Assembly: GCF_023634065.1 (NCBI RefSeq)
Contig: NZ_JALKCV010000002.1
Location: 124,001-188,000, forward strand
Length of the DNA stretch: 64,000 nucleotides
Source: Microbulbifer litoralis
Lineage (GTDB): Bacteria > Pseudomonadota > Gammaproteobacteria > Pseudomonadales > Cellvibrionaceae
Reading direction: 5' to 3'
Part shown: one piece after another, positions 1-64,000 of the stretch
How positions within the stretch are numbered: the first letter of the stretch is position 1
How the letters are laid out: each line of letters starts with the position of its first letter
Translations under genes and position numbers: made by a program
The notes under the pieces: model-generated
Database searches by the model: none
The model's input: the letters and a program-made list of their open reading frames with translations, nothing else
What the model was told of the DNA's origin: nothing

Positions 1-2
1 AC

Positions 3-710
3 GCCGGCGCCGAGTACGAGCCGGACGACCTGTGGCTGGAGGCGAAGAGCTGGAACTTCAGCGGTTTCGCGCGCTGGGACAACGAGCGCTTTTTCGTCGA
101 CGGCGGCATCACCTATTCAGATATCGATTACGAGGATGTGGATCGCCGCATTTACCTGGGCCAGTCCTTCAGCCGCCGCATCGAGGCGGACACCGACGGC
201 GATGCCGTGAGCCTGTTCGCCCGCACCGGCTACGATGTGGCGCCGGCGCTGCCGTGCCAGCTGGGCCCGTTTGTCTCGCTGGCCTGGACCGATGTCTCGG
301 CATCCAGCTTCCGCGAGAACACCCAGGCGGACCTGACCTATACCGGCAGCGATGGCCGCATCCTGGACCCGATAGGGCTGCGGGTGCGCCACCAGAGCCG
401 CGAGTACTGGCGCTACCGCGCCGGCTTCTTCTACAACGCGCCGGAAAACGCCGAGTGGCGCTGGTTTGGCGAGCTCTGGCTGGAGGTCAACGACGGCGAC
501 GATGTGGACACCGTGGGTATCGGCCACAAGTCCATCCGCTACAACAGCGCCTACATGGCCGGCTACGACAGCCGCAATACCGGTTTCTTCCAGGATGGCG
601 CCGGCGCGCTCGTGGGCCTGAACCTGACCGAGAAGTTCCAGGTCAGCGGCAATATCCATGTGGGCAAGGACGATACCGTGGGCGGCCTGAACCTGAATTA
701 CCGCTTTTGA
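3..710 (+). CDS. Autotransporter C-terminal beta-barrel protein (5' end outside window)
   Basis: The open frame runs in from the left edge, so only the last 235 or so residues are visible. They alternate polar and hydrophobic/aromatic residues in the way of amphipathic outer-membrane strands, and the protein ends in Asn-Tyr-Arg-Phe; a C-terminal aromatic is the usual signal for BAM-dependent insertion. Segments such as LFARTGYDV, LGPFVSLAWTDV and ALVGLNLTEKFQVSGNIHVG resemble the translocator barrel of EstA-type autotransporters (type Va secretion). The passenger domain lies upstream, so an esterase activity cannot be claimed. A GTG at 138 is internal to the barrel and is not a credible start. 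Confidence 0.75.
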   Translation, partial: AGAEYEPDDLWLEAKSWNFSGFARWDNERFFVDGGITYSDIDYEDVDRRIYLGQSFSRRIEADTDGDAVSLFARTGYDVAPALPCQLGPFVSLAWTDVSASSFRENTQADLTYTGSDGRILDPIGLRVRHQSREYWRYRAGFFYNAPENAEWRWFGELWLEVNDGDDVDTVGIGHKSIRYNSAYMAGYDSRNTGFFQDGAGALVGLNLTEKFQVSGNIHVGKDDTVGGLNLNYRF

Positions 711-899
711 GGTTGTCGGGACTCGGGACTCGGGCTGAGGTGCGGAAGAGGGGCCGCCACTCGAATGTCACCGAATTTTCTGCGGCAAAGCCCCTGAAAA
801 AGCCGCCCGGATGCGAAAACAGTGCCCCTATCGCGGCAACGATTACCCGCCCGGTTGTTAACGTATGGATATCGAAAACAACCCGAGCAGTAGAAGACC
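711..899. other. Intergenic spacer with short 7-bp tandem repeat
   Basis: No gene is apparent. Just after the autotransporter stop the unit ggactcg is repeated about twice (716-733). This is the same 7-mer that forms the larger array near 32.5 kb. The rest shows no clear promoter. Confidence 0.5.
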
Positions 900-2099
900 G
901 TGACGAATTACAGCCCCAGATTCAGCCAACTGAGCGAAGCCCTGAGCGGGGACGATGCCAATGTCTGGGCGGTCAGTGACCGCGCCCACGAACTGGCCGA
1001 CCAGGGTGAGGATGTCATTTTCCTGTGTGTGGGCGACCCCAATTTCGACACCCCGGAGCCGATTCTCGATTACACCCGCGCGCGGCTCGGCGTCGGCCGC
1101 ACCCACTACTCCCCGGACGCCGGCGAGCCGGTGCTGCGCCGCGCCATCGCCAATATCGAGAGCAAGGTCTCGCCGCACCCCTGCAGCCCGGACGACGTGG
1201 TGGTGTTTCCCGGCGGCACCAACGCCATCTACGCGGTGCTCGCCTGCCTGCTGAACCCCGGTGAGGAAATCCTGATCCCGGAGCCGATGTATATCGGCTA
1301 CGTGCCCATCTGCGACGCGCTGCGCCTGAAGATGAAAAAGGTGGCCTGCCCGGCGGACAATAACTTCGCCTTCGATGTGGACGATATCGTGGCCGCGATC
1401 GGCGACGACACGCGCGTGGTGATGATCAACACCCCGGTCAATCCCACCGGTGCCATGGCCACACCGGAACAGCTGCGCGAACTGGCGGCCCACTGCCGCG
1501 AGCGCGGTATCTGGCTGGTGTGCGACGAGATGTACTCGATGATCACCTTCGCCCGCCGCCACACCTCCCTGCGCACTGCCGCCGAGCACCTGGACAATGT
1601 GGTGGTGATCGACGGCCTGTCCAAGTCCCACGCCATGAGCGGCTGGCGCCTCGGCTGGGCCGTGGCCCAGGGGCCACTGGTGGAGCGCCTGACCCAGTTT
1701 GCCGGCGCCACCATTTTCGGCTGCCCGCAGTTTATCCAGGAGGCCGCCGCCTTCGCGCTGGAGTTCGATACCTACTTCGTCGAGCAGATGCGCTCCGCTT
1801 ATCAAAAGCGCCGCGACCTGATCGTTGAGCGCATCGGCCGCATCCCGGGCCTGAGTTGCTACTCGCCGGACGCGGGCATGTTCGTGATGGTGGATGTCTC
1901 TCGGGTAGCGGATTCGGGTGAAGCCTTTGCCGAGGCGTTGCTGGATGCCGAGCGGGTGTCGGTACTGCCCGGCGCGCCCTTCGGCGCCAGCGCCGCCAAC
2001 CACGTGCGCCTGACCCTGGCCGCGGAAGAGGGCGAACTCGCCCGCGCACTGGACCGCATCGAGCATTTCGTCACCAGCGGCAACCGGCGCGCCAGCTAA
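900..2099 (+). CDS. Class I/II PLP-dependent aminotransferase, AruH-like
   Basis: A 399-residue fold-type I aminotransferase. Visible motifs are NTPVNPTGAM (substrate/PLP region), CDEMYSMITF (the PLP-pyridine aspartate) and SKSHAMSGWRLGW with the Schiff-base lysine at about residue 242. From memory of the family, the whole protein closely parallels Pseudomonas AruH, arginine:pyruvate transaminase: the N-terminal YSPRFSQLS, FIQEAA and PDAGMFVMVDVSR blocks all correspond. Arginine or another basic amino acid is therefore a plausible amino donor, but specificity is inferred. The GTG start is the first usable codon after an in-frame TAG at 891. An Lrp/AsnC gene follows 113 bp downstream, as is common for amino-acid catabolic enzymes. 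Confidence 0.85.
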   Translation: MTNYSPRFSQLSEALSGDDANVWAVSDRAHELADQGEDVIFLCVGDPNFDTPEPILDYTRARLGVGRTHYSPDAGEPVLRRAIANIESKVSPHPCSPDDVVVFPGGTNAIYAVLACLLNPGEEILIPEPMYIGYVPICDALRLKMKKVACPADNNFAFDVDDIVAAIGDDTRVVMINTPVNPTGAMATPEQLRELAAHCRERGIWLVCDEMYSMITFARRHTSLRTAAEHLDNVVVIDGLSKSHAMSGWRLGWAVAQGPLVERLTQFAGATIFGCPQFIQEAAAFALEFDTYFVEQMRSAYQKRRDLIVERIGRIPGLSCYSPDAGMFVMVDVSRVADSGEAFAEALLDAERVSVLPGAPFGASAANHVRLTLAAEEGELARALDRIEHFVTSGNRRAS

Positions 2100-2104
2100 T
2101 CGTA

Positions 2105-2137
2105 CAGGGTGCACCGCCTTCCCGGCGGTGCGCCCTG
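2105..2137 (+). terminator. Strong hairpin after the aminotransferase gene
   Basis: Two 14-bp arms (2105-2118 and 2124-2137) pair with one mismatch around a 5-base loop, beginning 6 bp after the aminotransferase stop. Only a short T-rich stretch follows (gtgtttcgat), so it may be a weak terminator or an mRNA-stabilising hairpin between the aminotransferase and Lrp genes. Confidence 0.5.
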
Positions 2138-2212
2138 CGTGTTTCGATCCCCGAAGAATGCCGCTATCCTTCCCCTTTTGGCACAGAACTTTCCTGTAAG
2201 AAGAACAACCGC

Positions 2213-2689
2213 GTGAAAATAGATCGCCACAACCTGAAAATTCTGGAGGCGCTGCAGACCAACGCGCGCATCAGCAACCTGAATTTGAGCGAACAGATCG
2301 GCCTGTCCGAGAGCGCCTGCCTGGCGCGGGTCAAACGCCTGACCAGCGAGCGCTACATCCGCGAGTTTCTCGCCGAAGTGAACCTGGACAAGGTGCGCCA
2401 CGCCGAGTTCTACGTGAACGTGGCGCTGAAGCGCCAGGATGCGCGCACCAGCGAGAATTTCCGCCGCGCCATCGACGCCATTCCGCAGATCGTCTCCTGC
2501 GTGAAAATGTCGGGGGAATTCGATTACATGCTGCGCTTCGTATGCCCGGACGCGGCGGATTTCAACCGCGTGTCCGAGCAGCTACTGGCCGAAGAGGACG
2601 CCGCGATTTCCCGCATGACCTCCCACCTGGTGATCGAAAAGACCAAGCCGTTTACCGGCTACCCGCTGGAGCTGCTGTTTCAGGACTGA
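2213..2689 (+). CDS. Lrp/AsnC-family transcriptional regulator
   Basis: A 158-residue protein with the standard feast/famine layout. An N-terminal AsnC-type helix-turn-helix (about residues 1-60; ILEALQTNARISNLNLSEQI, then a recognition helix with ESACLARVKRLTSE) is followed by a RAM ligand-binding and oligomerisation domain (about 65-150; SCVKMSGEFDYMLRF). Such proteins usually sense an amino acid and control adjacent catabolic or transport genes, so the preceding aminotransferase is the likely target; that link is inferred from position. The start is GTG with a weak AAGAAG upstream. The last 10 bases overlap the 3' end of the convergent gene on the other strand. Confidence 0.9.
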   Translation: MKIDRHNLKILEALQTNARISNLNLSEQIGLSESACLARVKRLTSERYIREFLAEVNLDKVRHAEFYVNVALKRQDARTSENFRRAIDAIPQIVSCVKMSGEFDYMLRFVCPDAADFNRVSEQLLAEEDAAISRMTSHLVIEKTKPFTGYPLELLFQD

Positions 2690-3273
2690 GTGTCGCGACC
2701 CGCTTGACTGTCGTCGCTGCCTGAGGCGTGTTTCCCGGCCAGGGGTCGATAGAGAAGTTCCGCCGCTGTCTGCCAACTGACACCGCCGTCGCCGGATACC
2801 TGCCAGGTGCGCTGCAGATGGCCATTGCCCAGCGGCTGCCAGACGACCCGGTGTCGCTCCCGCGCCTGCAGGTCGTACTGGAGCCGGCCGGTCATGATCA
2901 TCGCGCCATCGTGAATCCCCCCTTCCAGCACCATCAGCAGGCCGCTGTTGTCGATCCAGCTGTGATTCCACAGCTGCCGGCGGGCGTCGTAAGCGCTGTA
3001 GCCGCGGCCGCGGTGGTGACCCCGGCCGGACCAGTTTTCCGCAATCGCACAGCCACCAAGTATTTTTTCGATACGGTTCTCGCCGAGTCTGTTGCCCTTG
3101 GCATCCAGCACCTCCCAGTGACCCAGCAGAAAATCGAACTGGCGGTAGGCCTCGGCACGGCAGTTTTCACCCGATTGCGAGCGGGCCGTGCCGGCGGCAA
3201 TGACAAGAAAGATGGCCAGGCAGAGTGTCGTAACACCCGCCCGCAGATCCCGTTCCTCAATGGCTGTAGACAT
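2680..3273 (-). CDS. Secreted DUF1579-like protein
   Basis: A 197-residue protein of unknown function. The start at 3273 has a good ribosome site (GGAGG) and gives a signal peptide (TTLCLAIFLVIAAGTARS); frames extending upstream of it lack one. The mature part begins FDFLLGHWEVLDAKGNRLGE and continues with RIEKILGGCAIAENW, a pattern typical of DUF1579-like small beta-barrel proteins that begin 'FDFWxGxW'. These are probably periplasmic or extracellular; no catalytic role is established. The gene converges on the Lrp gene and overlaps it by 10 bp tail to tail. Confidence 0.75.
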   Translation of the reverse strand: MSTAIEERDLRAGVTTLCLAIFLVIAAGTARSQSGENCRAEAYRQFDFLLGHWEVLDAKGNRLGENRIEKILGGCAIAENWSGRGHHRGRGYSAYDARRQLWNHSWIDNSGLLMVLEGGIHDGAMIMTGRLQYDLQARERHRVVWQPLGNGHLQRTWQVSGDGGVSWQTAAELLYRPLAGKHASGSDDSQAGRDTQS

Positions 3274-3500
3274 CCCAATCCTCCAGCGCCGACCGCGGCA
3301 GGCTTTGCCGTCGGTGGCGGCTTCATTCCTATCGGGTAATTCTCGTCCATTCATCGGCAATTGGCAGTGGCTCCAGCCTTTTCCGCCGCTGTTGGCGCCT
3401 TTCGTCACCGGTTGGGAGAGCGCACTGCTTTACTCAATAGATGATCGAAGATTCCGCTTTGCCGGGCGGCTGGCGCGAGGTGAGCTTGAGGAGTAGGGAA

Positions 3501-4655
3501 ATGGATTTTGGAAGGCGGTGGAGTGTTTACGGCGGAAGAATTCGCGCAGTGCTGTTGCTGCTGCTGTTGTCAGCGGTGCCCGCGGCACAGGCGCAGTTCG
3601 TCTGCGATAGCACAACGCCCGGCGGCGCGGACGGTGCCAGTGCGACAGGGCCCTTTTCCCTGGCCTGCGGCAATAGTGCGACCGCCGATGGCACCGATGC
3701 GACCGCCGTGGGCAGCTTTGCCAGTGCGGGCAACGATGAAACCACGGCCATCGGTTCTGGGGCCACGGCCTCGGGGTTTTCCTCCACAAGTGTCGGCGTT
3801 TTCTCTTCGGCGACTGGCGACTTCTCGACGGCAGTCGGGACGGACAGTATCGCCACGGGCAATCAGTCCTCCGCCTTCGGGTTCGGTGCCCGCGCCAATG
3901 TGCAGGGCGCCACTGCAGTGGGATTTGAGGCGGATGCCACCGGTGTCGGAGCGACCGCTGTGGGCCGTCAGGCCCAGGCCACCGCCGTCGACAGTTCTGC
4001 CTTCGGTCGCGGCGCCATGGCCACAGCCGCCAACTCCGTCGCCATTGGTGCCGATTCCATTGCAGGCCAGGCGAATACCGTCTCCATCGGTAATCGAGGA
4101 AGCGAGCGGCGTCTGGTGAACCTGGCGCCGGGTGTGGACGATACCGACGGGGTCAATGTCAGCCAGTTGAACGATGGCCTGGACCGGGCACTGATCAATG
4201 CGAATACCTACACCGACAACCAGACGGCGCAGACGCTGATCGATGCCAATAACTACACGGACCAGCAAGTAAGGGAGGGTGACCAGCTGACGCTGCAGAG
4301 AGCCAACGACTACACCGATATGCGCATCGACGAACTGGCGGGCTTCAATTTCGAGGGATTGCAACAGCTCAACGACCGAGTCGGAAGACTCAATGAAAAG
4401 ACCGACCGCGTTGGCGCTATGGGTATGGCCATCATGCAATCCGCCATCAACGCCGGAGGCAGCAGTTGCCGCAACTGGCGCGACTGGAATGAGTGTCGCG
4501 GCCGGATCGCGATCGGTGCCGGCTGGCTGAACGGCGAGAGTGCTGTGTCCATCGGCTACGGTCGCCCGCTGGGGAGTCGGGGGCGTTTCAGTCTCGGCGG
4601 GGCCTTCAGCGATGGCGACTCCGGCGGTGGCATCGGTTTCGGTTTCGACTTGTAG
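3501..4655 (+). CDS. YadA/Hia-like trimeric autotransporter adhesin (short)
   Basis: A 384-residue surface protein. The start at 3501 has GAGGAGTAGGG upstream and yields a signal peptide ending AVPAAQAQ; an upstream ATG at 3441 would place 20 residues before it. The head (about residues 40-190) consists of roughly 14-residue YadA-head-like repeats with the pattern ATAVG, SSAFG and SVAIG. A neck follows (RLVNLAPGVDDTDGVNVSQL), then a coiled-coil stalk with NANTYTDNQ-type segments. The last 65 residues form the four-strand membrane anchor (RIAIGAGWLNGESAVSIGYG, ending GIGFGFDL). Three chains would build one 12-strand barrel (type Vc secretion). It is very compact for the family. A role in adhesion is inferred. 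Confidence 0.9.
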   Translation: MDFGRRWSVYGGRIRAVLLLLLLSAVPAAQAQFVCDSTTPGGADGASATGPFSLACGNSATADGTDATAVGSFASAGNDETTAIGSGATASGFSSTSVGVFSSATGDFSTAVGTDSIATGNQSSAFGFGARANVQGATAVGFEADATGVGATAVGRQAQATAVDSSAFGRGAMATAANSVAIGADSIAGQANTVSIGNRGSERRLVNLAPGVDDTDGVNVSQLNDGLDRALINANTYTDNQTAQTLIDANNYTDQQVREGDQLTLQRANDYTDMRIDELAGFNFEGLQQLNDRVGRLNEKTDRVGAMGMAIMQSAINAGGSSCRNWRDWNECRGRIAIGAGWLNGESAVSIGYGRPLGSRGRFSLGGAFSDGDSGGGIGFGFDL

Positions 4656-4665
4656 GGTGCGCCGG

Positions 4666-5691
4666 TCACAGCACCATTGCCAGTGTGCGGTCGATCAACC
4701 ACCAGGCCGCCAGCCCGCCCACCAGGTAGGCCACCGGCCAGGTGACGACAACCGCGGCGGACCGGCCGCTGCGCCACTGCCAGCGCTGTATCGGCGGCAG
4801 CCGCCGCAGCAGCGCGAAGAGCCCGCAGATCGCGGCGATAAATACCAGCTGCCCCGCCTCCACACCGAGATTGAACAGCGCCAGCGAGAGTGCAATCGCG
4901 TGTTGCGGCACGCCGATATCCGCCAGTGCGCCGGCGAAGCCCAGCCCGTGCAACAGGCCGAAGCCGAATGCCACCAGCCAGGGCCTGCGGATCGCCAGGG
5001 TGGCCTGGCCGCGACGCTTGCGCAGTATCTCACCGGCTACAAAGACGATGCTGAGGGCGATGATCGCCTCCACCGGCGCGCTGGGCAGTGACACCAGGCC
5101 GAGTACCGCCGCCGCCAGCGTGATGCTGTGGGCCAGGGTAAATGCGGTGATGGTGCCCAGCAGCTGCCTCCAGCCACTGGCCAGCAGCACCAGCGCGAGC
5201 ACGAACAGCAGGTGGTCGATGCCGAGCAGGATATGCTCGACGCCGAGCGCGAAGTAGGTGCGGGCAACCTGTCCGTTACCGGCCCTGCTGTCGACCTCGA
5301 ATGCCGGGTTTTCGGGCATCAGTCGCACCAACTGCTCGCGGCCGTCCCGCCAGCGGATACGCGCCAGCGCGTCGGTCATCGTCTGTTGCAGGCCGTCGAT
5401 GGCAATGCGGGTGTCGGCCAGTCTGCGGTGGTGGCGGATTTGCCAGCGCTCGGTGTAGAAACCGTTGGCAAACCCGCCTGCCGGCGCGGACAGTGCGGCG
5501 ACGGAGTCATCGAAGCGGACATCCAGTGACAGCCGCAGTTGGCCGCGGGCGGGCACCCGCCAGGAAACGGCAAAGTTTCCCGGCGCCTGCTCCTCGATCT
5601 GCAGGTAGGCGGGGCGCAATTCGTGGCCGCCGGCATGCAGTGTGAACAGCAGGGCCAGCGGGCCGGCCAGCAGTTTCAGCAGCGCTTTCAT
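4666..5691 (-). CDS. HupE/UreJ-family membrane protein
   Basis: A 341-residue protein with a signal peptide (cleavage near LHAGGHELRP), a soluble beta-rich segment (about 25-145) and a C-terminal block of six or seven membrane helices. The motif GVEHILLGIDHLLFVLALVL near residue 155 is diagnostic of the HupE/UreJ_2 family, linked to nickel/metal uptake or of unknown role. HGLGFAGAL is a second conserved His-containing segment. No hydrogenase or urease genes are nearby, so a metal substrate is only a family-based guess. Its ATG overlaps the stop of the upstream PPIase gene by 4 bp, implying translational coupling. Only 10 bp separate it from the convergent adhesin gene. Confidence 0.85.
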   Translation of the reverse strand: MKALLKLLAGPLALLFTLHAGGHELRPAYLQIEEQAPGNFAVSWRVPARGQLRLSLDVRFDDSVAALSAPAGGFANGFYTERWQIRHHRRLADTRIAIDGLQQTMTDALARIRWRDGREQLVRLMPENPAFEVDSRAGNGQVARTYFALGVEHILLGIDHLLFVLALVLLASGWRQLLGTITAFTLAHSITLAAAVLGLVSLPSAPVEAIIALSIVFVAGEILRKRRGQATLAIRRPWLVAFGFGLLHGLGFAGALADIGVPQHAIALSLALFNLGVEAGQLVFIAAICGLFALLRRLPPIQRWQWRSGRSAAVVVTWPVAYLVGGLAAWWLIDRTLAMVL

Positions 5692-6533
5692 TGCATCGCC
5701 ACCCCGCCGGCGGCCGGCTCGGGTTCGCCCTCGATACGCACCGAATAGTTGCTGCGATAGGTGTCGAACTGGGCCTGCAGGATTTTCTGTTTTTCATCCC
5801 GCTGCCAGTCCCGCAGCACCCGCTGGCGCACCGCGGCGAACGCCGCTGTGCGTTCGCGGCGGTGCTCCCCGATTTTTACCAGGTGCGCGCCGTAGGCGGA
5901 CTCGACCGGTCCGCGCCACTCTCCCGCCGGCAGCTCGCGCAGCCGATCGGAAAAACCCTCGCCGAAAAGCCGCGCCAGGCGCTCGCCGGTCTCGCCGCGG
6001 TAGTGGTGCTGCAGCAGGGTGCTGTCGCCGATCCCCTCTGCCGGCAGGCCCTCGCGGAGCTGCGCCAGGGCCTTGCGCACGCGCTCTGCCCCGGCGTCCG
6101 GGCCGAAGTAGACCTGCCGGAAACTGAACTGTGCCGGTTGCCGGTAGCGGTCGACGTGATCGGCGAAGTAGCGGCGCAGGGTTTCATCGTCCGGCTCGAC
6201 GGCGTCCACCAGGTCCCCGGCCAGGAATTCCATTTTCATCTGCAGGCGCCGCCGGATCACCGTATCGTCGCGATCCAGCCCCAGGTTCAGTGCCTCCCGG
6301 TAGAGCACCTCTTCGCGAATATAGTTGTCCACCAGGTCCCGCAGCTCCGCTGTGCTGGGGGGGCGCTGCCAGCCGCGTTGGAATACGGCCGCCAGGTGGT
6401 CGATGCGCTTCTGGCTGACAACGATCTCGCCGCGGTCCGCCCCCCGGCCGGCAAACAGCGCGTCCAGGCTGAACAACAGCAGCCCGATGGCGATAAAGTG
6501 AAACAGGGGATCGCGAAAAAATTGCCGGCTCAT
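5688..6533 (-). CDS. Membrane-anchored PpiC/SurA-type peptidyl-prolyl isomerase
   Basis: A 281-residue protein with one N-terminal membrane anchor (FHFIAIGLLLFSLDALFAG), a SurA-like helical segment (about 40-120) and a parvulin-type domain (about 135-245; FSFRQVYF, then LPAGEWRGPVESAYGAHLVK, matching the usual 'G.. S.G.HL..' end of the fold). It should sit in the inner membrane facing the periplasm and assist folding of exported proteins. It is translationally coupled to the HupE/UreJ gene (ATGA overlap at 5688-5691), so it may help fold that partner or deliver a metal-related substrate; this is inference. Confidence 0.85.
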   Translation of the reverse strand: MSRQFFRDPLFHFIAIGLLLFSLDALFAGRGADRGEIVVSQKRIDHLAAVFQRGWQRPPSTAELRDLVDNYIREEVLYREALNLGLDRDDTVIRRRLQMKMEFLAGDLVDAVEPDDETLRRYFADHVDRYRQPAQFSFRQVYFGPDAGAERVRKALAQLREGLPAEGIGDSTLLQHHYRGETGERLARLFGEGFSDRLRELPAGEWRGPVESAYGAHLVKIGEHRRERTAAFAAVRQRVLRDWQRDEKQKILQAQFDTYRSNYSVRIEGEPEPAAGGVAMQ

Positions 6534-6748
6534 GACGGGGTTCCTTGCAGCTGTTTATGCTTGCCGTAATCTGGGAAGCCTCTGAACGGTATTGCCCGGG
6601 CCGAAAACCCGCCAGGGGATGGACTTTTCCCGCAGGTTTCCCAGTCTGCAGGGAGGAAGTATGGAAGCTGCCGCCGGCATTGCCATCGCCGATATCGTCG
6701 CCGTCGTCCTGCGCGACGCGATTTTCGTTTATCCAGGGAGATTCTTGC

Positions 6749-7153
6749 TTGAAATACTTCGGGAAAACCTACCTGACCCTGAACCTGCTGGTCTATGCCG
6801 CCATCGGCGCCGGCGCTTTCATCAACCCGGAGGGTTTTGCCGGCGGCATCGACCTGGGTTTCCTGGCACCGTCGGCGGTGCCGGAGTTCCTGGCCACTTT
6901 CGGCGGCCTGATGCTGGCGATCGCGGTGGCGCTGGCGACTGCGCTGTCGATCCGCCAGCATCGCCGCGTCGCCTACGCACTGCTGGCACTGGCCTACGCC
7001 GGCTTCGGCAGCGGGCGCCTCTACGGCATGCTGCTGGTCAGCGGCTTCGACTGGCGCAACGGCGCTTTTCTCGCGCTGGAAATATTGTTGGTGGTCTGGG
7101 GGATTCTCTGTTACCGGGAAACCCGCTGGCTGCCGGTGGAGCACGGCCACTGA
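6749..7153 (+). CDS. DUF4345-family four-helix membrane protein
   Basis: A 134-residue integral membrane protein. I place the start at TTG 6749 (KYFGKTYLTLNLLVYAAIGA), which has GGGAG 8 bp upstream; longer frames add low-complexity residues that do not resemble the family. Four hydrophobic helices are visible (about 5-25, 45-65, 72-92, 105-122). The N-terminal YLxLN, the loop FINPEGFAGG and the arginine-rich turn before the third helix fit DUF4345. Function is unknown. It sits alone between divergent and convergent neighbours. Confidence 0.75.
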   Translation: MKYFGKTYLTLNLLVYAAIGAGAFINPEGFAGGIDLGFLAPSAVPEFLATFGGLMLAIAVALATALSIRQHRRVAYALLALAYAGFGSGRLYGMLLVSGFDWRNGAFLALEILLVVWGILCYRETRWLPVEHGH

Positions 7154-7168
7154 TAGCGTCCCGCATGA

Positions 7169-8596
7169 CTATCCCCGGCCGTGCGATGGTACCTTTTCGC
7201 AGGCCAGTTCCCCGAGGTGCCGCAGGGCACGCTTGACGTCACCGCTCAGCGGCCAGCCGCAATTGAGGCGAATACAGTGGCGGTAGCGCCCGAGGCTGGA
7301 AAATACCCCGCCCGGCACGATGCTGATATTTTCCGCCGCGGCCGCCTCGAACAGTGCCGTGCCGTCGCTCCCTTGTGGCAGTGTCAGCCACAGCACAAAA
7401 CCCCCGTCCGGGCGCGAAATCGCCGTGCCCGCGGGCATGGCTTCCGCCAGTGCGCGGCGGTAGGCCGATAACTGTGCCGCCAGTGTCTGGCGCAGCCGCT
7501 GCAGGTGGCGCCGGTAGTGGCCGCCGTTGACGAAATCCGCCAGTGCCGCCTGCAACGGCAGGTTTACGCTGACTGTCTGCGCGCGGCGCCGCTGTATGGC
7601 CGCGGCCAGGAAGCGGCCCGGTGCGCACCAGCCGATCCGGTAGGCGGGCACCAGTGTTTTCGAGAAGGCGCCGCACCAGAGTACCCAGCCGTCCCTGTCC
7701 CAGTGCTTGAGCGGCAGGGCGCGGTTCAGGTCGAAACCGCACTCGCCGAAAACATCGTCCTCGACAACCGGACAGCGGTACTCGGCCGCCCAGCGGGCAA
7801 TGCGCTGCTTGTCTTCGACACTGAGGCTGAAACCCAGCGGGTTGTGGTGGTTGGCGGTCATCAGGCAGGCCTTCACCGCCGGATCCGCCATCGCCGCCCC
7901 CAGTGCCGGCATTTCGATGCCGTTGCGGTGCAGGGGAATCTCCAGCAGCCGCCGGTCGAGGCTCTCGATCAGTTGCAGCAGGCCGCTGAAGCAGGGGCTG
8001 GGGACAGCGACCACATCGCCGGGCCTGGTCGTCAGTTGCAGTGCCAGGCAGATGGCGTCCATGCAGCCGTTACTGATCAGCAGGTCGCCGGGGCGCAGGG
8101 CGATGCCATCGGCGGCGAAATGCCGCGACAGGGCACCGCGTAGCGCCGCTTCGCCCTGGGCTGTGCCGTACTGCAGCAAACGCTCGCCGAGTTTCAGGGT
8201 GCTGCGGTGCAGGCTGCGCTGCAGCATTGTCAGTGGTACCAGTTGCGGACTCAGCAGGGAGATGCCCAGCGGCGCGCTGCCGGGCCGCGCGGCGATGGCC
8301 TGCACCCGCTCGATTTCGGCGATATTGGCGATCGGGCCCGGTGTCGCGCTGAAACTGTCCAGCTCCGCGCCCGCTTCCGCCGCCTCGGCGGCGCGTACGT
8401 AAAATCCGGATTGCGGGCGGGCGCTGATCAGTCCCTCGCTTTCCAGCAGGCGATAACACTGCAGGGCGGTGGTGACGCTGACACCGTGCTGGCGCGCAAA
8501 CTGGCGCACGGCCGGCAGCCGCTGCCCGGGGCGCCAGCGGCGCTGGCGGATTTCCCGCTGGAACTGTTGCGCCAGCGAGCGGTACAGAGCGGCCAT
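7169..8596 (-). CDS. MocR-type (GntR-HTH plus aminotransferase domain) regulator
   Basis: A 475-residue MocR/PdxR-like protein. The N-terminal winged helix (about 5-70; QRLPAVRQFARQHGVSVTTA, then CYRLLESEGLISARPQSGFY) is of the GntR class. Residues about 110-470 form a fold-type I aminotransferase domain with ANHHNPLG, VVEDDVFGE and GAFSKTLVPAYRIGW, the PLP lysine being near residue 311. Family members sense PLP or an amino-acid adduct and usually control a divergent enzyme gene. Here a PLP-dependent decarboxylase gene lies divergently across a 122-bp gap, a natural target. The ATG at 8596 matches where GntR domains begin; upstream codons in frame give low-complexity sequence. Confidence 0.88.
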   Translation of the reverse strand: MAALYRSLAQQFQREIRQRRWRPGQRLPAVRQFARQHGVSVTTALQCYRLLESEGLISARPQSGFYVRAAEAAEAGAELDSFSATPGPIANIAEIERVQAIAARPGSAPLGISLLSPQLVPLTMLQRSLHRSTLKLGERLLQYGTAQGEAALRGALSRHFAADGIALRPGDLLISNGCMDAICLALQLTTRPGDVVAVPSPCFSGLLQLIESLDRRLLEIPLHRNGIEMPALGAAMADPAVKACLMTANHHNPLGFSLSVEDKQRIARWAAEYRCPVVEDDVFGECGFDLNRALPLKHWDRDGWVLWCGAFSKTLVPAYRIGWCAPGRFLAAAIQRRRAQTVSVNLPLQAALADFVNGGHYRRHLQRLRQTLAAQLSAYRRALAEAMPAGTAISRPDGGFVLWLTLPQGSDGTALFEAAAAENISIVPGGVFSSLGRYRHCIRLNCGWPLSGDVKRALRHLGELACEKVPSHGRG

Positions 8597-8718
8597 GATT
8601 CCCCCCCATGGCTTCGGTGTCCCGGCAAATTGTACTGCAAAAATTATAATTAATTGTCTCTGTTTTGATACCGGCGATGGCGGCAGACTGGGCTTTCCGC
8701 CACCTGAGGAGAAAGCCG
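8597..8718. promoter_or_regulatory. Divergent promoter region, MocR regulator / PLP decarboxylase
   Basis: A sharply AT-rich patch in GC-rich surroundings carries TATAAT at 8645-8650, usable as a -10 on either strand because the local sequence aaattataattaatt is nearly symmetric. MocR proteins normally bind repeats in such divergent spacers. No clear -35 could be fixed, so transcription starts are not assigned. Confidence 0.5.
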
Positions 8719-10119
8719 ATGTCGAGTCTGCGAGAGAAGGGCACACCGCTACCGCGGTTATTGGCGCGGGTGCTCGAGACCGGTTGCGAGTTCCTGGATA
8801 CCCTGGACAGCCGCCCGGTGGCCTGCACCGCCGCGCCGCCGATGCCGGCGGGGGACCTGCCGCAGTCCGGCTGCGGTGAGATCGATGCACTGGCGCTGTT
8901 CCGCCGCCGGATAATGCCCTACCTGTCGGCGTCGGCCGGGCCGCGCTACTGGGGATTTGTCACCGGCGGCGCCAGTCCGGCCGCGCTGGCGGGAGACTGG
9001 CTGGCGGCGGTCGCGGACCAGAATCCGGCCAGCTCCGGTGATTCCATCGCGCCGGCGGTGGAACTGCAGGTACTGGACTGGCTGCGGCAGTTGTTCGGGC
9101 TGCCCGCCAGTTTCACCGGCAGCCTCACAAGCGGCGCCACCAGTGCCAACCTGCTGGGGCTGCTGTGCGGTCGCCAGTTTGCGGGCCTCGCGCAGGGGAT
9201 CGATGTGGCCGCCGGGGGCATGGCCGGAGTCCATATCGAGGTGCTTGCCGCCAGCCCGCACGCCAGCAGCCTGAAGGGGCTGGCGATGGCCGGGCTGGGG
9301 CGGGACAGGGTCGTGAAGGTGGCCTGCGAAGCCGATTCCGAGCGGATGCAGGTGGCCGACCTGGAGCGGCACCTCGCCGCCAGCGACAGCCCGGGCAAGA
9401 TCGTACTGGCCAGCGCCGGCACCGTTACCGGCACGGATTTCGATGATCTGGCCGCGATCGCGGCACTGTGCCGCGCGCACCATGCGTGGCTGCATGTGGA
9501 TGCGGCCTTCGGCCTCTTCGCCGCGCTGTTGCAGGAGCGGCGCCAATGGCTCCGCGGCATCGAGCTGGCGGACTCCATCACCAGCGATGCGCACAAGTGG
9601 CTCAATGTGCCCTACGACAGCGGCATTTTCCTGACCCGGCATGTCGCGCTGCTCGAAGCGGTGCTGGCGGTGCCTTCGCCCTATCTGCCGGCCGACGGCC
9701 CGCTGCCGCATTTCATGAATCGCGGCGTGGAAAATTCGCGCCGCTTTCGCGCCCTGCCGCTGTGGTTTGCATTGCAGGCCTATGGTCGCGACGGGGTGGC
9801 CGGGGTGGTGGAAGACAACTGCCGGCAGGCGTCGCGGCTGGCGGAGTGGCTGGATGCGTCGCCGGATTACCGGCTGCTGGCGCCGTGCCGATTGAATGTG
9901 GTGGTCTTTCGCCCCGAGCGACACGCCGGGGTCGACGTTTGGCTGCAGAAACTGAACGCGACCGGAGAGGTCTTCATGACTCCCGGGCGTTGGCGCGGTG
10001 AAGCGGCAGTGCGGGCCGCGTTCAGCAACTGGTCGACTGGCGACGCGGATGTGCAGCGGGTGATCGAACTGCTGCGCGAGGCGGGGCGGCCCGATTGGGG
10101 GCGGCCGCCCGGGTGTTAA
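8719..10119 (+). CDS. Group II pyridoxal-dependent decarboxylase family protein
   Basis: A 466-residue PLP enzyme. The start at 8719 has TGAGGAGA upstream. Motifs are the TSGATSANLLGL segment, HVDAAFG (the PLP-binding Asp) and ITSDAHKWLNVPYDSG with the Schiff-base lysine at residue 293. This is the layout of group II aromatic/acidic amino-acid decarboxylases (Pfam Pyridoxal_deC), which release CO2 from an L-amino acid to form an amine. The substrate cannot be read from the motifs, and some members are aldehyde synthases or aminotransferase-like instead. The divergent MocR gene probably regulates it. A hairpin just past the stop belongs to the convergent gene. Confidence 0.85.
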   Translation: MSSLREKGTPLPRLLARVLETGCEFLDTLDSRPVACTAAPPMPAGDLPQSGCGEIDALALFRRRIMPYLSASAGPRYWGFVTGGASPAALAGDWLAAVADQNPASSGDSIAPAVELQVLDWLRQLFGLPASFTGSLTSGATSANLLGLLCGRQFAGLAQGIDVAAGGMAGVHIEVLAASPHASSLKGLAMAGLGRDRVVKVACEADSERMQVADLERHLAASDSPGKIVLASAGTVTGTDFDDLAAIAALCRAHHAWLHVDAAFGLFAALLQERRQWLRGIELADSITSDAHKWLNVPYDSGIFLTRHVALLEAVLAVPSPYLPADGPLPHFMNRGVENSRRFRALPLWFALQAYGRDGVAGVVEDNCRQASRLAEWLDASPDYRLLAPCRLNVVVFRPERHAGVDVWLQKLNATGEVFMTPGRWRGEAAVRAAFSNWSTGDADVQRVIELLREAGRPDWGRPPGC

Positions 10120-10145
10120 AAAAGCGCGGCCACTGGGGGCCGCGC
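10118..10145 (-). terminator. Rho-independent terminator of the fatty-acid-hydroxylase family gene
   Basis: An 8-bp perfect GC stem (10124-10131 with 10138-10145) around a 6-base loop. Read on the minus strand it is followed by six T residues (the A run at 10118-10123). It lies 36 bp beyond the stop of the minus-strand gene. Confidence 0.8.
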
Positions 10146-10180
10146 AATACATGCGGACATCTGCCGATCAGCCGCAATGT

Positions 10181-10990
10181 TCAGGCTATCTGTCCATTTG
10201 CCGGTGCCTTTTCCCCGGTATCGCTGAAGTCGCCGTCGACGGCGCGGCGAAAGACCGCTTTGTAGTCGCCGATCTCCGTGCCCATCCAGCGGTCCCACCA
10301 GGTGAAATAGAAACCGTAATTGCCCTTGAAGCGCTGGTGGTGCAGGTCGTGGTGGGTGGTGGTGGTGAGGAAATCCAGCGGCCCGTCCACCCAGCCGCGG
10401 GGGTGGAATTCGCGGCCGGCGTGCAGCATGGCGTTGCGGAAGATCATCACGAAGATAAACGACAGCCAGATCAGCGGGTGCAATGGCAGCGCCATCAGGA
10501 CCAGCGGCGAGAAGATCGCCATCAGGAAGGCCTCACCCACGGAGAAACTGTAGGCCGCCCAGGGCGTCGGTGTGCGCGACAGGTGGTGTACGCGGTGGAA
10601 GTGTTTGAGCAGTTTCGGGTGGTGCATGCCCCGGTGCACCCAGTAGAAGTAGGTGTCGTGGATCAGGATCACGACCGGCAGGCTGGCCAGCGCCCACCAC
10701 AGCGGGTAGTCGCCCCACTGCCAGTAGAGCCGCACCAGGCCCCAGTCGCCGAGTATGCCGGTCACCAGGCCGATGGTGGCGAAGACACCCATGGTGAGCA
10801 TGGAGAAGCCGATTTCGCGGCGGATATCCGCCAGCCGGGCGCGGCGTTTCTGCAGGCGGCGCCGGTCCATCCAGCCGCGGAACAGCCAACTGGCGGCGAG
10901 GCTGACGGTGACGGTGGCCAGCAGGTAGCGGAAGAGATCGCGCTGGAAGTTGTCGCCCCAGTCGCGGGCCAGTTCCCACAGGAATTCCAT
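10181..10990 (-). CDS. Sterol desaturase / fatty acid hydroxylase family di-iron protein
   Basis: A 269-residue membrane protein starting at 10990 behind a purine-rich AAGGTGAAGG site. It has helices at about 20-38, 58-80, 92-112 and 145-190 and the histidine clusters of the family: HDTYFYWVHRGMHH, HFHRVHH and THHDLHHQ, which ligate a di-iron centre. FTWWDRWMGT is a typical downstream motif. Members hydroxylate or desaturate fatty acids, sterols or carotenoids using O2; the substrate here is unknown. A longer frame upstream runs through the ada coding region and is not real. The gene stands alone with its own terminator. Confidence 0.88.
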   Translation of the reverse strand: MEFLWELARDWGDNFQRDLFRYLLATVTVSLAASWLFRGWMDRRRLQKRRARLADIRREIGFSMLTMGVFATIGLVTGILGDWGLVRLYWQWGDYPLWWALASLPVVILIHDTYFYWVHRGMHHPKLLKHFHRVHHLSRTPTPWAAYSFSVGEAFLMAIFSPLVLMALPLHPLIWLSFIFVMIFRNAMLHAGREFHPRGWVDGPLDFLTTTTHHDLHHQRFKGNYGFYFTWWDRWMGTEIGDYKAVFRRAVDGDFSDTGEKAPANGQIA

Positions 10991-11117
10991 ACCTTCACCT
11001 TCTTGTTCTTTTTGAATGGGATGCGAAGGAGTCTGTCGGAAACTGGCCGGTGGCGCTTGCGGAAACCGAAAAACTGCTGACGGATTCCGAAAACCCTGCG
11101 GTTTTCGCTCGCTGTCG

Positions 11118-12170
11118 CTATGTTTCCCGCTGCAACAGCGCGCGCTTGCGTTCCACGCCCCAGCGGTAGCCGGACAGGCCGCCGTCGCTGCGCACGACCC
11201 GGTGGCAGGGGATGGCCACCGCCAGCCGGTTGGCGGCGCAGGCCCCGGCGACGGCGCGCACGGCGTTCGGGTTGCCCAACCGCTTCGCCACCTCGGCGTA
11301 GCTGAGGGTCTGGCCGGGGGGAATCTGCCGCAACAGCTGCCAGACCCGCTGCTGGAAGGCGGTGCCGCGGATATCCAGCGGCAGGTCCAGGCCGAGTTCC
11401 GGCGCCTCCACAAATCCCACGACGCGGGCTACCAGTTGCTCGAATTCCCGGTCTCCGGCGATCAGGTTGGCGTTCGGGAACTGGTCCTGCAGTTCGTGCA
11501 CCAGCGCTTGCGGGTCTTCCCCGAGCGAGATGGCACAGATCCCGCGGCGGCTGCGGGCCACCAGGATGGCCCCCAGGGAGCACTGGCCCACGGCGAAGTG
11601 GATATCGGTCCCGGTGCCGCCGGCGCGATAGCGGCTCGGGGTCATGCCCAGGAGCTGGTCCGAGTTTTCGTAGAAGCGGCCGCTGGAGTTGTAGCCGGAC
11701 TGGTAGATGGCCTCGGTGACCGAAGCGCCCGCCGCCAGGGCCCGGCGCACCTTGCCGGAGCGCACCGCTGCCGCATAGTCGCGGGGTGTCAGGCCGGTGA
11801 CCGCCTTGAAGCGGCGCTGCAGGTAATAGCGGCTCCAGCCGGCGCGCCGGGCCAGTTCCTCCAGCGTGGGCGGCTGCTCCGCCGACTCGATATGGCGGCA
11901 CAGTTTGGCGATGGTGGCGGCCTGTTCCTGCCGCGGCGAGCGCCGGTCGGGCCGGCAGCGTTTGCAGGGCCGGAAACCGGCCTGCTCGGCCTCGGCCGGC
12001 GTGTCGAAGAAACGGATATGTTCGGGCCGCGCGGCCCGGGACGGACAGCTCGGGCGGCAGTAGATCCCGGTGGTCAGCACCGAATAGACAAAGGCGCCGT
12101 CGGCCCCCGGGCGGCGCTCCGCCACGGCGGCCCAGCGGGGATCGTCTGGGGTGTGTTCGCTGGTCGCCAT
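11118..12170 (-). CDS. ada: Ada: bifunctional methylphosphotriester/O6-methylguanine-DNA methyltransferase and activator
   Basis: A 350-residue protein with the complete Ada layout. The N-terminal zinc domain has Cys38 and Cys42 in YCRPSC and a second pair in FRPCKRCRPD (Cys38 is the methylphosphotriester acceptor in E. coli Ada). An AraC-type helix-turn-helix follows (about 90-180). The C-terminal O6-methylguanine methyltransferase has active-site Cys322 in PCHRVV. Methyl transfer to the N-domain turns Ada into an activator of the adaptive response. The start at 12170 has CAGAGGAG upstream. A palindrome fitting AAT-N6-GCAA on both strands lies in the divergent spacer at 12342-12356, consistent with self-regulation and possible control of the neighbouring dehydrogenase. 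Confidence 0.95.
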   Translation of the reverse strand: MATSEHTPDDPRWAAVAERRPGADGAFVYSVLTTGIYCRPSCPSRAARPEHIRFFDTPAEAEQAGFRPCKRCRPDRRSPRQEQAATIAKLCRHIESAEQPPTLEELARRAGWSRYYLQRRFKAVTGLTPRDYAAAVRSGKVRRALAAGASVTEAIYQSGYNSSGRFYENSDQLLGMTPSRYRAGGTGTDIHFAVGQCSLGAILVARSRRGICAISLGEDPQALVHELQDQFPNANLIAGDREFEQLVARVVGFVEAPELGLDLPLDIRGTAFQQRVWQLLRQIPPGQTLSYAEVAKRLGNPNAVRAVAGACAANRLAVAIPCHRVVRSDGGLSGYRWGVERKRALLQRET

Positions 12171-12341
12171 ATCAATACTCCTCTGCCCGGCTCTTATGCC
12201 CGTAGTGGGTCTATCGGATTCCGGATCCACCATACCCGCAGCAACGGATGCCGACACTCCGCTGATTGCTCTCCAATTGACCGGCAGGCCGGCAGTCTAC
12301 CACTCCGGTGGGCCGCGGCTCCTCCGTTCGGTCCATCCGCG

Positions 12342-12356
12342 AATTGCAGCGCAATT
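12342..12356. promoter_or_regulatory. Ada-box-like palindrome in the ada / SDR spacer
   Basis: The sequence aattgcagcgcaatt is a perfect 6-3-6 palindrome. It fits the E. coli Ada-box pattern AAT-N6-GCAA when read on either strand. It lies about 70 bp upstream of the SDR start and 170 bp upstream of ada. The match to the consensus is seen directly; function is inferred. Confidence 0.6.
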
Positions 12357-12426
12357 TCCGGAGTGCCCGGCGATTCCGCTGCCGGCACAGTGGCACCTCC
12401 ACTATTCGACAACGGAGGACACAATC

Positions 12427-13194
12427 GTGAACACACTGGAACACAAAGTCGCATTGATCACCGGCGCCACGTCCGGCATCGGGCGCGCCGCGGCGCTGCT
12501 GTTTGCCGGGGAGGGCGCCCGGGTGATCGTCAACGGGCGGCGCGCCGACGAGCTGGCGCAACTGGTGGCCGATATCGAGGCGCACGGCGGCCGGGCGGTC
12601 GCGCTGCCGGGCGATGTGCGGGAGGAATCCATCGCCGCCGAACTGGTGTCGCTGGCGCGGGAGCGTTTCGGCAGGCTGGATATCGCGGTCAACAACGCCG
12701 GCAGCATGGGCGAAATGCTGCCGGTGCCGGAACTGTCCCGGGAGAGCTGGCAGGACACCATCGATGCGAATCTCACCGGGACTTTCCTCGGTGCCAAATA
12801 CCAACTGCCGGCGCTGGCCGAGCGCGGCGGTGCGCTGATCGTGACATCGTCTTTCGTCGGCCACACGGTTGGCATGCCGGGCACCGCGGCCTACGCCGCC
12901 AGCAAGGCCGGCCTGATCGGGCTGGTACAGACCATCGCCGCCGAATGGGGTGCAAAAGGGATCCGGGCCAATGCCATCCTGCCGGGCGGCACCGACACCC
13001 CGGCCAATGTCGCCAATGCGCCCGGCGCCGACGCCGGAGTGCGGGGTTTTGTCGAGGGATTGCACGCACTGAAACGCATGGCCGCGCCCGAGGAAATCGC
13101 CCGCGCAATGCTGTTCCTGGCCTCGGATGCCGCCAGCTTCGTGACCGGCAGCGCTTTCCTGGTGGACGGCGGAGTGTCGATCTCCCGGACCTGA
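12427..13194 (+). CDS. Short-chain dehydrogenase/reductase (SDR), classical type
   Basis: A 255-residue NAD(P)-dependent oxidoreductase. It has the Rossmann glycine motif TGATSGIG near residue 14, NNAG near 88, a catalytic serine (141 or 142, in TSSFVG), Tyr156 and Lys160 (YAASK), and a C-terminal GSAFLVDGG typical of FabG-like enzymes. The arginine after the second beta strand (NGRRADEL) suggests NADP preference. The substrate is unknown. The GTG start has a strong GGAGGA 9 bp upstream; an upstream ATG frame adds residues that do not fit the fold. Its position divergent from ada, with a shared Ada-box-like palindrome, makes an alkylation-response link possible. Confidence 0.88.
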   Translation: MNTLEHKVALITGATSGIGRAAALLFAGEGARVIVNGRRADELAQLVADIEAHGGRAVALPGDVREESIAAELVSLARERFGRLDIAVNNAGSMGEMLPVPELSRESWQDTIDANLTGTFLGAKYQLPALAERGGALIVTSSFVGHTVGMPGTAAYAASKAGLIGLVQTIAAEWGAKGIRANAILPGGTDTPANVANAPGADAGVRGFVEGLHALKRMAAPEEIARAMLFLASDAASFVTGSAFLVDGGVSISRT

Positions 13195-13204
13195 GTCGCT
13201 TCAG

Positions 13205-14341
13205 TTATTCAGAGGGTTTGGGCTCGGGCAATGCGTACTCGTTGTTCTGTACGGACTTGTCCGGCATATAGACCCGGAAGGCGAGGGTCCAGTTGTCGGT
13301 GGGCGCGATCAACAGGTTTTTGGCGTCTTTGCCACAGGTTTCCGGGTTGCCGAAGTGGAGGTCGAAGGTCTTTCCATCTTCGTTTGGCTCAATCTCGTGG
13401 TTCGACAGGCTGGAACCCTCTTCGGTGTGGAGGTAGAGGTCTTCGCCGTAGATGGTCATTGAATAGAAACCCAGGCTGGGATCAGTCATTCCGGGCACCG
13501 GATAGGTGGCGGCGTAGCAGGTGTCCTTGTCGACCTTGTAGGTTTTGAAGGAGTACCAGGCGTGTTCATCCGGCAGCAGGCCGGTGGCCACTGCCGCGCC
13601 TACGTTGATGTCTTCCTGAGGAATGCTGCCGCGTGCACCCATGGTCTTGCTGACACCACGGGTGTCGGCGACCCTGGTGTAGTGATCCTGAAGTTTCTTC
13701 AGTTGTGCTTTGTCCCAGTCGATCACCTTGAATTTCCTGGGAGTGTATCCACTGGGGAAGGTAATTTTGTACTGGTCCTGAATCGCATTCGCTTTGGCTA
13801 TGTCCGCGGGGTCATTGGGGTCCACTTGGGTGCGAACGTTGATCACAACGAAGTCCGTTACAGTTTTCGGGTCGATGGCGTATTCACCCTCGCCATAGTA
13901 GACGTTGTCGGTGACGTGATCGTGCTGCATCACATGGACGGAAACATAGCGGCCGTCTCCCTCGGGAATGCTGACCGTTGCCCCGTGGGAGGCGTCGATG
14001 ATCGCAAACGAGTAGAGGGTGTCCCGGTTCATCAGCACCGCGGGCTGTTTGTCGAGTTCCATCGGTTTGCGGTGGTGGTAGAAGCGATTGACCGCACCCA
14101 GCTTCGCCTCTTTTTCCATGGCGACGTCGAGATTGGCAAAAGCAAAATTTTCCTTGGTGACGGGAACCTCTTTTTTGCCGACCAGCTTGGTTTCCAGTTC
14201 GCGCGCCTTGTCGAGCGTGAGCAGCGGAACCGAACTGTCGCTGGCGGCGGAGGCTGTAAACGCTCCTGCAGCTGCGGCCAGGGCGCATAGCAATAACGTC
14301 AACTGGGTGGTTTTGCGATGCATGAGTCGTGTCAGATTCAT
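13205..14341 (-). CDS. Secreted DUF1254/DUF1214 domain protein
   Basis: A 378-residue protein with a signal peptide (LTLLLCALAAAAGAFTASAA). The N-terminal part (about 45-190) carries DUF1254-type sequence around NRFYHHRKPMELDKQPAVLM and NRDTLYSFAIIDAS. The C-terminal part (about 265-370) carries DUF1214-type sequence ending NLLIAPTDNWTLAFRVYMPD. These domains are widespread in periplasmic proteins of unknown function. The start at 14341 has CAGGAAAT upstream. Directly upstream on the same strand is a decayed sequence resembling the C-terminus of the same family, suggesting an old tandem pair. Confidence 0.82.
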   Translation of the reverse strand: MNLTRLMHRKTTQLTLLLCALAAAAGAFTASAASDSSVPLLTLDKARELETKLVGKKEVPVTKENFAFANLDVAMEKEAKLGAVNRFYHHRKPMELDKQPAVLMNRDTLYSFAIIDASHGATVSIPEGDGRYVSVHVMQHDHVTDNVYYGEGEYAIDPKTVTDFVVINVRTQVDPNDPADIAKANAIQDQYKITFPSGYTPRKFKVIDWDKAQLKKLQDHYTRVADTRGVSKTMGARGSIPQEDINVGAAVATGLLPDEHAWYSFKTYKVDKDTCYAATYPVPGMTDPSLGFYSMTIYGEDLYLHTEEGSSLSNHEIEPNEDGKTFDLHFGNPETCGKDAKNLLIAPTDNWTLAFRVYMPDKSVQNNEYALPEPKPSE

Positions 14342-14350
14342 GTGGATTTC

Positions 14351-14665
14351 CTGTGTTTACTCCGGATCACGATGGGTTGTGTATCTTCGCTTTCCGGCGT
14401 GTAGAGGCGGAAACAGATCTTTTCGTCGTTGCCAGTTGCCTGCTGGCGACTTCAGTGGACACTGTGTCTCTCGCTCGGTACCCCAGCCTTTTTCGATATC
14501 GCCCGGTATCCACGACTTCTCGATCGCGGCTTCCGTGGGCGAGTAGAGCCGCAGGATCGCGAAGTAGGCCCTGTCCGGCGGTGTGGCGAGCCAGTTGGCT
14601 TCCTTGCCCGGAGGCGCCTCGGGGCCCGGGTAGAGGGTGGTGGAGCCGCGTTCAGTGAGTGGATA
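14351..14665 (-). pseudogene. Decayed DUF1214 C-terminal fragment
   Basis: Translating the minus strand gives a segment with NWLATPPDRAYFAILRLYSP followed by a WIPGDIEK end, which lines up with NLLIAPTDNWTLAFRVYMPD of the neighbouring intact gene. It has no start and its reading frame is closed upstream by a stop at about 14680. Further 3', a different frame resumes with FRLYTPESED before a stop at the intact gene's ribosome-binding site. I read this as the frameshifted 3' remnant of a paralogue. The similarity was judged by eye only. Confidence 0.5.
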
Positions 14666-14686
14666 CCGATGAATACCCCGCCGGGC

Positions 14687-14830
14687 CTATGCGGGTGGCC
14701 CGCCGTTTTGCCGCTCCTCTTGCCGCTTCTCCCGCAGCAGTTGCCCGAGCAGGTCGTTGGTCTGGTATTGCGCTGTCAGCGCGGCGGGCAGCCATAGCGG
14801 GGCCAGAGCGTTGAGGATGGAATGGATCAC
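14687..14830 (-). CDS. Possible 47-residue small protein
   Basis: A short frame starting at GTG 14830 with a well-placed AGGAG 6 bp upstream. The product has one hydrophobic stretch (ILNALAPLWLPAALTA) followed by a charged tail (REKRQEERQ). It could be a small membrane-associated protein, or the ribosome site could be a relic of the decayed gene just downstream. I do not recognise a family. A GC-rich inverted repeat overlaps its stop. Confidence 0.3.
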   Translation of the reverse strand: MIHSILNALAPLWLPAALTAQYQTNDLLGQLLREKRQEERQNGGPPA

Positions 14831-15003
14831 TGGAAGCTCCTGTGATGACAGTATTGTCCATAGATTTATCACAAGAGCTTAGTCGAACTTTTTGGAATCG
14901 CCGGCCCCGGTGGGCCCTGAGGCATTACAGTTGATTACAGGCGCGGGGCGCCCGGGGTGGGCAGCGATCTCCGGGGCGGCAATGTCCGCTGTGCCGGCCG
15001 GCT

Positions 15004-15537
15004 TTAGTGAAGATCGCGAACCAGGCGGATGGCCTTGGGTTTGGCCCTTTCACCGTAGGTAAAGGCGCCAGTGACGAAATCGACGTACCAGGAATAGTGG
15101 GTATGGAACCCCGACGGCGAAGAGGACCAGACGCCGGCAGCCGGTGCGTTGTTGAAAACGGCCAGGTTGATGGCGGGGCCGGTACACTGCAGTTCGACCA
15201 GTGTGCCCAGCTCGCGGATATTCGGCAGGCGCCAGTCGCTGTGGCCGGCGAAACCGCCGTCGCCGTTGGCGTTGGGCACATAGGCCAGCGCCTCGGCCCA
15301 GGTCAGCGCCAGTGGCTTTCCCTCGTCGCAGGCTTCGCCGGTGACTCCTTCCAGGCAGGCGCGCCACATCAGGTGCGTCCGGGTATCCACGACGGAGCCG
15401 TTGTCCCCGCGTTGGAAGCGGGAGGATGGCGCCGTCGGGGCGATGGACTCGGGCTTGCAGTGTTGCCCGGTCTGCGCCTCGGATATCGGGGCCATCAAGA
15501 TCAACAACAGTGCCGTATTGCGTATCGTGCCGATCAT
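15004..15537 (-). CDS. Secreted DUF1566 (Lcl_C) domain protein
   Basis: A 177-residue protein with a signal peptide (NTALLLILMAPISEAQ). The DUF1566 domain occupies most of the rest: DTRTHLMWRACLEG, then TWAEALAYV, DWRLPNIRELGTLV, VWSSSP and a final RLVRDLH. This 'W...ALxxx...DWRLPNxxEL' pattern is typical of Lcl_C domains in secreted and surface proteins, with no enzymatic activity assigned. The start at 15537 overlaps the stop of the upstream DUF1566 lipoprotein gene (ATGA), so the two are co-translated. It is the last gene of the four-gene same-strand array that begins at 21717. Confidence 0.85.
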   Translation of the reverse strand: MIGTIRNTALLLILMAPISEAQTGQHCKPESIAPTAPSSRFQRGDNGSVVDTRTHLMWRACLEGVTGEACDEGKPLALTWAEALAYVPNANGDGGFAGHSDWRLPNIRELGTLVELQCTGPAINLAVFNNAPAAGVWSSSPSGFHTHYSWYVDFVTGAFTYGERAKPKAIRLVRDLH

Positions 15538-16400
15538 TTTGCCTCCGGTTCCCGGGGTTCCCAGTTCCTGACCAGCCGCACATGGCGGCCGTTGTCGCGC
15601 GGCATGGGCGCCGAATAGCCGAACTGGAAATTGACGGCCCAGGCCCTGCCCTGCAGCTTTGCGTCGGGGGAGTGGCTCCAGTAGAAACCGCTCTTTGTAT
15701 TGGGAAAATATGCGGTATCGATGGCCGGGGCGCTGCGCCCGAAGTGCACCAGGCTGGCGAGTTCCTCCAGGGTCGGCAGGCGCCAGTCGCTGAATCCGCA
15801 CAGGCCTCGGCGGTTGATACGGCTGACGAATTCCCCGGTGTTGCAGTAGGTCGGGGGCTTGCCTTCGATGTAGCCGGTGCATTGGTCGTAACGGCTGTTC
15901 CATTCTCCGATGGCGCCGCCGTTGGCACTCTTGTCGGGGTTGTACCAGGTGAACACATCGTCCGCGTCGTGCTTTCCGCGATTGCCGTAGACGCCGTCGG
16001 TGGGCTGTTTGACCTCCCAGGCGAGGCCGGTATTTTTATCCAGCACGCATTGCCAGGCCCGGGCATCGGCGGGCAGGGGCTCGCCTTTGCGGCCGATCTT
16101 GCGAAACGCGAAACCGGCCGCGCCGTCGGCGTCATCGGCAGTGGTGTCCGGGCCGTGGCTGCAGTCCTGCTGGCTGAGGATGTCCCCGGCAATTTTCTCC
16201 CCGTCGGGCAGGAGCGTTGCGTCGATGGTGGCGCTGCAATCGCGGTTGACGCCCCTGGGATAATCCGCCCCCCAGGTGATGCCGGTGTCGTTGAGGCGAG
16301 GCCGTGGCGATGCGGCATCCCCGTCGGGTTTCGAGCATCCGCCGGCACCGGCCATTGCGAGCACCAGCGCGACAACTGCTATTTTTCTGCTTTCTAGCAT
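15534..16400 (-). CDS. DUF1566 (Lcl_C) lipoprotein
   Basis: A 288-residue protein with a lipoprotein signal: hydrophobic stretch IAVVALVLAMAGAGGCS with the modified cysteine near residue 22. The mature part has DKNTGLAWEVK, a cysteine-bearing GLCGFSDWRLPTLEELASLV, FYWSHSP and a final HVRLVRNWEP, i.e. a DUF1566 domain related to the next gene but with a longer N-terminal half containing several cysteines. Since residue +2 after Cys is not Asp, outer-membrane sorting is likely. It follows the DUF1552 gene by 61 bp on the same strand. Confidence 0.85.
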   Translation of the reverse strand: MLESRKIAVVALVLAMAGAGGCSKPDGDAASPRPRLNDTGITWGADYPRGVNRDCSATIDATLLPDGEKIAGDILSQQDCSHGPDTTADDADGAAGFAFRKIGRKGEPLPADARAWQCVLDKNTGLAWEVKQPTDGVYGNRGKHDADDVFTWYNPDKSANGGAIGEWNSRYDQCTGYIEGKPPTYCNTGEFVSRINRRGLCGFSDWRLPTLEELASLVHFGRSAPAIDTAYFPNTKSGFYWSHSPDAKLQGRAWAVNFQFGYSAPMPRDNGRHVRLVRNWEPREPEAK

Positions 16401-16461
16401 ACCGGGTACTTATGAAAAGATAGTTTCGTCCTTCCCTGCACGGTGCCGTTTCCGCTCCCGG

Positions 16462-17703
16462 TCACGTCAATACGCCCGGAATCACTTCGCTTGCATAGCC
16501 CTGGTAGTCCGGGTGCTGGTCGGCCTGCAGTGCCACCGCTGCCGTATGTATCTGGTGCAGCGGGGTGTAGGCGGCGCTGCCGGCATTGGATACACCGCGC
16601 TGGATGGTGCCGCCACCGCCGGCCATGATCAGCGGGATGTCGTTGCTGCCGTGGGCATCGCCGTTGCCCATGTCGGTGACTTCGCAGACGATGGTGCTGT
16701 CGAGTATGCCCCGGTCCCGCAGGCGACTGATCAGGAAGGCCGACAGGCTGCTCAGGTGGGCGCGTGTCTCCCGGTAGTGCGGGTAGGTGGGATCGCCGCC
16801 GTTGCCGCCGTGGATGGACGAGTGATAGGTGTCCTTGAAATCCAGGTAGGGCAGTGCGAACTCGGCGCCGTCGTTACCCAGCGCCAGCGAGCAGGACGCC
16901 GTCAGGTTGCATTCCAGTGCCAGCGCGATGATGTCCGCCTGCAGTTCCGCCTGCTGCTGGAAGGTGGAAAACTCGATCGGAAATGGATCGGGCGCGGTGG
17001 CACCGCCGCAGGACAGGCCGCCGCCGGCCAGGTCCTGCAGGCGTTGCTGGGTTTCCTCGATGGCGGTCAGGTGCGAATCCAGCCGCTGCTGTTCGTAGTT
17101 GCCCAGTTTCGTTTTCAGCGCGTTGACCGCCTCCAGGTGCGCATCCACCGCGTTCAGCTTGGGATCGCCACCGCCGCCCTGCAGGTTGCCGAACAGGTGG
17201 TTGAAGGCATTGAACGGGTTGTCTTCAAACGGCACTTCCGAGCCGTTGTCCTTGGTCAGGGTGCCGTTGCCATTGCTGTGTACGCCCAGGTTGACGTAGG
17301 TGAAGGGCAGGTTGCCGCCGAGGATGCGGCCCATGTTGACGTCGAAGCTGTCGCCGCCCCAGCTGTTGTTGATGATGGTGGGCATGACGCCGTGGCCGCC
17401 GCGGTGGTGGCTCATGCTGCGCAGGAAGTTGCACTCGCCGGCGACGCCGCTGTAGGGCTGCGACATGGCGCCGAAGCTGGTCAGGTCGCTGTTGGGAAAC
17501 CAGTGCTCGGGCAGGGCGCCGTCGGGAACATAGATGATCACCGATTTGTTGGGTGCGGTCTGGGCCTCGGCCCAGCGGGACACCATCATGCCGGTGACCA
17601 GCGGCGAGGCCCGCATCAATGCCCCGCTGATACCGGCACCCGCAAAAACTTTCAGTAGATCCCGGCGTCTTTTATCAAATACGTTTTTGTATCGTTCTGC
17701 CAT
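16462..17703 (-). CDS. Tat-exported DUF1552 protein
   Basis: A 413-residue protein. The start at 17703 gives a twin-arginine-type leader, RRRDLLKVFAGAG, followed by a hydrophobic helix, so it is probably exported folded. DUF1552 landmarks include IYVPDGALPEHWFP, FLRSMSHHRGGHG, and near the C-terminus VTDMGNGDAHGSNDIPLIMAG; a late His/Asp-rich HGSND-type motif recalls sulfatase/alkaline-phosphatase-like folds. Its function is not established. DUF1552 genes are regularly found beside DUF1592/DUF1588/DUF1585 genes, exactly as here (133 bp downstream of the fusion gene). Tat export suggests an oligomeric or cofactor-bearing partner of that redox protein. Confidence 0.88.
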   Translation of the reverse strand: MAERYKNVFDKRRRDLLKVFAGAGISGALMRASPLVTGMMVSRWAEAQTAPNKSVIIYVPDGALPEHWFPNSDLTSFGAMSQPYSGVAGECNFLRSMSHHRGGHGVMPTIINNSWGGDSFDVNMGRILGGNLPFTYVNLGVHSNGNGTLTKDNGSEVPFEDNPFNAFNHLFGNLQGGGGDPKLNAVDAHLEAVNALKTKLGNYEQQRLDSHLTAIEETQQRLQDLAGGGLSCGGATAPDPFPIEFSTFQQQAELQADIIALALECNLTASCSLALGNDGAEFALPYLDFKDTYHSSIHGGNGGDPTYPHYRETRAHLSSLSAFLISRLRDRGILDSTIVCEVTDMGNGDAHGSNDIPLIMAGGGGTIQRGVSNAGSAAYTPLHQIHTAAVALQADQHPDYQGYASEVIPGVLT

Positions 17704-17742
17704 GACGTAAACCTTTTTTATTGTTAGAGCCTGTTTGGAGCG

Positions 17743-17816
17743 GTAGGGTGCGCGCGGGCAGAAAAATGCTCCTGCCTTTTTGCACTTCCGCCATCCATGG
17801 CGGTCGCGCACCCTAC
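17743..17816. repeat. Intergenic inverted-repeat element between fusion gene and DUF1552 gene
   Basis: Perfect 12-bp arms, gtagggtgcgcg (17743-17754) and its complement (17805-17816), enclose a smaller ggcag/ctgcc hairpin and a ccgccat/atggcgg palindrome. It looks like a small mobile palindromic element that could act as a transcript-processing or attenuation site inside the operon. Confidence 0.6.
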
Positions 17817-17835
17817 GATTGCGACACTTCGTTGA

Positions 17836-20800
17836 TCAGCGCTGCCATTCCTTGCGATAGCGCACCGCATCCAGCGTGCTCATGTTTTCAAGCATTGTCC
17901 GCGGACCCTGGTCCACCAGGGTGTCGGTCATATCCTGCACCGTGCACAGGTAGCCGTCCTCCTCGAGCGGGTCTAGCTCACGCCCCTCCGGGTTCGTGTT
18001 GTCGATGCTGTCGTGCCCGACTCCGAGCATGAAGCGGAACATGTTCTGGGAGACGCAGGACTGGGCACTGGGCAGTGTCGACAACACCTGGCCCAGGCCG
18101 CGGGAGCCGTCGAACTCGATCCACTCGCCGCGGTTGCTCAGCACATCCGGTGCGTACAACCGGCCGCTGGCATCGATCGCATTGCCATTCAGGTCGACGC
18201 TGCGCGGGTTGCCCACCGCGTTGAAGTCCTCCATGCCACCGCCGAGCGGGTTGATCCACTCCTGGTGGCAGTTGAGGCATGGCGACACCGACGTCAGCGC
18301 CTCGTACTTCGTGCGGTTGGTGGTGGTCGGGTCGGCGATCAGGTCCGCCAGTTCCTCGAGCCTTTCCGCGCGGCTTTCGGCGATGCCGGCGGGCGGGTCG
18401 GGCTGGTCCTGGCACAGCATGCGGCGGCGCACGCGCACGGAGCGGCGGATGGGCGAGGTCTCGGTGCGCTCGGCCCAGCGCGCCATAAAGGCACCGCTGG
18501 TGAGGATGCCGCCGCGGTCGCTGGTTGCGACCCGCTGGAAGTCGTCGCCGCTGACGTCGTCGATGCCGTAGTGCTGTGCCAGCGGGCCGTTGACGAAGGT
18601 CCAGTCGGCGTCATACAGGGAGGCGAAGGACTCCTCGCTGTTCAGCATCACCTCGGCGAAGACTTCGCGGATTTCGCGCTCCATGTGCGGCGCCACCTCC
18701 TCGAAGCCGGACCAGGTATCCGCATCCTTGGGGGATTTCTCCAGGTTGTCCGTGTCCAGCCAGCTGCCGACGAAATTGCCCATGGTGTCCCTGGCCTGGG
18801 CCAGGTCGAGCAGGCGCTGCGCCTCCTGGCGGATCTGGGCCGGCTGGCGCAGGGCGTCGTTGGCGGCCTTCTGCAGCGCGGTGTCGTCCGGTGTGGAGCC
18901 GGTGAACGAGTAGCTCAGCCAGGTGGCCATTTCGTGCGAGGTCAGTTCGAACGCGTTCGCGTCTATCTCGCCGTTGGCCGGGTTGGCCTCACCCAGTTCG
19001 TGGCGGTACAGGAACTGCGGCGACGACAGCATGGTCATCAGCGCCAGCTGGATGCCGGTGTGCACGTCGCCTTCGGTGAAGGTGCCGTTGGCCAGTTCGG
19101 TGTAGGTGGCGACTTCCCCGCTGTCCAGCGGGCGGCGGAACAGCCTGGGCGCGAAGTCGCCGATAAACTGGTCCACGCAGTCCTGGTTGAAGGTGTCGCA
19201 GTTCAGCGCCGGCGCGTAGTCGCGCGTTGCCGACCAGGCCGCGATCTCTTCCGCGGCCGTCAGGTAGCGGTCGTAGGTGCCGGTGACGATCGACGCGTGT
19301 GCATTGTTGATGAAGTAGCCCACCCTGCTGTCTTCGGCCAGGCCGTCGGCGGCCGCGAAATCGACACCCAGCAGGTCCCCGACCGTGTTCTGGTACTCGG
19401 ACCGGGTGAGGATCTTCAACTGGCGGGCGCCGTAGCGGACGATGCTGCAGTTGGGCGGCTCCTGATCTTCCCAGAAGGTGTCGGCGATGTAGTTGCCCAC
19501 CTTGTCCGCGCAGTCTGCGTCGCAGATTTGCGGCTGTCCCTGGGGCATGCTCTCCTCGATAAACCCGATCATGAAATCCAGGTCCTGGGGCGTGGTCAGC
19601 GGGATGCCCACGGAACCGCCGTCGCCGGCAAAACCGTGGCAGTGGGCGCACTGCGCGCTGTAGATCTCGGAGCCGGTCATATTGCCGGTGCCGCCGCTGC
19701 TGGAGGAACTCGAACTGCTGGACGACGAGCTGGAGCTGCTACTGGACGAGCTGCCCGAACCGCTGCACTCCGGCATTGCAAAGCTGCCGTCGTGGTCGCC
19801 CTGGAAGCCGAACGAGGTACTGCCGCCCGGCGCGAGATTACCGTTCCAGCCCACATCGCTGGCGGTGGCGGTATTGCCGGATACGCTGATGTCCACATTC
19901 CAGCTGCCGGTGACCTGCGGCGGTTCGCTGAATTGCAGCGCGATCTGCCAGGCACTGACGGCGCTGGCACCGCCGTTGGTGACGGTCACATCCAGCTGGT
20001 AACCGCTGTTCCAGATATTGTCGCCGGTGATGGAACAGGAGACGCCATCGCCGCTACCGCCACTGGAAGAGGTACTGGAAGTCGAGCTGCTGGAGGTGGA
20101 ACTGCTGCTGGACGAACTGCTGGACGAAGAACTGGAACTGCTGGAGTCGCCGCCGCCCTCTGCAACAATCCGGTGCAGGCCGCCGCCGGCGATATCCACC
20201 ACGTAGACTTCGCCGGCGTTGGAGCGGCCGAACGATGTGATACCTAGATTGGTATCCGCCAGCGGGTACATGGCGTCGGTGTAGGCCCAGATCCTGCCAC
20301 TCTGGTAGTCGCCGAAGATATAGGCCCCGCCCATGCCGGCGATCTGTGTGCCGCGGTAGACATAACCGCCGGTGATCGACTGGCCCTGGCTGTGGTCATA
20401 CTCGAACAGCGGCTCGTCGTAGGGACCGCTGCTGTTGCAGCTGTTGGCAGTGGTGTGGAAACCCTCCCGGCAGCGCCAGCCGTAGTTGCCGCCGTTCTCG
20501 ATGATATTCACTTCCTCGTATTCCGCCTGGCCCACGTCCGCCAGCCACAGTGCGCCGGTGACGCTGTCGAAGCTCCAGCGCCAGGGGTTTCGCAGGCCGT
20601 AGGCGTAGATTTCCGGCAGGCCGCCGCCGCTGGTGAAGGGGTTGTCCGGCGGAATGCCGTAGGGGGAGCCGCTGTCCACGTCGATCCGCAGCATGGAGCC
20701 GTGCCAGGTGCCGGTATCCTGGCCGTTGGCCTCCGGGTCGTTGGCGGAGCCGCCGTCGCCGAAACCGATATACAGGTAGCCGTCGGGGCCGAAACCTATC

Positions 20801-21717
20801 TGGCCGCCGTTGTGGTTGGCGTAGGGCTGCTCGAGGGTGAGGATGTCCGTGCGCGAGGCGGCGTCGAGGGCTGTGCCGCTGGCGTTCTCGCTGTAGCGCG
20901 CGATCACCGATGTCATCGGCTCGGTATCCGCGGTGGTGAACGACAGGTACACCTGACCGTTGTTCTGGTAGTCGGGGTGGAAGGCCATGCCGAGCAGGCC
21001 GCCCTCGACCGCGGTATCCACCAGGTTGGAGAGATCCAGGTAGGTGTTCTTGCTGGATGTCGCATCATTGTTGGCGTCGATCCAGTAGACGGTGCCGGTT
21101 TTCTCCAGCACATACCAGCGGGAATCGTCCCCCGGCGCCTGCATCAAGCCGAGCGGCTGGCTGAAGGTCAGGTTCGGGAAGGCCCGCTCGATTTCCACTG
21201 CCGGCGGCGGACCGCTGGGGCCGCCGCTGCCCGAGGAACTGGAGCTGCTCGACGAGGAGCTGCTGGAAGAGCTGGAACTCGAGGACGAGCTGGAACTGCT
21301 GGACGAGCTCGAGCTGCTGGAGGAACTGGAGCTGTTGCCGCCGTCGCAGACCGCCCCGCTGACGGCCGGCGTCGCCGCGCTGCCGGAACCGTTGCTGACC
21401 TGCATGCCGAACTCGGCGTACTGCCCCGGCTGGATGCTGCCGTTCCAGGACAGGTTGCCCGCGGTGTAGGGGTTGTCACCGGATACATTGGCGTTCCAGC
21501 TGTCGGTCACGGCGGTGCCGTCACTGTATTCCCATGCCACCTCCCAGCCGTCGAGGGCACTGGAGCCGTCGTTGGTGATGCGGATGGTGGCCTGGGCGCC
21601 GGAACCCCAGTCGTTGACCACCGTGTATTCACAGGTGGCCGCGATTGCGCTCTGTATCATGCTCCACGCACAGAAGAACAGAAATAACGATGATATTTTC
21701 GTGGCGGGGTTTTTCAT
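17836..21717 (-). CDS. CBM2 - PQQ-type sugar dehydrogenase - CBM2 - cytochrome c - DUF1592-family fusion
   Basis: A 1293-residue secreted protein. After a signal peptide (SLFLFFCAWSMIQSAIA) the order is: CBM2 (about 28-125; CEYTVVNDWGSGAQATIRIT, cysteine pair, W residues), about 33 serines (129-161), a PQQ-dependent sugar dehydrogenase-like beta-propeller (about 175-515; GGLLGMAFHPDYQNNGQVYL, NHNGGQIGFGPDGYLYIGFG, GLRNPWRWSFD, YGWRCREG), poly-Ser, a second CBM2 (about 560-650), poly-Ser, a cytochrome c domain with CAHCH (about 690), then DUF1587 (LTRSEYQNTVGDLLG), DUF1595 (APRLFRRPL), DUF1592, DUF1588 with a second heme motif CLNCH (about 1145), and DUF1585. It should bind crystalline polysaccharide and move electrons from a sugar to heme. 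The start at 21717 has AGGAAAT upstream. Substrate and acceptor are unknown. Confidence 0.9.
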   Translation of the reverse strand: MKNPATKISSLFLFFCAWSMIQSAIAATCEYTVVNDWGSGAQATIRITNDGSSALDGWEVAWEYSDGTAVTDSWNANVSGDNPYTAGNLSWNGSIQPGQYAEFGMQVSNGSGSAATPAVSGAVCDGGNSSSSSSSSSSSSSSSSSSSSSSSSSSSSSSSSSSGSGGPSGPPPAVEIERAFPNLTFSQPLGLMQAPGDDSRWYVLEKTGTVYWIDANNDATSSKNTYLDLSNLVDTAVEGGLLGMAFHPDYQNNGQVYLSFTTADTEPMTSVIARYSENASGTALDAASRTDILTLEQPYANHNGGQIGFGPDGYLYIGFGDGGSANDPEANGQDTGTWHGSMLRIDVDSGSPYGIPPDNPFTSGGGLPEIYAYGLRNPWRWSFDSVTGALWLADVGQAEYEEVNIIENGGNYGWRCREGFHTTANSCNSSGPYDEPLFEYDHSQGQSITGGYVYRGTQIAGMGGAYIFGDYQSGRIWAYTDAMYPLADTNLGITSFGRSNAGEVYVVDIAGGGLHRIVAEGGGDSSSSSSSSSSSSSSSSTSSSSTSSTSSSGGSGDGVSCSITGDNIWNSGYQLDVTVTNGGASAVSAWQIALQFSEPPQVTGSWNVDISVSGNTATASDVGWNGNLAPGGSTSFGFQGDHDGSFAMPECSGSGSSSSSSSSSSSSSSSSSSSGGTGNMTGSEIYSAQCAHCHGFAGDGGSVGIPLTTPQDLDFMIGFIEESMPQGQPQICDADCADKVGNYIADTFWEDQEPPNCSIVRYGARQLKILTRSEYQNTVGDLLGVDFAAADGLAEDSRVGYFINNAHASIVTGTYDRYLTAAEEIAAWSATRDYAPALNCDTFNQDCVDQFIGDFAPRLFRRPLDSGEVATYTELANGTFTEGDVHTGIQLALMTMLSSPQFLYRHELGEANPANGEIDANAFELTSHEMATWLSYSFTGSTPDDTALQKAANDALRQPAQIRQEAQRLLDLAQARDTMGNFVGSWLDTDNLEKSPKDADTWSGFEEVAPHMEREIREVFAEVMLNSEESFASLYDADWTFVNGPLAQHYGIDDVSGDDFQRVATSDRGGILTSGAFMARWAERTETSPIRRSVRVRRRMLCQDQPDPPAGIAESRAERLEELADLIADPTTTNRTKYEALTSVSPCLNCHQEWINPLGGGMEDFNAVGNPRSVDLNGNAIDASGRLYAPDVLSNRGEWIEFDGSRGLGQVLSTLPSAQSCVSQNMFRFMLGVGHDSIDNTNPEGRELDPLEEDGYLCTVQDMTDTLVDQGPRTMLENMSTLDAVRYRKEWQR

Positions 21718-22228
21718 TATTATTTCCTGCACCGTCAAGAGGTAAATGGATGCCGCCGTCGACCGGTGGCGCCTTTACTGCTTCGTAATTTCCAGGGGAG
21801 CTGGTGTCGGATAGAACAGGGGCGGCCGTCGACCGGCAACGCGTCGTTCTACCAGCTCAGCTTGAGGTGCGGAAAAAAGGTCTGGGATGATTCCTGTTTG
21901 AAGAACAGAAGAATCTCCCGGTCTTATTTTTATTGTTCGGTTTTTATTTTTTCTGTTTTGCTTGCCGGGCCCACTGTCTTTTTACTTTTTATCTTATCGA
22001 CATTCGACATCTGCTGTTGGCATTTATTCTCATTCGGCATCAATGCGACAGTTTCCGAGGTGAGCCGGGAGCCAATGTAAACGCTTCCATTTTAATCCAC
22101 AACTGTTGCAAGGGGATTTGGCGCTACTTTCATTTTGCGCTATTTGGCGGCTGGGATTATGAGAATCCGGTCACGGTAAAATGGGCTTTCCTTTTGTGTT
22201 GTCCCTTCGGAAAGCGGGCGCTGCCATA
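21718..22228. promoter_or_regulatory. 510-bp regulatory spacer upstream of the CBM2/DUF1592 fusion array
   Basis: No convincing gene. The part from about 21890 to 22190 is markedly AT-rich compared with its surroundings and would form the promoter/leader of the minus-strand fusion gene. The motif gtcgaccgg occurs twice (near 21757 and 21830). A LacI-type operator-like site lies at 22076-22089. The AraC-type regulator gene ends at the right edge. Confidence 0.5.
22076..22089. promoter_or_regulatory. LacI/GalR-type operator-like palindrome
   Basis: The sequence tgtaaacgcttcca has the CG-centred symmetry of LacI-family operators (TGnAAnCGnTTnCA), with five of seven half-site positions symmetric and ATG/CAT flanks. 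It is about 360 bp upstream of the CBM2/DUF1592 start. No LacI-family gene is in the window. Confidence 0.45.
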
Positions 22229-23293
22229 TCAGGCCGGCAGCTGTTCGCGCCGGTACTCGGTGGGAGTCCTGTTGTGGCGGCGTTTGAAGGCGGCATTGAA
22301 AGGGCTCAGGGAGCGGTAACCAATATCCAGGGCGATGGAGAGCACCGGCAGGTGTGCCTGGCCCGGGTCGGCGAGGCGCGCGCTGGCTTCGTCGATACGG
22401 AACTGGTTCAGGTATTCGTTGAAGTTGCGGTAGCCCAGGTGGCGGTTGATCAGTACCCGCAGCACGTGCTCGCGGGCATCCAGCTGTTCCGCCAGCGTGC
22501 GGATGGTGAGCCCGGTGTAGCGGTAGCCGCCGTTGTTCATGTGGGCGTGGAGCTTTTCCAACAGTTGCAGCTGGTGTTCGTCCAGCGGTTCCGGACGCGT
22601 TTCCTTATTCTCGGCGACCGCGGGGCTGTCCTCCGCTTTGGGCATCGACTCGACCAGCGCGGCCGGCGACAGCGCCAGCAACCACAGGCAGGCGGCGAGG
22701 GTCAGCAGGCTGGCGAGAACCGCGTGCAGCGTCGGCACGCCGGCGGGAACCGGCTGGTAGGAAAACAGGAATTCGGCGCAGATCACGATCAGCATATAGC
22801 CGCCCACGGCGATCAGCAGCGCCGCCCGCAGCCGACGCCGCGCGGCCACCAGGTCCGACTGGTAGCGCTGCAGCAGGGCGACCATGCCGGCGGCGATCAA
22901 GCCCAGTTTGAGCGGCTGTGAAAGTACGTAGAGCACTTCGTGCAGCAGGGAGGTTTGCGGAAAATCGATATAACCGGCGGCCACGGAGACCAGCACGGAG
23001 AGTCCCACCGGAAGCCAGCCCCAGCGCGGGAAGGATTCCCCCTCGCTGCTGAGCAGGTGTGCGAACAGCCAGAAGGCCGCCGGAACCAGTATCGTGGGCA
23101 GGTCGAGCAGGAACCCGATAAAGCGGTTCTCCAGCGGCAGCAGTGGTCGCAGCAGGTAGCAGAAAACCCCGGTGATCAGCAGGAGCAGCCAGCGCCCGGC
23201 GGCCTGTTGCCGATACCCGATTGCCAGCCGCGCCGCCGCCAGCAACAACAGGCCGCAGGCACTGCCGGAAAAAAATACAAACCACTCGCTCAT
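22229..23293 (-). CDS. Membrane-embedded AraC-family transcriptional regulator
   Basis: A 354-residue protein. About seven hydrophobic helices occupy residues 5-215, followed by a charged linker (EDSPAVAENKETRPEPLDE) and a C-terminal AraC/XylS DNA-binding domain (about 245-350; LTIRTLAEQLDAREHVLRVL, then SIALDIGYRSLSPFNAAFKR and a final TPTEYRR). This '7TM plus AraC' layout is common in marine gammaproteobacteria and lets a membrane signal control transcription directly. It lies immediately upstream of the CBM2/DUF1592 array on the same strand, so it is a reasonable candidate regulator of it; that is positional inference. Confidence 0.85.
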   Translation of the reverse strand: MSEWFVFFSGSACGLLLLAAARLAIGYRQQAAGRWLLLLITGVFCYLLRPLLPLENRFIGFLLDLPTILVPAAFWLFAHLLSSEGESFPRWGWLPVGLSVLVSVAAGYIDFPQTSLLHEVLYVLSQPLKLGLIAAGMVALLQRYQSDLVAARRRLRAALLIAVGGYMLIVICAEFLFSYQPVPAGVPTLHAVLASLLTLAACLWLLALSPAALVESMPKAEDSPAVAENKETRPEPLDEHQLQLLEKLHAHMNNGGYRYTGLTIRTLAEQLDAREHVLRVLINRHLGYRNFNEYLNQFRIDEASARLADPGQAHLPVLSIALDIGYRSLSPFNAAFKRRHNRTPTEYRREQLPA

Positions 23294-23360
23294 TTTCGGC
23301 GACCAGGGGCCGAAGGCGGGCAGTTATTGTTCCCCGATTCCTGCAATTCGCCCATTGTAC

Positions 23361-23927
23361 TCACCGCCATCGGTCTGCCCAGGCATCCAGTACCTTGCTG
23401 GAGTAAGTGTGGCGGCCGTAGCTGCCGTTGTAATAGGCCAGCGCATTGGCCAGGTTGCCGTCGGCCTTGCCGATATAGTGTTTGAGGATGGTGCAGCCGT
23501 AGCGCAGGTTGGTGTCCATATCGATCAGGTTGTCTTCCGGGCGGCCGATTTCGTTTTTCCAGAAGGGCATCACCTGCATCATGCCCTGGGCGCCGACGCG
23601 GGACACGGCGTAGGGATTGAAGGCGCTCTCGATCTGGATTACCGCCAGCACCACTTCCGGCCGCAATCCGGCCAGGGTGGCCTCGCGATGCACGGCCTTG
23701 AGGACCCGCATGCGCTCCTGGGGATCCTCGATGTAGCGGGCCAGCGGCTGGGATTTGGACATCAGCCAGACTTCTGCATCGAAGCGGTCGGCAAAGCTGT
23801 CGGCCTGGGTCACCGCGTCTTTCAGTGCGCGCTTGAGCGCCGGGTCTATCTCCGGGATCTTCTCCTGGGCCCGGGCGCCGGTGAAAAGCAGGCAGAGCAG
23901 CAGTGTGGTCAGGCTTTTTCTTATCAT
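23361..23927 (-). CDS. Lytic transglycosylase (SLT domain)
   Basis: A 188-residue periplasmic protein. The start at 23927 yields a signal peptide (LTTLLLCLLFTGARAQ). The SLT fold (about 85-188) shows the catalytic glutamate in VIQIESAFNPYAVS, then GAQGMMQVMP, DMDTNLRYGC and ALAYYNG, the standard family-1 transglycosylase motif series. It cleaves the MurNAc-GlcNAc bond in peptidoglycan, forming 1,6-anhydro ends. The short length and lack of other domains resemble MltE/Slt-C-like enzymes. It is an isolated gene between the AraC-type regulator and proS. Confidence 0.9.
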   Translation of the reverse strand: MIRKSLTTLLLCLLFTGARAQEKIPEIDPALKRALKDAVTQADSFADRFDAEVWLMSKSQPLARYIEDPQERMRVLKAVHREATLAGLRPEVVLAVIQIESAFNPYAVSRVGAQGMMQVMPFWKNEIGRPEDNLIDMDTNLRYGCTILKHYIGKADGNLANALAYYNGSYGRHTYSSKVLDAWADRWR

Positions 23928-24002
23928 GACAGCGGATTTTACGGAAAGGCGGGAGGGAAGGGCAGGGGCAATCGTGGATTGCGGGTCGGGCTGCCCGCAC
24001 AA

Positions 24003-24076
24003 TCGTCATCCCGGACTTGATCCGGGATCCAGTGTGGCACACGAGTAGGCCGGCCTGCGCCGGCATGACGAAAGCG
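24003..24076. repeat. Palindromic intergenic repeats upstream of the transglycosylase
   Basis: A tcatcccggact / tccgggatcc palindrome (about 24007-24034) is followed by a second, gccggc-ctgc-gccggc (about 24050-24065), then catgacg. Both resemble short dispersed hairpin repeats common in proteobacterial intergenic DNA. No gene lies here. Confidence 0.5.
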
Positions 24077-24081
24077 GCTTC

Positions 24082-25809
24082 TCAGCTGCCGATCGTTTTC
24101 AGCAGCACTTCCTCCAACTGCGATTCGGCAAACTCCTGGCTCTCGGCATCGCGGCGGCCCTTGTATTCCACCACGCCCTTTTCCAGGCCGCGATCGCCGA
24201 CCACGATGCGGTGCGGGATACCCATCAGTTCCACGTCGGCCAGCATGGCGCCGAGGCGGGCCTTGGGTTCGTCCATCAGCAACACGTCGACACCCTGCTT
24301 GCGCAGGGATTCGTACAGGTGCTCGCACTTCTCCCTTACCACATCGCTCTTGTGCATATTGATCGGCACGATCGCCAGTTGGAAGGGCGCGATCGCTTCG
24401 GGCCAGATGATGCCGGCGTCGTCGTGGTTCTGCTCGATGGCGGCGGCGACGATACGGGACACGCCGATGCCGTAGCAGCCCATGGACATCACCTGCTCCT
24501 TGCCATTCTCGTCCAGCACCGTGGCGTTCATCGCGCGACTGTATTTGTCGCCCAGCTGGAAGATATGGCCCACCTCGATACCGCGTTTGATCTCCAGGGT
24601 GCCCCTGCCGTCCGGGCTCGGGTCGCCGGCGACCACATTGCGCAGGTCCTCGATGCGTTCCAGCGGGGTGTCGCGGTCCCAGTTGACGCCGGTGTAGTGG
24701 TAGTCGTCCAGGTTGGCGCCGCAGATAAAATCGGCCAGGTTCGCCGCGGCGCGATCGACGACGGTGTGGATGTTCATACCCACCGGGCCCAGGGAGCCGA
24801 TGCCACAGCCGAGCTCTTCGACGATGCGCTCCTCGGGTGCGAACTCGAGCGGGCTGGCGATACCTTTCAGTTTTTCCGCTTTCAGCTCGTTCAACTCGTG
24901 GTCGCCGCGCAGCACCAGGGCCACCAGCGGCGCCTTTTCATCTTCACCGGCCTCGCCCAGCACGATCAGGGTTTTTACCGATTGGGCCGGATCCGCCTTC
25001 AGGAACTCGCTGACCGCGGCGATGGTTTTCTGCCCCGGCGTGTGTACCTGCTGCATATCCGCGCTGGCTGCCGGGCGCCCGCCCGCCGGTGCCACCGCTT
25101 CCGCGAGTTCCACATTGGCGGCGTAGCGGGACTCGCTGGAGAAGGCGATATCGTCCTCGCCGCTCTCGGCCAGTACGTGGAATTCGTGGGAGCTGGAGCC
25201 GCCGATGGAGCCGGTGTCCGCCAGGACCGGGCGGTAGTCCAGGCCGATGCGCTCGAAGATGCGGCAGTAGGCGCCGTGCATCGCGTCGTAGGTCTCCTGC
25301 AGGGAGTCCGGGTCGATATGGAAGGAATAGGCATCCTTCATGGTGAACTCGCGCGCACGCATTGCGCCGAAGCGCGGGCGTATCTCGTCGCGGAACTTGG
25401 TCTGCAGCTGGTAGAAATTGGCCGGCAGTTGCTTGTAGCTGCTGATCTCGGTGCGGATCAGGTCCGTGATCACCTCTTCGTGGGTGGGGCCCAGGCAGAA
25501 GGCGTTGTCGTGGCGGTCCCGCAGGCGCAGCAGTTCCGGCCCGTATTCCTGCCAGCGGCCGGATTCCTGCCACAGCTCGGCTGGCTGCACGACCGGCATC
25601 AGCACTTCCAGGGCGCCGGCGCTGTCCATTTCCTCGCGCACGATGCACTCCACCTTGCGCAGCACCCGCAGGCCGGTCGGCAGCCAGGTGTAGAGGCCCG
25701 AGGCCAGGCGGCGGATCATGCCGGCGCGCAGCATCAGCTGGTGGCTGATGACCACGGCGTCGTTGGGGGTTTCTTTCTGTGTGGCGATCAGATAGCGGGA
25801 TGCGCGCAT
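24082..25809 (-). CDS. proS: Prolyl-tRNA synthetase (bacterial type, with editing domain)
   Basis: A 575-residue class II synthetase that charges tRNA-Pro. Visible are the N-terminal catalytic half ([17 protein letters not shown]; motif 2 [20 protein letters not shown]), the inserted editing (INS) domain between motifs 2 and 3 (about 225-400) that hydrolyses Ala-tRNA-Pro, motif 3 ([18 protein letters not shown]) and a C-terminal anticodon-binding domain ([14 protein letters not shown]). Length and order match E. coli ProS (572 residues). It is transcribed alone; the next gene upstream on this strand is an HU gene with its own terminator. Confidence 0.97.
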
Positions 25810-25907
25810 AGGAAATCTGTTCTGTGGTTGTTGCTTTCAGGGCCGGTCATTTTACGCCGGAGCGGGGATTTTGTGATAGGGCCAGCCGGTTATTGGCGAG
25901 GGGGCAC

Positions 25908-25933
25908 AAAAAACCCCGCCGCAGCGGGGTTTT
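25908..25933 (-). terminator. Rho-independent terminator of the HU-like gene
   Basis: The stem aaccccgc / gcggggtt (25912-25919 and 25924-25931) with a 4-base loop is followed, on the minus strand, by a run of T residues. It lies 20 bp after the HU stop. T residues also flank it on the plus strand, so it may work both ways. Confidence 0.85.
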
Positions 25934-25953
25934 CGCTGTCGGCAGTGGCGAAA

Positions 25954-26352
25954 TCAGGATTCAGCCATTTCCTTCAGCTTCTTCAGCGGGCGTACCTTGA
26001 CCTGGATGCTGGCCGGCTTGGCCTTGAACATAGTCTCTTCACCGGTGAAGGGGTTGATGCCCTTGCGCGCCTTCTTGGCCGGCTTCTTCACGGTGGTGAT
26101 CTTCATCAGGCCCGGCAGGGCGAACTCGCCCACGGAGCGCTTCTTCACGTGGCTGTGGATAACATCGGTCAGTTCGTCCAGGACCGACTGTACCTGCTTG
26201 CGGCTCAGTTCGGTGTTCTCGGCGATCTGGTTCAGGATCTGGGTCTTGGTGTACTTCTCTTTTACCGCTTTGACCTTCTTGGCCGGAGCTGCGGCCTTCT
26301 TGGCTGCGGTCTTCTTGGCGGGTGCTTTCTTAGCTGCTTTCTTTGCGGCCAT
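25954..26352 (-). CDS. HU-family DNA-binding protein with Lys/Ala-rich N-terminal tail
   Basis: A 132-residue nucleoid protein. Residues about 1-33 are a lysine/alanine-rich tail with AAKKAPAKK-type repeats resembling histone H1 tails. Residues about 34-132 are an HU/IHF fold (KTQILNQIAENTELSRKQVQ, then GEFALPGLMKI and the arm region with INPFTGEE). The usual HU arm sequence is shifted toward lysines, and the helix after it is short. Tailed HU proteins occur in several bacteria and probably add nonspecific DNA binding or compaction. The gene is monocistronic with its own terminator. Confidence 0.88.
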   Translation of the reverse strand: MAAKKAAKKAPAKKTAAKKAAAPAKKVKAVKEKYTKTQILNQIAENTELSRKQVQSVLDELTDVIHSHVKKRSVGEFALPGLMKITTVKKPAKKARKGINPFTGEETMFKAKPASIQVKVRPLKKLKEMAES

Positions 26353-26606
26353 GAGTAGCTTCCTTCTTTGTGGTGTTTTCCAGTGAGAGTATGTTCGTAC
26401 GCCCGTTACGTTACCGCGGAAGGCCCGGGGGGACGCAACAGGTGTTGGGGCAAGTATATATAGTTTTTGTTCGCTCGCACGGGAAAATACGGGAAAAATA
26501 GTGCTTTTTTACTCAGTTTTGGGGTTGGGACCGCATCTCCATGCTCGATTTATGGTGTCCATATTGCCCCTTGCCGCCACAGCTTCTTCCCGCTCGGGGG
26601 CTCATG

Positions 26607-26612
26607 TATAAT
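26607..26612 (+). promoter_or_regulatory. Probable -10 box upstream of the FmdB-like gene / aspS
   Basis: An exact TATAAT stands 32 bp upstream of the FmdB-like start codon. The -35 region at 17-bp spacing (ttcttc) is poor. Transcription probably starts near 26619. Confidence 0.5.
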
Positions 26613-26643
26613 CTGCGCCCCTTAATGTACTGGGTATTGACCA

Positions 26644-26928
26644 ATGCCGATCTACGAATATCAGTGCAAGGCCTGTGGCCACGAAATGGAGAAATTGCAG
26701 CGGATCAGCGATGCTCCGCTGACGGACTGCCCGGCCTGTGACCGGGCCGAGCTGCGCAAGAAAATCTCTGCGGCGGGCTTCCGCCTCAAGGGCGGGGGCT
26801 GGTACGAGACCGATTTCAAGACCGGCGGCAAGAAGAACCTGGCCGGCGAGCAGTCCTCCTCCAAGGGGGAGAGCAAGGGGCAATCCAAGGCCAAGCCGTC
26901 GACGGACAAGCCGGCAGCGGCCAGCTGA
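26644..26928 (+). CDS. FmdB-family zinc-ribbon protein
   Basis: A 94-residue protein. The first 45 residues form a zinc ribbon: PIYEYQCKACGHEMEKLQ with CxxC, then CPACDRAELRKKISAAGFRL with a second CxxC. The motif GGGWYETDF is the normal end of the family core. The remainder is a low-complexity Ser/Lys/Gly/Ala tail. FmdB-like genes very often sit next to aspS in gammaproteobacteria, as here (105 bp upstream), probably co-transcribed. The molecular role is unknown; the FmdB name comes from a proposed regulatory protein. Confidence 0.9.
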   Translation: MPIYEYQCKACGHEMEKLQRISDAPLTDCPACDRAELRKKISAAGFRLKGGGWYETDFKTGGKKNLAGEQSSSKGESKGQSKAKPSTDKPAAAS

Positions 26929-27033
26929 GAGCCCTGAAAGCCGGGGCGGACGCGCTGTTCCCGGCCCCTGCAGGCTCTGATGCCGGATCAGGGACCAATA
27001 CGATTAACCAACCGACAACGGGAATTTGCATCC

Positions 27034-28812
27034 ATGCGCACCGACTACTGTGGCGCCCTTCGCTCTGCGGATATTGACCGCACTGTAACCCTCTGTGGCT
27101 GGGTTGACCGCCGCCGCGACCACGGCGGGGTCATCTTCATCGACCTGCGCGACCGCGACGGTATCGCCCAGGTGGTGTTCGACCCGGACGCCGCTGAGTA
27201 CTTCGAGAAGGCCGACCGGGTGCGCAGCGAGTATGTGCTCAAGGTCACCGGCCGCGTGCGCGCCCGCGCCGCGGAGGCGGTCAACCCGAACATGGCCACC
27301 GGGGAGATCGAGATCTACGGTACCGAATTGGAGATCCTGAACACCGCCGAAACCGTGCCTTTCCAGCTGGACGAGCACACGGCAGTGGGCGAGGACGTGC
27401 GCCTCAAGTACCGCTACCTGGACCTGCGCCGTACCGAGATGCAGCACAACCTGCGCTTCCGCTCCCGGCTGACCACCGCCATCCGCAACTACCTGGACGG
27501 CGAGGGCTTCCTGGATATCGAAACGCCGATCCTGACCCGCGCCACCCCCGAGGGCGCCCGCGACTACCTGGTGCCGAGCCGCACCCACGAGGGCAAGTTC
27601 TTCGCCCTGCCGCAGTCGCCGCAGTTGTTCAAGCAGTTGCTGATGGTGTCCGGCTTCGACCGTTACTACCAGATCGCCAAGTGTTTCCGCGACGAGGACC
27701 TGCGCGCGGATCGCCAGCCGGAATTCACCCAGATCGATATCGAGACCGCCTTCCTGGAAGAGGGCGACATCATGTCCATCACCGAGGATATGGTGCGCCG
27801 CCTGTTCAGCGAGCTGAAGGGTGTGGAGCTGGGCGAGTTCCCGCGCATGACCTACTACGAGGCGATGCTCAGGTACGGCTCCGACAAGCCGGACCTGCGC
27901 ATCCCGCTGGAGATGGTCGAGATCAAGGACCTGATGGCGGAAGTGGACTTCAAGGTCTTCTCCGGCCCGGCCAACGATCCGAAAGGCCGCGTGACCGCAC
28001 TGAAAGTGCCCGGCGGCAACGACAAACTGACCCGCAAGCAGATCGACGACTACACCAAGTTCGTCGGCATCTACGGCGCCAAGGGCCTGGCCTATATCAA
28101 GGTCAACGACCGCAGCGACCTGGAGGGTGGCCTGCAGTCGCCGATCGTCAAGTTCCTGCCCAATGAGACCCGCGCGGCGATTCTCGACCGGCTGGAAGCC
28201 GACAACGGCGACCTGATCTTCTTTGGCGCCGACAGGGCCAAGGTCGTGTCCGAGGCCCTGGGCGCGCTGCGCTGCAAGCTGGGCGAAGACCTGCAGCTGT
28301 ACATCCGCGAGTGGGCACCGCTGTGGGTGGTGGACTTCCCCATGTTCGAGGAAGAGGACGACGGCAGCCTGACCTCGCTGCACCATCCGTTCACGGCGCC
28401 ATCCTGCTCGCCGGATCAGCTCGAACAGAACCCGCTGGAAGCGCTGTCGCGCGCCTACGATATGGTGCTGAACGGCACCGAGCTGGGCGGCGGCTCCATC
28501 CGTATCCACGACCAGTCGATGCAGGAAGCGGTTTTCCGCGTGCTGGGTATCGGCGAGCGGGAGCAGCGGGAGAAATTCGGCTTCCTGCTGGACGCGCTGA
28601 AATACGGCGCGCCGCCCCACGGCGGCCTGGCCTTTGGCCTCGACCGCCTGGTGATGCTGATGACCGACAGCGATTCCATTCGCGACGTGATCGCCTTCCC
28701 GAAAACCCAGAGCGCTGCCTGCGTCATGACCGACGCACCGGGCACCGTGGATTCCAGGCAGCTGCGCGAGCTGAATATCCGCCTGCGCCAGAAGGAAGAG
28801 AAGGTCAGTTAA
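27034..28812 (+). CDS. aspS: Aspartyl-tRNA synthetase
   Basis: A 592-residue class IIb synthetase that charges tRNA-Asp. It has an N-terminal OB-fold anticodon-binding domain (about 1-105; [20 protein letters not shown]), motif 2 ([20 protein letters not shown]), the bacterial GAD insertion (about 290-420) and motif 3 ([20 protein letters not shown]), ending with the usual C-terminal extension. The start at 27034 ([13 protein letters not shown]) agrees with the family; a frame open from 26980 adds 18 unrelated residues. A palindromic repeat abuts the stop. Confidence 0.97.
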
Positions 28813-28882
28813 TACTCAGGTTCGGCGTTCGGGATTCCGGATTGATCGGTGTAGCCCGGATGGAGCGCAGCGGAATCCGGGA
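28809..28882 (+). repeat. Dispersed palindromic repeat, copy 1
   Basis: About 74 bp abutting the aspS stop. Its last 32 bp, containing the palindromic arms agcccgga and tccggg around gcgcagcg, are identical in reverse complement to 61656-61687. The remaining 42 bp match that copy at roughly three quarters of positions. Confidence 0.75.
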
Positions 28883-28945
28883 CAGGGTGCGGCCCGGCAC
28901 CCGGCCCCGGAACTGAACTCCGAAGCTTGAGAATTAAGAGAGTAA

Positions 28946-29014
28946 TGTGGGAGGCTGCCTTGCAAACGATTTCCGGGGACTTCGCGGTAATCGCCTGCAG
29001 GGCAAGCTCCCACA
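28946..29014. repeat. Long imperfect inverted repeat (REP/MITE-like) upstream of yebC
   Basis: Arms of about 24 bp, beginning tgtgggag and ending ctcccaca, pair with roughly five mismatches around a 20-base centre. The form resembles REP-type elements of pseudomonads and relatives. It ends 18 bp before the yebC start codon, so it may affect transcript stability or translation. Confidence 0.7.
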
Positions 29015-29032
29015 GAAATACCGGAGAGAATA

Positions 29033-29776
29033 ATGGCTGGACACAGTAAATGGGCCAATATCAAACACCGCAAGGCGGCCCAGGATGCCAAGCGCGGCAA
29101 GATTTTCACCAAGATCATCCGTGAGTTGACCGTGGCCGCCAAGGGCGGCGCCAACCCGGACGACAACCCCACCCTGCGCGCCACCATCGACAAGGCCCTG
29201 GGCGCGAACATGAAGCGGGACACCATTGATAAGGCCATCGCCCGCGGCGCCGGCAATGCCGAGGGTGACAACTACGAGGCCTGCACCTACGAGGGCTACG
29301 GTGTCGGCGGTGTGGCTATCCTGGTGGAGTGCCTGACGGACAATCGCAACCGCACCGTGGCCGAGGTGCGGCACGCGTTTACCAAGCGCGGCGGCAACCT
29401 GGGCACCGATGGCTCGGTGGCCTACCTGTTCACGCGCAAGGGGCAGATGTATTACGAGTCGGGCACCGACGAGGACGCGCTGATGGAAGCGGCCCTGGAG
29501 GCCGGTGCCGACGATATCGAAACCAGCGACGATGGCAGCATCGAGGTCACCACCGAATTCCAGGACTATATGCCGGTGAAGGACGCGCTGACCGAGGCCG
29601 GCTTCAAGCCGGACGGTGCCGAGATTGCCATGATCCCGTCCACCACCATCCCGCTGGATAAGGACGGCGCCGAGAAGGTGTTGGCGCTGGTGGATATGCT
29701 GGAAGACCTGGACGATGTGCAGAATGTCTACACCAACGCGGATATCCCGGAAGAGGTGATGGCCGAGCTGGGATAA
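29033..29776 (+). CDS. yebC: YebC/PmpR (TACO1-like) regulatory protein
   Basis: A 247-residue cytoplasmic protein, full length for the family. The diagnostic N-terminus [20 protein letters not shown] is present, followed by [20 protein letters not shown] and [19 protein letters not shown]. Members have been described both as DNA-binding regulators and as translation factors relieving ribosome stalling (TACO1-like). In gammaproteobacteria it usually precedes ruvC, as here (165 bp gap). The ATG has GGAGAG upstream. Confidence 0.95.
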
Positions 29777-29941
29777 CCCGGGTGCGCGGAGCTCCAGCTC
29801 CGTATGCGGGCCGCAGGCCCGCCACCACGGCCCACTCGCCACCAGTTACTTATCCCTCATCATCAACTTGACGCCTCCCGCCCGCCTTGGGAAACTCCCG
29901 CCACTATATAAACGTACAGATATTATTGGAGGGAGCGGCCC

Positions 29942-30469
29942 TTGACCCGGATCCTGGGCATCGACCCCGGCTCGCGCAAGACCGGCTACGGCCTGATCGA
30001 TGTGCAGCGCAGCAAGGCCGCCTATGTCGCCAGTGGCGTGATCCGTATCCCTGACGGGCCGCTGCCCGAACGCCTGAAGCTTATTTTCGATGCGATCAGC
30101 CAGATTGCGACCCAGTATCGCCCGGCACAGATGGCGATCGAGAATGTGTTCATGGCCAAGAGCGCCGGTTCGGCGCTGAAACTGGGCCAGGCGCGCGGCG
30201 CCGCCATCGTCGCCGCCGTCAATGCGGACCTGCCGGTGTCGGAGTACGAGGCGCGCAAGGTCAAGCAGGCCGTGGTGGGCACCGGCGCGGCGGACAAGCT
30301 GCAGGTGCAGCATATGGTCAAGACGCTGCTGGCCCTGCCCGCCGCCCCGCAGGAGGATGCCGCCGACGCCCTGGCCGTGGCGCTGTGCCATATGCATACC
30401 ACACAGACCCTGGTGCAGGCCGCCGGGGGCGCCCGCGGCCGTTTCCGCCGCGGGCGCCTCAGTATTTAG
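29942..30469 (+). CDS. ruvC: RuvC Holliday-junction endonuclease
   Basis: A 175-residue resolvase. Acidic active-site residues are visible in the expected order: Asp in [12 protein letters not shown], Glu in [20 protein letters not shown], and two Asp in [14 protein letters not shown]. It nicks Holliday junctions symmetrically in complex with RuvAB. The start is a TTG with GGAGGG 8-13 bp upstream; no ATG gives the conserved N-terminus TRILGIDPG. It is separated from ruvA by a 183-bp gap filled by an intergenic palindrome. Confidence 0.96.
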
Positions 30470-30505
30470 TGCGGGGGTTCTGCGGGTTCCGGGGCGGCGC
30501 TGCTG

Positions 30506-30597
30506 CCGGTACTCCCTTGCGGGACACGCCGTGAATACATCCCTGTAGGCTTGTCTGCGAGGTCCCTCTCGCAGACAGTCCCGCAAGGGAGCACCGG
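30506..30597. repeat. Nested palindromic element between ruvC and ruvA
   Basis: Outer arms ctcccttgcgggac (30512-30525) and gtcccgcaagggag (30578-30591) are perfectly complementary over 14 bp. Inside, gtctgcgag / ctcgcagac (30553-30561 and 30567-30575) form a second 9-bp hairpin. Ends ccggt / accgg extend the symmetry. This looks like a mobile intergenic palindromic unit inserted in the ruv operon. Confidence 0.75.
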
Positions 30598-30652
30598 CAT
30601 CAGCACCTTCGCATCGAACGCATTGCCAGTTGGCACCTATTGAGATAGAAGA

Positions 30653-31264
30653 ATGATAGGAAGACTGAGCGGCACCATCGCCGCCGTACAACCCCCGCTG
30701 CTGCTGGTGGATGTGCAGGGGGTCGGCTACGAGGTGCTCGCCCCCATGACCACCATTTTCGAGCTGCCGGCCCAGGGGCAGCAGGTGCAGTTGCACACCC
30801 ACCTGGCGGTGTCGGAAACTGCCCAGACCCTGTACGGCTTTATCCGCGACGCCGACCGCCAGCTGTTCCGCACCTTGATCAAGGTCAATGGCGTGGGCCC
30901 CAAAATGGCACTGGCGATACTCTCCGGCCTGGACGGCGCCGCGCTGTCCCGCTGTGTGGCCGAGGACAACGTGGCGGCACTGGTCAAGGTACCCGGCGTC
31001 GGCAAGAAGACCGCCGAGCGCCTGATCGTGGAGCTGCGGGACAAGCTGGCGCCGCAGTTCGGCGACGCCAACGATATCCCGCTGATGGCGGCTTCCGCCG
31101 AGCCGACAGTGGATAGTGCCGGCGAGGCCGAGAGTGCCCTGGCAGCGCTGGGTTACAAGCCCACCGAGGCCAGCAAGATGGTGGCCCGCGCCAGCAAGGA
31201 ACAGCCGGATGCCGACAGCGCCACGCTGATCCGCCTGGCCCTGAAGAGCCTGGCGCCGGCGTAG
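30653..31264 (+). CDS. ruvA: RuvA Holliday-junction branch-migration subunit
   Basis: A 203-residue protein that binds four-way junctions as a tetramer and loads RuvB. The N-terminal OB fold (IGRLSGTIAAVQPPLLLVDV) is followed by two helix-hairpin-helix motifs (VNGVGPKMALAILSGL and VPGVGKKTAERLIVELRDKL) and a C-terminal RuvB-interacting domain (about 155-203; ESALAALGYKPTEASKMV). Length matches E. coli RuvA (203). It is followed by ruvB after 120 bp. Confidence 0.97.
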   Translation: MIGRLSGTIAAVQPPLLLVDVQGVGYEVLAPMTTIFELPAQGQQVQLHTHLAVSETAQTLYGFIRDADRQLFRTLIKVNGVGPKMALAILSGLDGAALSRCVAEDNVAALVKVPGVGKKTAERLIVELRDKLAPQFGDANDIPLMAASAEPTVDSAGEAESALAALGYKPTEASKMVARASKEQPDADSATLIRLALKSLAPA

Positions 31265-31384
31265 TGGAATGAGTAAAACGATGCAGGGAACAAACTATCG
31301 CAGCGTGAAGAGCTCTGATCGCGGAGCCGATGCTCCGGGCCGGCAAGCGGTCTGCCCGCGCATTGCGCATTCGGAGACCCTCCC

Positions 31385-32440
<1,056 letters not shown>

Positions 32441-32522
32441 CTTCCTTCTGGCCGCTCGGGAGGGCAAACCCGCCGGGTATGACGTGTTTGTATGCGCCGC
32501 GGTTCCCGCAGCACAATCCTGC

Positions 32523-32594
32523 GAGTCCCGAGTCCCGAGTCCCGAGTCCCGAGTCCCGAGTCCCGAGTCCCGAGTCCCGAGTCCCGAGTCCCGA
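32523..32594. repeat. Heptanucleotide tandem array (gagtccc)n
   Basis: About ten perfect head-to-tail copies of the 7-bp unit gagtccc. It lies between ruvB (ends 32440) and ybgC (starts 32650). Similar isolated units occur at 716-733, near 32402 and near 58730. Confidence 0.95.
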
Positions 32595-32649
32595 AAACCA
32601 CCCGACAAACGGATACCCAAAACCACCCAAAGAGCGATAACGGACCCCC

Positions 32650-33054
32650 ATGACCACCCCCTTCACCCTCCCCATCCGCGTCTATATCGAGGATACAGAC
32701 GCGGGCGGAATCGTCTATTACGTGAATTACCTGAAGTATATGGAGCGCGCGCGCACAGAATTCATGCGTTCGCTCGGCTATGATAAGCCCGCCATGCCAC
32801 AGGAGGGCCTGTTGCTGGTGGTGCATTCGGCCGAGATCCAGTACCGCCGCTCGGCCTGGCTCGACGATTCGTTGCGGGTCACGGCGGCCCTTGGCAGACT
32901 GGGGCGTGCCGCGATGACCTTCGAACAAAAAATATGGCGCAATGATGAAATTATTTGCGAGGGCGTGGTCAAAGTCGCTTGCGTCTCGGATGACAGCCGC
33001 AGGCCCTGCGCGCTCCCCGAACCCATTCATTCAGCATTAAAGGCAGCTTGTTAG
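32650..33054 (+). CDS. ybgC: YbgC acyl-CoA thioesterase, Tol-Pal associated
   Basis: A 134-residue hot-dog-fold protein. The signature IRVYIEDTDAGGIVYYVNYL contains the catalytic aspartate of the 4-hydroxybenzoyl-CoA thioesterase class, followed by YMERARTEFMRSLG. In E. coli YbgC acts on acyl-CoA or acyl-ACP and is linked to phospholipid metabolism. It is the first gene of the Tol-Pal operon; tolQ starts 4 bp after its stop. Confidence 0.95.
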   Translation: MTTPFTLPIRVYIEDTDAGGIVYYVNYLKYMERARTEFMRSLGYDKPAMPQEGLLLVVHSAEIQYRRSAWLDDSLRVTAALGRLGRAAMTFEQKIWRNDEIICEGVVKVACVSDDSRRPCALPEPIHSALKAAC

Positions 33055-33058
33055 AAAA

Positions 33059-33754
33059 ATGAACGCCGGTGAACAACTTTCCCTGTGGGGGCTGATACAG
33101 AACGCCAGTCTTCTGGTCCAGCTGGTCATGTTGCTATTGCTGCTGGCCTCGGTGATATCCTGGGTCATGATCGTGCAGCGTGGTCTCTACCTGTCCCGCG
33201 CGCGCAGGGCGCTGATCAACTTCGAGCGCCGCTTCTGGTCCGGCGCCGACCTCAACCAGCTGTTCCGCGAGGGCAACGCCCGCGCCGAACGCGGCAAGAC
33301 CGACGGGGTCGAGTCCCTGTTCCGCGCCGGTTTCACCGAATTCACCCGCCTGCGCCAGCAGAGCCAGGGCCGCAGCAGCCCCGAGGCGGTGATGGAGGGC
33401 ACCGAGCGCGCCATGCGCGTGGCCATGTCCCGCGAGCAGGAGAAGGCGGAGATGAACCTGCCGTTCCTGGCCAGCGTGGGTTCGGTCAGCCCCTATATCG
33501 GCCTGTTTGGCACCGTCTGGGGCATCATGAATTCCTTCCGCGGCCTGGCCACCATGCACCAGGCCACCATCGCCACGGTGGCGCCGGGGATCAGTGAGGC
33601 GCTGGTGGCCACCGCCATGGGCCTGTTTGCCGCGATTCCGGCGGTGATGGCCTACAACCGCTACTCGGCCAAGGCGGAGTGGCTGCTGTCCAGCTACGAG
33701 ACCTTCGCCGAGGAGTTCTCCTCCATCCTGCACCGCAAAGTGCACTCGGCCTGA
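33059..33754 (+). CDS. tolQ: TolQ, proton-channel subunit of the Tol-Pal system
   Basis: A 231-residue inner-membrane protein of the MotA/TolQ/ExbB class. It has one membrane helix near residues 17-37 and two more near 135-160 and 170-195 (ASVGSVSPYIGLFGTVWGIM and EALVATAMGLFAAIPAVMAY), with a large cytoplasmic loop between. With TolR it couples the proton gradient to TolA and outer-membrane constriction at division. It lies between ybgC and tolR with 4- and 16-bp gaps. Confidence 0.97.
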   Translation: MNAGEQLSLWGLIQNASLLVQLVMLLLLLASVISWVMIVQRGLYLSRARRALINFERRFWSGADLNQLFREGNARAERGKTDGVESLFRAGFTEFTRLRQQSQGRSSPEAVMEGTERAMRVAMSREQEKAEMNLPFLASVGSVSPYIGLFGTVWGIMNSFRGLATMHQATIATVAPGISEALVATAMGLFAAIPAVMAYNRYSAKAEWLLSSYETFAEEFSSILHRKVHSA

Positions 33755-33770
33755 GCAAGCGGAGCGAAAC

Positions 33771-34202
33771 ATGGGTGTATTTCGCAAAGGCCCGAAAAAG
33801 AAACTGGTATCGGAGATCAACGTCGTCCCCTATATCGACGTGATGCTGGTACTGCTGATCGTGTTCATGGTCACGGCGCCGCTGTTGATGCAGGGGGTCA
33901 AGGTGGACCTGCCCAACGCGCCCTCGGCGCCGATCGACGATACCGACGACGAGCCGCTGATCGTGTCGGTGCGCGCAGACGGGACCTACTACCTGAACCT
34001 GGGCGAGGACGAGAAAGTGGCCAAGCCGCTGGAGGACATCAAGGAAACTGTCGCCAAGGTTCTGCGTCAAAAACCCAAGACGCCGGTGTTGGTGTGGGGG
34101 GATACCGAGGCCAAGTACGGCCTGATCGTCAGCGCCATGACCCATCTGCAGCAGGCCGGTGCGCCCAGCGTGGGCCTGGTCACCGAGCCGCCGCAGGAAT
34201 AG
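33771..34202 (+). CDS. tolR: TolR, proton-channel subunit of the Tol-Pal system
   Basis: A 143-residue protein of the ExbD/TolR family. One membrane helix near residues 18-38 (VVPYIDVMLVLLIVFMVTAP) carries the conserved proton-translocating aspartate, and the periplasmic domain ends with a TolR-type segment. TolA follows after 6 bp. Confidence 0.97.
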   Translation: MGVFRKGPKKKLVSEINVVPYIDVMLVLLIVFMVTAPLLMQGVKVDLPNAPSAPIDDTDDEPLIVSVRADGTYYLNLGEDEKVAKPLEDIKETVAKVLRQKPKTPVLVWGDTEAKYGLIVSAMTHLQQAGAPSVGLVTEPPQE

Positions 34203-34208
34203 TGCGAG

Positions 34209-34985
34209 ATGCGGGTTAATTCCTATCTATTGCCGGTCTTTGTCAGCCTGCTGCTCCACGGGCTGCTGATCGCTGTACTCGGCTTCGGCTGGGAGGCGAC
34301 CAAGGAGCCCAAGCGCACCATGCCGCAGTTTGTACAGGCGAAGCTGGTCACGGTCGATGCGACGGTGAAGAAGAAACAGGCGCCAAAGAAGGTCGACCTG
34401 CGCGAGAAGCGCCGCCAGCGGGAGCTGGAGCGCCAGCGCCAGGCGGAGGCCGAGCGCGAGCGCCGCGCCGCGCTGGAACGCAAGAAAAAGGCGGAGGCGG
34501 ACAAGAAGCGCAAGGCCGAAGCCGAGCGCAAACGCAAGGCGGCCGAGGAAAAGGCCCGTCAGGAGAAAGAGCGCAAGGAGCGGGAGCAGAAAGAGCAACT
34601 GGAGCGCGAGCGCCAGAGTGCTTTTGACGAGGCGCTGGAGGATGAAGAGGAACTGCTCGACGCGCGCGAGGACGCCCAGGCGGTGATGTCCATCGCCCAG
34701 GCAATCCAGCAGCGCATCGAGTCGGTATGGAACCTGCCGCCCAGCGCGCGCAATGGTATGGTCACCGAAGTGCAGATCAACTTCGTGCCCACCGGGCGCG
34801 TGGTGGCCACCAACATTGTCGAGGGGAGCGGCAATGCGGCACTGGACCGCTCGGTGATCAACGCCGTGCGCAAGGTGGAAGTGTTCCCCGAAGTGGCGGA
34901 CCTGGCCCGCGAGGAGCCGGCACTGTTCGAACGCGAAGTACGTACAACCCGATTGATTTTCAGAGTCGAAGGCCTGCGCCAATGA
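34209..34985 (+). CDS. tolA: TolA, Tol-Pal energy-transducing protein
   Basis: A 258-residue protein with an N-terminal membrane anchor (LLPVFVSLLLHGLLIAVLGF), a long charged helical domain II (about 55-145) rich in Lys, Arg, Glu and Ala, and a C-terminal domain III (about 160-258; IESVWNLPPSARNGMVTEVQ, then ALDRSVINAVRKVE) that contacts Pal, TolB and the outer membrane. Domain II is much shorter than in E. coli TolA (421 residues), as in several marine genera. Its stop overlaps the tolB start by 4 bp. Confidence 0.96.
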   Translation: MRVNSYLLPVFVSLLLHGLLIAVLGFGWEATKEPKRTMPQFVQAKLVTVDATVKKKQAPKKVDLREKRRQRELERQRQAEAERERRAALERKKKAEADKKRKAEAERKRKAAEEKARQEKERKEREQKEQLERERQSAFDEALEDEEELLDAREDAQAVMSIAQAIQQRIESVWNLPPSARNGMVTEVQINFVPTGRVVATNIVEGSGNAALDRSVINAVRKVEVFPEVADLAREEPALFEREVRTTRLIFRVEGLRQ

Positions 34986-36280
34986 TCAAAAAACTCAAGT
35001 TGTTCCTGATAGTCACCATTGCCAACTGCCTGCTGGTCGCGGCCGCGCAGGCGCAGTTGGTGGTGGAGATTTCCGGGGATGTCCAGAACCCGACACCGAT
35101 CGCCATCTCGCCGTTCGCCTGGTCTGGCAGCGGCGTACTGTCCGAGGATGTGTCGGAGATTGTCTCCGCGGACCTGCGCCGCAGCGGCCTGTTTGCGCCG
35201 GTGCCGCGGGAAGACATGCTGTCTTTCCCGAAAACACCGGAGGATGTGGTGTTCCGGGATTGGCGGATACTGGGAACCGAATACGTCGTTACCGGTCGTA
35301 TGGAACCCCAGGCGGGCGGCTACCTGCTGACGTTCGACCTGACGAACATCTTCGGCCAGAGCAAGGTGTTCACCAAACAGGTTCGCGGCAGCAGCCAGCA
35401 GCTCAGGGATATCGCCCACCGCGCGGCGGACGAGATCTTCGAGGCGATCACCAATATTCGCGGGGCTTTCTCCACGGAGATGCTCTACGTGCAGGAGACG
35501 ACCCGCAACGGCCGTCCCAGCTACGCGTTGATGCGCGCGGATATCGACGGCGCGCGCGCGCGCGAAGTGCGCCGCTTCGACCAGCCGGTGATGTCGCCGA
35601 TGTGGTCACCGGACGGCCAGGAAGTCGCCTATGTGTCCTTCGAGACCGGCCGCCCGGCGATCTTCCGCGAAAACCTGCGCACCGGGGCGCGCCAGCAGTT
35701 GACCAACTTCAAGGGCATCAACAGCTCGCCGACCTGGTCGCCGGACGGAACTAAACTGGCCATGGTGCTTTCGAAAGACGGCAATCCGGAGATCTATGTA
35801 TTGGATCTGAACTCCGGCAAGTTCACCCGGATGACGCGGCACTTTGCCATCGACACCGAACCGAACTGGATGCCGGATGGCAAATCACTGGTTTTCACCT
35901 CAGATAGGGGAGGTAAGCCACAAATTTACGAATTGACCCTTGCCACCGGTCAAGTGGACCGCTTAACCTTCGATGGCGACTACAACGCTAGACCGCGGGT
36001 GTCGCCGGATGGGAAAACGCTGGTCATGGTTCATCGCAGCAGGGGGGTATTCACGATTGCGACGATGGATATCAAGTCTGGCAGAATGCGTGTCCTCACG
36101 GAGACGAGCTTGGATGAGTCCCCCAGTATCGCACCGAACGGCGCCATGCTGATGTATGCCACCAAGCGGGGAAACAAGGGAATTCTGGCAGCGGTATCGC
36201 TGGATGCCGGTGGTAAGTACAACCTGCCGTCCCAACGGGGGGATGTTCGCGAGCCGGCGTGGTCGCCATACTTTGATTGA
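34982..36280 (+). CDS. tolB: TolB, periplasmic beta-propeller of the Tol-Pal system
   Basis: A 432-residue protein with a signal peptide (FLIVTIANCLLVAAAQAQ), an N-terminal alpha/beta domain (about 25-165) and a six-bladed WD40-like propeller with repeated 'SPDGxxxAxVS' strands such as MWSPDGQEVAYVS and TWSPDGTKLAMVLS. It binds Pal competitively with TolA. The start at 34982 overlaps the tolA stop; a longer frame starting inside tolA lacks a signal peptide. Confidence 0.97.
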   Translation: MIKKLKLFLIVTIANCLLVAAAQAQLVVEISGDVQNPTPIAISPFAWSGSGVLSEDVSEIVSADLRRSGLFAPVPREDMLSFPKTPEDVVFRDWRILGTEYVVTGRMEPQAGGYLLTFDLTNIFGQSKVFTKQVRGSSQQLRDIAHRAADEIFEAITNIRGAFSTEMLYVQETTRNGRPSYALMRADIDGARAREVRRFDQPVMSPMWSPDGQEVAYVSFETGRPAIFRENLRTGARQQLTNFKGINSSPTWSPDGTKLAMVLSKDGNPEIYVLDLNSGKFTRMTRHFAIDTEPNWMPDGKSLVFTSDRGGKPQIYELTLATGQVDRLTFDGDYNARPRVSPDGKTLVMVHRSRGVFTIATMDIKSGRMRVLTETSLDESPSIAPNGAMLMYATKRGNKGILAAVSLDAGGKYNLPSQRGDVREPAWSPYFD

Positions 36281-36394
36281 CTTTCTTGGAGTGTGAGGGG
36301 TGCTCGTTCGATCGTGGCTTTTGCCCGCGGCGGGTATGGATTCAGACAAAATATCTTTCAGGATTTTTTATAACACTAAATAGCGGAGTTGCTT

Positions 36395-36877
36395 ATGTTG
36401 AAATCAGTAAAAACTGGCCTGGGTTTGGCCTGTGTCCTGGCGGTAATGGCCGGTTGTTCCAGCACCGATACCGATGACAGTGCACAACAGCAGATGACCC
36501 AGCAGCCCCAGGAGCCGGTCGTGGAAACCCCGGCGGAGCCGGTGGAAGCCACACCGCTGGACAATGTCGTTTACTTCGACTTTGACCAGTCCCTGCTGAA
36601 GCCGTCCACCCGCGAGCTGCTGATCCAGCACGCCGATCGCCTGCGCGACTCCAGCGCCAGCGTGCGCCTCGAGGGCCACGCCGACGAACTGGGCACCCGC
36701 GAGTACAACCTGGCCCTGGGTGAGCGCCGTGCCAACGCCGTGCGCGACTTCCTGGTGCTGCAGGGTGTAGACGCCAACAGCCTGGAAGTGATCAGCTACG
36801 GTGAAGAGCGCCCGGCCCAGAACGGTTCCAGCGAGAGTGCCCGCGCCATGAACCGCCGCGTTGTGATCGTAAAATAA
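36395..36877 (+). CDS. pal: Pal, peptidoglycan-associated lipoprotein
   Basis: A 160-residue outer-membrane lipoprotein. The lipobox VMAGC places the lipidated cysteine near residue 21. A Gln/Pro/Glu-rich linker leads to an OmpA-like domain (about 55-160; YFDFDQSLLKPSTRELL, then LEGHADELGTREYNLALGER) that binds diaminopimelate. The ATG at 36395 with GGAG upstream is preferred over a TTG two codons earlier. It follows tolB by 114 bp. Confidence 0.96.
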   Translation: MLKSVKTGLGLACVLAVMAGCSSTDTDDSAQQQMTQQPQEPVVETPAEPVEATPLDNVVYFDFDQSLLKPSTRELLIQHADRLRDSSASVRLEGHADELGTREYNLALGERRANAVRDFLVLQGVDANSLEVISYGEERPAQNGSSESARAMNRRVVIVK

Positions 36878-36894
36878 TCGTGTAAGCTGCCAAC

Positions 36895-37764
36895 ATGGCT
36901 TTGACGATTAAACAGATCGCGATTGCCGCAGCCACACTGGCTGCGGCGTCGCCCGTATTCTCACAGGCGCCGATTGTCGACCTGTCGAACGACAGTGAGC
37001 AGCAGTCGGCGTCCTCATATCCGGATTCCGCCAGTTCGTCGTATCCGGATTCAACCACCTCCGAACCCGCCTACCGCGACACCCAGCTGGCGCGGGCTCC
37101 GGCCGCGCAGCGCCCGCGGGCCCAGGGCAACCAGCAGGCCGATGCCTACTACCAGATGCAGGTGTTGCAGCAGGAAGTCCAGGAGTTGCGCGGTGCGGTG
37201 GAAGAGCTGCGCCATGAGGTCAAGCGCCTCAAGCAGCAGCGCACCGATGACTACATGGACCTGGACCGCCGCATTTCCCGCCTGTCCGGCAGTGCCCCCG
37301 CCGATGGCGCGCCTGGCGATGGCGGGGAAGAGTCGGGTGACAATGGCCTGTCCAGCCCGTCACAGCCCGCTGCCAGCGAGCCGGCGGCGGCCAGCGAAGA
37401 CGAGCGCGACCGCTACCAGGCCAGCTTCGGCCTCGCCCGCGAGGGCGATTACGACGGCGCCAGCGCCGAGTTCAGGAAGCTGCTGGAGGATTACCCCGAG
37501 GGCCGCTATGCGCCCAATGCCAACTACTGGCTGGGTGAGATAGCACTGGTGCAGGGCAATCTGGAAGAGGCGCGCCAGTGGTTTGTGTCCCTGCTGGACG
37601 GTTATCCCAATTCCACCAAGGTCTGGGATGGCCGCTACAAGCTCGGTACCGTCTACCACCAGTTGGGTGAGGAGAAGAAGGCCCGCGATCTGCTGGAGCA
37701 GGTCGCCGCCAGCGATGCCCGCGCCTCGGGCCTGGCCAGGAAGTACCTGGAGCAGAACTTCTAG
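36895..37764 (+). CDS. cpoB: CpoB (YbgF), Tol-Pal/peptidoglycan coordination protein
   Basis: A 289-residue periplasmic protein: signal peptide (QIAIAAATLAAASPVFSQ), a low-complexity Ser/Pro stretch, a coiled-coil trimerisation segment (about 80-125; YYQMQVLQQEVQELRGAVEE) and three C-terminal TPR motifs (about 165-285; YQASFGLAREGDYDGASAEF, then YWLGEIALVQGNLEEA). In E. coli CpoB links TolA to PBP1B activity. It is the last gene of the operon and is followed by a terminator. Confidence 0.93.
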   Translation: MALTIKQIAIAAATLAAASPVFSQAPIVDLSNDSEQQSASSYPDSASSSYPDSTTSEPAYRDTQLARAPAAQRPRAQGNQQADAYYQMQVLQQEVQELRGAVEELRHEVKRLKQQRTDDYMDLDRRISRLSGSAPADGAPGDGGEESGDNGLSSPSQPAASEPAAASEDERDRYQASFGLAREGDYDGASAEFRKLLEDYPEGRYAPNANYWLGEIALVQGNLEEARQWFVSLLDGYPNSTKVWDGRYKLGTVYHQLGEEKKARDLLEQVAASDARASGLARKYLEQNF

Positions 37765-37826
37765 GGGCCCGGGCCGGTCCCCAGTCCGGCCGCTGGTTTT
37801 TTGACCACAAAAGCTCTATGATCCCG

Positions 37827-37858
37827 CGCCCGGGTGGCACAAGCCGCCCGGGCGTTTT
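37827..37858 (+). terminator. Rho-independent terminator after cpoB
   Basis: A GC-rich stem, cgcccggg...ggc with gcc...cccgggcg around acaa (37827-37854), followed by TTTT. It ends the Tol-Pal operon 62 bp past cpoB and only 15 bp ahead of the queE start, so it could also attenuate read-through into queE. Confidence 0.8.
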
Positions 37859-37872
37859 CTATTGTGGTGGCA

Positions 37873-38532
37873 ATGACTGACTTGACCGCGGAGTCGCTCC
37901 GCATCACCGAAATTTTCTATTCCCTGCAGGGAGAGGCGCGGGAATCCGGCTACCCGACGGTGTTCGTGCGCCTGACCGGCTGCCCGCTGCGCTGCACCTA
38001 CTGCGATTCCGAGTACGCCTTCCACGGCGGTGAACGCATGACTCTGGCGCAGATCCTGCAGCAGGTACAAAGCCATCCCGCGCGCCACGTCTGTGTCAGT
38101 GGCGGTGAGCCGCTGGCGCAGCCCAACTGCCTGCCGCTGCTGACCGCGCTCTGCGATGCCGGCTACCGGGTGTCGCTGGAGACCGGTGGCGCCATGCCGG
38201 TGGAGCAGGTGGATCCGCGGGTATCGCGGGTAGTGGACCTGAAAACCCCGGCCTCCGGCGAGCAGCACCGCAATCGCATGGAAAACATCGATGCGCTCAA
38301 CGAGCGCGACCAGGTCAAGTTCGTCATCTGCGACCGCGCGGATTTCGACTGGGCCAGCTTCGCCGTCGACCGCTACCGGCTGACCGAGCGGGTGGGCGAG
38401 GTGCTGTTTTCCCCCAGCTACGAACAGCTCAAGCCGCGGCAACTGGCCGAATGGATCCTCGAGGCCGGCCTGCCTGTGCGCATGCAACTGCAGATGCACA
38501 AACTGCTCTGGGGCGATATCCCGGGAGTGTAA
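37873..38532 (+). CDS. queE: QueE, 7-carboxy-7-deazaguanine synthase
   Basis: A 219-residue radical-SAM enzyme of queuosine synthesis. It converts 6-carboxy-tetrahydropterin to 7-carboxy-7-deazaguanine. The cluster-binding CxxxCxxC is in TGCPLRCTYCDSEY, preceded by the family segment IFYSLQGEARESGYPTVFVR; SGGEPLAQ is the SAM-binding GGE motif. The start at 37873 is supported by the family N-terminus (LRITEIFYSLQGE); the frame extends further upstream only through the cpoB terminator. queC follows 69 bp downstream. Confidence 0.95.
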   Translation: MTDLTAESLRITEIFYSLQGEARESGYPTVFVRLTGCPLRCTYCDSEYAFHGGERMTLAQILQQVQSHPARHVCVSGGEPLAQPNCLPLLTALCDAGYRVSLETGGAMPVEQVDPRVSRVVDLKTPASGEQHRNRMENIDALNERDQVKFVICDRADFDWASFAVDRYRLTERVGEVLFSPSYEQLKPRQLAEWILEAGLPVRMQLQMHKLLWGDIPGV

Positions 38533-38553
38533 GCCGCAACCCGAAAGAATGAC

Positions 38554-38577
38554 GCCCTCTCCCACCGGGGAGAGGGC
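38554..38577. repeat. Perfect hairpin between queE and queC
   Basis: Ten-bp arms gccctctccc / gggagagggc around a 4-base loop, with no T tract. It resembles widely dispersed intergenic hairpins and may stabilise the queE-queC transcript. Confidence 0.6.
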
Positions 38578-38601
38578 CCGGTACTGATTCACGAGGAAAC
38601 A

Positions 38602-39279
38602 ATGACTACGCAAAAAGCTGTTGTCCTGCTGTCCGGCGGCCTGGATTCCGCCACCACACTGGCGATGGCCCGCGCCGAGGGTTTCGAATGCTACGCGCTG
38701 GGGTTTGACTACGGCCAGCGCAGCAGCGCCGAACTGATGGCCGCGCAGCGGGTTGCCGCGGACCTGGATGCCCGCGAGCACAAGGTGGTACAACTCGACC
38801 TGCGCGCGATAGGCGGTTCCGCACTGACCGACGACAGTATCGATGTGCCCGAAGAGGAGACCAGCGGTATACCGGTCACCTACGTGCCGGCGCGCAACAC
38901 GGTATTCCTGTCCATCGCCCTGGGCTGGGCGGAGGTACTGGGCGCACAGGATATCTTTGTGGGCGTCAACGCGGTGGACTACTCCGGCTATCCGGACTGC
39001 CGCCCCGAATATGTCGAGGCCTTCGAAAAAATGGCCAACCTGGCCACGCGCGCCGGCGTCGAGGGGCACAGGCTCCATATCCGCGCGCCGCTGATGGACA
39101 TGACCAAGGCCGACATCGTCCGCCGCGGTACCGAATTGGGAGTCGACTACAGTCTGACAGTATCCTGCTACCAGGCACAGCCGGATGGCGCTGCCTGCGG
39201 CCGTTGCGACAGCTGCCGCTTGCGGGCCGCCGGTTTTGCCGAGGCCGGGCTAGCGGACCCGACCGTCTACGCGGGCTGA
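38602..39279 (+). CDS. queC: QueC, 7-cyano-7-deazaguanine (preQ0) synthase
   Basis: A 225-residue ATP-dependent ligase-like enzyme that turns the QueE product into preQ0. The N-terminal PP-loop [15 protein letters not shown] binds ATP; the C-terminus has the zinc site formed by [37 protein letters not shown] and [20 protein letters not shown] are typical family segments. Co-located with queE, so the window supplies two consecutive steps of queuosine synthesis. Confidence 0.96.
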
Positions 39280-39353
39280 TCGGGGCAATTGTGCGGCCTC
39301 CGGTCGCGGGAGGCTAAGCCCTTAAATTAGCAGGATTTTTTTGGCGGCGGGTA

Positions 39354-39381
39354 TTGTCTTTTGGAAATAGATCCGTAAGAT
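39354..39381 (+). promoter_or_regulatory. Probable promoter of the tRNA-Lys pair
   Basis: A -35-like ttgtct (39354-39359) and a -10-like taagat (39376-39381) are separated by 16 bp, about 28 bp upstream of the first tRNA. The match is moderate. Confidence 0.45.
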
Positions 39382-39409
39382 ACGCAGCTCCTCACAGCGA
39401 GGCATCAAA

Positions 39410-39485
39410 GGGTCGTTAGCTCAGTTGGTAGAGCAGTTGGCTTTTAACCAATTGGTCGCTGGTTCGAATCCAGCACGACCCACCA
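39410..39485 (+). tRNA. tRNA-Lys (TTT), copy 1
   Basis: A 76-base cloverleaf with encoded CCA. The acceptor arm gggtcgt pairs with acgaccc, the D arm contains agctcagttggtagagc, the anticodon loop is cttttaa (anticodon TTT, lysine), and the T arm contains ggttcgaatcc. It closely matches E. coli tRNA-Lys. It is identical to the copy 96 bp downstream. Confidence 0.98.
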
Positions 39486-39496
39486 TATTCCGGAAA

Positions 39497-39520
39497 GGGC
39501 CGCCAGTGGCGGCCCTTTTT
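39497..39520 (+). terminator. Terminator-like hairpin between the two tRNA-Lys genes
   Basis: An 8-bp perfect stem gggccgcc / ggcggccc (39497-39504, 39508-39515) with a 3-base loop and five T residues. It could terminate transcription after the first tRNA, leaving the second copy dependent on read-through or its own promoter. Confidence 0.75.
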
Positions 39521-39581
39521 GCTGGTCTGGCACCGGCATTGCTTTTCAATGCCAGATCAGTATGATGCGCTCCTTCTTCAA

Positions 39582-39657
39582 GGGTCGTTAGCTCAGTTGG
39601 TAGAGCAGTTGGCTTTTAACCAATTGGTCGCTGGTTCGAATCCAGCACGACCCACCA
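39582..39657 (+). tRNA. tRNA-Lys (TTT), copy 2
   Basis: The same 76 bases as the copy at 39410, including CCA. The spacer between the copies is unrelated to flanking DNA except for the first few bases after CCA (ccatat), so the duplicated unit is essentially the mature gene. Confidence 0.98.
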
Positions 39658-39801
39658 TATTTCCTTCCCCTGTCCGTCCTGTTCACCGAATGGCCCCGGG
39701 CTGTCTCTCCGCTGACTTACACTTGACGGTGGCGATGGCGGGCTGCAACAGTCGCGTCACAAAAGGCTATAATGCGCGCTTTTCCGCTAGTGGTAGATAG
39801 C

Positions 39802-40860
39802 ATGACCGAGAAGTTGGTTCCCACACAAAACACCGATTCCCGCGATATCGTGCAGGCGCACCTGGCCGAACCGGCGGTGCACCAATACAGTGAAGAGGAG
39901 CTACAGCTGTGGCGCGAGCGTATCAAGCGACTGCTCAAGGAGCAGAACGCGGTGCTGGTGGCCCACTACTACACGGACCCGCTGATCCAGGCGCTGGCCG
40001 AGGAGACCGGCGGTTGTGTGTCGGATTCGCTGGAGATGGCGCGTTTCGGCGCCGAGCACCAGGCGGATACCCTGATCGTCGCCGGGGTCAAGTTCATGGG
40101 CGAGACCGCCAAGATCCTGACGCCGGAAAAGCGCGTGCTGATGCCCACCCTCGAGGCTACCTGCTCCCTGGACCTCGGCTGCCCACCGGAGGAATTCTCC
40201 GCCTTCTGCGACGCCAACTCCGACCGCACGGTCGTCGTCTATGCGAACACTTCTGCCGCGGTCAAGGCCCGCGCAGATTGGGTAGTGACCTCCAGTATCG
40301 CGCTGGACGTGGTGGACCACCTGGACGAGCAGGGCGAGAAGATCCTGTGGGCGCCAGATAAGCACCTGGGCAGCTATGTGCAGCGGGAAACCGGTGCCGA
40401 TGTACTGCTGTGGAACGGCGCCTGTATCGTGCACGAGGAGTTCAAGGCCAAGGGGGTTTCCGACCTGAAGGCCCTGTACCCGGACGCGGCGGTACTGGTG
40501 CACCCGGAATCGCCGGCGTCCGTGGTGGAGCTGGCGGACGTGGTGGGTTCCACCTCGCAGATCATCAACGCGGCCAGGACCCGGCCGGAGAAGCGTTTTA
40601 TCGTCGCCACCGACCAGGGCATCTTTTACAAGATGCAGCAGCAGTGCCCGGACAAGGAGCTGATTGTCGCGCCGACGGCCGGCGCCGGTGCCACCTGCCG
40701 CAGCTGCGCCAACTGCCCGTGGATGGCGATGAACTCCCTGGAAAACCTGTGCGGGGTACTGGAGCGGGGCGACAACGAGATACTGGTGGACCCGGACCTG
40801 GGCCGGCGCGCGATGATTCCGCTGCAGCGGATGCTGGATTTCCGCAAGCCGTTAGACTGA
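39802..40860 (+). CDS. nadA: NadA, quinolinate synthase
   Basis: A 352-residue [4Fe-4S] enzyme that condenses iminoaspartate with dihydroxyacetone phosphate to quinolinate in NAD synthesis. Cluster cysteines are visible in [21 protein letters not shown] and the C-terminal [30 protein letters not shown] and [12 protein letters not shown] are typical substrate-site segments. I chose the ATG at 39802; a frame open from 39772 adds ten residues not typical of the family. Confidence 0.96.
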
Positions 40861-40918
40861 ATGCGGGCAAACCTGCCGGGAGCAGACTTGCACAGCCGGA
40901 GGCTGCCCGCGTAGCGGG

Positions 40919-40940
40919 TGAGGCGCAGGGACGCGCCTCA
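40919..40940. terminator. Hairpin between convergent nadA and the BepA-like gene
   Basis: A perfect 8-bp stem tgaggcgc / gcgcctca around a 6-base loop, in the 95-bp gap between the two converging stops. It lacks a clear T tract, so it may be a dispersed palindrome rather than a strong terminator. Confidence 0.45.
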
Positions 40941-40955
40941 TGAATACGGAATACC

Positions 40956-42437
40956 CTACAGCTCTTTCGCTTCCTGCTGCATCTTCAGTACATCCTTCAG
41001 CCGCTGCTCCAGGATCGCGTGGGTCTGGTAGTCGTTCTTGGTCAGGCGGATACCGTGGCGCAGGTGCTGGGCGGCCTTGTCGAAGACGCCGTTCAAGATG
41101 TAGTACTCGGCGCGCGCCTCGTGCACGCCGACGATATCGCCGGCCAGGCCGTGGGTTTCCGCCAGCAGGTACCAGACCGACGGATCCTTGCGGCGGGTGC
41201 GGCTGTGCCTTTCCAGGATACGCTCCGCTGTCACATAGTTGCCGGCCTTGAAGTGGGCGTTGGCCAGGCCCATGGTCAGCGCGTGATCGCCGGGATTCCT
41301 GTCCAGTGCGGACCGCAGGCGGTCGGTGGCCGCATCGTAGGCGTGGCGGGTGATGTCGACATCCGCCCGCGCCAGTATGTAGGCATTCTTGTCCGGTCGC
41401 GCGTCCAGCAGCGGCTGCAGGGTCTCCAGTGCATTGTCGGGCTTGCCGGCGTCGATCTGCGCCAGCACCAGGCCGTAGCGGGCCGCTTCCTCGCTGTCAT
41501 TGATACCGCGCAGCTCCGCCTGGAAGCGCTTGACCGCCTGCTGCGGCGTGGCTTCGGCCCTGACCCGGATACGGGCGCGCATCAGGTGGTAGTCGAGGCT
41601 GTCGGTGGTTTCCGTGTCCGGCATACGGTTGGCACGCAGCCTGGCGTCGGCGATACGCTTTTCGGTTACCGGGTGGGTGAGCAGGAATTCCGGCGGTCGG
41701 CGGTAGTAGCGGGTGGCCCTGAGCATCTGCTCGAACATCTCGCCGGCCGCCTCCGGGTCGCGCCCGGACTTGGCCAGTGTCTCGATGCCGACCCGGTCGG
41801 CTTCCTGCTCATTCTGGCGCGAAAAGCGCAACTGGCTGTCCAGGGCCGCGGCCTGGGTTGCGGTCATGGCGGCGATACCGGCATCGCCGCCGGCGGTGGC
41901 GGCCAGAACCAGCGCGCCCAGCATGCCCGCCAGGGTGGGAATGGTGCTGTTGCGCTGCGCTTCCAGGGAGCGCGCGTAGTGGCGCTGGCTCAGGTGGCCC
42001 AGTTCGTGCGCGACAACCGACGCGAACTGGTCTTCGTTCTCGGCAAACAGGAACAGGCCGGTGTGAATCCCCATGACACCGCCGGGGACGGCGAAAGCGT
42101 TCATGGTTTCGTTGTTGACCACCACCACGTCGATGGCCTTGTCCTCCAGCGGGCTGTACTCGGCGAGGCTCTTGACCGTCTTTTCCACATACTGCTGCAG
42201 CAGGGCGTCGTTGGAGGTGGGCACCTGGCTGCGGAACATGCGCAGCCACATCTGTCCCAGCTCTTTCTCCCGCGCGTGGGAGACCACGCCGCTGGTGGCA
42301 TCGCCCAGCTCGGGCAGCCGTATCTGGTCGTCGTCCGCCAGCGCTGCCGGCGGCACACTGCCGAGCAGCAGCCCCATGCCCAGCGCGGCCAGGCCGCCGC
42401 CGAGGCGTCGCCGGAGCCGGCGCAGGGGGCTGTTCAT
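40956..42437 (-). CDS. bepA: BepA/YfgC-like M48 metalloprotease with TPR domain
   Basis: A 493-residue periplasmic protein. The start at 42437 gives an arginine-rich n-region and hydrophobic helix ending PPAALADD; an ATG 15 bp upstream is also possible, and no ribosome site decides. The M48 zinc motif is VVAHELGHLSQRH, with the third ligand expected in QNEQEADRVG. The C-terminal half (about 310-490) is a TPR array. In E. coli BepA degrades or helps assemble LptD and BamA at the outer membrane. The layout and length (E. coli 487) match. Confidence 0.88.
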   Translation of the reverse strand: MNSPLRRLRRRLGGGLAALGMGLLLGSVPPAALADDDQIRLPELGDATSGVVSHAREKELGQMWLRMFRSQVPTSNDALLQQYVEKTVKSLAEYSPLEDKAIDVVVVNNETMNAFAVPGGVMGIHTGLFLFAENEDQFASVVAHELGHLSQRHYARSLEAQRNSTIPTLAGMLGALVLAATAGGDAGIAAMTATQAAALDSQLRFSRQNEQEADRVGIETLAKSGRDPEAAGEMFEQMLRATRYYRRPPEFLLTHPVTEKRIADARLRANRMPDTETTDSLDYHLMRARIRVRAEATPQQAVKRFQAELRGINDSEEAARYGLVLAQIDAGKPDNALETLQPLLDARPDKNAYILARADVDITRHAYDAATDRLRSALDRNPGDHALTMGLANAHFKAGNYVTAERILERHSRTRRKDPSVWYLLAETHGLAGDIVGVHEARAEYYILNGVFDKAAQHLRHGIRLTKNDYQTHAILEQRLKDVLKMQQEAKEL

Positions 42438-42679
42438 TGTCAGGTCGATCATCGGTTGTTTACTGCTCGGTCGGTTCCGGGGAGATCTCTGGGACAACTC
42501 TATGGCAACCTCAGCGAACTGTCGAGGTTTTGACCAGTGCGGCGAGAAAAGGTTCTCGGAAACGGTCGCCTGCGGTCACGGCCCGCCGGATAAATTTGCG
42601 CGGCGCTTGAGCCGGCGCGGATTCCCGCCGAACATACGCGCTATAATGCGCCGATCGATAGAAAGTGACCGCGAAGCCA

Positions 42680-42940
42680 ATGACAGTATCCGCCGCCGAT
42701 CGCGAGCCCGACTGGGAGGGTGCCGCCACCGTGGATGCCCGCGGCCTGTCGTGCCCGCAACCACTGTTGGCCATGCGCCGGGCGCTGCGGGAGTACCCGG
42801 CCGGCACGCTGCTGTGCGTGCTGGCCACGGACAGCGGCTCCTGGCGCGATTTTCACAGCTTCGCAGTACTGGGCGGCCGCCCGCTGCTGCGCGCCGAGCG
42901 CGGCGGAGACTGTTACCGCTACTGGCTGCGGGCCGGATAA
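42680..42940 (+). CDS. TusA-like sulfurtransferase family protein
   Basis: An 86-residue protein of the TusA/SirA fold. VDARGLSCPQPLLAMRRALR contains the conserved Cys-Pro pair; TusA cysteine relays sulfur in tRNA thiolation, but divergent paralogues have other redox or sulfur roles. An upstream in-frame GTG at 42665 is an alternative start. The gene is divergent from the BepA-like gene and 18 bp ahead of the transporter gene, probably co-transcribed with it. Confidence 0.82.
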   Translation: MTVSAADREPDWEGAATVDARGLSCPQPLLAMRRALREYPAGTLLCVLATDSGSWRDFHSFAVLGGRPLLRAERGGDCYRYWLRAG

Positions 42941-42958
42941 GATGAGAATGCCGAATTT

Positions 42959-44071
42959 ATGCTGACCATTGTCAAACACTGGGTAAACCGCTATTTCAGC
43001 CAGGAAGAAGTCGTGTTGCTGGTACTGTTGCTGCTGGCGGCCCTGGTGGTGCTGGCCACGCTGGGGCAGGTGCTGGCACCGGTACTGGCGGCACTGATCA
43101 TCGCCTTCCTGATGCAGGGCATGGTTCAACGGCTGCAATCCTGGCGGGTGCCCCACTGGCTGGCGGTGAGCCTCTCCTGCCTGGTGCTGGTGGGGACCAT
43201 CGTCGCGCTGTTCCTGGTGGTACTGCCGATTATCTGGCGCCAGCTGGTGCGGCTGTTTGCCGAGCTGCCGAATATGATCGAACAGGGGCAGCAACTGCTG
43301 CTGCTGTTGCCGGAGCGCTACCCGCGCCTGGTGAGCGCCGAACAGATCGACGAGATTTTCAATACCATCGGCAGCGAGCTGGGCAATGTGACCCAGACGT
43401 TGCTGACCTTCTCGCTGGCCAACCTGCCGATACTCGCCGGAGTGTTGATCTACGCGGTGGTGGTGCCGCTGCTGGTGTTCTTTTTCCTGAAGGACTCGGA
43501 CAGACTGGTCGGCTGGTGCACGTCCTTCCTGCCCAACCACCGGCCGATGCTGCGCCAGATCTGGCACGAGATGAATGACCAGGTGGCCAACTACGTGCGC
43601 GGCAAGGTGATCGAGATCGCCATAGTGGCGGTGGTCAGCTACGCCGCCTTCCTGGCGCTGGGGGTCAACTACGCGCTGCTGCTGGCGGTCGCCGTGGGCC
43701 TCAGTGTGCTGATCCCCTATATCGGTGCCGCGGTGGTGACCATTCCGGTGGCTGCCATCGGCCTGTTCCAGTGGGGCTGGAGCAGCGAGTTTTTCTACCT
43801 GATGCTGGCCTACGGCATCATCCAACTGTTGGATGGCAATGTGCTGGTGCCGCTGCTGTTCTCCGAGGCGGTCAACCTGCACCCGGTGGCGATCATCCTG
43901 GCGGTGTTGTTCTTTGGCGGTATCTGGGGCTTCTGGGGTGTATTCTTCGCCATTCCGCTGGCGACCCTGCTCAAGGCCATCATGAACGCCTGGCCCACCG
44001 CGGAACACCAGGCCGAGTGGCAGGCCAAGGAGGTGGAGGAGACCACGGTCGACACGGAACCATCGGCATAG
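42959..44071 (+). CDS. AI-2E family (PerM-like) transporter
   Basis: A 370-residue inner-membrane protein. The family core has seven or eight helices, including an N-terminal pair (about 20-70), long central helices and a C-terminal block with LGVNYALLLAVAVGLSVLIP, then YIGAAVVTIPVA and the late segment HPVAIILAVLFFGGIWGFWG. Members export AI-2, lipids or other molecules, or act as Na+/H+ antiporters; specificity cannot be read here. The C-terminal tail is charged and cytoplasmic. Confidence 0.9.
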   Translation: MLTIVKHWVNRYFSQEEVVLLVLLLLAALVVLATLGQVLAPVLAALIIAFLMQGMVQRLQSWRVPHWLAVSLSCLVLVGTIVALFLVVLPIIWRQLVRLFAELPNMIEQGQQLLLLLPERYPRLVSAEQIDEIFNTIGSELGNVTQTLLTFSLANLPILAGVLIYAVVVPLLVFFFLKDSDRLVGWCTSFLPNHRPMLRQIWHEMNDQVANYVRGKVIEIAIVAVVSYAAFLALGVNYALLLAVAVGLSVLIPYIGAAVVTIPVAAIGLFQWGWSSEFFYLMLAYGIIQLLDGNVLVPLLFSEAVNLHPVAIILAVLFFGGIWGFWGVFFAIPLATLLKAIMNAWPTAEHQAEWQAKEVEETTVDTEPSA

Positions 44072-44195
44072 GCCGCGCTATCCTGTCTCCGCCCGGGGTT
44101 TGCCAAGTGCCGTGTCTGTATTTAGAGTCCGTGCCTGCATTTAGAGCCGCGCCTGGATTCTGCTCCTCAATATCAACCCTGATTAGGAATGACCC

Positions 44196-45299
44196 ATGAG
44201 CCTTGCTGGCAAAGTACTGGCGGTCAATGACGATTTGCCGATCCGCACCGATAAACCCGTCCACAGCGGCAAGGTCCGCTCGGTCTACTGGCTGACAGAA
44301 GCCGACAGCCGGCGCCTGATCGAGGAAAAGGGCTACCCGGTGGCCCCCGACGCACCGCTGGCGGTGATGGTGATCTCCGACCGCATCTCCGCCTTCGATT
44401 GCATCTGGACCGGCGAGGGCGGCATGCGCGGCGTACCCGGCAAGGGCGCGGCGCTGAACGCCATCGCCAACCACTGGTTCCAGCTATTCAGGGACAGGGG
44501 GCTGGCCGACAGCCATATCCTGGATATCCCGCACCCGCTGGTGTGGATCGTGCAGAAGGCCCGCCCGGTCATGATCGAGGCGATCGCGCGCCAGTACATC
44601 ACCGGTTCCATGTGGCGCGCCTACGCCGGAGGTGAGCGCGAGTTCTGCGGCATCCGGATTCCCGGCGGCCTGCAGAAAGACCAGAAACTGCCAGAACTGC
44701 TGATCACCCCGTCCACCAAGGGCATTCTCAAGGGTATTCCGGGTGTGCCGGAAGCGGACGATGTGAATATCACCCGCAAGAATATCGAAGACAATTTCGA
44801 AGCGTTCAATTTCCGCAGTGCCGGGGACATCGATCGCTACGAAAAACTGTTGAAAGAGGGCTTCGCCGCAATCTCCACCGAGCTGGAAAAGATCGACCAG
44901 ATCTTCGTCGATACCAAATTCGAATTCGGCTATGTCACCGGCACCGATGGCCGGGAGAAGCTGATCTACATGGACGAAGTGGGCACGCCGGACTCCTCCC
45001 GCCTCTGGGACGGCGAGCAGTACCGCAACGGCAGGGTGGTGGAAAATTCCAAGGAGGGCTTCCGCCAGGCATTGCTGAACCACTTCCCGGATCCGGATAT
45101 CCTGCTCAACAAGGAGCGCATGGACGAGCGCCAGGCGCTGGCGCGCGACAACGAGCTGCCGGAATCCATGCTGATGGATGTCTCCGCGACCTATGTCGGA
45201 ATCGCCGAGAAGATTATCGGCGGGAAGCTGGAAATCTCCGACAACCCGAAAGCGGAGCTGATCGGCGTCCTGCGCGATGGTTACGGTTTGATTGACTGA
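44196..45299 (+). CDS. purC: PurC, SAICAR synthase (long form)
   Basis: A 367-residue ATP-dependent ligase of purine synthesis joining CAIR and aspartate. Signatures are [10 protein letters not shown] near the N-terminus, [27 protein letters not shown], and FVDTKFEFG with [14 protein letters not shown]. The length matches the larger form found in many marine gammaproteobacteria rather than the 237-residue E. coli enzyme. The ATG lies 7 bp after a TAGGAA. A terminator follows. Confidence 0.95.
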
Positions 45300-45324
45300 G
45301 CCCGTTTATTACAACGTACAAGAA

Positions 45325-45347
45325 AACCGGCAACTGCCGGTTTTTTT
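45325..45347 (+). terminator. Rho-independent terminator of purC
   Basis: Stem aaccggca / tgccggtt (about 45325-45332 and 45335-45342) followed by seven T residues, 26 bp past the purC stop. Confidence 0.9.
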
Positions 45348-45475
45348 GTGCCCAGCCACAATTCGCCATTTTTGGCCTCCGCAAAGCCAGTATCTGGCCG
45401 AATCCCGCCTGCTTTGCCTGGTTCAATCGCTGAGCCTCTTTATCGTTGACAAAAAAAAGCAATCGGGGGAAACGG

Positions 45476-46426
45476 ATGAAAAGAAAACTGCTCTCTGTGG
45501 TATTAGTATTGGTATTGGTATTGGTATTGGTGTTGGCAATTCTGTTCTTGGCGTTGACAGCGCCGGGCTATGAATCGGCAGAGAAAGGGCGGTTGGTCGC
45601 CTACCGCGGCGGTGGCCAGTTGCTGGATTACGCCACCTTCGATCATCGGTGTATCGCCAGCCAGATCCTGGAGACCCCGAACCGCCATATCGAGAATACG
45701 CTGCAATCGATCGATGCCTCCGTCGCCGCGGGTTTCGATGCGATTCACCTCAATCTCCATCACACGGCGGACGGAAAATTTGCCGTATTCCACGACTGGA
45801 CACTGGATTGTGCCACCGACGGTAAGGGCGTCACCTCCGAACAGACGCTCGACCAGTTGCAATCCCTCGATGCCGGCTACGGCTACACTTTCGACGACGG
45901 CGAGTCATTCCCCTGGCGCGGCAAGGGATATCGTATTCCCTCGCTGGACGAGGTGGTGACACGTTACCCGCGGCTCGAGATCTGGCTCAACCTGAAAACC
46001 GCTGACGCGAAGACCGTCAAGGCGCTGCTGGATTACAAGCGCTCGTTGCCCCCTGGACAGCGGAACAATTTCTTCCACTTTGCTGCCGACGAGAACCTGC
46101 CTCTGTATGAGCACCGCGGGTCCCGGCGCACGGCACTGAGCATGGCTTCCGACAAACGCTGTATCCGGGATTACCTGCTCTACGGTTGGAGTCGCTTTTT
46201 CCCTAAGGCCTGCGCCAACACCAATATCGTTGTGCCTCCCAAATTTGCAGGTTACCTGTGGGGCTGGCCGCAGCAGTTTGCCGCCAGGGCTCAGAGGCAC
46301 GGCAGCCGGGTTTATCTCTGGAGCAAGCACCGAAAACTTCAACCGGAATCCAACCTGCTTGATAGCGGTATCGGAATCATTACCGGCGATATTGCAGGCG
46401 CCGACTCTTTCCTGTCGGCCCATTAG
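45476..46426 (+). CDS. Glycerophosphodiester phosphodiesterase-like protein with altered active-site residues
   Basis: A 316-residue membrane-anchored protein of the GDPD fold. The start at 45476 has GGGGGA upstream. The anchor helix is encoded by a tandem gtattg repeat and reads as alternating Val-Leu. Domain segments follow the family: ENTLQSIDASVAAGFDAIHL, KFAVFHDWTLDCATDGKGVT and a later LEIWLNLKT. However the usual first-strand HRG is YRG (VAYRGGGQ), and the usual metal-binding ExD is HLN (GFDAIHLNLHH); only the FHD histidine is retained. It may be inactive on glycerophosphodiesters or use a different metal site. Confidence 0.78.
   Translation: MKRKLLSVVLVLVLVLVLVLAILFLALTAPGYESAEKGRLVAYRGGGQLLDYATFDHRCIASQILETPNRHIENTLQSIDASVAAGFDAIHLNLHHTADGKFAVFHDWTLDCATDGKGVTSEQTLDQLQSLDAGYGYTFDDGESFPWRGKGYRIPSLDEVVTRYPRLEIWLNLKTADAKTVKALLDYKRSLPPGQRNNFFHFAADENLPLYEHRGSRRTALSMASDKRCIRDYLLYGWSRFFPKACANTNIVVPPKFAGYLWGWPQQFAARAQRHGSRVYLWSKHRKLQPESNLLDSGIGIITGDIAGADSFLSAH
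45500..45535 (+). repeat. Hexanucleotide tandem repeat in the GDPD-like signal anchor
   Basis: Six units of 6 bp (gtatta, four gtattg, gtgttg) encode alternating Val-Leu in the membrane helix. Changes in copy number would lengthen or shorten the helix by two residues without a frameshift. Confidence 0.9.
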
Positions 46427-46623
46427 TGTAGAACGCACCATGTGCACCAGTGGCCAGACCGCGCGCGCAGGCCCCGGGCCGGTGCGTACGATGCACACGG
46501 CGGCCATGTCCGCCGCCACAATTCGCCACAATTCCCCATCTCCTCACCTGAATTCCACCCCGCTTCTGCCGTTTTGGCCCTTTTTAATGGCCTCCATTAG
46601 AAACGGATATTGGAGGGAAGCTT

Positions 46624-48993
46624 GTGAACAGGGTGATCTATTCCGGCCAGCGGATTCCGCGGGACCTGCTGGTGCTGCCGACGGACGAATACTACCGGCG
46701 CCGCTACCGCGGCAGCCGGCGCGGGCGCTGGCTGCTGTTTGTGGTCACTGTGCTGGCGGTAATCCTGGCCGCAATGGGCGCGCGGGCCGGGGAGGGCGGG
46801 CAAGGTGAATCCGCCGCGGTAACGCTGAACGATGTGGAGGCCGGCGATCTGCTGTTTTCCGCCGGTGGCAAGGGGCAATATGTGCCCGCCATCCATCTCG
46901 CCAGCGATGCCCGCATCTCGGTGCGCGGGCTGGTGGCGGAAGTGCAGTTGCAGCAGCAGTTTACCAACCGCAGCGGCGAGTGGCGCGAGGCGATCTACGC
47001 GCTGCCGCTGCCGGAAGACGCCGCCGTCGCCGGACTGGAAATCCGCGTGGGCGAGCGCCGTATCGTCGGCAGGGTGCGCGAGCGGAAAAAGGCGCAGCAG
47101 ATATATGACGCGGCGCGCAAGGCCGGCAAGCGCGCCGCGCTGCTGGAGCAACAGCGCCCCAACCTGTTTACCAACAAGGTGGCCAATATCGCACCCGGCG
47201 AGACGGTACAGGTACAGATTCGCTATCTGCAGCCGGTGCGCTACGACAGCGGTACTTTCAGCCTGCGCCTGCCCACCACCCTGACGCCGCGCTATATTCC
47301 CGGTGAGGTGAAGGCCGCCGGCGCAGGCAATGCCAACTCAGAACTGGAACTGGTTGCGGACAGCAGTGGCTGGGCACTGCCTACGAACCAGGTGCCGGAC
47401 GCGGACAAAATCACCCCTTTCATGCAGCCGGCCGCCGAGCTAACGGCCAATGACAGCCACAGAATTTCCATCGAGGTGAGCCTGGATGGCGGCCTGCCGC
47501 TGGCGGATATCTCCAGCCCCTATCACGATATCGATTTCAGAAAGCGGGCGGACGGCCGCTATCGTGTGCGGCTGAAAAACGGCAGCGCGGTAATGGACAG
47601 GGACTTCGCCCTCAACTGGCGCCCGCGCAGTTCCGCCATGCCGCGCGCGGCGCTTTTCACCCAGGTTGCCGAGCCCCGCAACGAGAAAAATGTGGCCGGG
47701 ACGGATTCGGGTCACTACCTGCAGCTGTTGCTGTTGCCGCCGGACGCGGCCAGGAATGTACGGCGCCTGCCGCGGGAAGTGGTTTATGTAATCGACACCT
47801 CCGGCTCCATGGGGGGCAACTCCATCCGCCAGGCCAAGGAGAGCCTGCTGATGGCGCTGTCGCGACTACAGCCCGGTGACCGCTTCAATGTCATTGAATT
47901 CAATAGCAACACCCGCGCCTTTTTTCCGCGTCCGGTGACGGCCGACAGGCAGGCTGTCCAGCATGCCCGCGACCTGGTCGAGGGGCTGCAGGCCGGCGGC
48001 GGTACCGAGATGGCGCCGGCCCTGCGCCTGGCGTTGAGCCAGCAGCTGCCCGGCGACAACAACCTGGTGCGCCAGGTGGTATTTATTACCGACGGTGCCG
48101 TCGGCAACGAGCGGGCCCTGTTCGAATTGATCCGCCAGCAATTACAGCAGGCGCGGCTGTTTACCGTGGGGATCGGCTCGGCACCCAACAGCCACTTTAT
48201 GCGCAAGGCGGCGCAGTTCGGCCGCGGGGCTTCTGTGACCATCGGCGACCTGGGCGAGGTGCAGGCGCGGATGCAGGCGTTGTTCGCCAAGCTGGAGAAC
48301 CCGCTGGTGACGGACCTGCAACTGACCTGGCCACAGGGACTGAAGGTCGACGCCTATCCCAAGCGCCTGCCCGATCTCTACCGCGGCGAGCCCCTGCAGT
48401 TGGCGGCGCGCATAGATGGCGGCCCGCTCGAGGGGGAAGTGGTGCTGCGCGGCCGCCTCGCCGGCAAACAGTTCCAGCGCAGCCTGATGTTGAAAGAGAG
48501 CAAAGAGGGTGGTGAAAGTGGTGAGAATGGCAAGAGTGGCGAAAGCTCCGGCCGGGGCATCGGCAGCGTCTGGGCGCGCGCGAAGATAGCGTCCCTGCGC
48601 GACCGCCAGCTGGAAACCGGCGAGCGCAGCGAGGCCGGGGACGCGCTGCGACAGCAGATACTGCAGTTGGCCCTGGATCACCAGTTGGCGAGCCCCTACA
48701 CCAGTTTTGTCGCTGTGGAAGAGGAAGTGGCGCGCCCGGCGGCGCAGCGTATCGCCAAAGGCCCGGTGCCCAACGCCGTCGCCCGCGGCCAGCTATTGCA
48801 GACCCAGGCCTACCCGGGCACCGCCGCCGGCCTCAGCGCCCAGCTGTTGACCGCCGCAATCCTGTTCGGCCTGGCCGGCCTGCTGCGTCGCGGGCGCCCG
48901 TTGAAAGGGAGACTGCTGCATCGCCTGCGGCAGCTGTTGCGCCGCATCGTGCCGGATCCGCGCCGCGCACGTGACGCGGCGGGGCGTTGCTGA
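46624..48993 (+). CDS. Sortase target protein: VIT plus von Willebrand A domains
   Basis: A 789-residue protein of the 'marine proteobacterial sortase target' type. It has an N-terminal membrane/signal segment (about 38-56), a VIT domain (about 68-200; GLVAEVQLQQQFTNRSGEWR, then YDAARKAGKRAALLEQQRPN), a vWA domain (about 380-560; MIDAS DxSxS in VIDTSGSMGG, FITDGAVG), and near the C-terminus a YPGTA sorting-like site followed by hydrophobic LLTAAILFGLAGLLRRG and an Arg-rich tail. The GTG start has GGAGGGAA upstream. Its stop overlaps the sortase start, so the two proteins are translated together. The partner relation is established for the family. Confidence 0.93.
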   Translation: MNRVIYSGQRIPRDLLVLPTDEYYRRRYRGSRRGRWLLFVVTVLAVILAAMGARAGEGGQGESAAVTLNDVEAGDLLFSAGGKGQYVPAIHLASDARISVRGLVAEVQLQQQFTNRSGEWREAIYALPLPEDAAVAGLEIRVGERRIVGRVRERKKAQQIYDAARKAGKRAALLEQQRPNLFTNKVANIAPGETVQVQIRYLQPVRYDSGTFSLRLPTTLTPRYIPGEVKAAGAGNANSELELVADSSGWALPTNQVPDADKITPFMQPAAELTANDSHRISIEVSLDGGLPLADISSPYHDIDFRKRADGRYRVRLKNGSAVMDRDFALNWRPRSSAMPRAALFTQVAEPRNEKNVAGTDSGHYLQLLLLPPDAARNVRRLPREVVYVIDTSGSMGGNSIRQAKESLLMALSRLQPGDRFNVIEFNSNTRAFFPRPVTADRQAVQHARDLVEGLQAGGGTEMAPALRLALSQQLPGDNNLVRQVVFITDGAVGNERALFELIRQQLQQARLFTVGIGSAPNSHFMRKAAQFGRGASVTIGDLGEVQARMQALFAKLENPLVTDLQLTWPQGLKVDAYPKRLPDLYRGEPLQLAARIDGGPLEGEVVLRGRLAGKQFQRSLMLKESKEGGESGENGKSGESSGRGIGSVWARAKIASLRDRQLETGERSEAGDALRQQILQLALDHQLASPYTSFVAVEEEVARPAAQRIAKGPVPNAVARGQLLQTQAYPGTAAGLSAQLLTAAILFGLAGLLRRGRPLKGRLLHRLRQLLRRIVPDPRRARDAAGRC

Positions 48994-49571
48994 TGTTGCG
49001 CAGGATCCTGTTTGCCGCCTGCCTGCTGGCGGGACTCTGGCAGGCGGGCGCCGCCGCCTGGCTGCTGGCCAAGGCCGAGCTGGCCCAGTACCTGATCGCC
49101 GATGCCTGGGAGGAGCAGTTGTCGGTGGGGAAAGCGGTCAAGCCCTGGCCCTGGGCGGATACCTGGCCGGTGGCGAAACTGCAGCTCGCCGACCGCGCGC
49201 CGCTGATGGTGTTGGCGGGCGGCAGCGGCCAGGCGCTGGCCTTTGGGCCCGGCATGCTTGCGGTGTCCGGCCAGCCGGGCGATGCGCGCACCACGGTGAT
49301 CGCCGCCCACCGGGACACCCATTTCACCGGTCTCGACCAGCTGCGGCGCGGTGCGCCGGTCATGCTGCAGGATCACCGTGGTCGCTGGCACCGTTTTCGC
49401 GTTACCGAGACGCGGGTGGTGGATAGCGATCGGGAGCAACTGCCGGTGTTCGCCGAGCCGGGTCTGCTGCTGGTCACCTGTTATCCCTTCGGGGTCATCG
49501 ATCCCGGTGGCCCGCTGCGCTACCTGGTCTATGCCGAATACCTGGGCGCCGGCGAGACGGTGCAGCTCTGA
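48993..49571 (+). CDS. Class GN sortase
   Basis: A 192-residue sortase. After an N-terminal membrane helix (about 4-27), the catalytic triad is His106 (AAHRDTHF), Cys163 (VTCYPF) and Arg176 (LRYLVY). This single-sortase class is typical of Gram-negative marine bacteria and is dedicated to the adjacent vWA target protein. The start ATG overlaps the target stop by one base. What the target is attached to is not known. Confidence 0.93.
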   Translation: MLRRILFAACLLAGLWQAGAAAWLLAKAELAQYLIADAWEEQLSVGKAVKPWPWADTWPVAKLQLADRAPLMVLAGGSGQALAFGPGMLAVSGQPGDARTTVIAAHRDTHFTGLDQLRRGAPVMLQDHRGRWHRFRVTETRVVDSDREQLPVFAEPGLLLVTCYPFGVIDPGGPLRYLVYAEYLGAGETVQL

Positions 49572-49615
49572 ATATCCCGCTGGGCATGGGGTTCACCGGG
49601 TACTAAGACCGAGTA

Positions 49616-50725
49616 CTACAGATGCCAGGCTATTCGCGCTCCCCAGAGGTCCAGCTCCTGTTCGTCCAGGAACAGGCGCCGGTACTGCAGGCCCAGCTCG
49701 ATGTTTTCAGACAGCGGTCGGGCGGCTTCCAGGCCGATCAGCGGGTCGGTGCCGCTGCTGCTGTCCGGGTCGATCGAGCGGTTGCCGGTAGTGGGATCGT
49801 CGCGCCAGGAATAGAGCCCGGCACTGACGGACGCGCGCCACTGGCCGAGGGGAAGATCGAAGCGGTTGGCGAGCGTCCAGCCGCTGCCGCTGAAAGGCAG
49901 GCTGTTTTCCAGGGCGCTGGTCAGGGCGGCGTCGCCGGCTTCGGTATCGAAATCGAAACGCACTTCGCCCAAATCCAGGTAGCCGAATTCAACAGCCATT
50001 CGCGGGTGGTAGCGGTAGCCCAGCGCCAATTGCCAGGCCGGGCGCCGCACATCGTAGTCCGATATGTCGACGTCCACGCCGTTGCGTTCCATGGCACTGG
50101 TGAAATCCCGCGCGGTCCGGCTGCCAATGGCCTGCTGTACATCCAGGGCGAGATACAGCGCCGGCCGCGCTGTTTGCACCGTGGTGGCCCGTTCGTCTTG
50201 TGCGACCGGCTGCTGTACGGGCGGCTCTTCCTTGACCTCCGGTGCTGCCGCTGCCACCGGTTTTTTGTGGGGTGCGGGATCTGCGGGCACCAGCTCCGGC
50301 GGCAGCGTGACACGGATTGTTGCCCGCCGCGCCGGGGCCAGGCAGGTAACCCTGTCCTCGCGGGGCAGTGTCGCCGGGCACGGTTGGCCGTCGGCTTTCG
50401 ATGCGACTTCCGCAGTGTGGGAAATGGCTGCCTTCGCGACGCCCCGTCGGCTCAACCAGTCGCGCAGTGACTGCGCCCGGCGCGCGGCGAGTTCGCGGTT
50501 GCTCTCGAGACTGCCCATCGGGTCTGCGCGACCCTCCACCTGAAACCGCAATTGCCCGAGCTGTTCCGCTGGCAGTTGCGACCAGAATTCCTCCAGTATC
50601 TGTCTCTCTTCCGGGCCCAGGCGGTAGCGGGCGGAGTCGAACTGCAGGGTAATGCTCGTCGCGGCACTGGCGGCGCTTGCCAGCAGCGGGGCGAGGGCGG
50701 CGAAGATGGTTAAACACTTTGACAT
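49616..50725 (-). CDS. OmpA-family protein with reversed domain order
   Basis: A 369-residue protein. After a signal peptide (LTIFAALAPLLASAASA) comes an OmpA-like peptidoglycan-binding domain (about 20-150; FQVEGRADPMGSLESNRELA, then RRAQSLRDWL), then a proline-rich linker (about 150-190) and a C-terminal barrel-like segment (about 195-369; RPAWQLALGYRYHPRMAVEF, ending RIAWHL). In classical OmpA the barrel is N-terminal. It follows the giant surface protein by 14 bp on the same strand and probably shares its transcript. It may dock that protein or the envelope; this is inference. Confidence 0.82.
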   Translation of the reverse strand: MSKCLTIFAALAPLLASAASAATSITLQFDSARYRLGPEERQILEEFWSQLPAEQLGQLRFQVEGRADPMGSLESNRELAARRAQSLRDWLSRRGVAKAAISHTAEVASKADGQPCPATLPREDRVTCLAPARRATIRVTLPPELVPADPAPHKKPVAAAAPEVKEEPPVQQPVAQDERATTVQTARPALYLALDVQQAIGSRTARDFTSAMERNGVDVDISDYDVRRPAWQLALGYRYHPRMAVEFGYLDLGEVRFDFDTEAGDAALTSALENSLPFSGSGWTLANRFDLPLGQWRASVSAGLYSWRDDPTTGNRSIDPDSSSGTDPLIGLEAARPLSENIELGLQYRRLFLDEQELDLWGARIAWHL

Positions 50726-50739
50726 GAGTTGTTCCTTGT

Positions 50740-53700
50740 TCACTCGGGAGATACAAGGCGGACCGCTCGCCGACGGTTGCGCCACAGTACCAGCAGCAAC
50801 AGGGCCAGCAGTGTCGGCAGCTCCAGGGCACCGCCCCCTTTGTTCCTGCCGTTGACCGACCCGGAGCCGGCATGTTGGCCGCCACTGCTGCTGGAGCTGC
50901 TGCTTCCGGAACTACTGGAGCTGGAACTGCTGCCGCCGGAGCTGCTCGCGCTGGAGCTGGAACCGCCACTACTCGAGCTGCTGCCAGCGGCTACGGCCAG
51001 GCCTCCCGGGTCCAGGAGGCTGCCGTTTGCGAGGCTGTCGCTGTCGTTGGGGCCGCCGTCCTCCAGCGTGAGCTGCAGGCAGTGGTAGCCTTCCACCAGC
51101 CCCGGCTGCCAGGCGGCATCGCCCGGCGGTGGGCAGAAGCCGACGTCGCCGGCGCTGGAGTGCAGGGCATTGTTGTTGTCCTCGACAAACGGGAACCACA
51201 GTTGGCCGTCGAACTTGCGGTAGACGGCGCCGGCCGGAATCGCCTCGGCCAGGGGGATGGCCACGCGCACCGTCCGGCCCGGGATGGGCAGGCCGTGCAC
51301 TTCAAAGTCGAACAGGCCTCCGGCGTGGTTGAAGCCCGGGTCCGCCGGCAGTGCGTCTTCCCGGATCGCAGCGCCGCCGTCGGCCCCGGCGAGGGCGTAG
51401 CGGCCGCGCCGGCAGAGCAGGCCGGGCTCGCACTCGATCAGGAAGGCATCGGTCACGCCGGCGGCCAGGGGAAGGACATTGCCGGCGGCGATATTGTCCA
51501 GATAATCCGGAATGCCATCGCCGTCCGAATCGCCGAAGCCTTCGCTCAGGTCGTCCAGGTCGTCGCCGTCGCTGTCGGTGAGGCCGTCGAGCAGCGGTGC
51601 CGCCGTCGCCAATCGGAAACTCAGTTCGGCGGTGTCGGAGGCGCCGTTGCTGTCGATGACGAACGCCCGCAGGGTGTAAACCCCGGGGGCGAGGGTGGCC
51701 GGATCGAAGACAAAGCCATCGTCGGCCGGATCGCCGTCGGTGTCGGTCAAGTTCGGCGAGGTGCCCGCCCAGTTGTAGTTGTGGGTGTCGGCGGTATTGG
51801 GATCGGACACATTGGCGGTGACCGTCACATTGCCACCACCGCCGGTCACCAGTGCGGTATCGATGGCGTTTTGCTGCAGTTCCAGCGATACCACCGGCGG
51901 TACATTGCCCTCGGTGATGGTGACGGTATGCCGCGTGTTGGCGCCGCTATTGAGCGCGCCACCATCTAGGTCGACCACCAGCGTTTCATTCCCCTCGATG
52001 GCATCGCCACCGGTGAGATTGACGGGCAGGCTCAACTGGAGCTGGCCGCTGCCGAACGTCGCATTCCCGTCCACCAGGTCGTGATCCGCAGTGTCCGCCG
52101 TGCCGGACGTGGCGATGCTGTAGGGCGCGTCCAGCGGATAGCTGGGGGCCGGGCCGTTGAGATAGACGCGCAGACTTACCGGGCCGCCCTCAACGCCGAT
52201 CTGGTCCCTGCCCAGCGATACCAGGGGCCGGATCTCAAGCGTCTGGACATCGGTACCGGTATTGCCCTTGCGGTCTTCTCCCTGCCAGTCGACGGTATGG
52301 GTTCCGGGCGCCAGCCACAGGGTGTTGTCGCTGTCGATGGACCGCGGGTTGCCGCTGTTGCTGGCGATGCTGGCAGCGCGGGTGTCGCAGCAGTCGGCGC
52401 CGTCGATGGCGTCGCTCGCCAGTGCATCCCGGGCCTGCTGGACCTGCTCCTCGGTGGCATTCGCCGGCAGTTGCAGCAATTGTCGCAAGGTCACCGGGGT
52501 GAACAGGCCGGTGGCGTCGAACAACAGGTCCGCGGGCGCGGTGACCACCGGTGGCGTGTTATCGAGATAGTCGTCCGCATCATTGGGATCGGTGCCATCG
52601 ATGCCTTCCTGCACGTCGCTGACGCCGTCGCCGTCGCTGTCGAGGCCGTCGTCGACCAGGACACCGGTCAGGCTGCCGACGGCATTGAGGCCGATGTTGG
52701 CGTCGTTGCCGGTGGTGTCCCGCAGGGTGCCGCCATTGGTATCCAGGGTCGCGCTGAGTTCCACGCCGTCGCCGTCGCGATCGCCGCTTAGTACGGTGTA
52801 GTGGAACTGCAGGGCATTACTGCCGGAACCTGCAACATAGGTTGCGTAGCGTGTGCTTGAGCCGACGGTCAGTTGGAGACGCGGTGTACCGCTGACAGCG
52901 ATGACCTCGTCGTAGTTGACGGTGAAATCCAGGGTTTCGCCGGGCTGGTAGATGTTGTCGGCCGGCGGGGTCACCGAGGTGACCGACGCCGCCTGGGTAT
53001 CGACCAGCACCGCCGCCAGGCTGTCGATGGGGGCCAGGTTGTTGTCTGCGCCGTTGCCGACGGAGTCCCGCAGGGTACCGCCGTTGGCATCCAGCAGGGT
53101 ATTGAGCGCAATGCCGTCGCTGTCGTTATCGCCGTTCTGCACGTTGTAGCGGAACAGCAGCGTTTGGGTCCCGGAACCGCTGATATAGTCTGCGTAGCGC
53201 GCGCTGGCGCCAATGGTCAGCGCCAGTCGCGGTATCCCGCCGCCGACGGTCACGGCTTCGTCGAAGTTGACGCTGAAGTCCAGGCTCTGGCCGGTGCCGT
53301 AGGTGGCGTCTGCCGGCAGGGTGACGGAAGCCGCCGCGGGCCCCACCGTATCCATAATCGCCGTGTCGGTAACGGCGCCGGCGCTGTTGCCGGCGCTGTC
53401 GGTCAGGGTTGTGGACAGGGTCAGGGTGCCGTCGGGCAGGCCGCTGACGTCGATGCCGGCGATCTGTTCGCCGGCACTGGCCACGGTGCCCGAACCGGTT
53501 ACCGGCATGCCGCCGCCGCTGCTGCTGATACTGTAATTGAAGTTTGCACCCGCTTCGGCGGCGGCGAAGGTGAAGCTGACCGATACCGCCTCCGTGCCGT
53601 TGAGCGCGTCGTCGTCGAAGTTGACACTGTGACCGGCGGGCGCAACCGCATCCACAAGGACTCCGGCAGTGGAACCGATATTGTTCAGGCTCGCGCCGAG

Positions 53701-56676
53701 ATCGTTGCTGGCCGCATCGTCGATGGTGCCGCCGTTGAAATCGATGGCGCCACCCGCGGCTATGCCATCGCTATCGGAGTCCTCCGCCTGTATTGCATAG
53801 CGGAAGGTCAGGACCGAGGTGCCCGAGCCGCTGACATAGTCCGCGTACACGGCTGCACTGCCGATGGTGACCGGAATCCGCGGTGTGCCGGTGACGGCCA
53901 CGTTTTCACTGGTATTGACGGTGAAATCCAGGTTCTGGCCAACAGTGTAGGTGCCGGCCGTGGGTACACTGACACTCTCTACAAGGGGAGCGATATCGTC
54001 GACAACGGTGATGGTAAAGGCTTCCGCATAGGTACCACCGGCGCTGTCCTGTGTCTGGACGCGCACGCTGTAAGTTCCGGCCGCCAGTGCGCTGGCGTCG
54101 TTGGCCCGCAACTGGTTGCCACTGATATTGAAGCTGCCGTTATCCGTATCGCCGGTACCCGCTACCAGGCTGTAACTGTGGGAGTCCGCCGCGTCGGCAT
54201 CGGTGCTGCTCAATGTGCCCACCTGGGTATTGGTGCCACCGCTCTGGTTGACGTCGAGTGAATTCAACGCGATATCGGTGGGAGGCTGGTTGGCGATGGC
54301 CGTGAGCAGGTTGCTGTCGGCATTGGCCAGGGCGCCGGACGTCGCCCTCAAGGTAAAAGTTTCGTTGGTACTGCCAGAAGTCGTGTAGTTGATAGCCAGG
54401 CCCGCAAAGCTGGAGACTCCGCCGCCGGGTGTGAAGGTTACCGTATTCGCTGCGCCGTCGGTATCGCCGGTGGCGGTGATAACCGCACTGCCGGGGCCGT
54501 TGGCCTGCAGGGTAATGTCGGATGCGTAACCGGTATCGAGCGTGTCGTCGGCGTCGACCGCGCGCACCACCGGGTCGCTGGTAAAGTCGGTCAACATACC
54601 GCTGGCGACGCTGGTCGGTGCCGGTTGTGTGGTGAATAACAGTTTTGTGGCGACCACATCCGCGGTGAGCGCGCCGGCGCTGACGGAGGCCAGGTTACTG
54701 CCGACCCCGTCCTCGTCGTTAGCGGTGAGTGTAAAGGTCTCCTGGTCCGCGGTGGCGGTATATTCCAGTGCGGTAAAGCTCGCCACGCCGCCGACCGCGA
54801 CCAGCGCATTGCCGGTGAGGCTGCCGGCACCGTCCTGGGTCAGGGTAATCGTCTCGCTGAAATCAGTGTCGGTGTTGCCGAAGGCGTCCCGGGCCGCGAT
54901 CACGGGCTGGGTGGCCAGCGCGTTGCCTGAAACCGAATCGGCGGGCTGGGTGGCGAAGGCCAGCTGTGTGGCCTCGACGTCGATGGTGGTGCCGGTGCCG
55001 TTATTGACGGCGGCATTGCTGCCCGACATGCCGGTGCCGCTGCCGTCGATGGCCAGGTCGGTGTCGCCGTCGACGCTGAGCACGATGGTATGGCCGTCGG
55101 TGAGACCGGTATTGTCGTTATAAAAGGCATTGATGGTGTAGGTTTCGCTGCCGCCGTCAGCGATGGACAGGCTCAGGGCAGAGAAGGTGATGGTGTCCGT
55201 GGCCGCATTGTAAGTGCCCACGACATCGGCCGAATCCGGTCCGCTCAGGCGCCAGGTAATCTTGCCGCGTTCGCTATCGGTCGAGGTGCCGGAGGCATGC
55301 ACGGTGATGGCGGAAGCCAGCAAGGGATTGCCGTCGCCACCGCCGCCGTCTTTGAGGGTAAAATCGAATACGCCCTCCGCTTCGGCGGCTGTATCGACAG
55401 TGGTGCCGAGCGCAACGGGCTCGGTAACATCGCCTGCCGGCGTTAGCTCGCCGTCACTGTCCAGAGAGGTAAAATCGACCGATACCAGGCAGAAATCACG
55501 CTCGTCATTGGGCGCAACGCTGCTGGTGGCAGCTATCCTGAAACGAACGATACCGGCAAAGGAGCCGGTAATGCCTGCAGTCAGGTCGATGGCCGTTCCC
55601 GTGGGAGTGTCCGCACCGAGAGTAACGGGGCCTTTTGTTCCCACTATTGTGTCACTGGCGTTGTACCCGGTTATGGTGATTGTGTCAGCCCCATACTCTG
55701 CGGAGCCCGTACGGATATTTAATCCGCTAATGCCGAACAACTCACCGGAGGGATCCGAGCGGAGGGAGAAGCGGGAACCGGCATGAAACATGCTCACATA
55801 CAGGCCATCACCGGGGCCGTCGTCACAGGTTGTATTTACCCCACTGCTGAGAATTTCGCTATTGGTGGCTTCCGAATTGATATAGGTAGTGAACTCGTCC
55901 CAGTCTATTGAAGGATCATCTTGATAATATTGTGCACCCACCCCTTCAAATATTTGGGTACCGGATGGCCGCAACACAGCGGAAAAGTCTGTCAGCGCCC
56001 TGTCGCTGAAGGGGCGTCCGGTTTCGATGGTTCCCGCCGTGATTTCCAGGGTCCAGTCGCCCCCCAGTTCGGCCGCGCCGGTGAGGTTGTCGGAGGCGGC
56101 CACATCCAGGTGCGAGTTGTTGTGGATCACTTCCAATAGCCCGCTATCCTCGCCGGCCAGGTCGCAGCCGTACAGCAGCAGGTCGGCGCCGGCGCGGGTG
56201 GCATGGTCGAGTGCGGACAGGAATTGCGGCTGTCTCTCCAGAGTGTCTTTATCAATACGCTGACCGCCGAGCAGCAGTGTGCCCGCCTGGCCGTGGGAAA
56301 CCAGGTGTACGGCCTCCAGGTTGTGGTAATTTTTCAGCAGCGCCGTGGTCTGCGCCAGCGCATCCGTGCCCGATTGCAGTACCAGGGTTTCGACTCCCGG
56401 TCGGGTGGCGCTCTGCAGCAGAATCTTGTCCGGCACCGCGGCATCGATGATCACCAGCTCCCTGACCGGGGAACCGGCGGTGATAGCCAGGTCGGCATCG
56501 CTGCCAGTGAATTGTTTGCTATCCGGCGGAGTCTCTTTGAGCCGCGGTGGGGGCAACTGGCGATCCACAGTAGCGGCGTTGCGTCTGGCCTGATAGGCCC
56601 CATAACTACTCGGCGCCGCATAGGCTGCAAACGGTATCAACAGGCTGGTCAGCCCGCCGAGAATTTCCCTACGCAT
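50740..56676 (-). CDS. Giant DUF4347 / Ig-like / TSP3 surface protein with putative rhombosortase C-terminal signal
   Basis: A 1978-residue secreted protein. Signal peptide (GGLTSLLIPFAAYAAPS); DUF4347 (about 65-230; LEAVHLVSHGQAGTLLLGGQ, then LLLYGCDLAGEDSG), a mixed region, two filamin/Ig-like repeats of about 110 residues (LAFATQPADSVSGN and LLFTTQPAPTSVAS), a cadherin-like segment, three Ig-like repeats of about 115 residues with LDFTVN/LDFSVN and YADYVSGSG, TSP3-like calcium motifs (DSDGDGVSD), a conserved pre-anchor domain, a Ser/Gly linker (about 1897-1935), GGG, hydrophobic LPTLLALLLLVLW and RNRRR. The tail resembles GlyGly-CTERM signals, and a rhombosortase-like gene lies 4 kb away. 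Its start overlaps the sulfotransferase stop by 8 bp. Confidence 0.88.
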   Translation of the reverse strand: MRREILGGLTSLLIPFAAYAAPSSYGAYQARRNAATVDRQLPPPRLKETPPDSKQFTGSDADLAITAGSPVRELVIIDAAVPDKILLQSATRPGVETLVLQSGTDALAQTTALLKNYHNLEAVHLVSHGQAGTLLLGGQRIDKDTLERQPQFLSALDHATRAGADLLLYGCDLAGEDSGLLEVIHNNSHLDVAASDNLTGAAELGGDWTLEITAGTIETGRPFSDRALTDFSAVLRPSGTQIFEGVGAQYYQDDPSIDWDEFTTYINSEATNSEILSSGVNTTCDDGPGDGLYVSMFHAGSRFSLRSDPSGELFGISGLNIRTGSAEYGADTITITGYNASDTIVGTKGPVTLGADTPTGTAIDLTAGITGSFAGIVRFRIAATSSVAPNDERDFCLVSVDFTSLDSDGELTPAGDVTEPVALGTTVDTAAEAEGVFDFTLKDGGGGDGNPLLASAITVHASGTSTDSERGKITWRLSGPDSADVVGTYNAATDTITFSALSLSIADGGSETYTINAFYNDNTGLTDGHTIVLSVDGDTDLAIDGSGTGMSGSNAAVNNGTGTTIDVEATQLAFATQPADSVSGNALATQPVIAARDAFGNTDTDFSETITLTQDGAGSLTGNALVAVGGVASFTALEYTATADQETFTLTANDEDGVGSNLASVSAGALTADVVATKLLFTTQPAPTSVASGMLTDFTSDPVVRAVDADDTLDTGYASDITLQANGPGSAVITATGDTDGAANTVTFTPGGGVSSFAGLAINYTTSGSTNETFTLRATSGALANADSNLLTAIANQPPTDIALNSLDVNQSGGTNTQVGTLSSTDADAADSHSYSLVAGTGDTDNGSFNISGNQLRANDASALAAGTYSVRVQTQDSAGGTYAEAFTITVVDDIAPLVESVSVPTAGTYTVGQNLDFTVNTSENVAVTGTPRIPVTIGSAAVYADYVSGSGTSVLTFRYAIQAEDSDSDGIAAGGAIDFNGGTIDDAASNDLGASLNNIGSTAGVLVDAVAPAGHSVNFDDDALNGTEAVSVSFTFAAAEAGANFNYSISSSGGGMPVTGSGTVASAGEQIAGIDVSGLPDGTLTLSTTLTDSAGNSAGAVTDTAIMDTVGPAAASVTLPADATYGTGQSLDFSVNFDEAVTVGGGIPRLALTIGASARYADYISGSGTQTLLFRYNVQNGDNDSDGIALNTLLDANGGTLRDSVGNGADNNLAPIDSLAAVLVDTQAASVTSVTPPADNIYQPGETLDFTVNYDEVIAVSGTPRLQLTVGSSTRYATYVAGSGSNALQFHYTVLSGDRDGDGVELSATLDTNGGTLRDTTGNDANIGLNAVGSLTGVLVDDGLDSDGDGVSDVQEGIDGTDPNDADDYLDNTPPVVTAPADLLFDATGLFTPVTLRQLLQLPANATEEQVQQARDALASDAIDGADCCDTRAASIASNSGNPRSIDSDNTLWLAPGTHTVDWQGEDRKGNTGTDVQTLEIRPLVSLGRDQIGVEGGPVSLRVYLNGPAPSYPLDAPYSIATSGTADTADHDLVDGNATFGSGQLQLSLPVNLTGGDAIEGNETLVVDLDGGALNSGANTRHTVTITEGNVPPVVSLELQQNAIDTALVTGGGGNVTVTANVSDPNTADTHNYNWAGTSPNLTDTDGDPADDGFVFDPATLAPGVYTLRAFVIDSNGASDTAELSFRLATAAPLLDGLTDSDGDDLDDLSEGFGDSDGDGIPDYLDNIAAGNVLPLAAGVTDAFLIECEPGLLCRRGRYALAGADGGAAIREDALPADPGFNHAGGLFDFEVHGLPIPGRTVRVAIPLAEAIPAGAVYRKFDGQLWFPFVEDNNNALHSSAGDVGFCPPPGDAAWQPGLVEGYHCLQLTLEDGGPNDSDSLANGSLLDPGGLAVAAGSSSSSGGSSSSASSSGGSSSSSSSSGSSSSSSSGGQHAGSGSVNGRNKGGGALELPTLLALLLLVLWRNRRRAVRLVSPE

Positions 56677-57529
56677 TGTCTTTTTCCCTGATTTTATTCT
56701 GTTGCTTGGCGATTATGTTGGCGGCGGTACCGGTATTGTCCCGCCAGAAATCCATGTCCTGATATTTGGCGAACAAGTCCGGCGGAAGTATGGTGCGACG
56801 GGGCCTGAACTCCACCTTTTTGCGCACGCTGTGCAGCCCTTTGACGCCGAGCTTGTAATCGAACTCACCGTCTTCATAGTCGATGTCATCGAAATTGTGG
56901 GTAAACGCCGCTTCGCCGAGAAAGCGGTAAATCAATTCCAGGGTTTTTCCTGGATGTTGTGTCAGCAGGTCGTAGTCCACCAATAACAGTTTGTCGGAGT
57001 ACTCGCCGTAGTAGGCTTCCTTCAATGCCATCCAGGCGCTGCCGACGGTGCTGCCACCCATCAGCGCTTCGCAGCGGCTGTAGACCGTCTGGCGGCTGCC
57101 GGCATTGAACATGCGGCTGTAGTCGAACGGGTTCTTGCGGTAGATGACCTCGAAGCTGTCCATGATCCAGGCCGGATTGCGCACGCAGCAGATCACCTTG
57201 AAGTCGTCGAACAGTTCCACCAGTTGGTGCAGGCGCGCGGTCCACAGGCGGTTGGTGTCGAAAATGACGTTTGGAACGGCTTCTTCTGTAGCAGCGGTAT
57301 CCGAGTAGTAGGCATCGAAGAGCGCGCGGCAGATTCGCTTGCGCCGCTCGTCATCGAAAAAAGTATAAAACTCGCTGCCGGCTCCCATCTGCTCCAGCGC
57401 GCCATTGATCAGGCCCGCCACCGGGCTGCTCATGGCCGCGTGAAAGCGGGGGTTCTGGCGCAGGATGCCGGCCAGCAGGGTCGATCCGGAGCGGGGCAGG
57501 CCGGAGATAAAATGTAGCTTTCTTGACAT
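56669..57529 (-). CDS. Sulfotransferase family protein
   Basis: A 286-residue PAPS-dependent sulfotransferase-like protein. The 5'-phosphosulfate loop is ISGLPRSGSTLLAGIL at the N-terminus, and the 3'-phosphate motif is ICCVRNPAWIMDSFEV with the usual Arg and Ser. The acceptor is unknown; family members sulfate carbohydrates, lipids, tyrosines or small molecules. The gene overlaps the start of the giant surface protein by 8 bp, so the two are probably co-translated, which raises the possibility that the surface layer or its glycans are the acceptor. Confidence 0.86.
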   Translation of the reverse strand: MSRKLHFISGLPRSGSTLLAGILRQNPRFHAAMSSPVAGLINGALEQMGAGSEFYTFFDDERRKRICRALFDAYYSDTAATEEAVPNVIFDTNRLWTARLHQLVELFDDFKVICCVRNPAWIMDSFEVIYRKNPFDYSRMFNAGSRQTVYSRCEALMGGSTVGSAWMALKEAYYGEYSDKLLLVDYDLLTQHPGKTLELIYRFLGEAAFTHNFDDIDYEDGEFDYKLGVKGLHSVRKKVEFRPRRTILPPDLFAKYQDMDFWRDNTGTAANIIAKQQNKIREKDNA

Positions 57530-57554
57530 GCTTTATCGTGGTTTTTCAGAACGG

Positions 57555-57584
57555 AAAAAGCCGCCGACGCCGATCGCCGGCGGC
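57555..57584 (-). terminator. Terminator after the tail-collar gene cluster
   Basis: Stem gccgccg / cggcggc (57560-57566 and 57578-57584) with a run of T residues on the minus strand. It separates the collar cluster from the sulfotransferase/giant-protein genes. Confidence 0.8.
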
Positions 57585-57598
57585 CTGCTGATAAGCGC

Positions 57599-58141
57599 CT
57601 AACCTCTGGGCGGGAAGATGCCGGTCAGTGCGATACAGTATTTTACGGCCAGAAACGGTTGCCGGTTTTCGTGTGGCCGGCTTTCGCCACTGAGCGTCAG
57701 TGCCTCGGGCGTCAAGGTGGCATCGGGAGGGGTTTCCGTCCGGGCCAGGAAATTGACGTTTCCCTGGCCGCCTCGAGCACTGTCCTGGCCCAGGTAGGCG
57801 TTTTCTGAGGGTTGGTCAGTATCTCCACTGATATCCAGCCCGCGGAGGCTGTGGTGGTGCTGTGGCATTTCCGCCGCGGTGAGCGTGACCGAATCTGTAC
57901 CGTCTTCCGCACCGAGATCCCAGCTCTGCAGCCCCGGTCCGCGGCCGGCACCGGGGGCGACGCGCCCCTTCAGGTTGGGGAGTGCGAAGGTCGTTGTGCC
58001 ATTGCCACCATAGGTTGTACCGATGAGTGAAAAAAGTGCAGTGTTCTGGCTGATGGGCAGCAGCTGGCCGTCACACAATGCCCAGCCTCTCGGTACCAAA
58101 GTGTAGGGCAGCAGCCGAATCTCGCCGATAAAAGGCTCCAT
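57599..58141 (-). CDS. Tail-collar domain protein (MdpB-like), paralogue C
   Basis: A 180-residue protein with an N-terminal phage tail-collar domain (about 3-60; FIGEIRLLPYTLVPRGWALC, then GQLLPISQNTALFSLIGTTY and GGNGTTTFALPNLKGRV). The middle is His/Asn/Gly-rich (MPQHHHSLRGL) and the C-terminus ends FLAVKYCIALTGIFPPRG. It is a paralogue of the next two genes and last of the three. Such MdpB-like genes occur in non-phage contexts and often as tandem sets; a cell-surface or secreted fibre role is plausible. AGGAG upstream supports the start. Confidence 0.88.
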   Translation of the reverse strand: MEPFIGEIRLLPYTLVPRGWALCDGQLLPISQNTALFSLIGTTYGGNGTTTFALPNLKGRVAPGAGRGPGLQSWDLGAEDGTDSVTLTAAEMPQHHHSLRGLDISGDTDQPSENAYLGQDSARGGQGNVNFLARTETPPDATLTPEALTLSGESRPHENRQPFLAVKYCIALTGIFPPRG

Positions 58142-58153
58142 GATGTCTCTCCT

Positions 58154-58681
58154 TTAGTTGCGCGAGGGATAGATTCCCCACAGGCTGATGATGTAGTGCA
58201 CCGCCAGGCTGGGCATGATGTTGTCATGCGGCTGGCTGCCGCCGGTAACGGTGACGCTGGTCGGGTTCATGGTTCTGGGTTGTGGATTGTCAGGCGCCGA
58301 CACATAGATGGTATCCCCCGGAGGGCTCGCCAGCATGGCGCCCGATGGGCTGTTACTGTCAGCCGCCGCGCTGGTGGCGACAAATTCGTGGCGGTGTGCG
58401 GGTAGCTGTTGTTGCATCAGGGTGACGTTGTCCTGGCCGAACTTCTGGCCCAGAATGCGCAGTGTCAGCCCGGTCCCCTGGCCTTCACCCACCGGCAGGC
58501 GCCCGCGCAGGTCGGGCAGCGCAAAGGTGGTGCGACCGTCGCCACCGTAAGTTGTACCGAGCAAGCTGAACAGCACATCGTGATCGCTGATTGCCAGCAA
58601 TTGGCCGTTGCAGAAAGACCAGCCCTGCGGCGCGTAGGTGCCGGCGAAAATGCGGATCTCTCCCACAAAAGGTTCGCTCAT
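58154..58681 (-). CDS. Tail-collar domain protein (MdpB-like), paralogue B
   Basis: A 175-residue paralogue of the flanking two genes. It has FVGEIRIFAGTYAPQGWSFC, GQLLAISDHDVLFSLLGTTY and GGDGRTTFALPDLRGRLPVG, an inner QLPAHRHEF histidine segment, and the shared C-terminal pattern HYIISLWGIYPSRN. A strong AAGGAG precedes the start. It is 12 bp upstream of paralogue C. No signal peptide is evident, so any export would be non-classical. Confidence 0.88.
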   Translation of the reverse strand: MSEPFVGEIRIFAGTYAPQGWSFCNGQLLAISDHDVLFSLLGTTYGGDGRTTFALPDLRGRLPVGEGQGTGLTLRILGQKFGQDNVTLMQQQLPAHRHEFVATSAAADSNSPSGAMLASPPGDTIYVSAPDNPQPRTMNPTSVTVTGGSQPHDNIMPSLAVHYIISLWGIYPSRN

Positions 58682-58714
58682 TTTTATGCTCCTTGTGATA
58701 TTCCCGCTTGGGTA

Positions 58715-59224
58715 TCAATCGGGACTCGGGAAAATGCCCTGGACAGCGATGCAGTAATTGCCGACCAGTGACGGTTGGCAATTGGGGTGGGGCTGTGAGC
58801 CGCCGGCAGTCGACACAGTGGCTGCACTCAGTGGCTGCATGGAGCCCGATGCGGCATACAGTTTGGCATCGGATCCGGAGGCGGCCGCGAAAAGGCTATT
58901 GTCATATTCCTTGAGCGTGCCGGTGGTCGTGTGAGCCGTGACACTGTGGTTGTGTTGGGGAATCTGGTTCTCGGTCAGGGTGACGTCCTCCTCGCCCGCC
59001 TTTGTACCCTGTGGCGTGCTTTCATCTGGGTGCATGGCTGCGCGGCCGCGCAGATCGGGCAACGCAAAGGTTGAAACGCCGTCGCCGCCAAACTGGGTTC
59101 CGAGCAGGGAATACAACGCCTGGTACTGCATGATCGACAACAGTCTGCCGTCGCATGGCATCCAGTTCTTGGGGGTGAACTTGTAGGGGTAAAAGTTGAT
59201 TTCCCCGAGGAAGGGTTCGGCCAT
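58715..59224 (-). CDS. Tail-collar domain protein (MdpB-like), paralogue A
   Basis: A 169-residue protein, first of the three. Landmarks: FLGEINFYPYKFTPKNWMPC, RLLSIMQYQALYSLLGTQFG, GVSTFALPDLRGRAA, IPQHNHSVTAH and the C-terminal NYCIAVQGIFPSPD. GGGAG lies 7 bp upstream of the start. The three genes show the same beginning and end but differ in the middle, as expected for a recognition or fibre surface. Confidence 0.88.
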   Translation of the reverse strand: MAEPFLGEINFYPYKFTPKNWMPCDGRLLSIMQYQALYSLLGTQFGGDGVSTFALPDLRGRAAMHPDESTPQGTKAGEEDVTLTENQIPQHNHSVTAHTTTGTLKEYDNSLFAAASGSDAKLYAASGSMQPLSAATVSTAGGSQPHPNCQPSLVGNYCIAVQGIFPSPD

Positions 59225-59251
59225 TTGTCTGCTCCCTGGTTGTTGTTTTAT

Positions 59252-59273
59252 AAAAGCGGCCGCCTGGGGCGGC
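59252..59273 (-). terminator. Possible weak terminator at the end of the GNAT gene
   Basis: Stem gccgcc / ggcggc (59259-59264 and 59268-59273) with a 3-base loop and a minus-strand CGCTTTTA tail. It overlaps the GNAT stop and could separate it from the collar genes or attenuate read-through. Confidence 0.5.
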
Positions 59274-59809
59274 TATTGGCTAAATGCTGGCAAATGAAAG
59301 TTGCCAGTGATCGCTGCAGTGGTCGGCTGCCATTGCATGGATTCATGGGTTCCGGAATTCCCGTTCACGCGAAAACCAAGGGCGAGGTAGAGTTTCCTGG
59401 CTCTCGGGTTTTGCCGGTCCACCGACAGGCTGATCGGCAAGCCGTGTTTTTCGGCTTGCGCCTGCAGTGCACGCAGTATCGATGTCCCCAGTCCCCTTCC
59501 ACGCACGCTGGTCTCGAAGGCGATATCGATGAGATGCAGGCCCGTTTCCCCTTCATCGAGCGTGACGCTGCCGATGGCTTTGCCTGCGTGTTCAATGATC
59601 CGGGTGTCCGCATCCGGCCATTGCAGGGTGTAATGGGAATGCTGGAGCCGGTATTGTTGTTCCAGTAACTGGTCGACTTGCTGCTGTGGCAGCGGCAGGC
59701 TCAGCAGGTGCTTTCGCGTAGAGGCGAATAATTCCTGCATAAACCCCCGATCCGCATCCGTCACCGGGCGCAGTGTGAGTTCATTGGGCAGTGGGAGAGC
59801 ATTCAACAT
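59273..59809 (-). CDS. GNAT-family N-acetyltransferase
   Basis: A 178-residue acetyl-CoA-dependent acetyltransferase. The core spans about 10-160, with ELTLRPVTDADRGFMQELFA at the start, the acetyl-CoA loop DIAFETSVRGRGLGTSILRA (Q/RxxGxG/A as RGRGLG) and the late segment NPRARKLYLALGFRVNG. The start at 59809 is chosen because upstream codons encode a Pro/Arg-rich stretch unlike the fold. GNAT genes are often found beside tail-collar gene sets; substrate unknown. It precedes the three collar genes on the same strand. Confidence 0.85.
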   Translation of the reverse strand: MLNALPLPNELTLRPVTDADRGFMQELFASTRKHLLSLPLPQQQVDQLLEQQYRLQHSHYTLQWPDADTRIIEHAGKAIGSVTLDEGETGLHLIDIAFETSVRGRGLGTSILRALQAQAEKHGLPISLSVDRQNPRARKLYLALGFRVNGNSGTHESMQWQPTTAAITGNFHLPAFSQ

Positions 59810-60058
59810 GCGCGATTTCTGCGAGCGGGGCGGGTACCGGGCTTCGGTTCCTGCGCTTTCAGGTTTGGGGCGTCGGAGGGGAGATTGCCGTCGTTGATCG
59901 CGTACCAGGTAATCGATGCATTGGTCGGGCGACATTCCAGTGTCCGCATGGCGATAATCCGTATTCGGTCGGTGTCGATGTGAAACGCGTCACATGCAAG
60001 GTTGCCACAGGTGGACCGGCTGGCGTTATTCCCTAATCAGGGAATGGCCCGCCCCGGA

Positions 60059-60850
60059 TCACGTCGGCCGACCGAGCCAGGTCGCCATCAGGGCGGCACG
60101 GCTGTTGATATTGAATTTGCGGTAGATGTTGCAGATATGTTTATGGGTCGTGTCGGCTTTCTGCTCCAGCTTTTCGGCGATCTGCTTCTCGGCGAGTTCC
60201 GTCAACAGGTAGTGCATCACTTTCCGTTCCGTAGCAGTCAGCGGTTTGCAGGCAATCAACAGGCCGTGCCCCAGCAGTACCTTCCTGTGAAACCAGCCCA
60301 GGCTGCGAATGGTGTCAGCGGCGATATCCAGATCGGCTTTCCCGAAGGGTTCGCTGCTGCCGATGCGGTTGAAACAGAAGTAGACTTCCGTATCCGCGTT
60401 GACGGGCGCTACCACAAAGAGCGTGTCGGTGATGCCGCGGGCCAGATAGTGTTCCCGGTAGTGTGCGCTCTGGAAAAATTCGGGGGGGACGTGGTCCCGC
60501 ATCAGGGTGGCGCGAAATCTTCCCGCCTGGCGTAGATGGTTGCTGGTGCTTTCATCCAGAGCGTACTTGCCTGTCTCCGTTTCCCTCACCTTGCTTCTGT
60601 ATAGCGCTTTATCGCCAGGCAGCTCTCCGTAATGAAACACTGGTCCCAGCCTCCAGCCGCGCATGGGATCTGTCTCTGCATTCAGGTGGCGCATCCGGAG
60701 TCCACTGAGCCAGTAACCGTGTTGGGCATCAATCAGCCCGCTGATGGAGTGAAGCAGGAACTGCATGCCCCGGGTGCTCAGTTGTGGTTCCGGGAATTCG
60801 GCCAGTCGATCCCATATGGCGTGAATTTCGTCAGGAATTGATCGGGGCAT
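60059..60850 (-). CDS. LuxR-family transcriptional regulator
   Basis: A 263-residue regulator. The C-terminal HTH (about 195-260) shows the GerE/LuxR pattern: LTATERKVMHYLLTELAEKQ, then IAEKLEQKADTTHKHICNIY and RKFNINSRAALMATWLG. The N-terminal 190 residues form a probable sensing domain of no recognised family. No phosphoacceptor receiver is present. It is upstream of the GNAT and collar genes on the same strand and divergent from the rhombosortase-like gene, so it may regulate either; an imperfect palindrome at 60944-60965 lies between. Confidence 0.85.
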   Translation of the reverse strand: MPRSIPDEIHAIWDRLAEFPEPQLSTRGMQFLLHSISGLIDAQHGYWLSGLRMRHLNAETDPMRGWRLGPVFHYGELPGDKALYRSKVRETETGKYALDESTSNHLRQAGRFRATLMRDHVPPEFFQSAHYREHYLARGITDTLFVVAPVNADTEVYFCFNRIGSSEPFGKADLDIAADTIRSLGWFHRKVLLGHGLLIACKPLTATERKVMHYLLTELAEKQIAEKLEQKADTTHKHICNIYRKFNINSRAALMATWLGRPT

Positions 60851-60943
60851 AGTGGAATTTTTTTATCTTTATGTGTGGTCAGGCTAGTGGCTATTGTACC
60901 TTGTCTTGTGATTCTGTCAGGGGCGGCCTGTTTTTCTTCTCCA

Positions 60944-60965
60944 TTTACTGTAGTGATACGGTAAA
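60944..60965. promoter_or_regulatory. Candidate operator between LuxR and rhombosortase-like genes
   Basis: Half-sites tttactgt and acggtaaa match in inverted orientation at seven of eight positions around a 6-bp centre. The site is 94 bp upstream of the LuxR start. It could be an autoregulatory LuxR site; function is inferred from symmetry and position. Confidence 0.4.
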
Positions 60966-61018
60966 CAGTGATTGCCGGCGTGGTTTTACCGGTCGATACT
61001 GGCGCAGTATTCTTTGTC

Positions 61019-61040
61019 GCCCGACTGGCTCCAGTCGGGC
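61019..61040 (+). promoter_or_regulatory. Hairpin immediately before the rhombosortase-like start
   Basis: A perfect 10-bp inverted repeat (gcccgactgg / ccagtcgggc) separated by two bases, realistically a 9-bp stem with a 4-base loop, ends 3 bp before the ATG at 61044. It would occlude that ribosome site if folded. No T tract follows, so it is not a terminator. Confidence 0.45.
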
Positions 61041-61043
61041 ACA

Positions 61044-61727
61044 ATGGCAGAAATGTCGAACCTCAATTTTCCCCCGCGCGGTGCCGGAGGCCCCCTGCTA
61101 CTGATCTTGGCCTGTGCCCTGTTGCAGTTGTGCCACCTCGCCTGGCTCGAATTCGATCGCGAGGCCCTGGCGACGGGGCAGCTCTGGCGACTGCTATCCG
61201 GCCACCTGGTTCATACCAACGGCACCCACCTGGTGATGAATGTGGGTGCCGTGGCGATGCTATGGCTGTTGCATGGCCAACACTACCGGGCGCCGGTTTA
61301 TCTCGGTCTGGTGGTGGCGTTGTCGCTGCTGATAAGCCCGGGTCTCTGGTATTGGTTTCCGGGTCTGGAGCTGTATCGCGGCCTCTCGGGTGTTCTGCAC
61401 GGGCTTTTCTGCTGGGGCTGCTGCCGGGACCTGGCCGGGCGCCGGTTGTCCGGCGCACTGCTGCTGGCGGGTTGCTACGGCAAGGTGGCCTGGGAGCTGA
61501 TCGTCGGGCCCAATGCCGCCACCGCGGAACTGATCCGGGCAGAGGTGGCGGTTTCCAGCCACTTGCTGGGGGCTCTGGCGGGTACCGCCATTGGCCTTGC
61601 GGGGGTGTGGCGTGTGTGGGTCGATTGGGGAAAGCCATTGTACGGCGGGCGGAAATCCCGGATTCCGCTGCGCTCCATCCGGGCTACGCCTGTCGATCCG
61701 CAATCTCGAACTTCGAAACTTGAGTGA
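61044..61727 (+). CDS. rrtA: Rhombosortase-like rhomboid intramembrane protease
   Basis: A 227-residue protein with about six membrane helices. The rhomboid active site is seen: Ser115 in the GLSG motif (YRGLSGVLHG) and His173 in AVSSHLLGALAG. The conserved HLVHTNGTHLVMNVG matches the family's HxxxN region. This short rhomboid type processes proteins bearing GlyGly-CTERM tails; the giant DUF4347 protein (50740-56676) is the likely client. Starts at 61044 or 61053 are both possible. The last 23 residues are encoded by a dispersed palindromic repeat and are not part of the enzyme fold. Confidence 0.85.
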   Translation: MAEMSNLNFPPRGAGGPLLLILACALLQLCHLAWLEFDREALATGQLWRLLSGHLVHTNGTHLVMNVGAVAMLWLLHGQHYRAPVYLGLVVALSLLISPGLWYWFPGLELYRGLSGVLHGLFCWGCCRDLAGRRLSGALLLAGCYGKVAWELIVGPNAATAELIRAEVAVSSHLLGALAGTAIGLAGVWRVWVDWGKPLYGGRKSRIPLRSIRATPVDPQSRTSKLE

Positions 61728-61729
61728 AT
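61656..61729 (-). repeat. Dispersed palindromic repeat, copy 2
   Basis: In reverse complement this repeats the element at 28809-28882: the first 32 bp are identical and the following 42 bp match in most positions. It forms the 3' end of the rhombosortase-like gene, including its stop codon. Confidence 0.75.
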
Positions 61730-62417
61730 GATCTTTCCGGTGGTTGTCTCTGCCGATGCGTTTTGCCCCGCATGGGGAGCGCTGTGAACGGACTGACTGG
61801 TGAGTCACGATTTTTCTCCGCGGAAGTGCCGATACAGCGGGTGCCTGTCTTCTGGTGCTGCGACCGGTATTGATAGAGGGCGCGCTGTTGCCCGATGCCC
61901 CTCGCGTTTCCAGCTGTTGTCGGTCGAATGCCCTGGCGGGGGGCGCGTCACCCCGCTGGAGGTGTGACCGGGGGGCGCCACCGGGACTCGATTTTGTAAT
62001 TAAATTTCCGTCTTTTGCCGCAATTTCTTCCGCCGATCCCGAGGTGAGGAATATATTTGTTTTGGAAAATGGTTTTATTTGTTACTAATCGTGCTATCTG
62101 GAAAATTTCTTGTAGTAATACTACAATCGCCTCCGCCCGCGGATCCGGGGCCCTCTGGGCCGGGGTTCCGCGTCCGGAGAATCATAAAAGCGCGGTAGCA
62201 GACAGATGCCGGCTCCTTCCTGTTTCGCCAGCGCAGATGTGAGCGCCCGCACACTCTGCATTTCCGCCAACGAGGGCGGTGAATTGGCGGATACGCTGAG
62301 AAAAAGGAAGCAATTTTCTGCCCGCGCTGTACTTTGCCCGATTGCCAGAAACTGAGTCTGAATAGAAAGAAGACGCACCGACTCGACGTCGCACAATTCG
62401 CCGAGGAGCATTGTTTG
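61730..62417. promoter_or_regulatory. Upstream region of aceE
   Basis: About 690 bp without a convincing gene on either strand. The stretch 61995-62130 is AT-rich relative to the window and likely holds the aceE promoter; it includes the 17-bp palindrome at 62110-62126. The remainder shows no clear feature. Confidence 0.5.
62110..62126. promoter_or_regulatory. Perfect 17-bp palindrome upstream of aceE
   Basis: The sequence ttgtagtaatactacaa has two perfect 8-bp arms around one central A. It lies about 290 bp upstream of aceE in an AT-rich tract, a typical operator form for GntR-type regulators such as PdhR, which controls pyruvate dehydrogenase in other gammaproteobacteria. The E. coli PdhR consensus differs, so the regulator is inferred. 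Confidence 0.6.
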
Positions 62418-64000
62418 ATGCAAGACGAAACCGATATCCAGGAAACGCAGGAGTGGCTGGACGCCCTGCAGGCGGTGATCCGCTACAGCGGCAAGGAGCG
62501 TGCCGCGTTTCTGCTCAAGCAGCTGTCCGACCGCGCCACCGACATAGGTGTGAAGCTGCCGGCCGCCATCACCACCCCCTATCGCAATACCATTCCGCCC
62601 AATGCGGAAAAGCGTATGCCCGGCGACCTGTTCATGGAGCGCCGCATCCGTTCGCTGATCCGCTGGAATGCGCTGGCCATGGTGGTGCGGGCCAACCAGA
62701 GTGCCGACAACCTGGGCGGCCATATCGCCAGTTTCTCCTCTGCCGCCACCCTCTATGATGTCGGCTTCAACTATTTCTTCCGCGGCAACGAAGGCGAAGA
62801 GCTGGGCGACCTGATCTTCTTCCAGGGCCACAGTTCCCCGGGCATCTACGCCCGCTCCTACCTCGAGGGCCGCTTCGACGAGGAGCAGCTGGACAACTTC
62901 CGCCGCGAGGTGAACGGCAAGGGCCTGTCCTCCTACCCGCATCCCTGGCTGATGCCGGACTACTGGCAGTTCCCGACCGTCTCCATGGGCCTGGGCCCGA
63001 TCCAGGCCATCTACCAGGCGCATATCATGCGCTACATGTCCGCGCGCGGCATGTCGCCCCGCGGCGATCGCAAGGTCTGGGCCTTCCTCGGCGACGGCGA
63101 GTGCGACGAGCCGGAAACCCTGGGCGCCATCTCCCTGGCCGGCCGCGAAAACCTCGAGAACCTGGTCTTCGTGGTCAACTGCAACCTGCAGCGCCTGGAC
63201 GGCCCGGTGCGCGGCAATGGCAAGATCATCCAGGAGCTGGAAGGTATCTTCCGCGGTGCCGGCTGGAATGTGATCAAGGTCCTCTGGGGGCGCCTGTGGG
63301 ACCCGCTGCTGGAGAAGGACGACAAAGGCCTGCTGCAGAAAGTCATGGACGAAACCGTCGACGGCGAGATGCAGAACTTCAAGGCCAACGGCGGCGCCTA
63401 TACCCGCGAGCATTTCTTCGGCAAGTACCCGGAGCTCGAGGAGATGGTCAAGGATCTCTCCGACGACGAGATCATGAAGCTGAACCGCGGTGGCCACGAT
63501 CCGTACAAGGTCTACGCGGCCTACGCCGAAGCCATGGCCAGCAAGGGCAAGCCCACGGTGATCCTGGCGCAGACCGTCAAGGGTTACGGCCTGGGTGCCG
63601 CCGGTGAAGCGGCCATGGATACCCACAACGTCAAGAAGATGGACGTGGACGCCCTGAAGCGCTTCCGCGACCGCTTTGCCATCCCGATTACCGACAAGGA
63701 AATCGAGGACATCCCCTACTATCGCCCGGCCCCGGACAGCCCGGAAATGAAATATATGGCCGAGCGCCGCAAGGCGCTGGGCGGCCCGGTGCCGCAGCGC
63801 CTGCACGATTGCCCGAAACTGGAGGTGCCCGGCCTGGATATCTTCAGCGCCCTGACCAAGGGCTCCGGCGATCGCGAGATCTCTACCACCATGGCCTTCG
63901 TGCGCGCCCTTTCTGCGCTGGTCAAGGACAAGAACATGGGGCAGAACGTGGCCCCCATCGTGCCGGACGAGGCGCGTACCTTCGGTATGGAGGGCCTGTT
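62418..64000 (+). CDS. aceE: Pyruvate dehydrogenase E1 component, homodimeric type (3' end outside window)
   Basis: The first 527 codons of AceE, which oxidatively decarboxylates pyruvate with thiamine diphosphate and passes the acetyl group to lipoyl-E2. Visible: GGHIASFSSAATLYDVGFNY near residue 95, FFQGHSSPGIYARSYLEGRF, the ThDP motif FLGDGECDEPETLGAI with later NCNLQRLDGPVRGNG, and VILAQTVKGYGLG. The start at 62418 has CGAGGAG upstream and gives the family N-terminus ETQEWLDALQAVI. The E2 gene is expected next. Confidence 0.96.
   Translation, partial: MQDETDIQETQEWLDALQAVIRYSGKERAAFLLKQLSDRATDIGVKLPAAITTPYRNTIPPNAEKRMPGDLFMERRIRSLIRWNALAMVVRANQSADNLGGHIASFSSAATLYDVGFNYFFRGNEGEELGDLIFFQGHSSPGIYARSYLEGRFDEEQLDNFRREVNGKGLSSYPHPWLMPDYWQFPTVSMGLGPIQAIYQAHIMRYMSARGMSPRGDRKVWAFLGDGECDEPETLGAISLAGRENLENLVFVVNCNLQRLDGPVRGNGKIIQELEGIFRGAGWNVIKVLWGRLWDPLLEKDDKGLLQKVMDETVDGEMQNFKANGGAYTREHFFGKYPELEEMVKDLSDDEIMKLNRGGHDPYKVYAAYAEAMASKGKPTVILAQTVKGYGLGAAGEAAMDTHNVKKMDVDALKRFRDRFAIPITDKEIEDIPYYRPAPDSPEMKYMAERRKALGGPVPQRLHDCPKLEVPGLDIFSALTKGSGDREISTTMAFVRALSALVKDKNMGQNVAPIVPDEARTFGMEGL

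Follow-up and report, generated by a model that had tools for sequence, protein, structure and literature searches.

What does a protein do that joins two CBM2 modules, a dehydrogenase-like propeller, a cytochrome c and a series of DUF domains, and which of the genes around it belong with it? These questions are raised by five genes in a 64,000-nucleotide stretch of Microbulbifer litoralis DNA (contig NZ_JALKCV010000002.1; hereafter the window). On balance, we consider it probable that this is the locus of a secreted redox module bound to cellulose, of the class represented by Cbp2D of Cellvibrio japonicus and TERTU_3803 of Teredinibacter turnerae, with a haem domain, X132, and a DUF1552 protein as its unit and a propeller of a non-PQQ kind.

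Gene order and domain architecture

All five genes lie on the minus strand; open reading frames, Pfam matches and positions bear out the predicted set and its order. The largest gene (17836..21717; ATG at 21717, stop at 17836-17838) encodes a 1293-residue fusion protein with serine-rich linkers and, as read from the sequence, a Sec-type signal peptide at its N-terminus. Its modules follow in the order CBM2, GSDH/HHIP-like propeller, CBM2, cytochrome c and DUF1587-1595-1592-1588. The first CBM2 lies at 21346..21639 (residues 27-124; Pfam CBM_2) and the second CBM_2 stretch at approximately 19738..20046 (CBM49 573-638), the two scoring 5.7e-51; the propeller occupies 20161..21177 (residues 181-519; Pfam GSDH, 3.7e-45, and a PDB sequence match) and the X183-like cytochrome domain 19486..19677 (residues 681-744; Cytochrome_CBB3, 1.6e-7). 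The C-terminal region (17839..19467) matches DUF1587 (3.2e-14), DUF1595 (1.2e-20), DUF1592 (6e-36) and DUF1588 (1.5e-23), and from its position and the mention of DUF1587 in a legend of PMC8981238 we infer that it corresponds to X132. The architecture originally predicted thus stands except for a terminal DUF1585 (PSD2), which a Pfam search of the C-terminal pieces did not detect even at E<=1 and which is present in some relatives of the fusion. There are two CxxCH haem-c motifs, CAHCH in the cytochrome domain (19650-19636) and CLNCH in DUF1588 (18279-18265). The two CBM2 modules would hold the protein on cellulose.

Downstream lie a DUF1552 (HXXSHH) gene (16462..17703; 413 residues, ATG at 17703; Pfam 1.9e-38) and two genes for DUF1566 proteins (now Lcl_C, PF07603; 3e-29 and 1e-32). 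Protein A (15534..16400; 288 residues) carries a lipobox-like signal read from the sequence, and protein B (15004..15537; 176 residues) is joined to it by the predicted ATGA overlap. The order fusion, DUF1552, DUF1566A is conserved in all ten genus relatives inspected, so the arrangement is not due to chance; a full-length DUF1566B match occurs in nine of the ten, which upholds both DUF1552 and DUF1566 as conserved neighbors. A and B form one frame in five of these relatives, and a sixth has a partial B joined to A. The two DUF1566 genes are an addition specific to the clade; a PDB search with A returned three matches at chance level only (E 0.19-0.49). The pair, C-type-lectin-like, would be a surface or lipoprotein component and may keep glycan, or the complex, close to the cell. 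A scan of the locus for transcription signals was uninformative, with three promoter-like sites (1.3 expected) and one terminator-like site (7.4 expected).

The fifth gene (22229..23293) has the predicted features of a membrane AraC-type regulator, with seven hydrophobic segments, an HTH_18 domain and the expected position, and ends 511 bp before the fusion. Since it is found near the fusion in only two of the ten genus relatives, we rejected it as part of the system and of the conserved unit.

Relationship to Cbp2D and TERTU_3803

Two characterized proteins resemble the fusion. TERTU_3803 was recognized through its X122 stretch (PDB 8q28; 559 bits over 241 residues) and Cbp2D through PDB 7b21. 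TERTU_3803 shares with the window the order GSDH-like X173, CBM2, X183 and X132 (PMC10916295), with 65% identity in the GSDH domain and 60% over 535 positions of X132, and its locus likewise has DUF1552 and two DUF1566 genes downstream; it starts with CBM10, X122 and SGL (pf08450), whereas the fusion in the window starts with CBM2. Cbp2D has in common with the window CBM2, the cytochrome, DUF1587-1595-1592-1588 (X132 39% identical over 560 aligned positions) and a DUF1552 gene, which starts 47 bp behind cbp2D and is 39% identical to that of the window. It differs in that the YceI-like X158 stands where the fusion of the window has its propeller, YceI being undetected by Pfam in that fusion, and in the Cbp2E gene upstream; no DUF1566 match was found within the 18 kb examined at the cbp2D locus. 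By sequence comparison, the X183-X132 part is homologous to both proteins, and the fusion appears to be a member of their class.

The original prediction held the joining of DUF1592 to a dehydrogenase and CBM2 to be unusual. It is not unusual in kind, because TERTU_3803 is in print and, among the 144 family genomes, at least 20 have the cassette (loci inspected). The modular architecture, which PMC12055684 remarks is possibly unique to T. turnerae, is therefore not confined to that organism. A more distant likeness is seen in the planctomycete-type PSCyt3/PSD proteins of Verrucomicrobia (PMC5615132), which share the Pfam domains, some of them with CBMs, and whose authors report that a gene family of unknown kind usually adjoins PSCyt3; these are predicted to be periplasmic or cytoplasmic, have other CBM types and have no link to cellulose in the sections cited.

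Published work on this class supports the predicted secreted, polysaccharide-binding c-haem protein tied to cellulose. The closest studied homologue is present in the secretome of cellulose-grown T. turnerae (PMC12055684), and the growth of cbp2D/E mutants suffers on filter paper but not on chitin (PMC12542752, PMC13227985). The filter-paper defect is called modest, yet the authors name both proteins as LPMO electron donors (PMC13227985). Transfer of six genes of C. japonicus, cbp2D and cbp2E among them, failed to make E. coli W grow on insoluble cellulose, which the authors attribute to poor activity or export of Lpmo10B or Cbp2D/E (PMC12542752).

The propeller and the supply of electrons to LPMOs

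The most direct reading of the fusion is that of a PQQ-dependent, AA12-like sugar dehydrogenase sitting on cellulose, whose built-in cytochrome hands the electrons on to either an AA10 LPMO or the respiratory chain. The propeller belongs to the Pfam GSDH family, as do AA12 pyranose dehydrogenase and soluble PQQ glucose dehydrogenase, and alignment to E. coli YliI shows that it retains, like them, the catalytic-type His and the Arg-Asn motif. In contrast to those enzymes, it has lost the Lys and Arg-x-Arg positions, which we take from sGDH structures to bind PQQ: in the propeller of the window and in 11 of 11 related sequences aligned, other residues stand where YliI has the Lys of GALK and the two Arg of RIRDV. 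In a PDB sequence search with the propeller, Hedgehog-interacting protein (HHIP) ranked first, at 2.5e-33 against 1.5e-24 for sGDH. PqqC, the Pqq gene searched, was not found in the genome itself or in any of 20 cassette genomes, and occurs in 11 of the 144 family genomes; PQQ might still be taken up from the surroundings. The pf08450-X173 pair of TERTU_3803 neither bound PQQ nor showed glucose dehydrogenase activity (PMC10916295). Given the absent residues, the missing PqqC and the negative tests on this pair, a working PQQ-type dehydrogenase, as originally predicted, is unsupported, and we reject a PQQ enzyme identity for the propeller as probably wrong. It would instead be a non-PQQ, HHIP-like domain with a role in binding or docking.

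The same reading names an LPMO as a recipient of the electrons. The domain set of the fungal AA12 enzyme CcPDH is similar (PMC12055684), and the C. japonicus X183 can reduce LPMOs, although slowly (PMC8981238); the X183 domains of T. turnerae did not drive its LPMO (PMC10916295). The genome has two AA10 genes (AA10 being the LPMO family searched), and across the family AA10 is found in 62 of 75 genomes with DUF1592 and 28 of 69 others (Fisher 1.8e-7, a test that, like those below, ignores shared ancestry), being missing from 13 of the 75. In this survey AA10 is present in 18 of the 20 cassette genomes (in G050 by a weak match). Two of the 20 lack AA10, so the predicted feeding of an LPMO is not obligatory, and with the T. 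turnerae result it becomes doubtful, the slow reduction by the C. japonicus domain speaking for it. Within the genus the cassette tracks the GH6 cellobiohydrolase, which is present in 8 of 11 cassette genomes and 2 of 37 others (Fisher 1.7e-5) and missing in three of the 11, and not AA10 (p 0.29) or GH18 (p 1.0); seven genus genomes have only a weaker type of DUF1592, and the locus was inspected in one of these (G064, locus L138). Taken with the lost PQQ positions, these data make the AA12-like reading improbable.

The X132 domain and its DUF1552 neighbor

A Foldseek search with a model of the cytochrome and X132 together gave TtX183A (8q1v, E 4.3e-3, probability 1.00) and CjX183 (7b21, E 0.27, probability 1.00) as the top PDB matches; with phmmer against the PDB, the cytochrome domain alone had no match at E<=0.1 and the X132 region none at the threshold used. 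Conservation was examined among the best 80 of 414 relatives. The axial His and Met of X183 are conserved in 34 of 34 aligned rows covering the domain. For X132, 52 rows were aligned (51 of the 80 named loci plus the window; L089, because of its X residues, and numerous near-identical rows were omitted), and its CxxCH is invariant in all of them. This alignment shows no strictly conserved second His or Met; M343 (43 of 52 rows) or M606 (31 of the 37 rows reaching it) could be a haem ligand in most members. A profile comparison of X132 with DUF1800 gave a probability of 0.2%, yet the DUF1800 HMM matches one DUF1592 protein (G116) at 1.2e-6.

The His/Met haem of X183 would act as an electron relay, and the T. 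turnerae X183 domains have potentials of +11 to +124 mV (PMC10916295). These properties, together with at least two CxxCH motifs in most relatives carrying fused modules, would suit a pure electron conduit, in which the fusion is a cellulose-tethered multihaem cytochrome and DUF1552 only an assembly or maturation factor. We regard this as rather unlikely. Myxobacterial proteins have one CxxCH, and one that was scanned (L119) has X132 domains only, apparently without a CBM; the core pair of X132 and DUF1552 is therefore not a haem chain. Moreover, X132 greatly exceeds a relay domain in size, and many of its polar residues are invariant. Its haem is likely to be the reactive center, acting with the Tat-exported DUF1552 protein.

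The association with DUF1552 is the least expected result of this analysis. The prediction that DUF1592 and DUF1552 recur as neighbors is borne out by a near-constant pairing: at the 80 named loci (those best 80 of 414 confirmed relatives, non-independent in that 16 are from Pseudoalteromonas) DUF1552 comes directly after 80 of the 82 X132 genes, and at 43 family loci (chosen by hand, mostly for long frames, and several coinciding with named loci) it does so after all 44. Of the 144 family genomes, the 75 in which DUF1592 exceeds the cut-off are the very ones in which DUF1552 does (75/75; G009, with DUF1592 at E 9.9e-4, fell below the cut-off and was excluded). The predicted twin-arginine signal of the DUF1552 protein is present, and R13 and R14 are retained in 51 of 51 aligned sequences (50 of the 80 named loci plus the window). 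No literature was found under CJA_2617, presumably the locus tag and possibly a wrong one, in a search that left subscription papers aside. Nor did that search (subscription papers such as Gardner 2014 again outside it) find any on HXXSHH or any treating DUF1592 together with DUF1552. The accessible sections of PMC10916295 and PMC12542752 do not mention the gene behind cbp2D, and DUF1552 may supply a component still missing from the mechanism of Cbp2D-class proteins.

The DUF1552 protein had no phmmer match in the PDB at the threshold used. Its model matches sulfatases and LtaS in Foldseek (E 7e-5, probability 1.00), and the predicted overall fold resembles that of sulfatases and alkaline phosphatases, the match being remote (TM ~0.4, rmsd >9 A). 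This likeness, and the sulfatase genes that adjoin PSCyt genes in Verrucomicrobia (PMC5615132), raise the alternative that DUF1552 is an active hydrolase of sulfatase or phosphatase type which the fusion merely targets to polysaccharide. That seems very unlikely, as neither a Cys/Ser/Thr nucleophile nor the Asp pair is conserved at the sites where sequence order would place them: position 61 can be D, G or N, and the invariant residues in the region are His. The nucleophile has apparently been lost. Among the same relatives His104, His294 and His298 (51 of 51 sequences) and His351 (50 of 50) are invariant; the hydrolytic site would have turned into a His-rich, perhaps metal-binding site, and these His could also be structural. 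Comparison with the DUF1501 profile (64%, E 6.5e-5; control against DUF1800, 0.1%) is only suggestive of kinship.

Returning to the redox module that we favor, we propose that X132 and DUF1552 form the functional unit of Cbp2D-class proteins; it is conservation and gene order that suggest contact between them and catalysis by them. Working alongside GH6 and other hydrolases, the pair would catalyze or assist an oxidative reaction on crystalline cellulose, or on its products, with no obligatory AA10 LPMO. More tentatively, and with the chances against it, the pair might be a new secreted oxidative enzyme combining a c-haem that lacks a fixed sixth ligand with a sulfatase fold rebuilt around the four invariant His. 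If this were true, it would account for the importance of Cbp2D on insoluble cellulose, and DUF1552 would be a part missing from the six-gene E. coli strain; lineages would be fusing the haem half to whichever module suits their polysaccharide. The modules joined to X132 across lineages are CBM2, CBM10, CBM26, YceI, the HHIP-like propeller and a Cip1-like domain. Pairs of X132 and DUF1552 also occur in Methylococcus, for which cellulose is an unlikely substrate, in proteins with CBM2-like stretches.

In one MAG, X132 is fused with a GH5 cellulase and an esterase.

A conserved cassette and its probable X132-DUF1552 core

All five genes of the original prediction were recovered by Pfam and sequence reading where it had placed them, in a host genome of 4.99 Mb (40 contigs); among the named matches listed for this locus, the nearest are Microbulbifer. 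The 1293-residue fusion (window 17836-21717, minus strand) carries the two CBM2 domains, GSDH-type propeller, cytochrome c and DUF1587-1595-1592-1588 region (X132) proposed for it, but the DUF1585 domain had no Pfam profile match at E<=1; it is the single DUF1592 match in the whole host genome. The DUF1552 gene, whose product bears a twin-arginine signal, follows after 132 bp, and behind it two DUF1566/Lcl_C genes overlap each other at an ATGA. All ten inspected genus relatives have the fusion, DUF1552 and DUF1566A in this sequence; in them DUF1566B is a separate gene (four), lies in one frame with DUF1566A (five) or matches partially (one, locus L032, 46 residues in frame with DUF1566A). The AraC gene, which ends 511 bp upstream of the fusion, lies near it in two of these ten. 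Other genera, Teredinibacter among them, share the cassette. The DUF1254/DUF1214 protein (Pfam) encoded immediately downstream (window 13205-14341) is apparently unrelated to it; window 11118-12257 reads as an Ada-like DNA repair/AraC protein, adjoined on the opposite strand by a short-chain dehydrogenase gene.

DUF1592 scores above the cut-off in 75 of the 144 family genomes, and DUF1552 does so in the identical 75. In the best 80 of 414 relatives, named loci found with the X132 profile (16 of them Pseudoalteromonas), DUF1552 is next on the same strand after 80 of 82 X132 genes. Measured between the X132 stop and the first DUF1552 codon in the match, the median gap is 33 nt. Of the two other genes, that at L103 runs off its contig and L122 is a real exception. 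These loci include Pseudoalteromonas, Alteromonas, Catenovulum, Methylococcus, Marinobacter, Myxococcota and one Planctomycetaceae MAG, and in 43 further family loci of our choosing DUF1552 stands behind 44/44 X132 genes. Because the myxobacterial X132 proteins have a single CxxCH each, and the only one scanned by Pfam (L119) holds the X132 domains and DUF1585 alone, X132 and DUF1552 look like the core to which the remaining modules were added.

Four family genomes (G051, G055, G056 and G058) hold 24-29 DUF1592 matches each, an expansion typical of Planctomycetes. One DUF1592 protein (G116:C1:1261800-1262015) is matched by the DUF1800 profile (E 1.2e-6), and DUF1552 is similar to DUF1501; a common origin is possible for the gene pairs DUF1800-DUF1501 and DUF1592-DUF1552; direct profile comparison of X132 with DUF1800 was negative. 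For Verrucomicrobia the idea of such a pairing has a precedent, since PMC5615132, in its available text, reported that PSCyt3 genes usually adjoin one uncharacterised gene family and that some carry CBMs.

Known relatives: TERTU_3803 and Cbp2D

The protein at locus L133 is taken as Teredinibacter turnerae TERTU_3803 because its X122 stretch matches PDB 8q28 (559 bits over 241 residues). Its domain order is CBM10 - X122 - SGL - GSDH - CBM2 - cytochrome - DUF1587-1588, and the window fusion is 65% identical to it over GSDH and 60% over X132. This architecture is not unique to T. turnerae, contrary to a suggestion in the accessible part of PMC12055684, which also places the TERTU_3803 homologue in a cellulose-grown secretome and likens it to AA12. 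At the Cellvibrio japonicus locus (L155), Cbp2E and Cbp2D (1122 aa; X183 matching PDB 7b21) are followed, 47 bp behind cbp2D, by a 402-residue DUF1552 protein 39% identical to that of the window (Pfam 3e-30). The Cbp2D C-terminus has the same four Pfam domains as the window fusion, and X132 can therefore provisionally be equated with DUF1587-1595-1592-1588; a figure legend of PMC8981238 lists DUF1587 as part of Cbp2D. The available text of PMC12542752, PMC10916295 and PMC8981238 yielded no mention of a DUF1552 gene behind cbp2D or TERTU_3803, and a literature search yielded none of locus tag CJA_2617, a designation that may be wrong.

The propeller and the structure models

The best PDB match of the propeller is Hedgehog-interacting protein (2.5e-33), with soluble glucose dehydrogenase behind (1.5e-24). 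An alignment with E. coli YliI shows the Arg-Asn pair and the catalytic-type His retained, but other residues stand in place of the GALK Lys and the two RIRDV Arg in the window's propeller and in 11/11 related sequences; identity in this stretch is low. The roles of all these residues we take, as an assumption, from the sGDH literature. PqqC is present in 11 of the 144 family genomes, with none in the host genome or in any of the 20 cassette genomes. According to the available text of PMC10916295, a TERTU_3803 construct (nucleotides 1243-3204, about residues 415-1068) covering SGL and GSDH neither bound PQQ nor had glucose dehydrogenase activity. The replaced residues, the absence of PqqC and this construct argue against the working PQQ dehydrogenase originally proposed; scavenged PQQ may nevertheless be a cofactor source.

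The predicted model of cytochrome and X132 (pLDDT 91.2, pTM 0.84) gave cytochrome c domains as its top Foldseek matches in the PDB, TtX183A first and CjX183 second, with no match at E 0.001 and none credible over X132. The X183 His and Met are kept in 34/34 aligned rows and the X132 CxxCH in 52/52, in which no second conserved His lies outside that motif; the best-kept X132 Met residues are M343 (43/52) and M606 (31 of the 37 rows reaching it). For the DUF1552 model (pLDDT 84.6, pTM 0.89) the Foldseek matches are sulfatases and LtaS, the best with E 7e-5 and prob 1.00; TM is about 0.4 and the rmsd high. Position 61, where sequence order would put the metal Asp, is D/G/N, and His is invariant at H104, H294 and H298 (51/51) and H351 (50/50); we infer a lost hydrolase with a putative His-rich site.

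Probable association with cellulose, and module shuffling

The anticipated co-occurrence with LPMO genes appeared family-wide, AA10 being found in 62/75 genomes with DUF1592 vs 28/69 without (GH6, 49/75 vs 6/69), but not with the cassette among the 48 genomes of the genus (9/11 vs 23/37, p 0.29). Within the genus, phylogeny being ignored in all these tests, GH6 was associated with the cassette (8/11 vs 2/37, p 1.7e-5) and GH18 was not (10/11 vs 32/37, p 1.0). Two cassette genomes have GH6 without AA10 (G086, G098) and three lack GH6 (G073, G089, G102). These results agree with the mutant phenotypes in the available text of PMC13227985, where cbp2D/E loss impairs growth on filter paper and leaves that on chitin, xylan, pectin and yeast cells unaffected. 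X183 domains from TERTU_2913 did not drive the T. turnerae LPMO (PMC10916295, in part). In a table of PMC6004670, a CBM2/DUF1592 Cellvibrio protein is among those found exclusively in the biotin-labelled fraction from a wheat-straw community.

On balance, we favour an accessory complex of the Cbp2D type, oxidative or redox in function and held on cellulose. X132 and DUF1552 would be its working pair and X183 a relay, beside a non-PQQ propeller, and the DUF1566 proteins would be lectin-like partners. PMC11162425 (available text) describes the Legionella Lcl domain that bears DUF1566 as C-type-lectin-like and glycosaminoglycan-binding. It seems rather unlikely that the X132-DUF1552 pair forms a new oxidative enzyme in its own right.

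X132 is fused to YceI and CBM2 in Cbp2D and at locus L068; the L101 protein combines it with Cip1-like domains plus three cytochrome stretches. In a gammaproteobacterial MAG (L050:9268-15780; named copy L106), a 2171-residue protein reads CBM2 - GH5 cellulase - esterase - CBM9 - cytochrome c - X132, with a DUF1552 gene downstream; here a cellulase is joined directly to the haem module. A genus relative (G064, L138:9767-15505) combines two starch-binding CBM26 stretches with a GSDH-like propeller that is more distant, a cytochrome and X132, and DUF1552 follows; this suggests a module re-targeted to starch.
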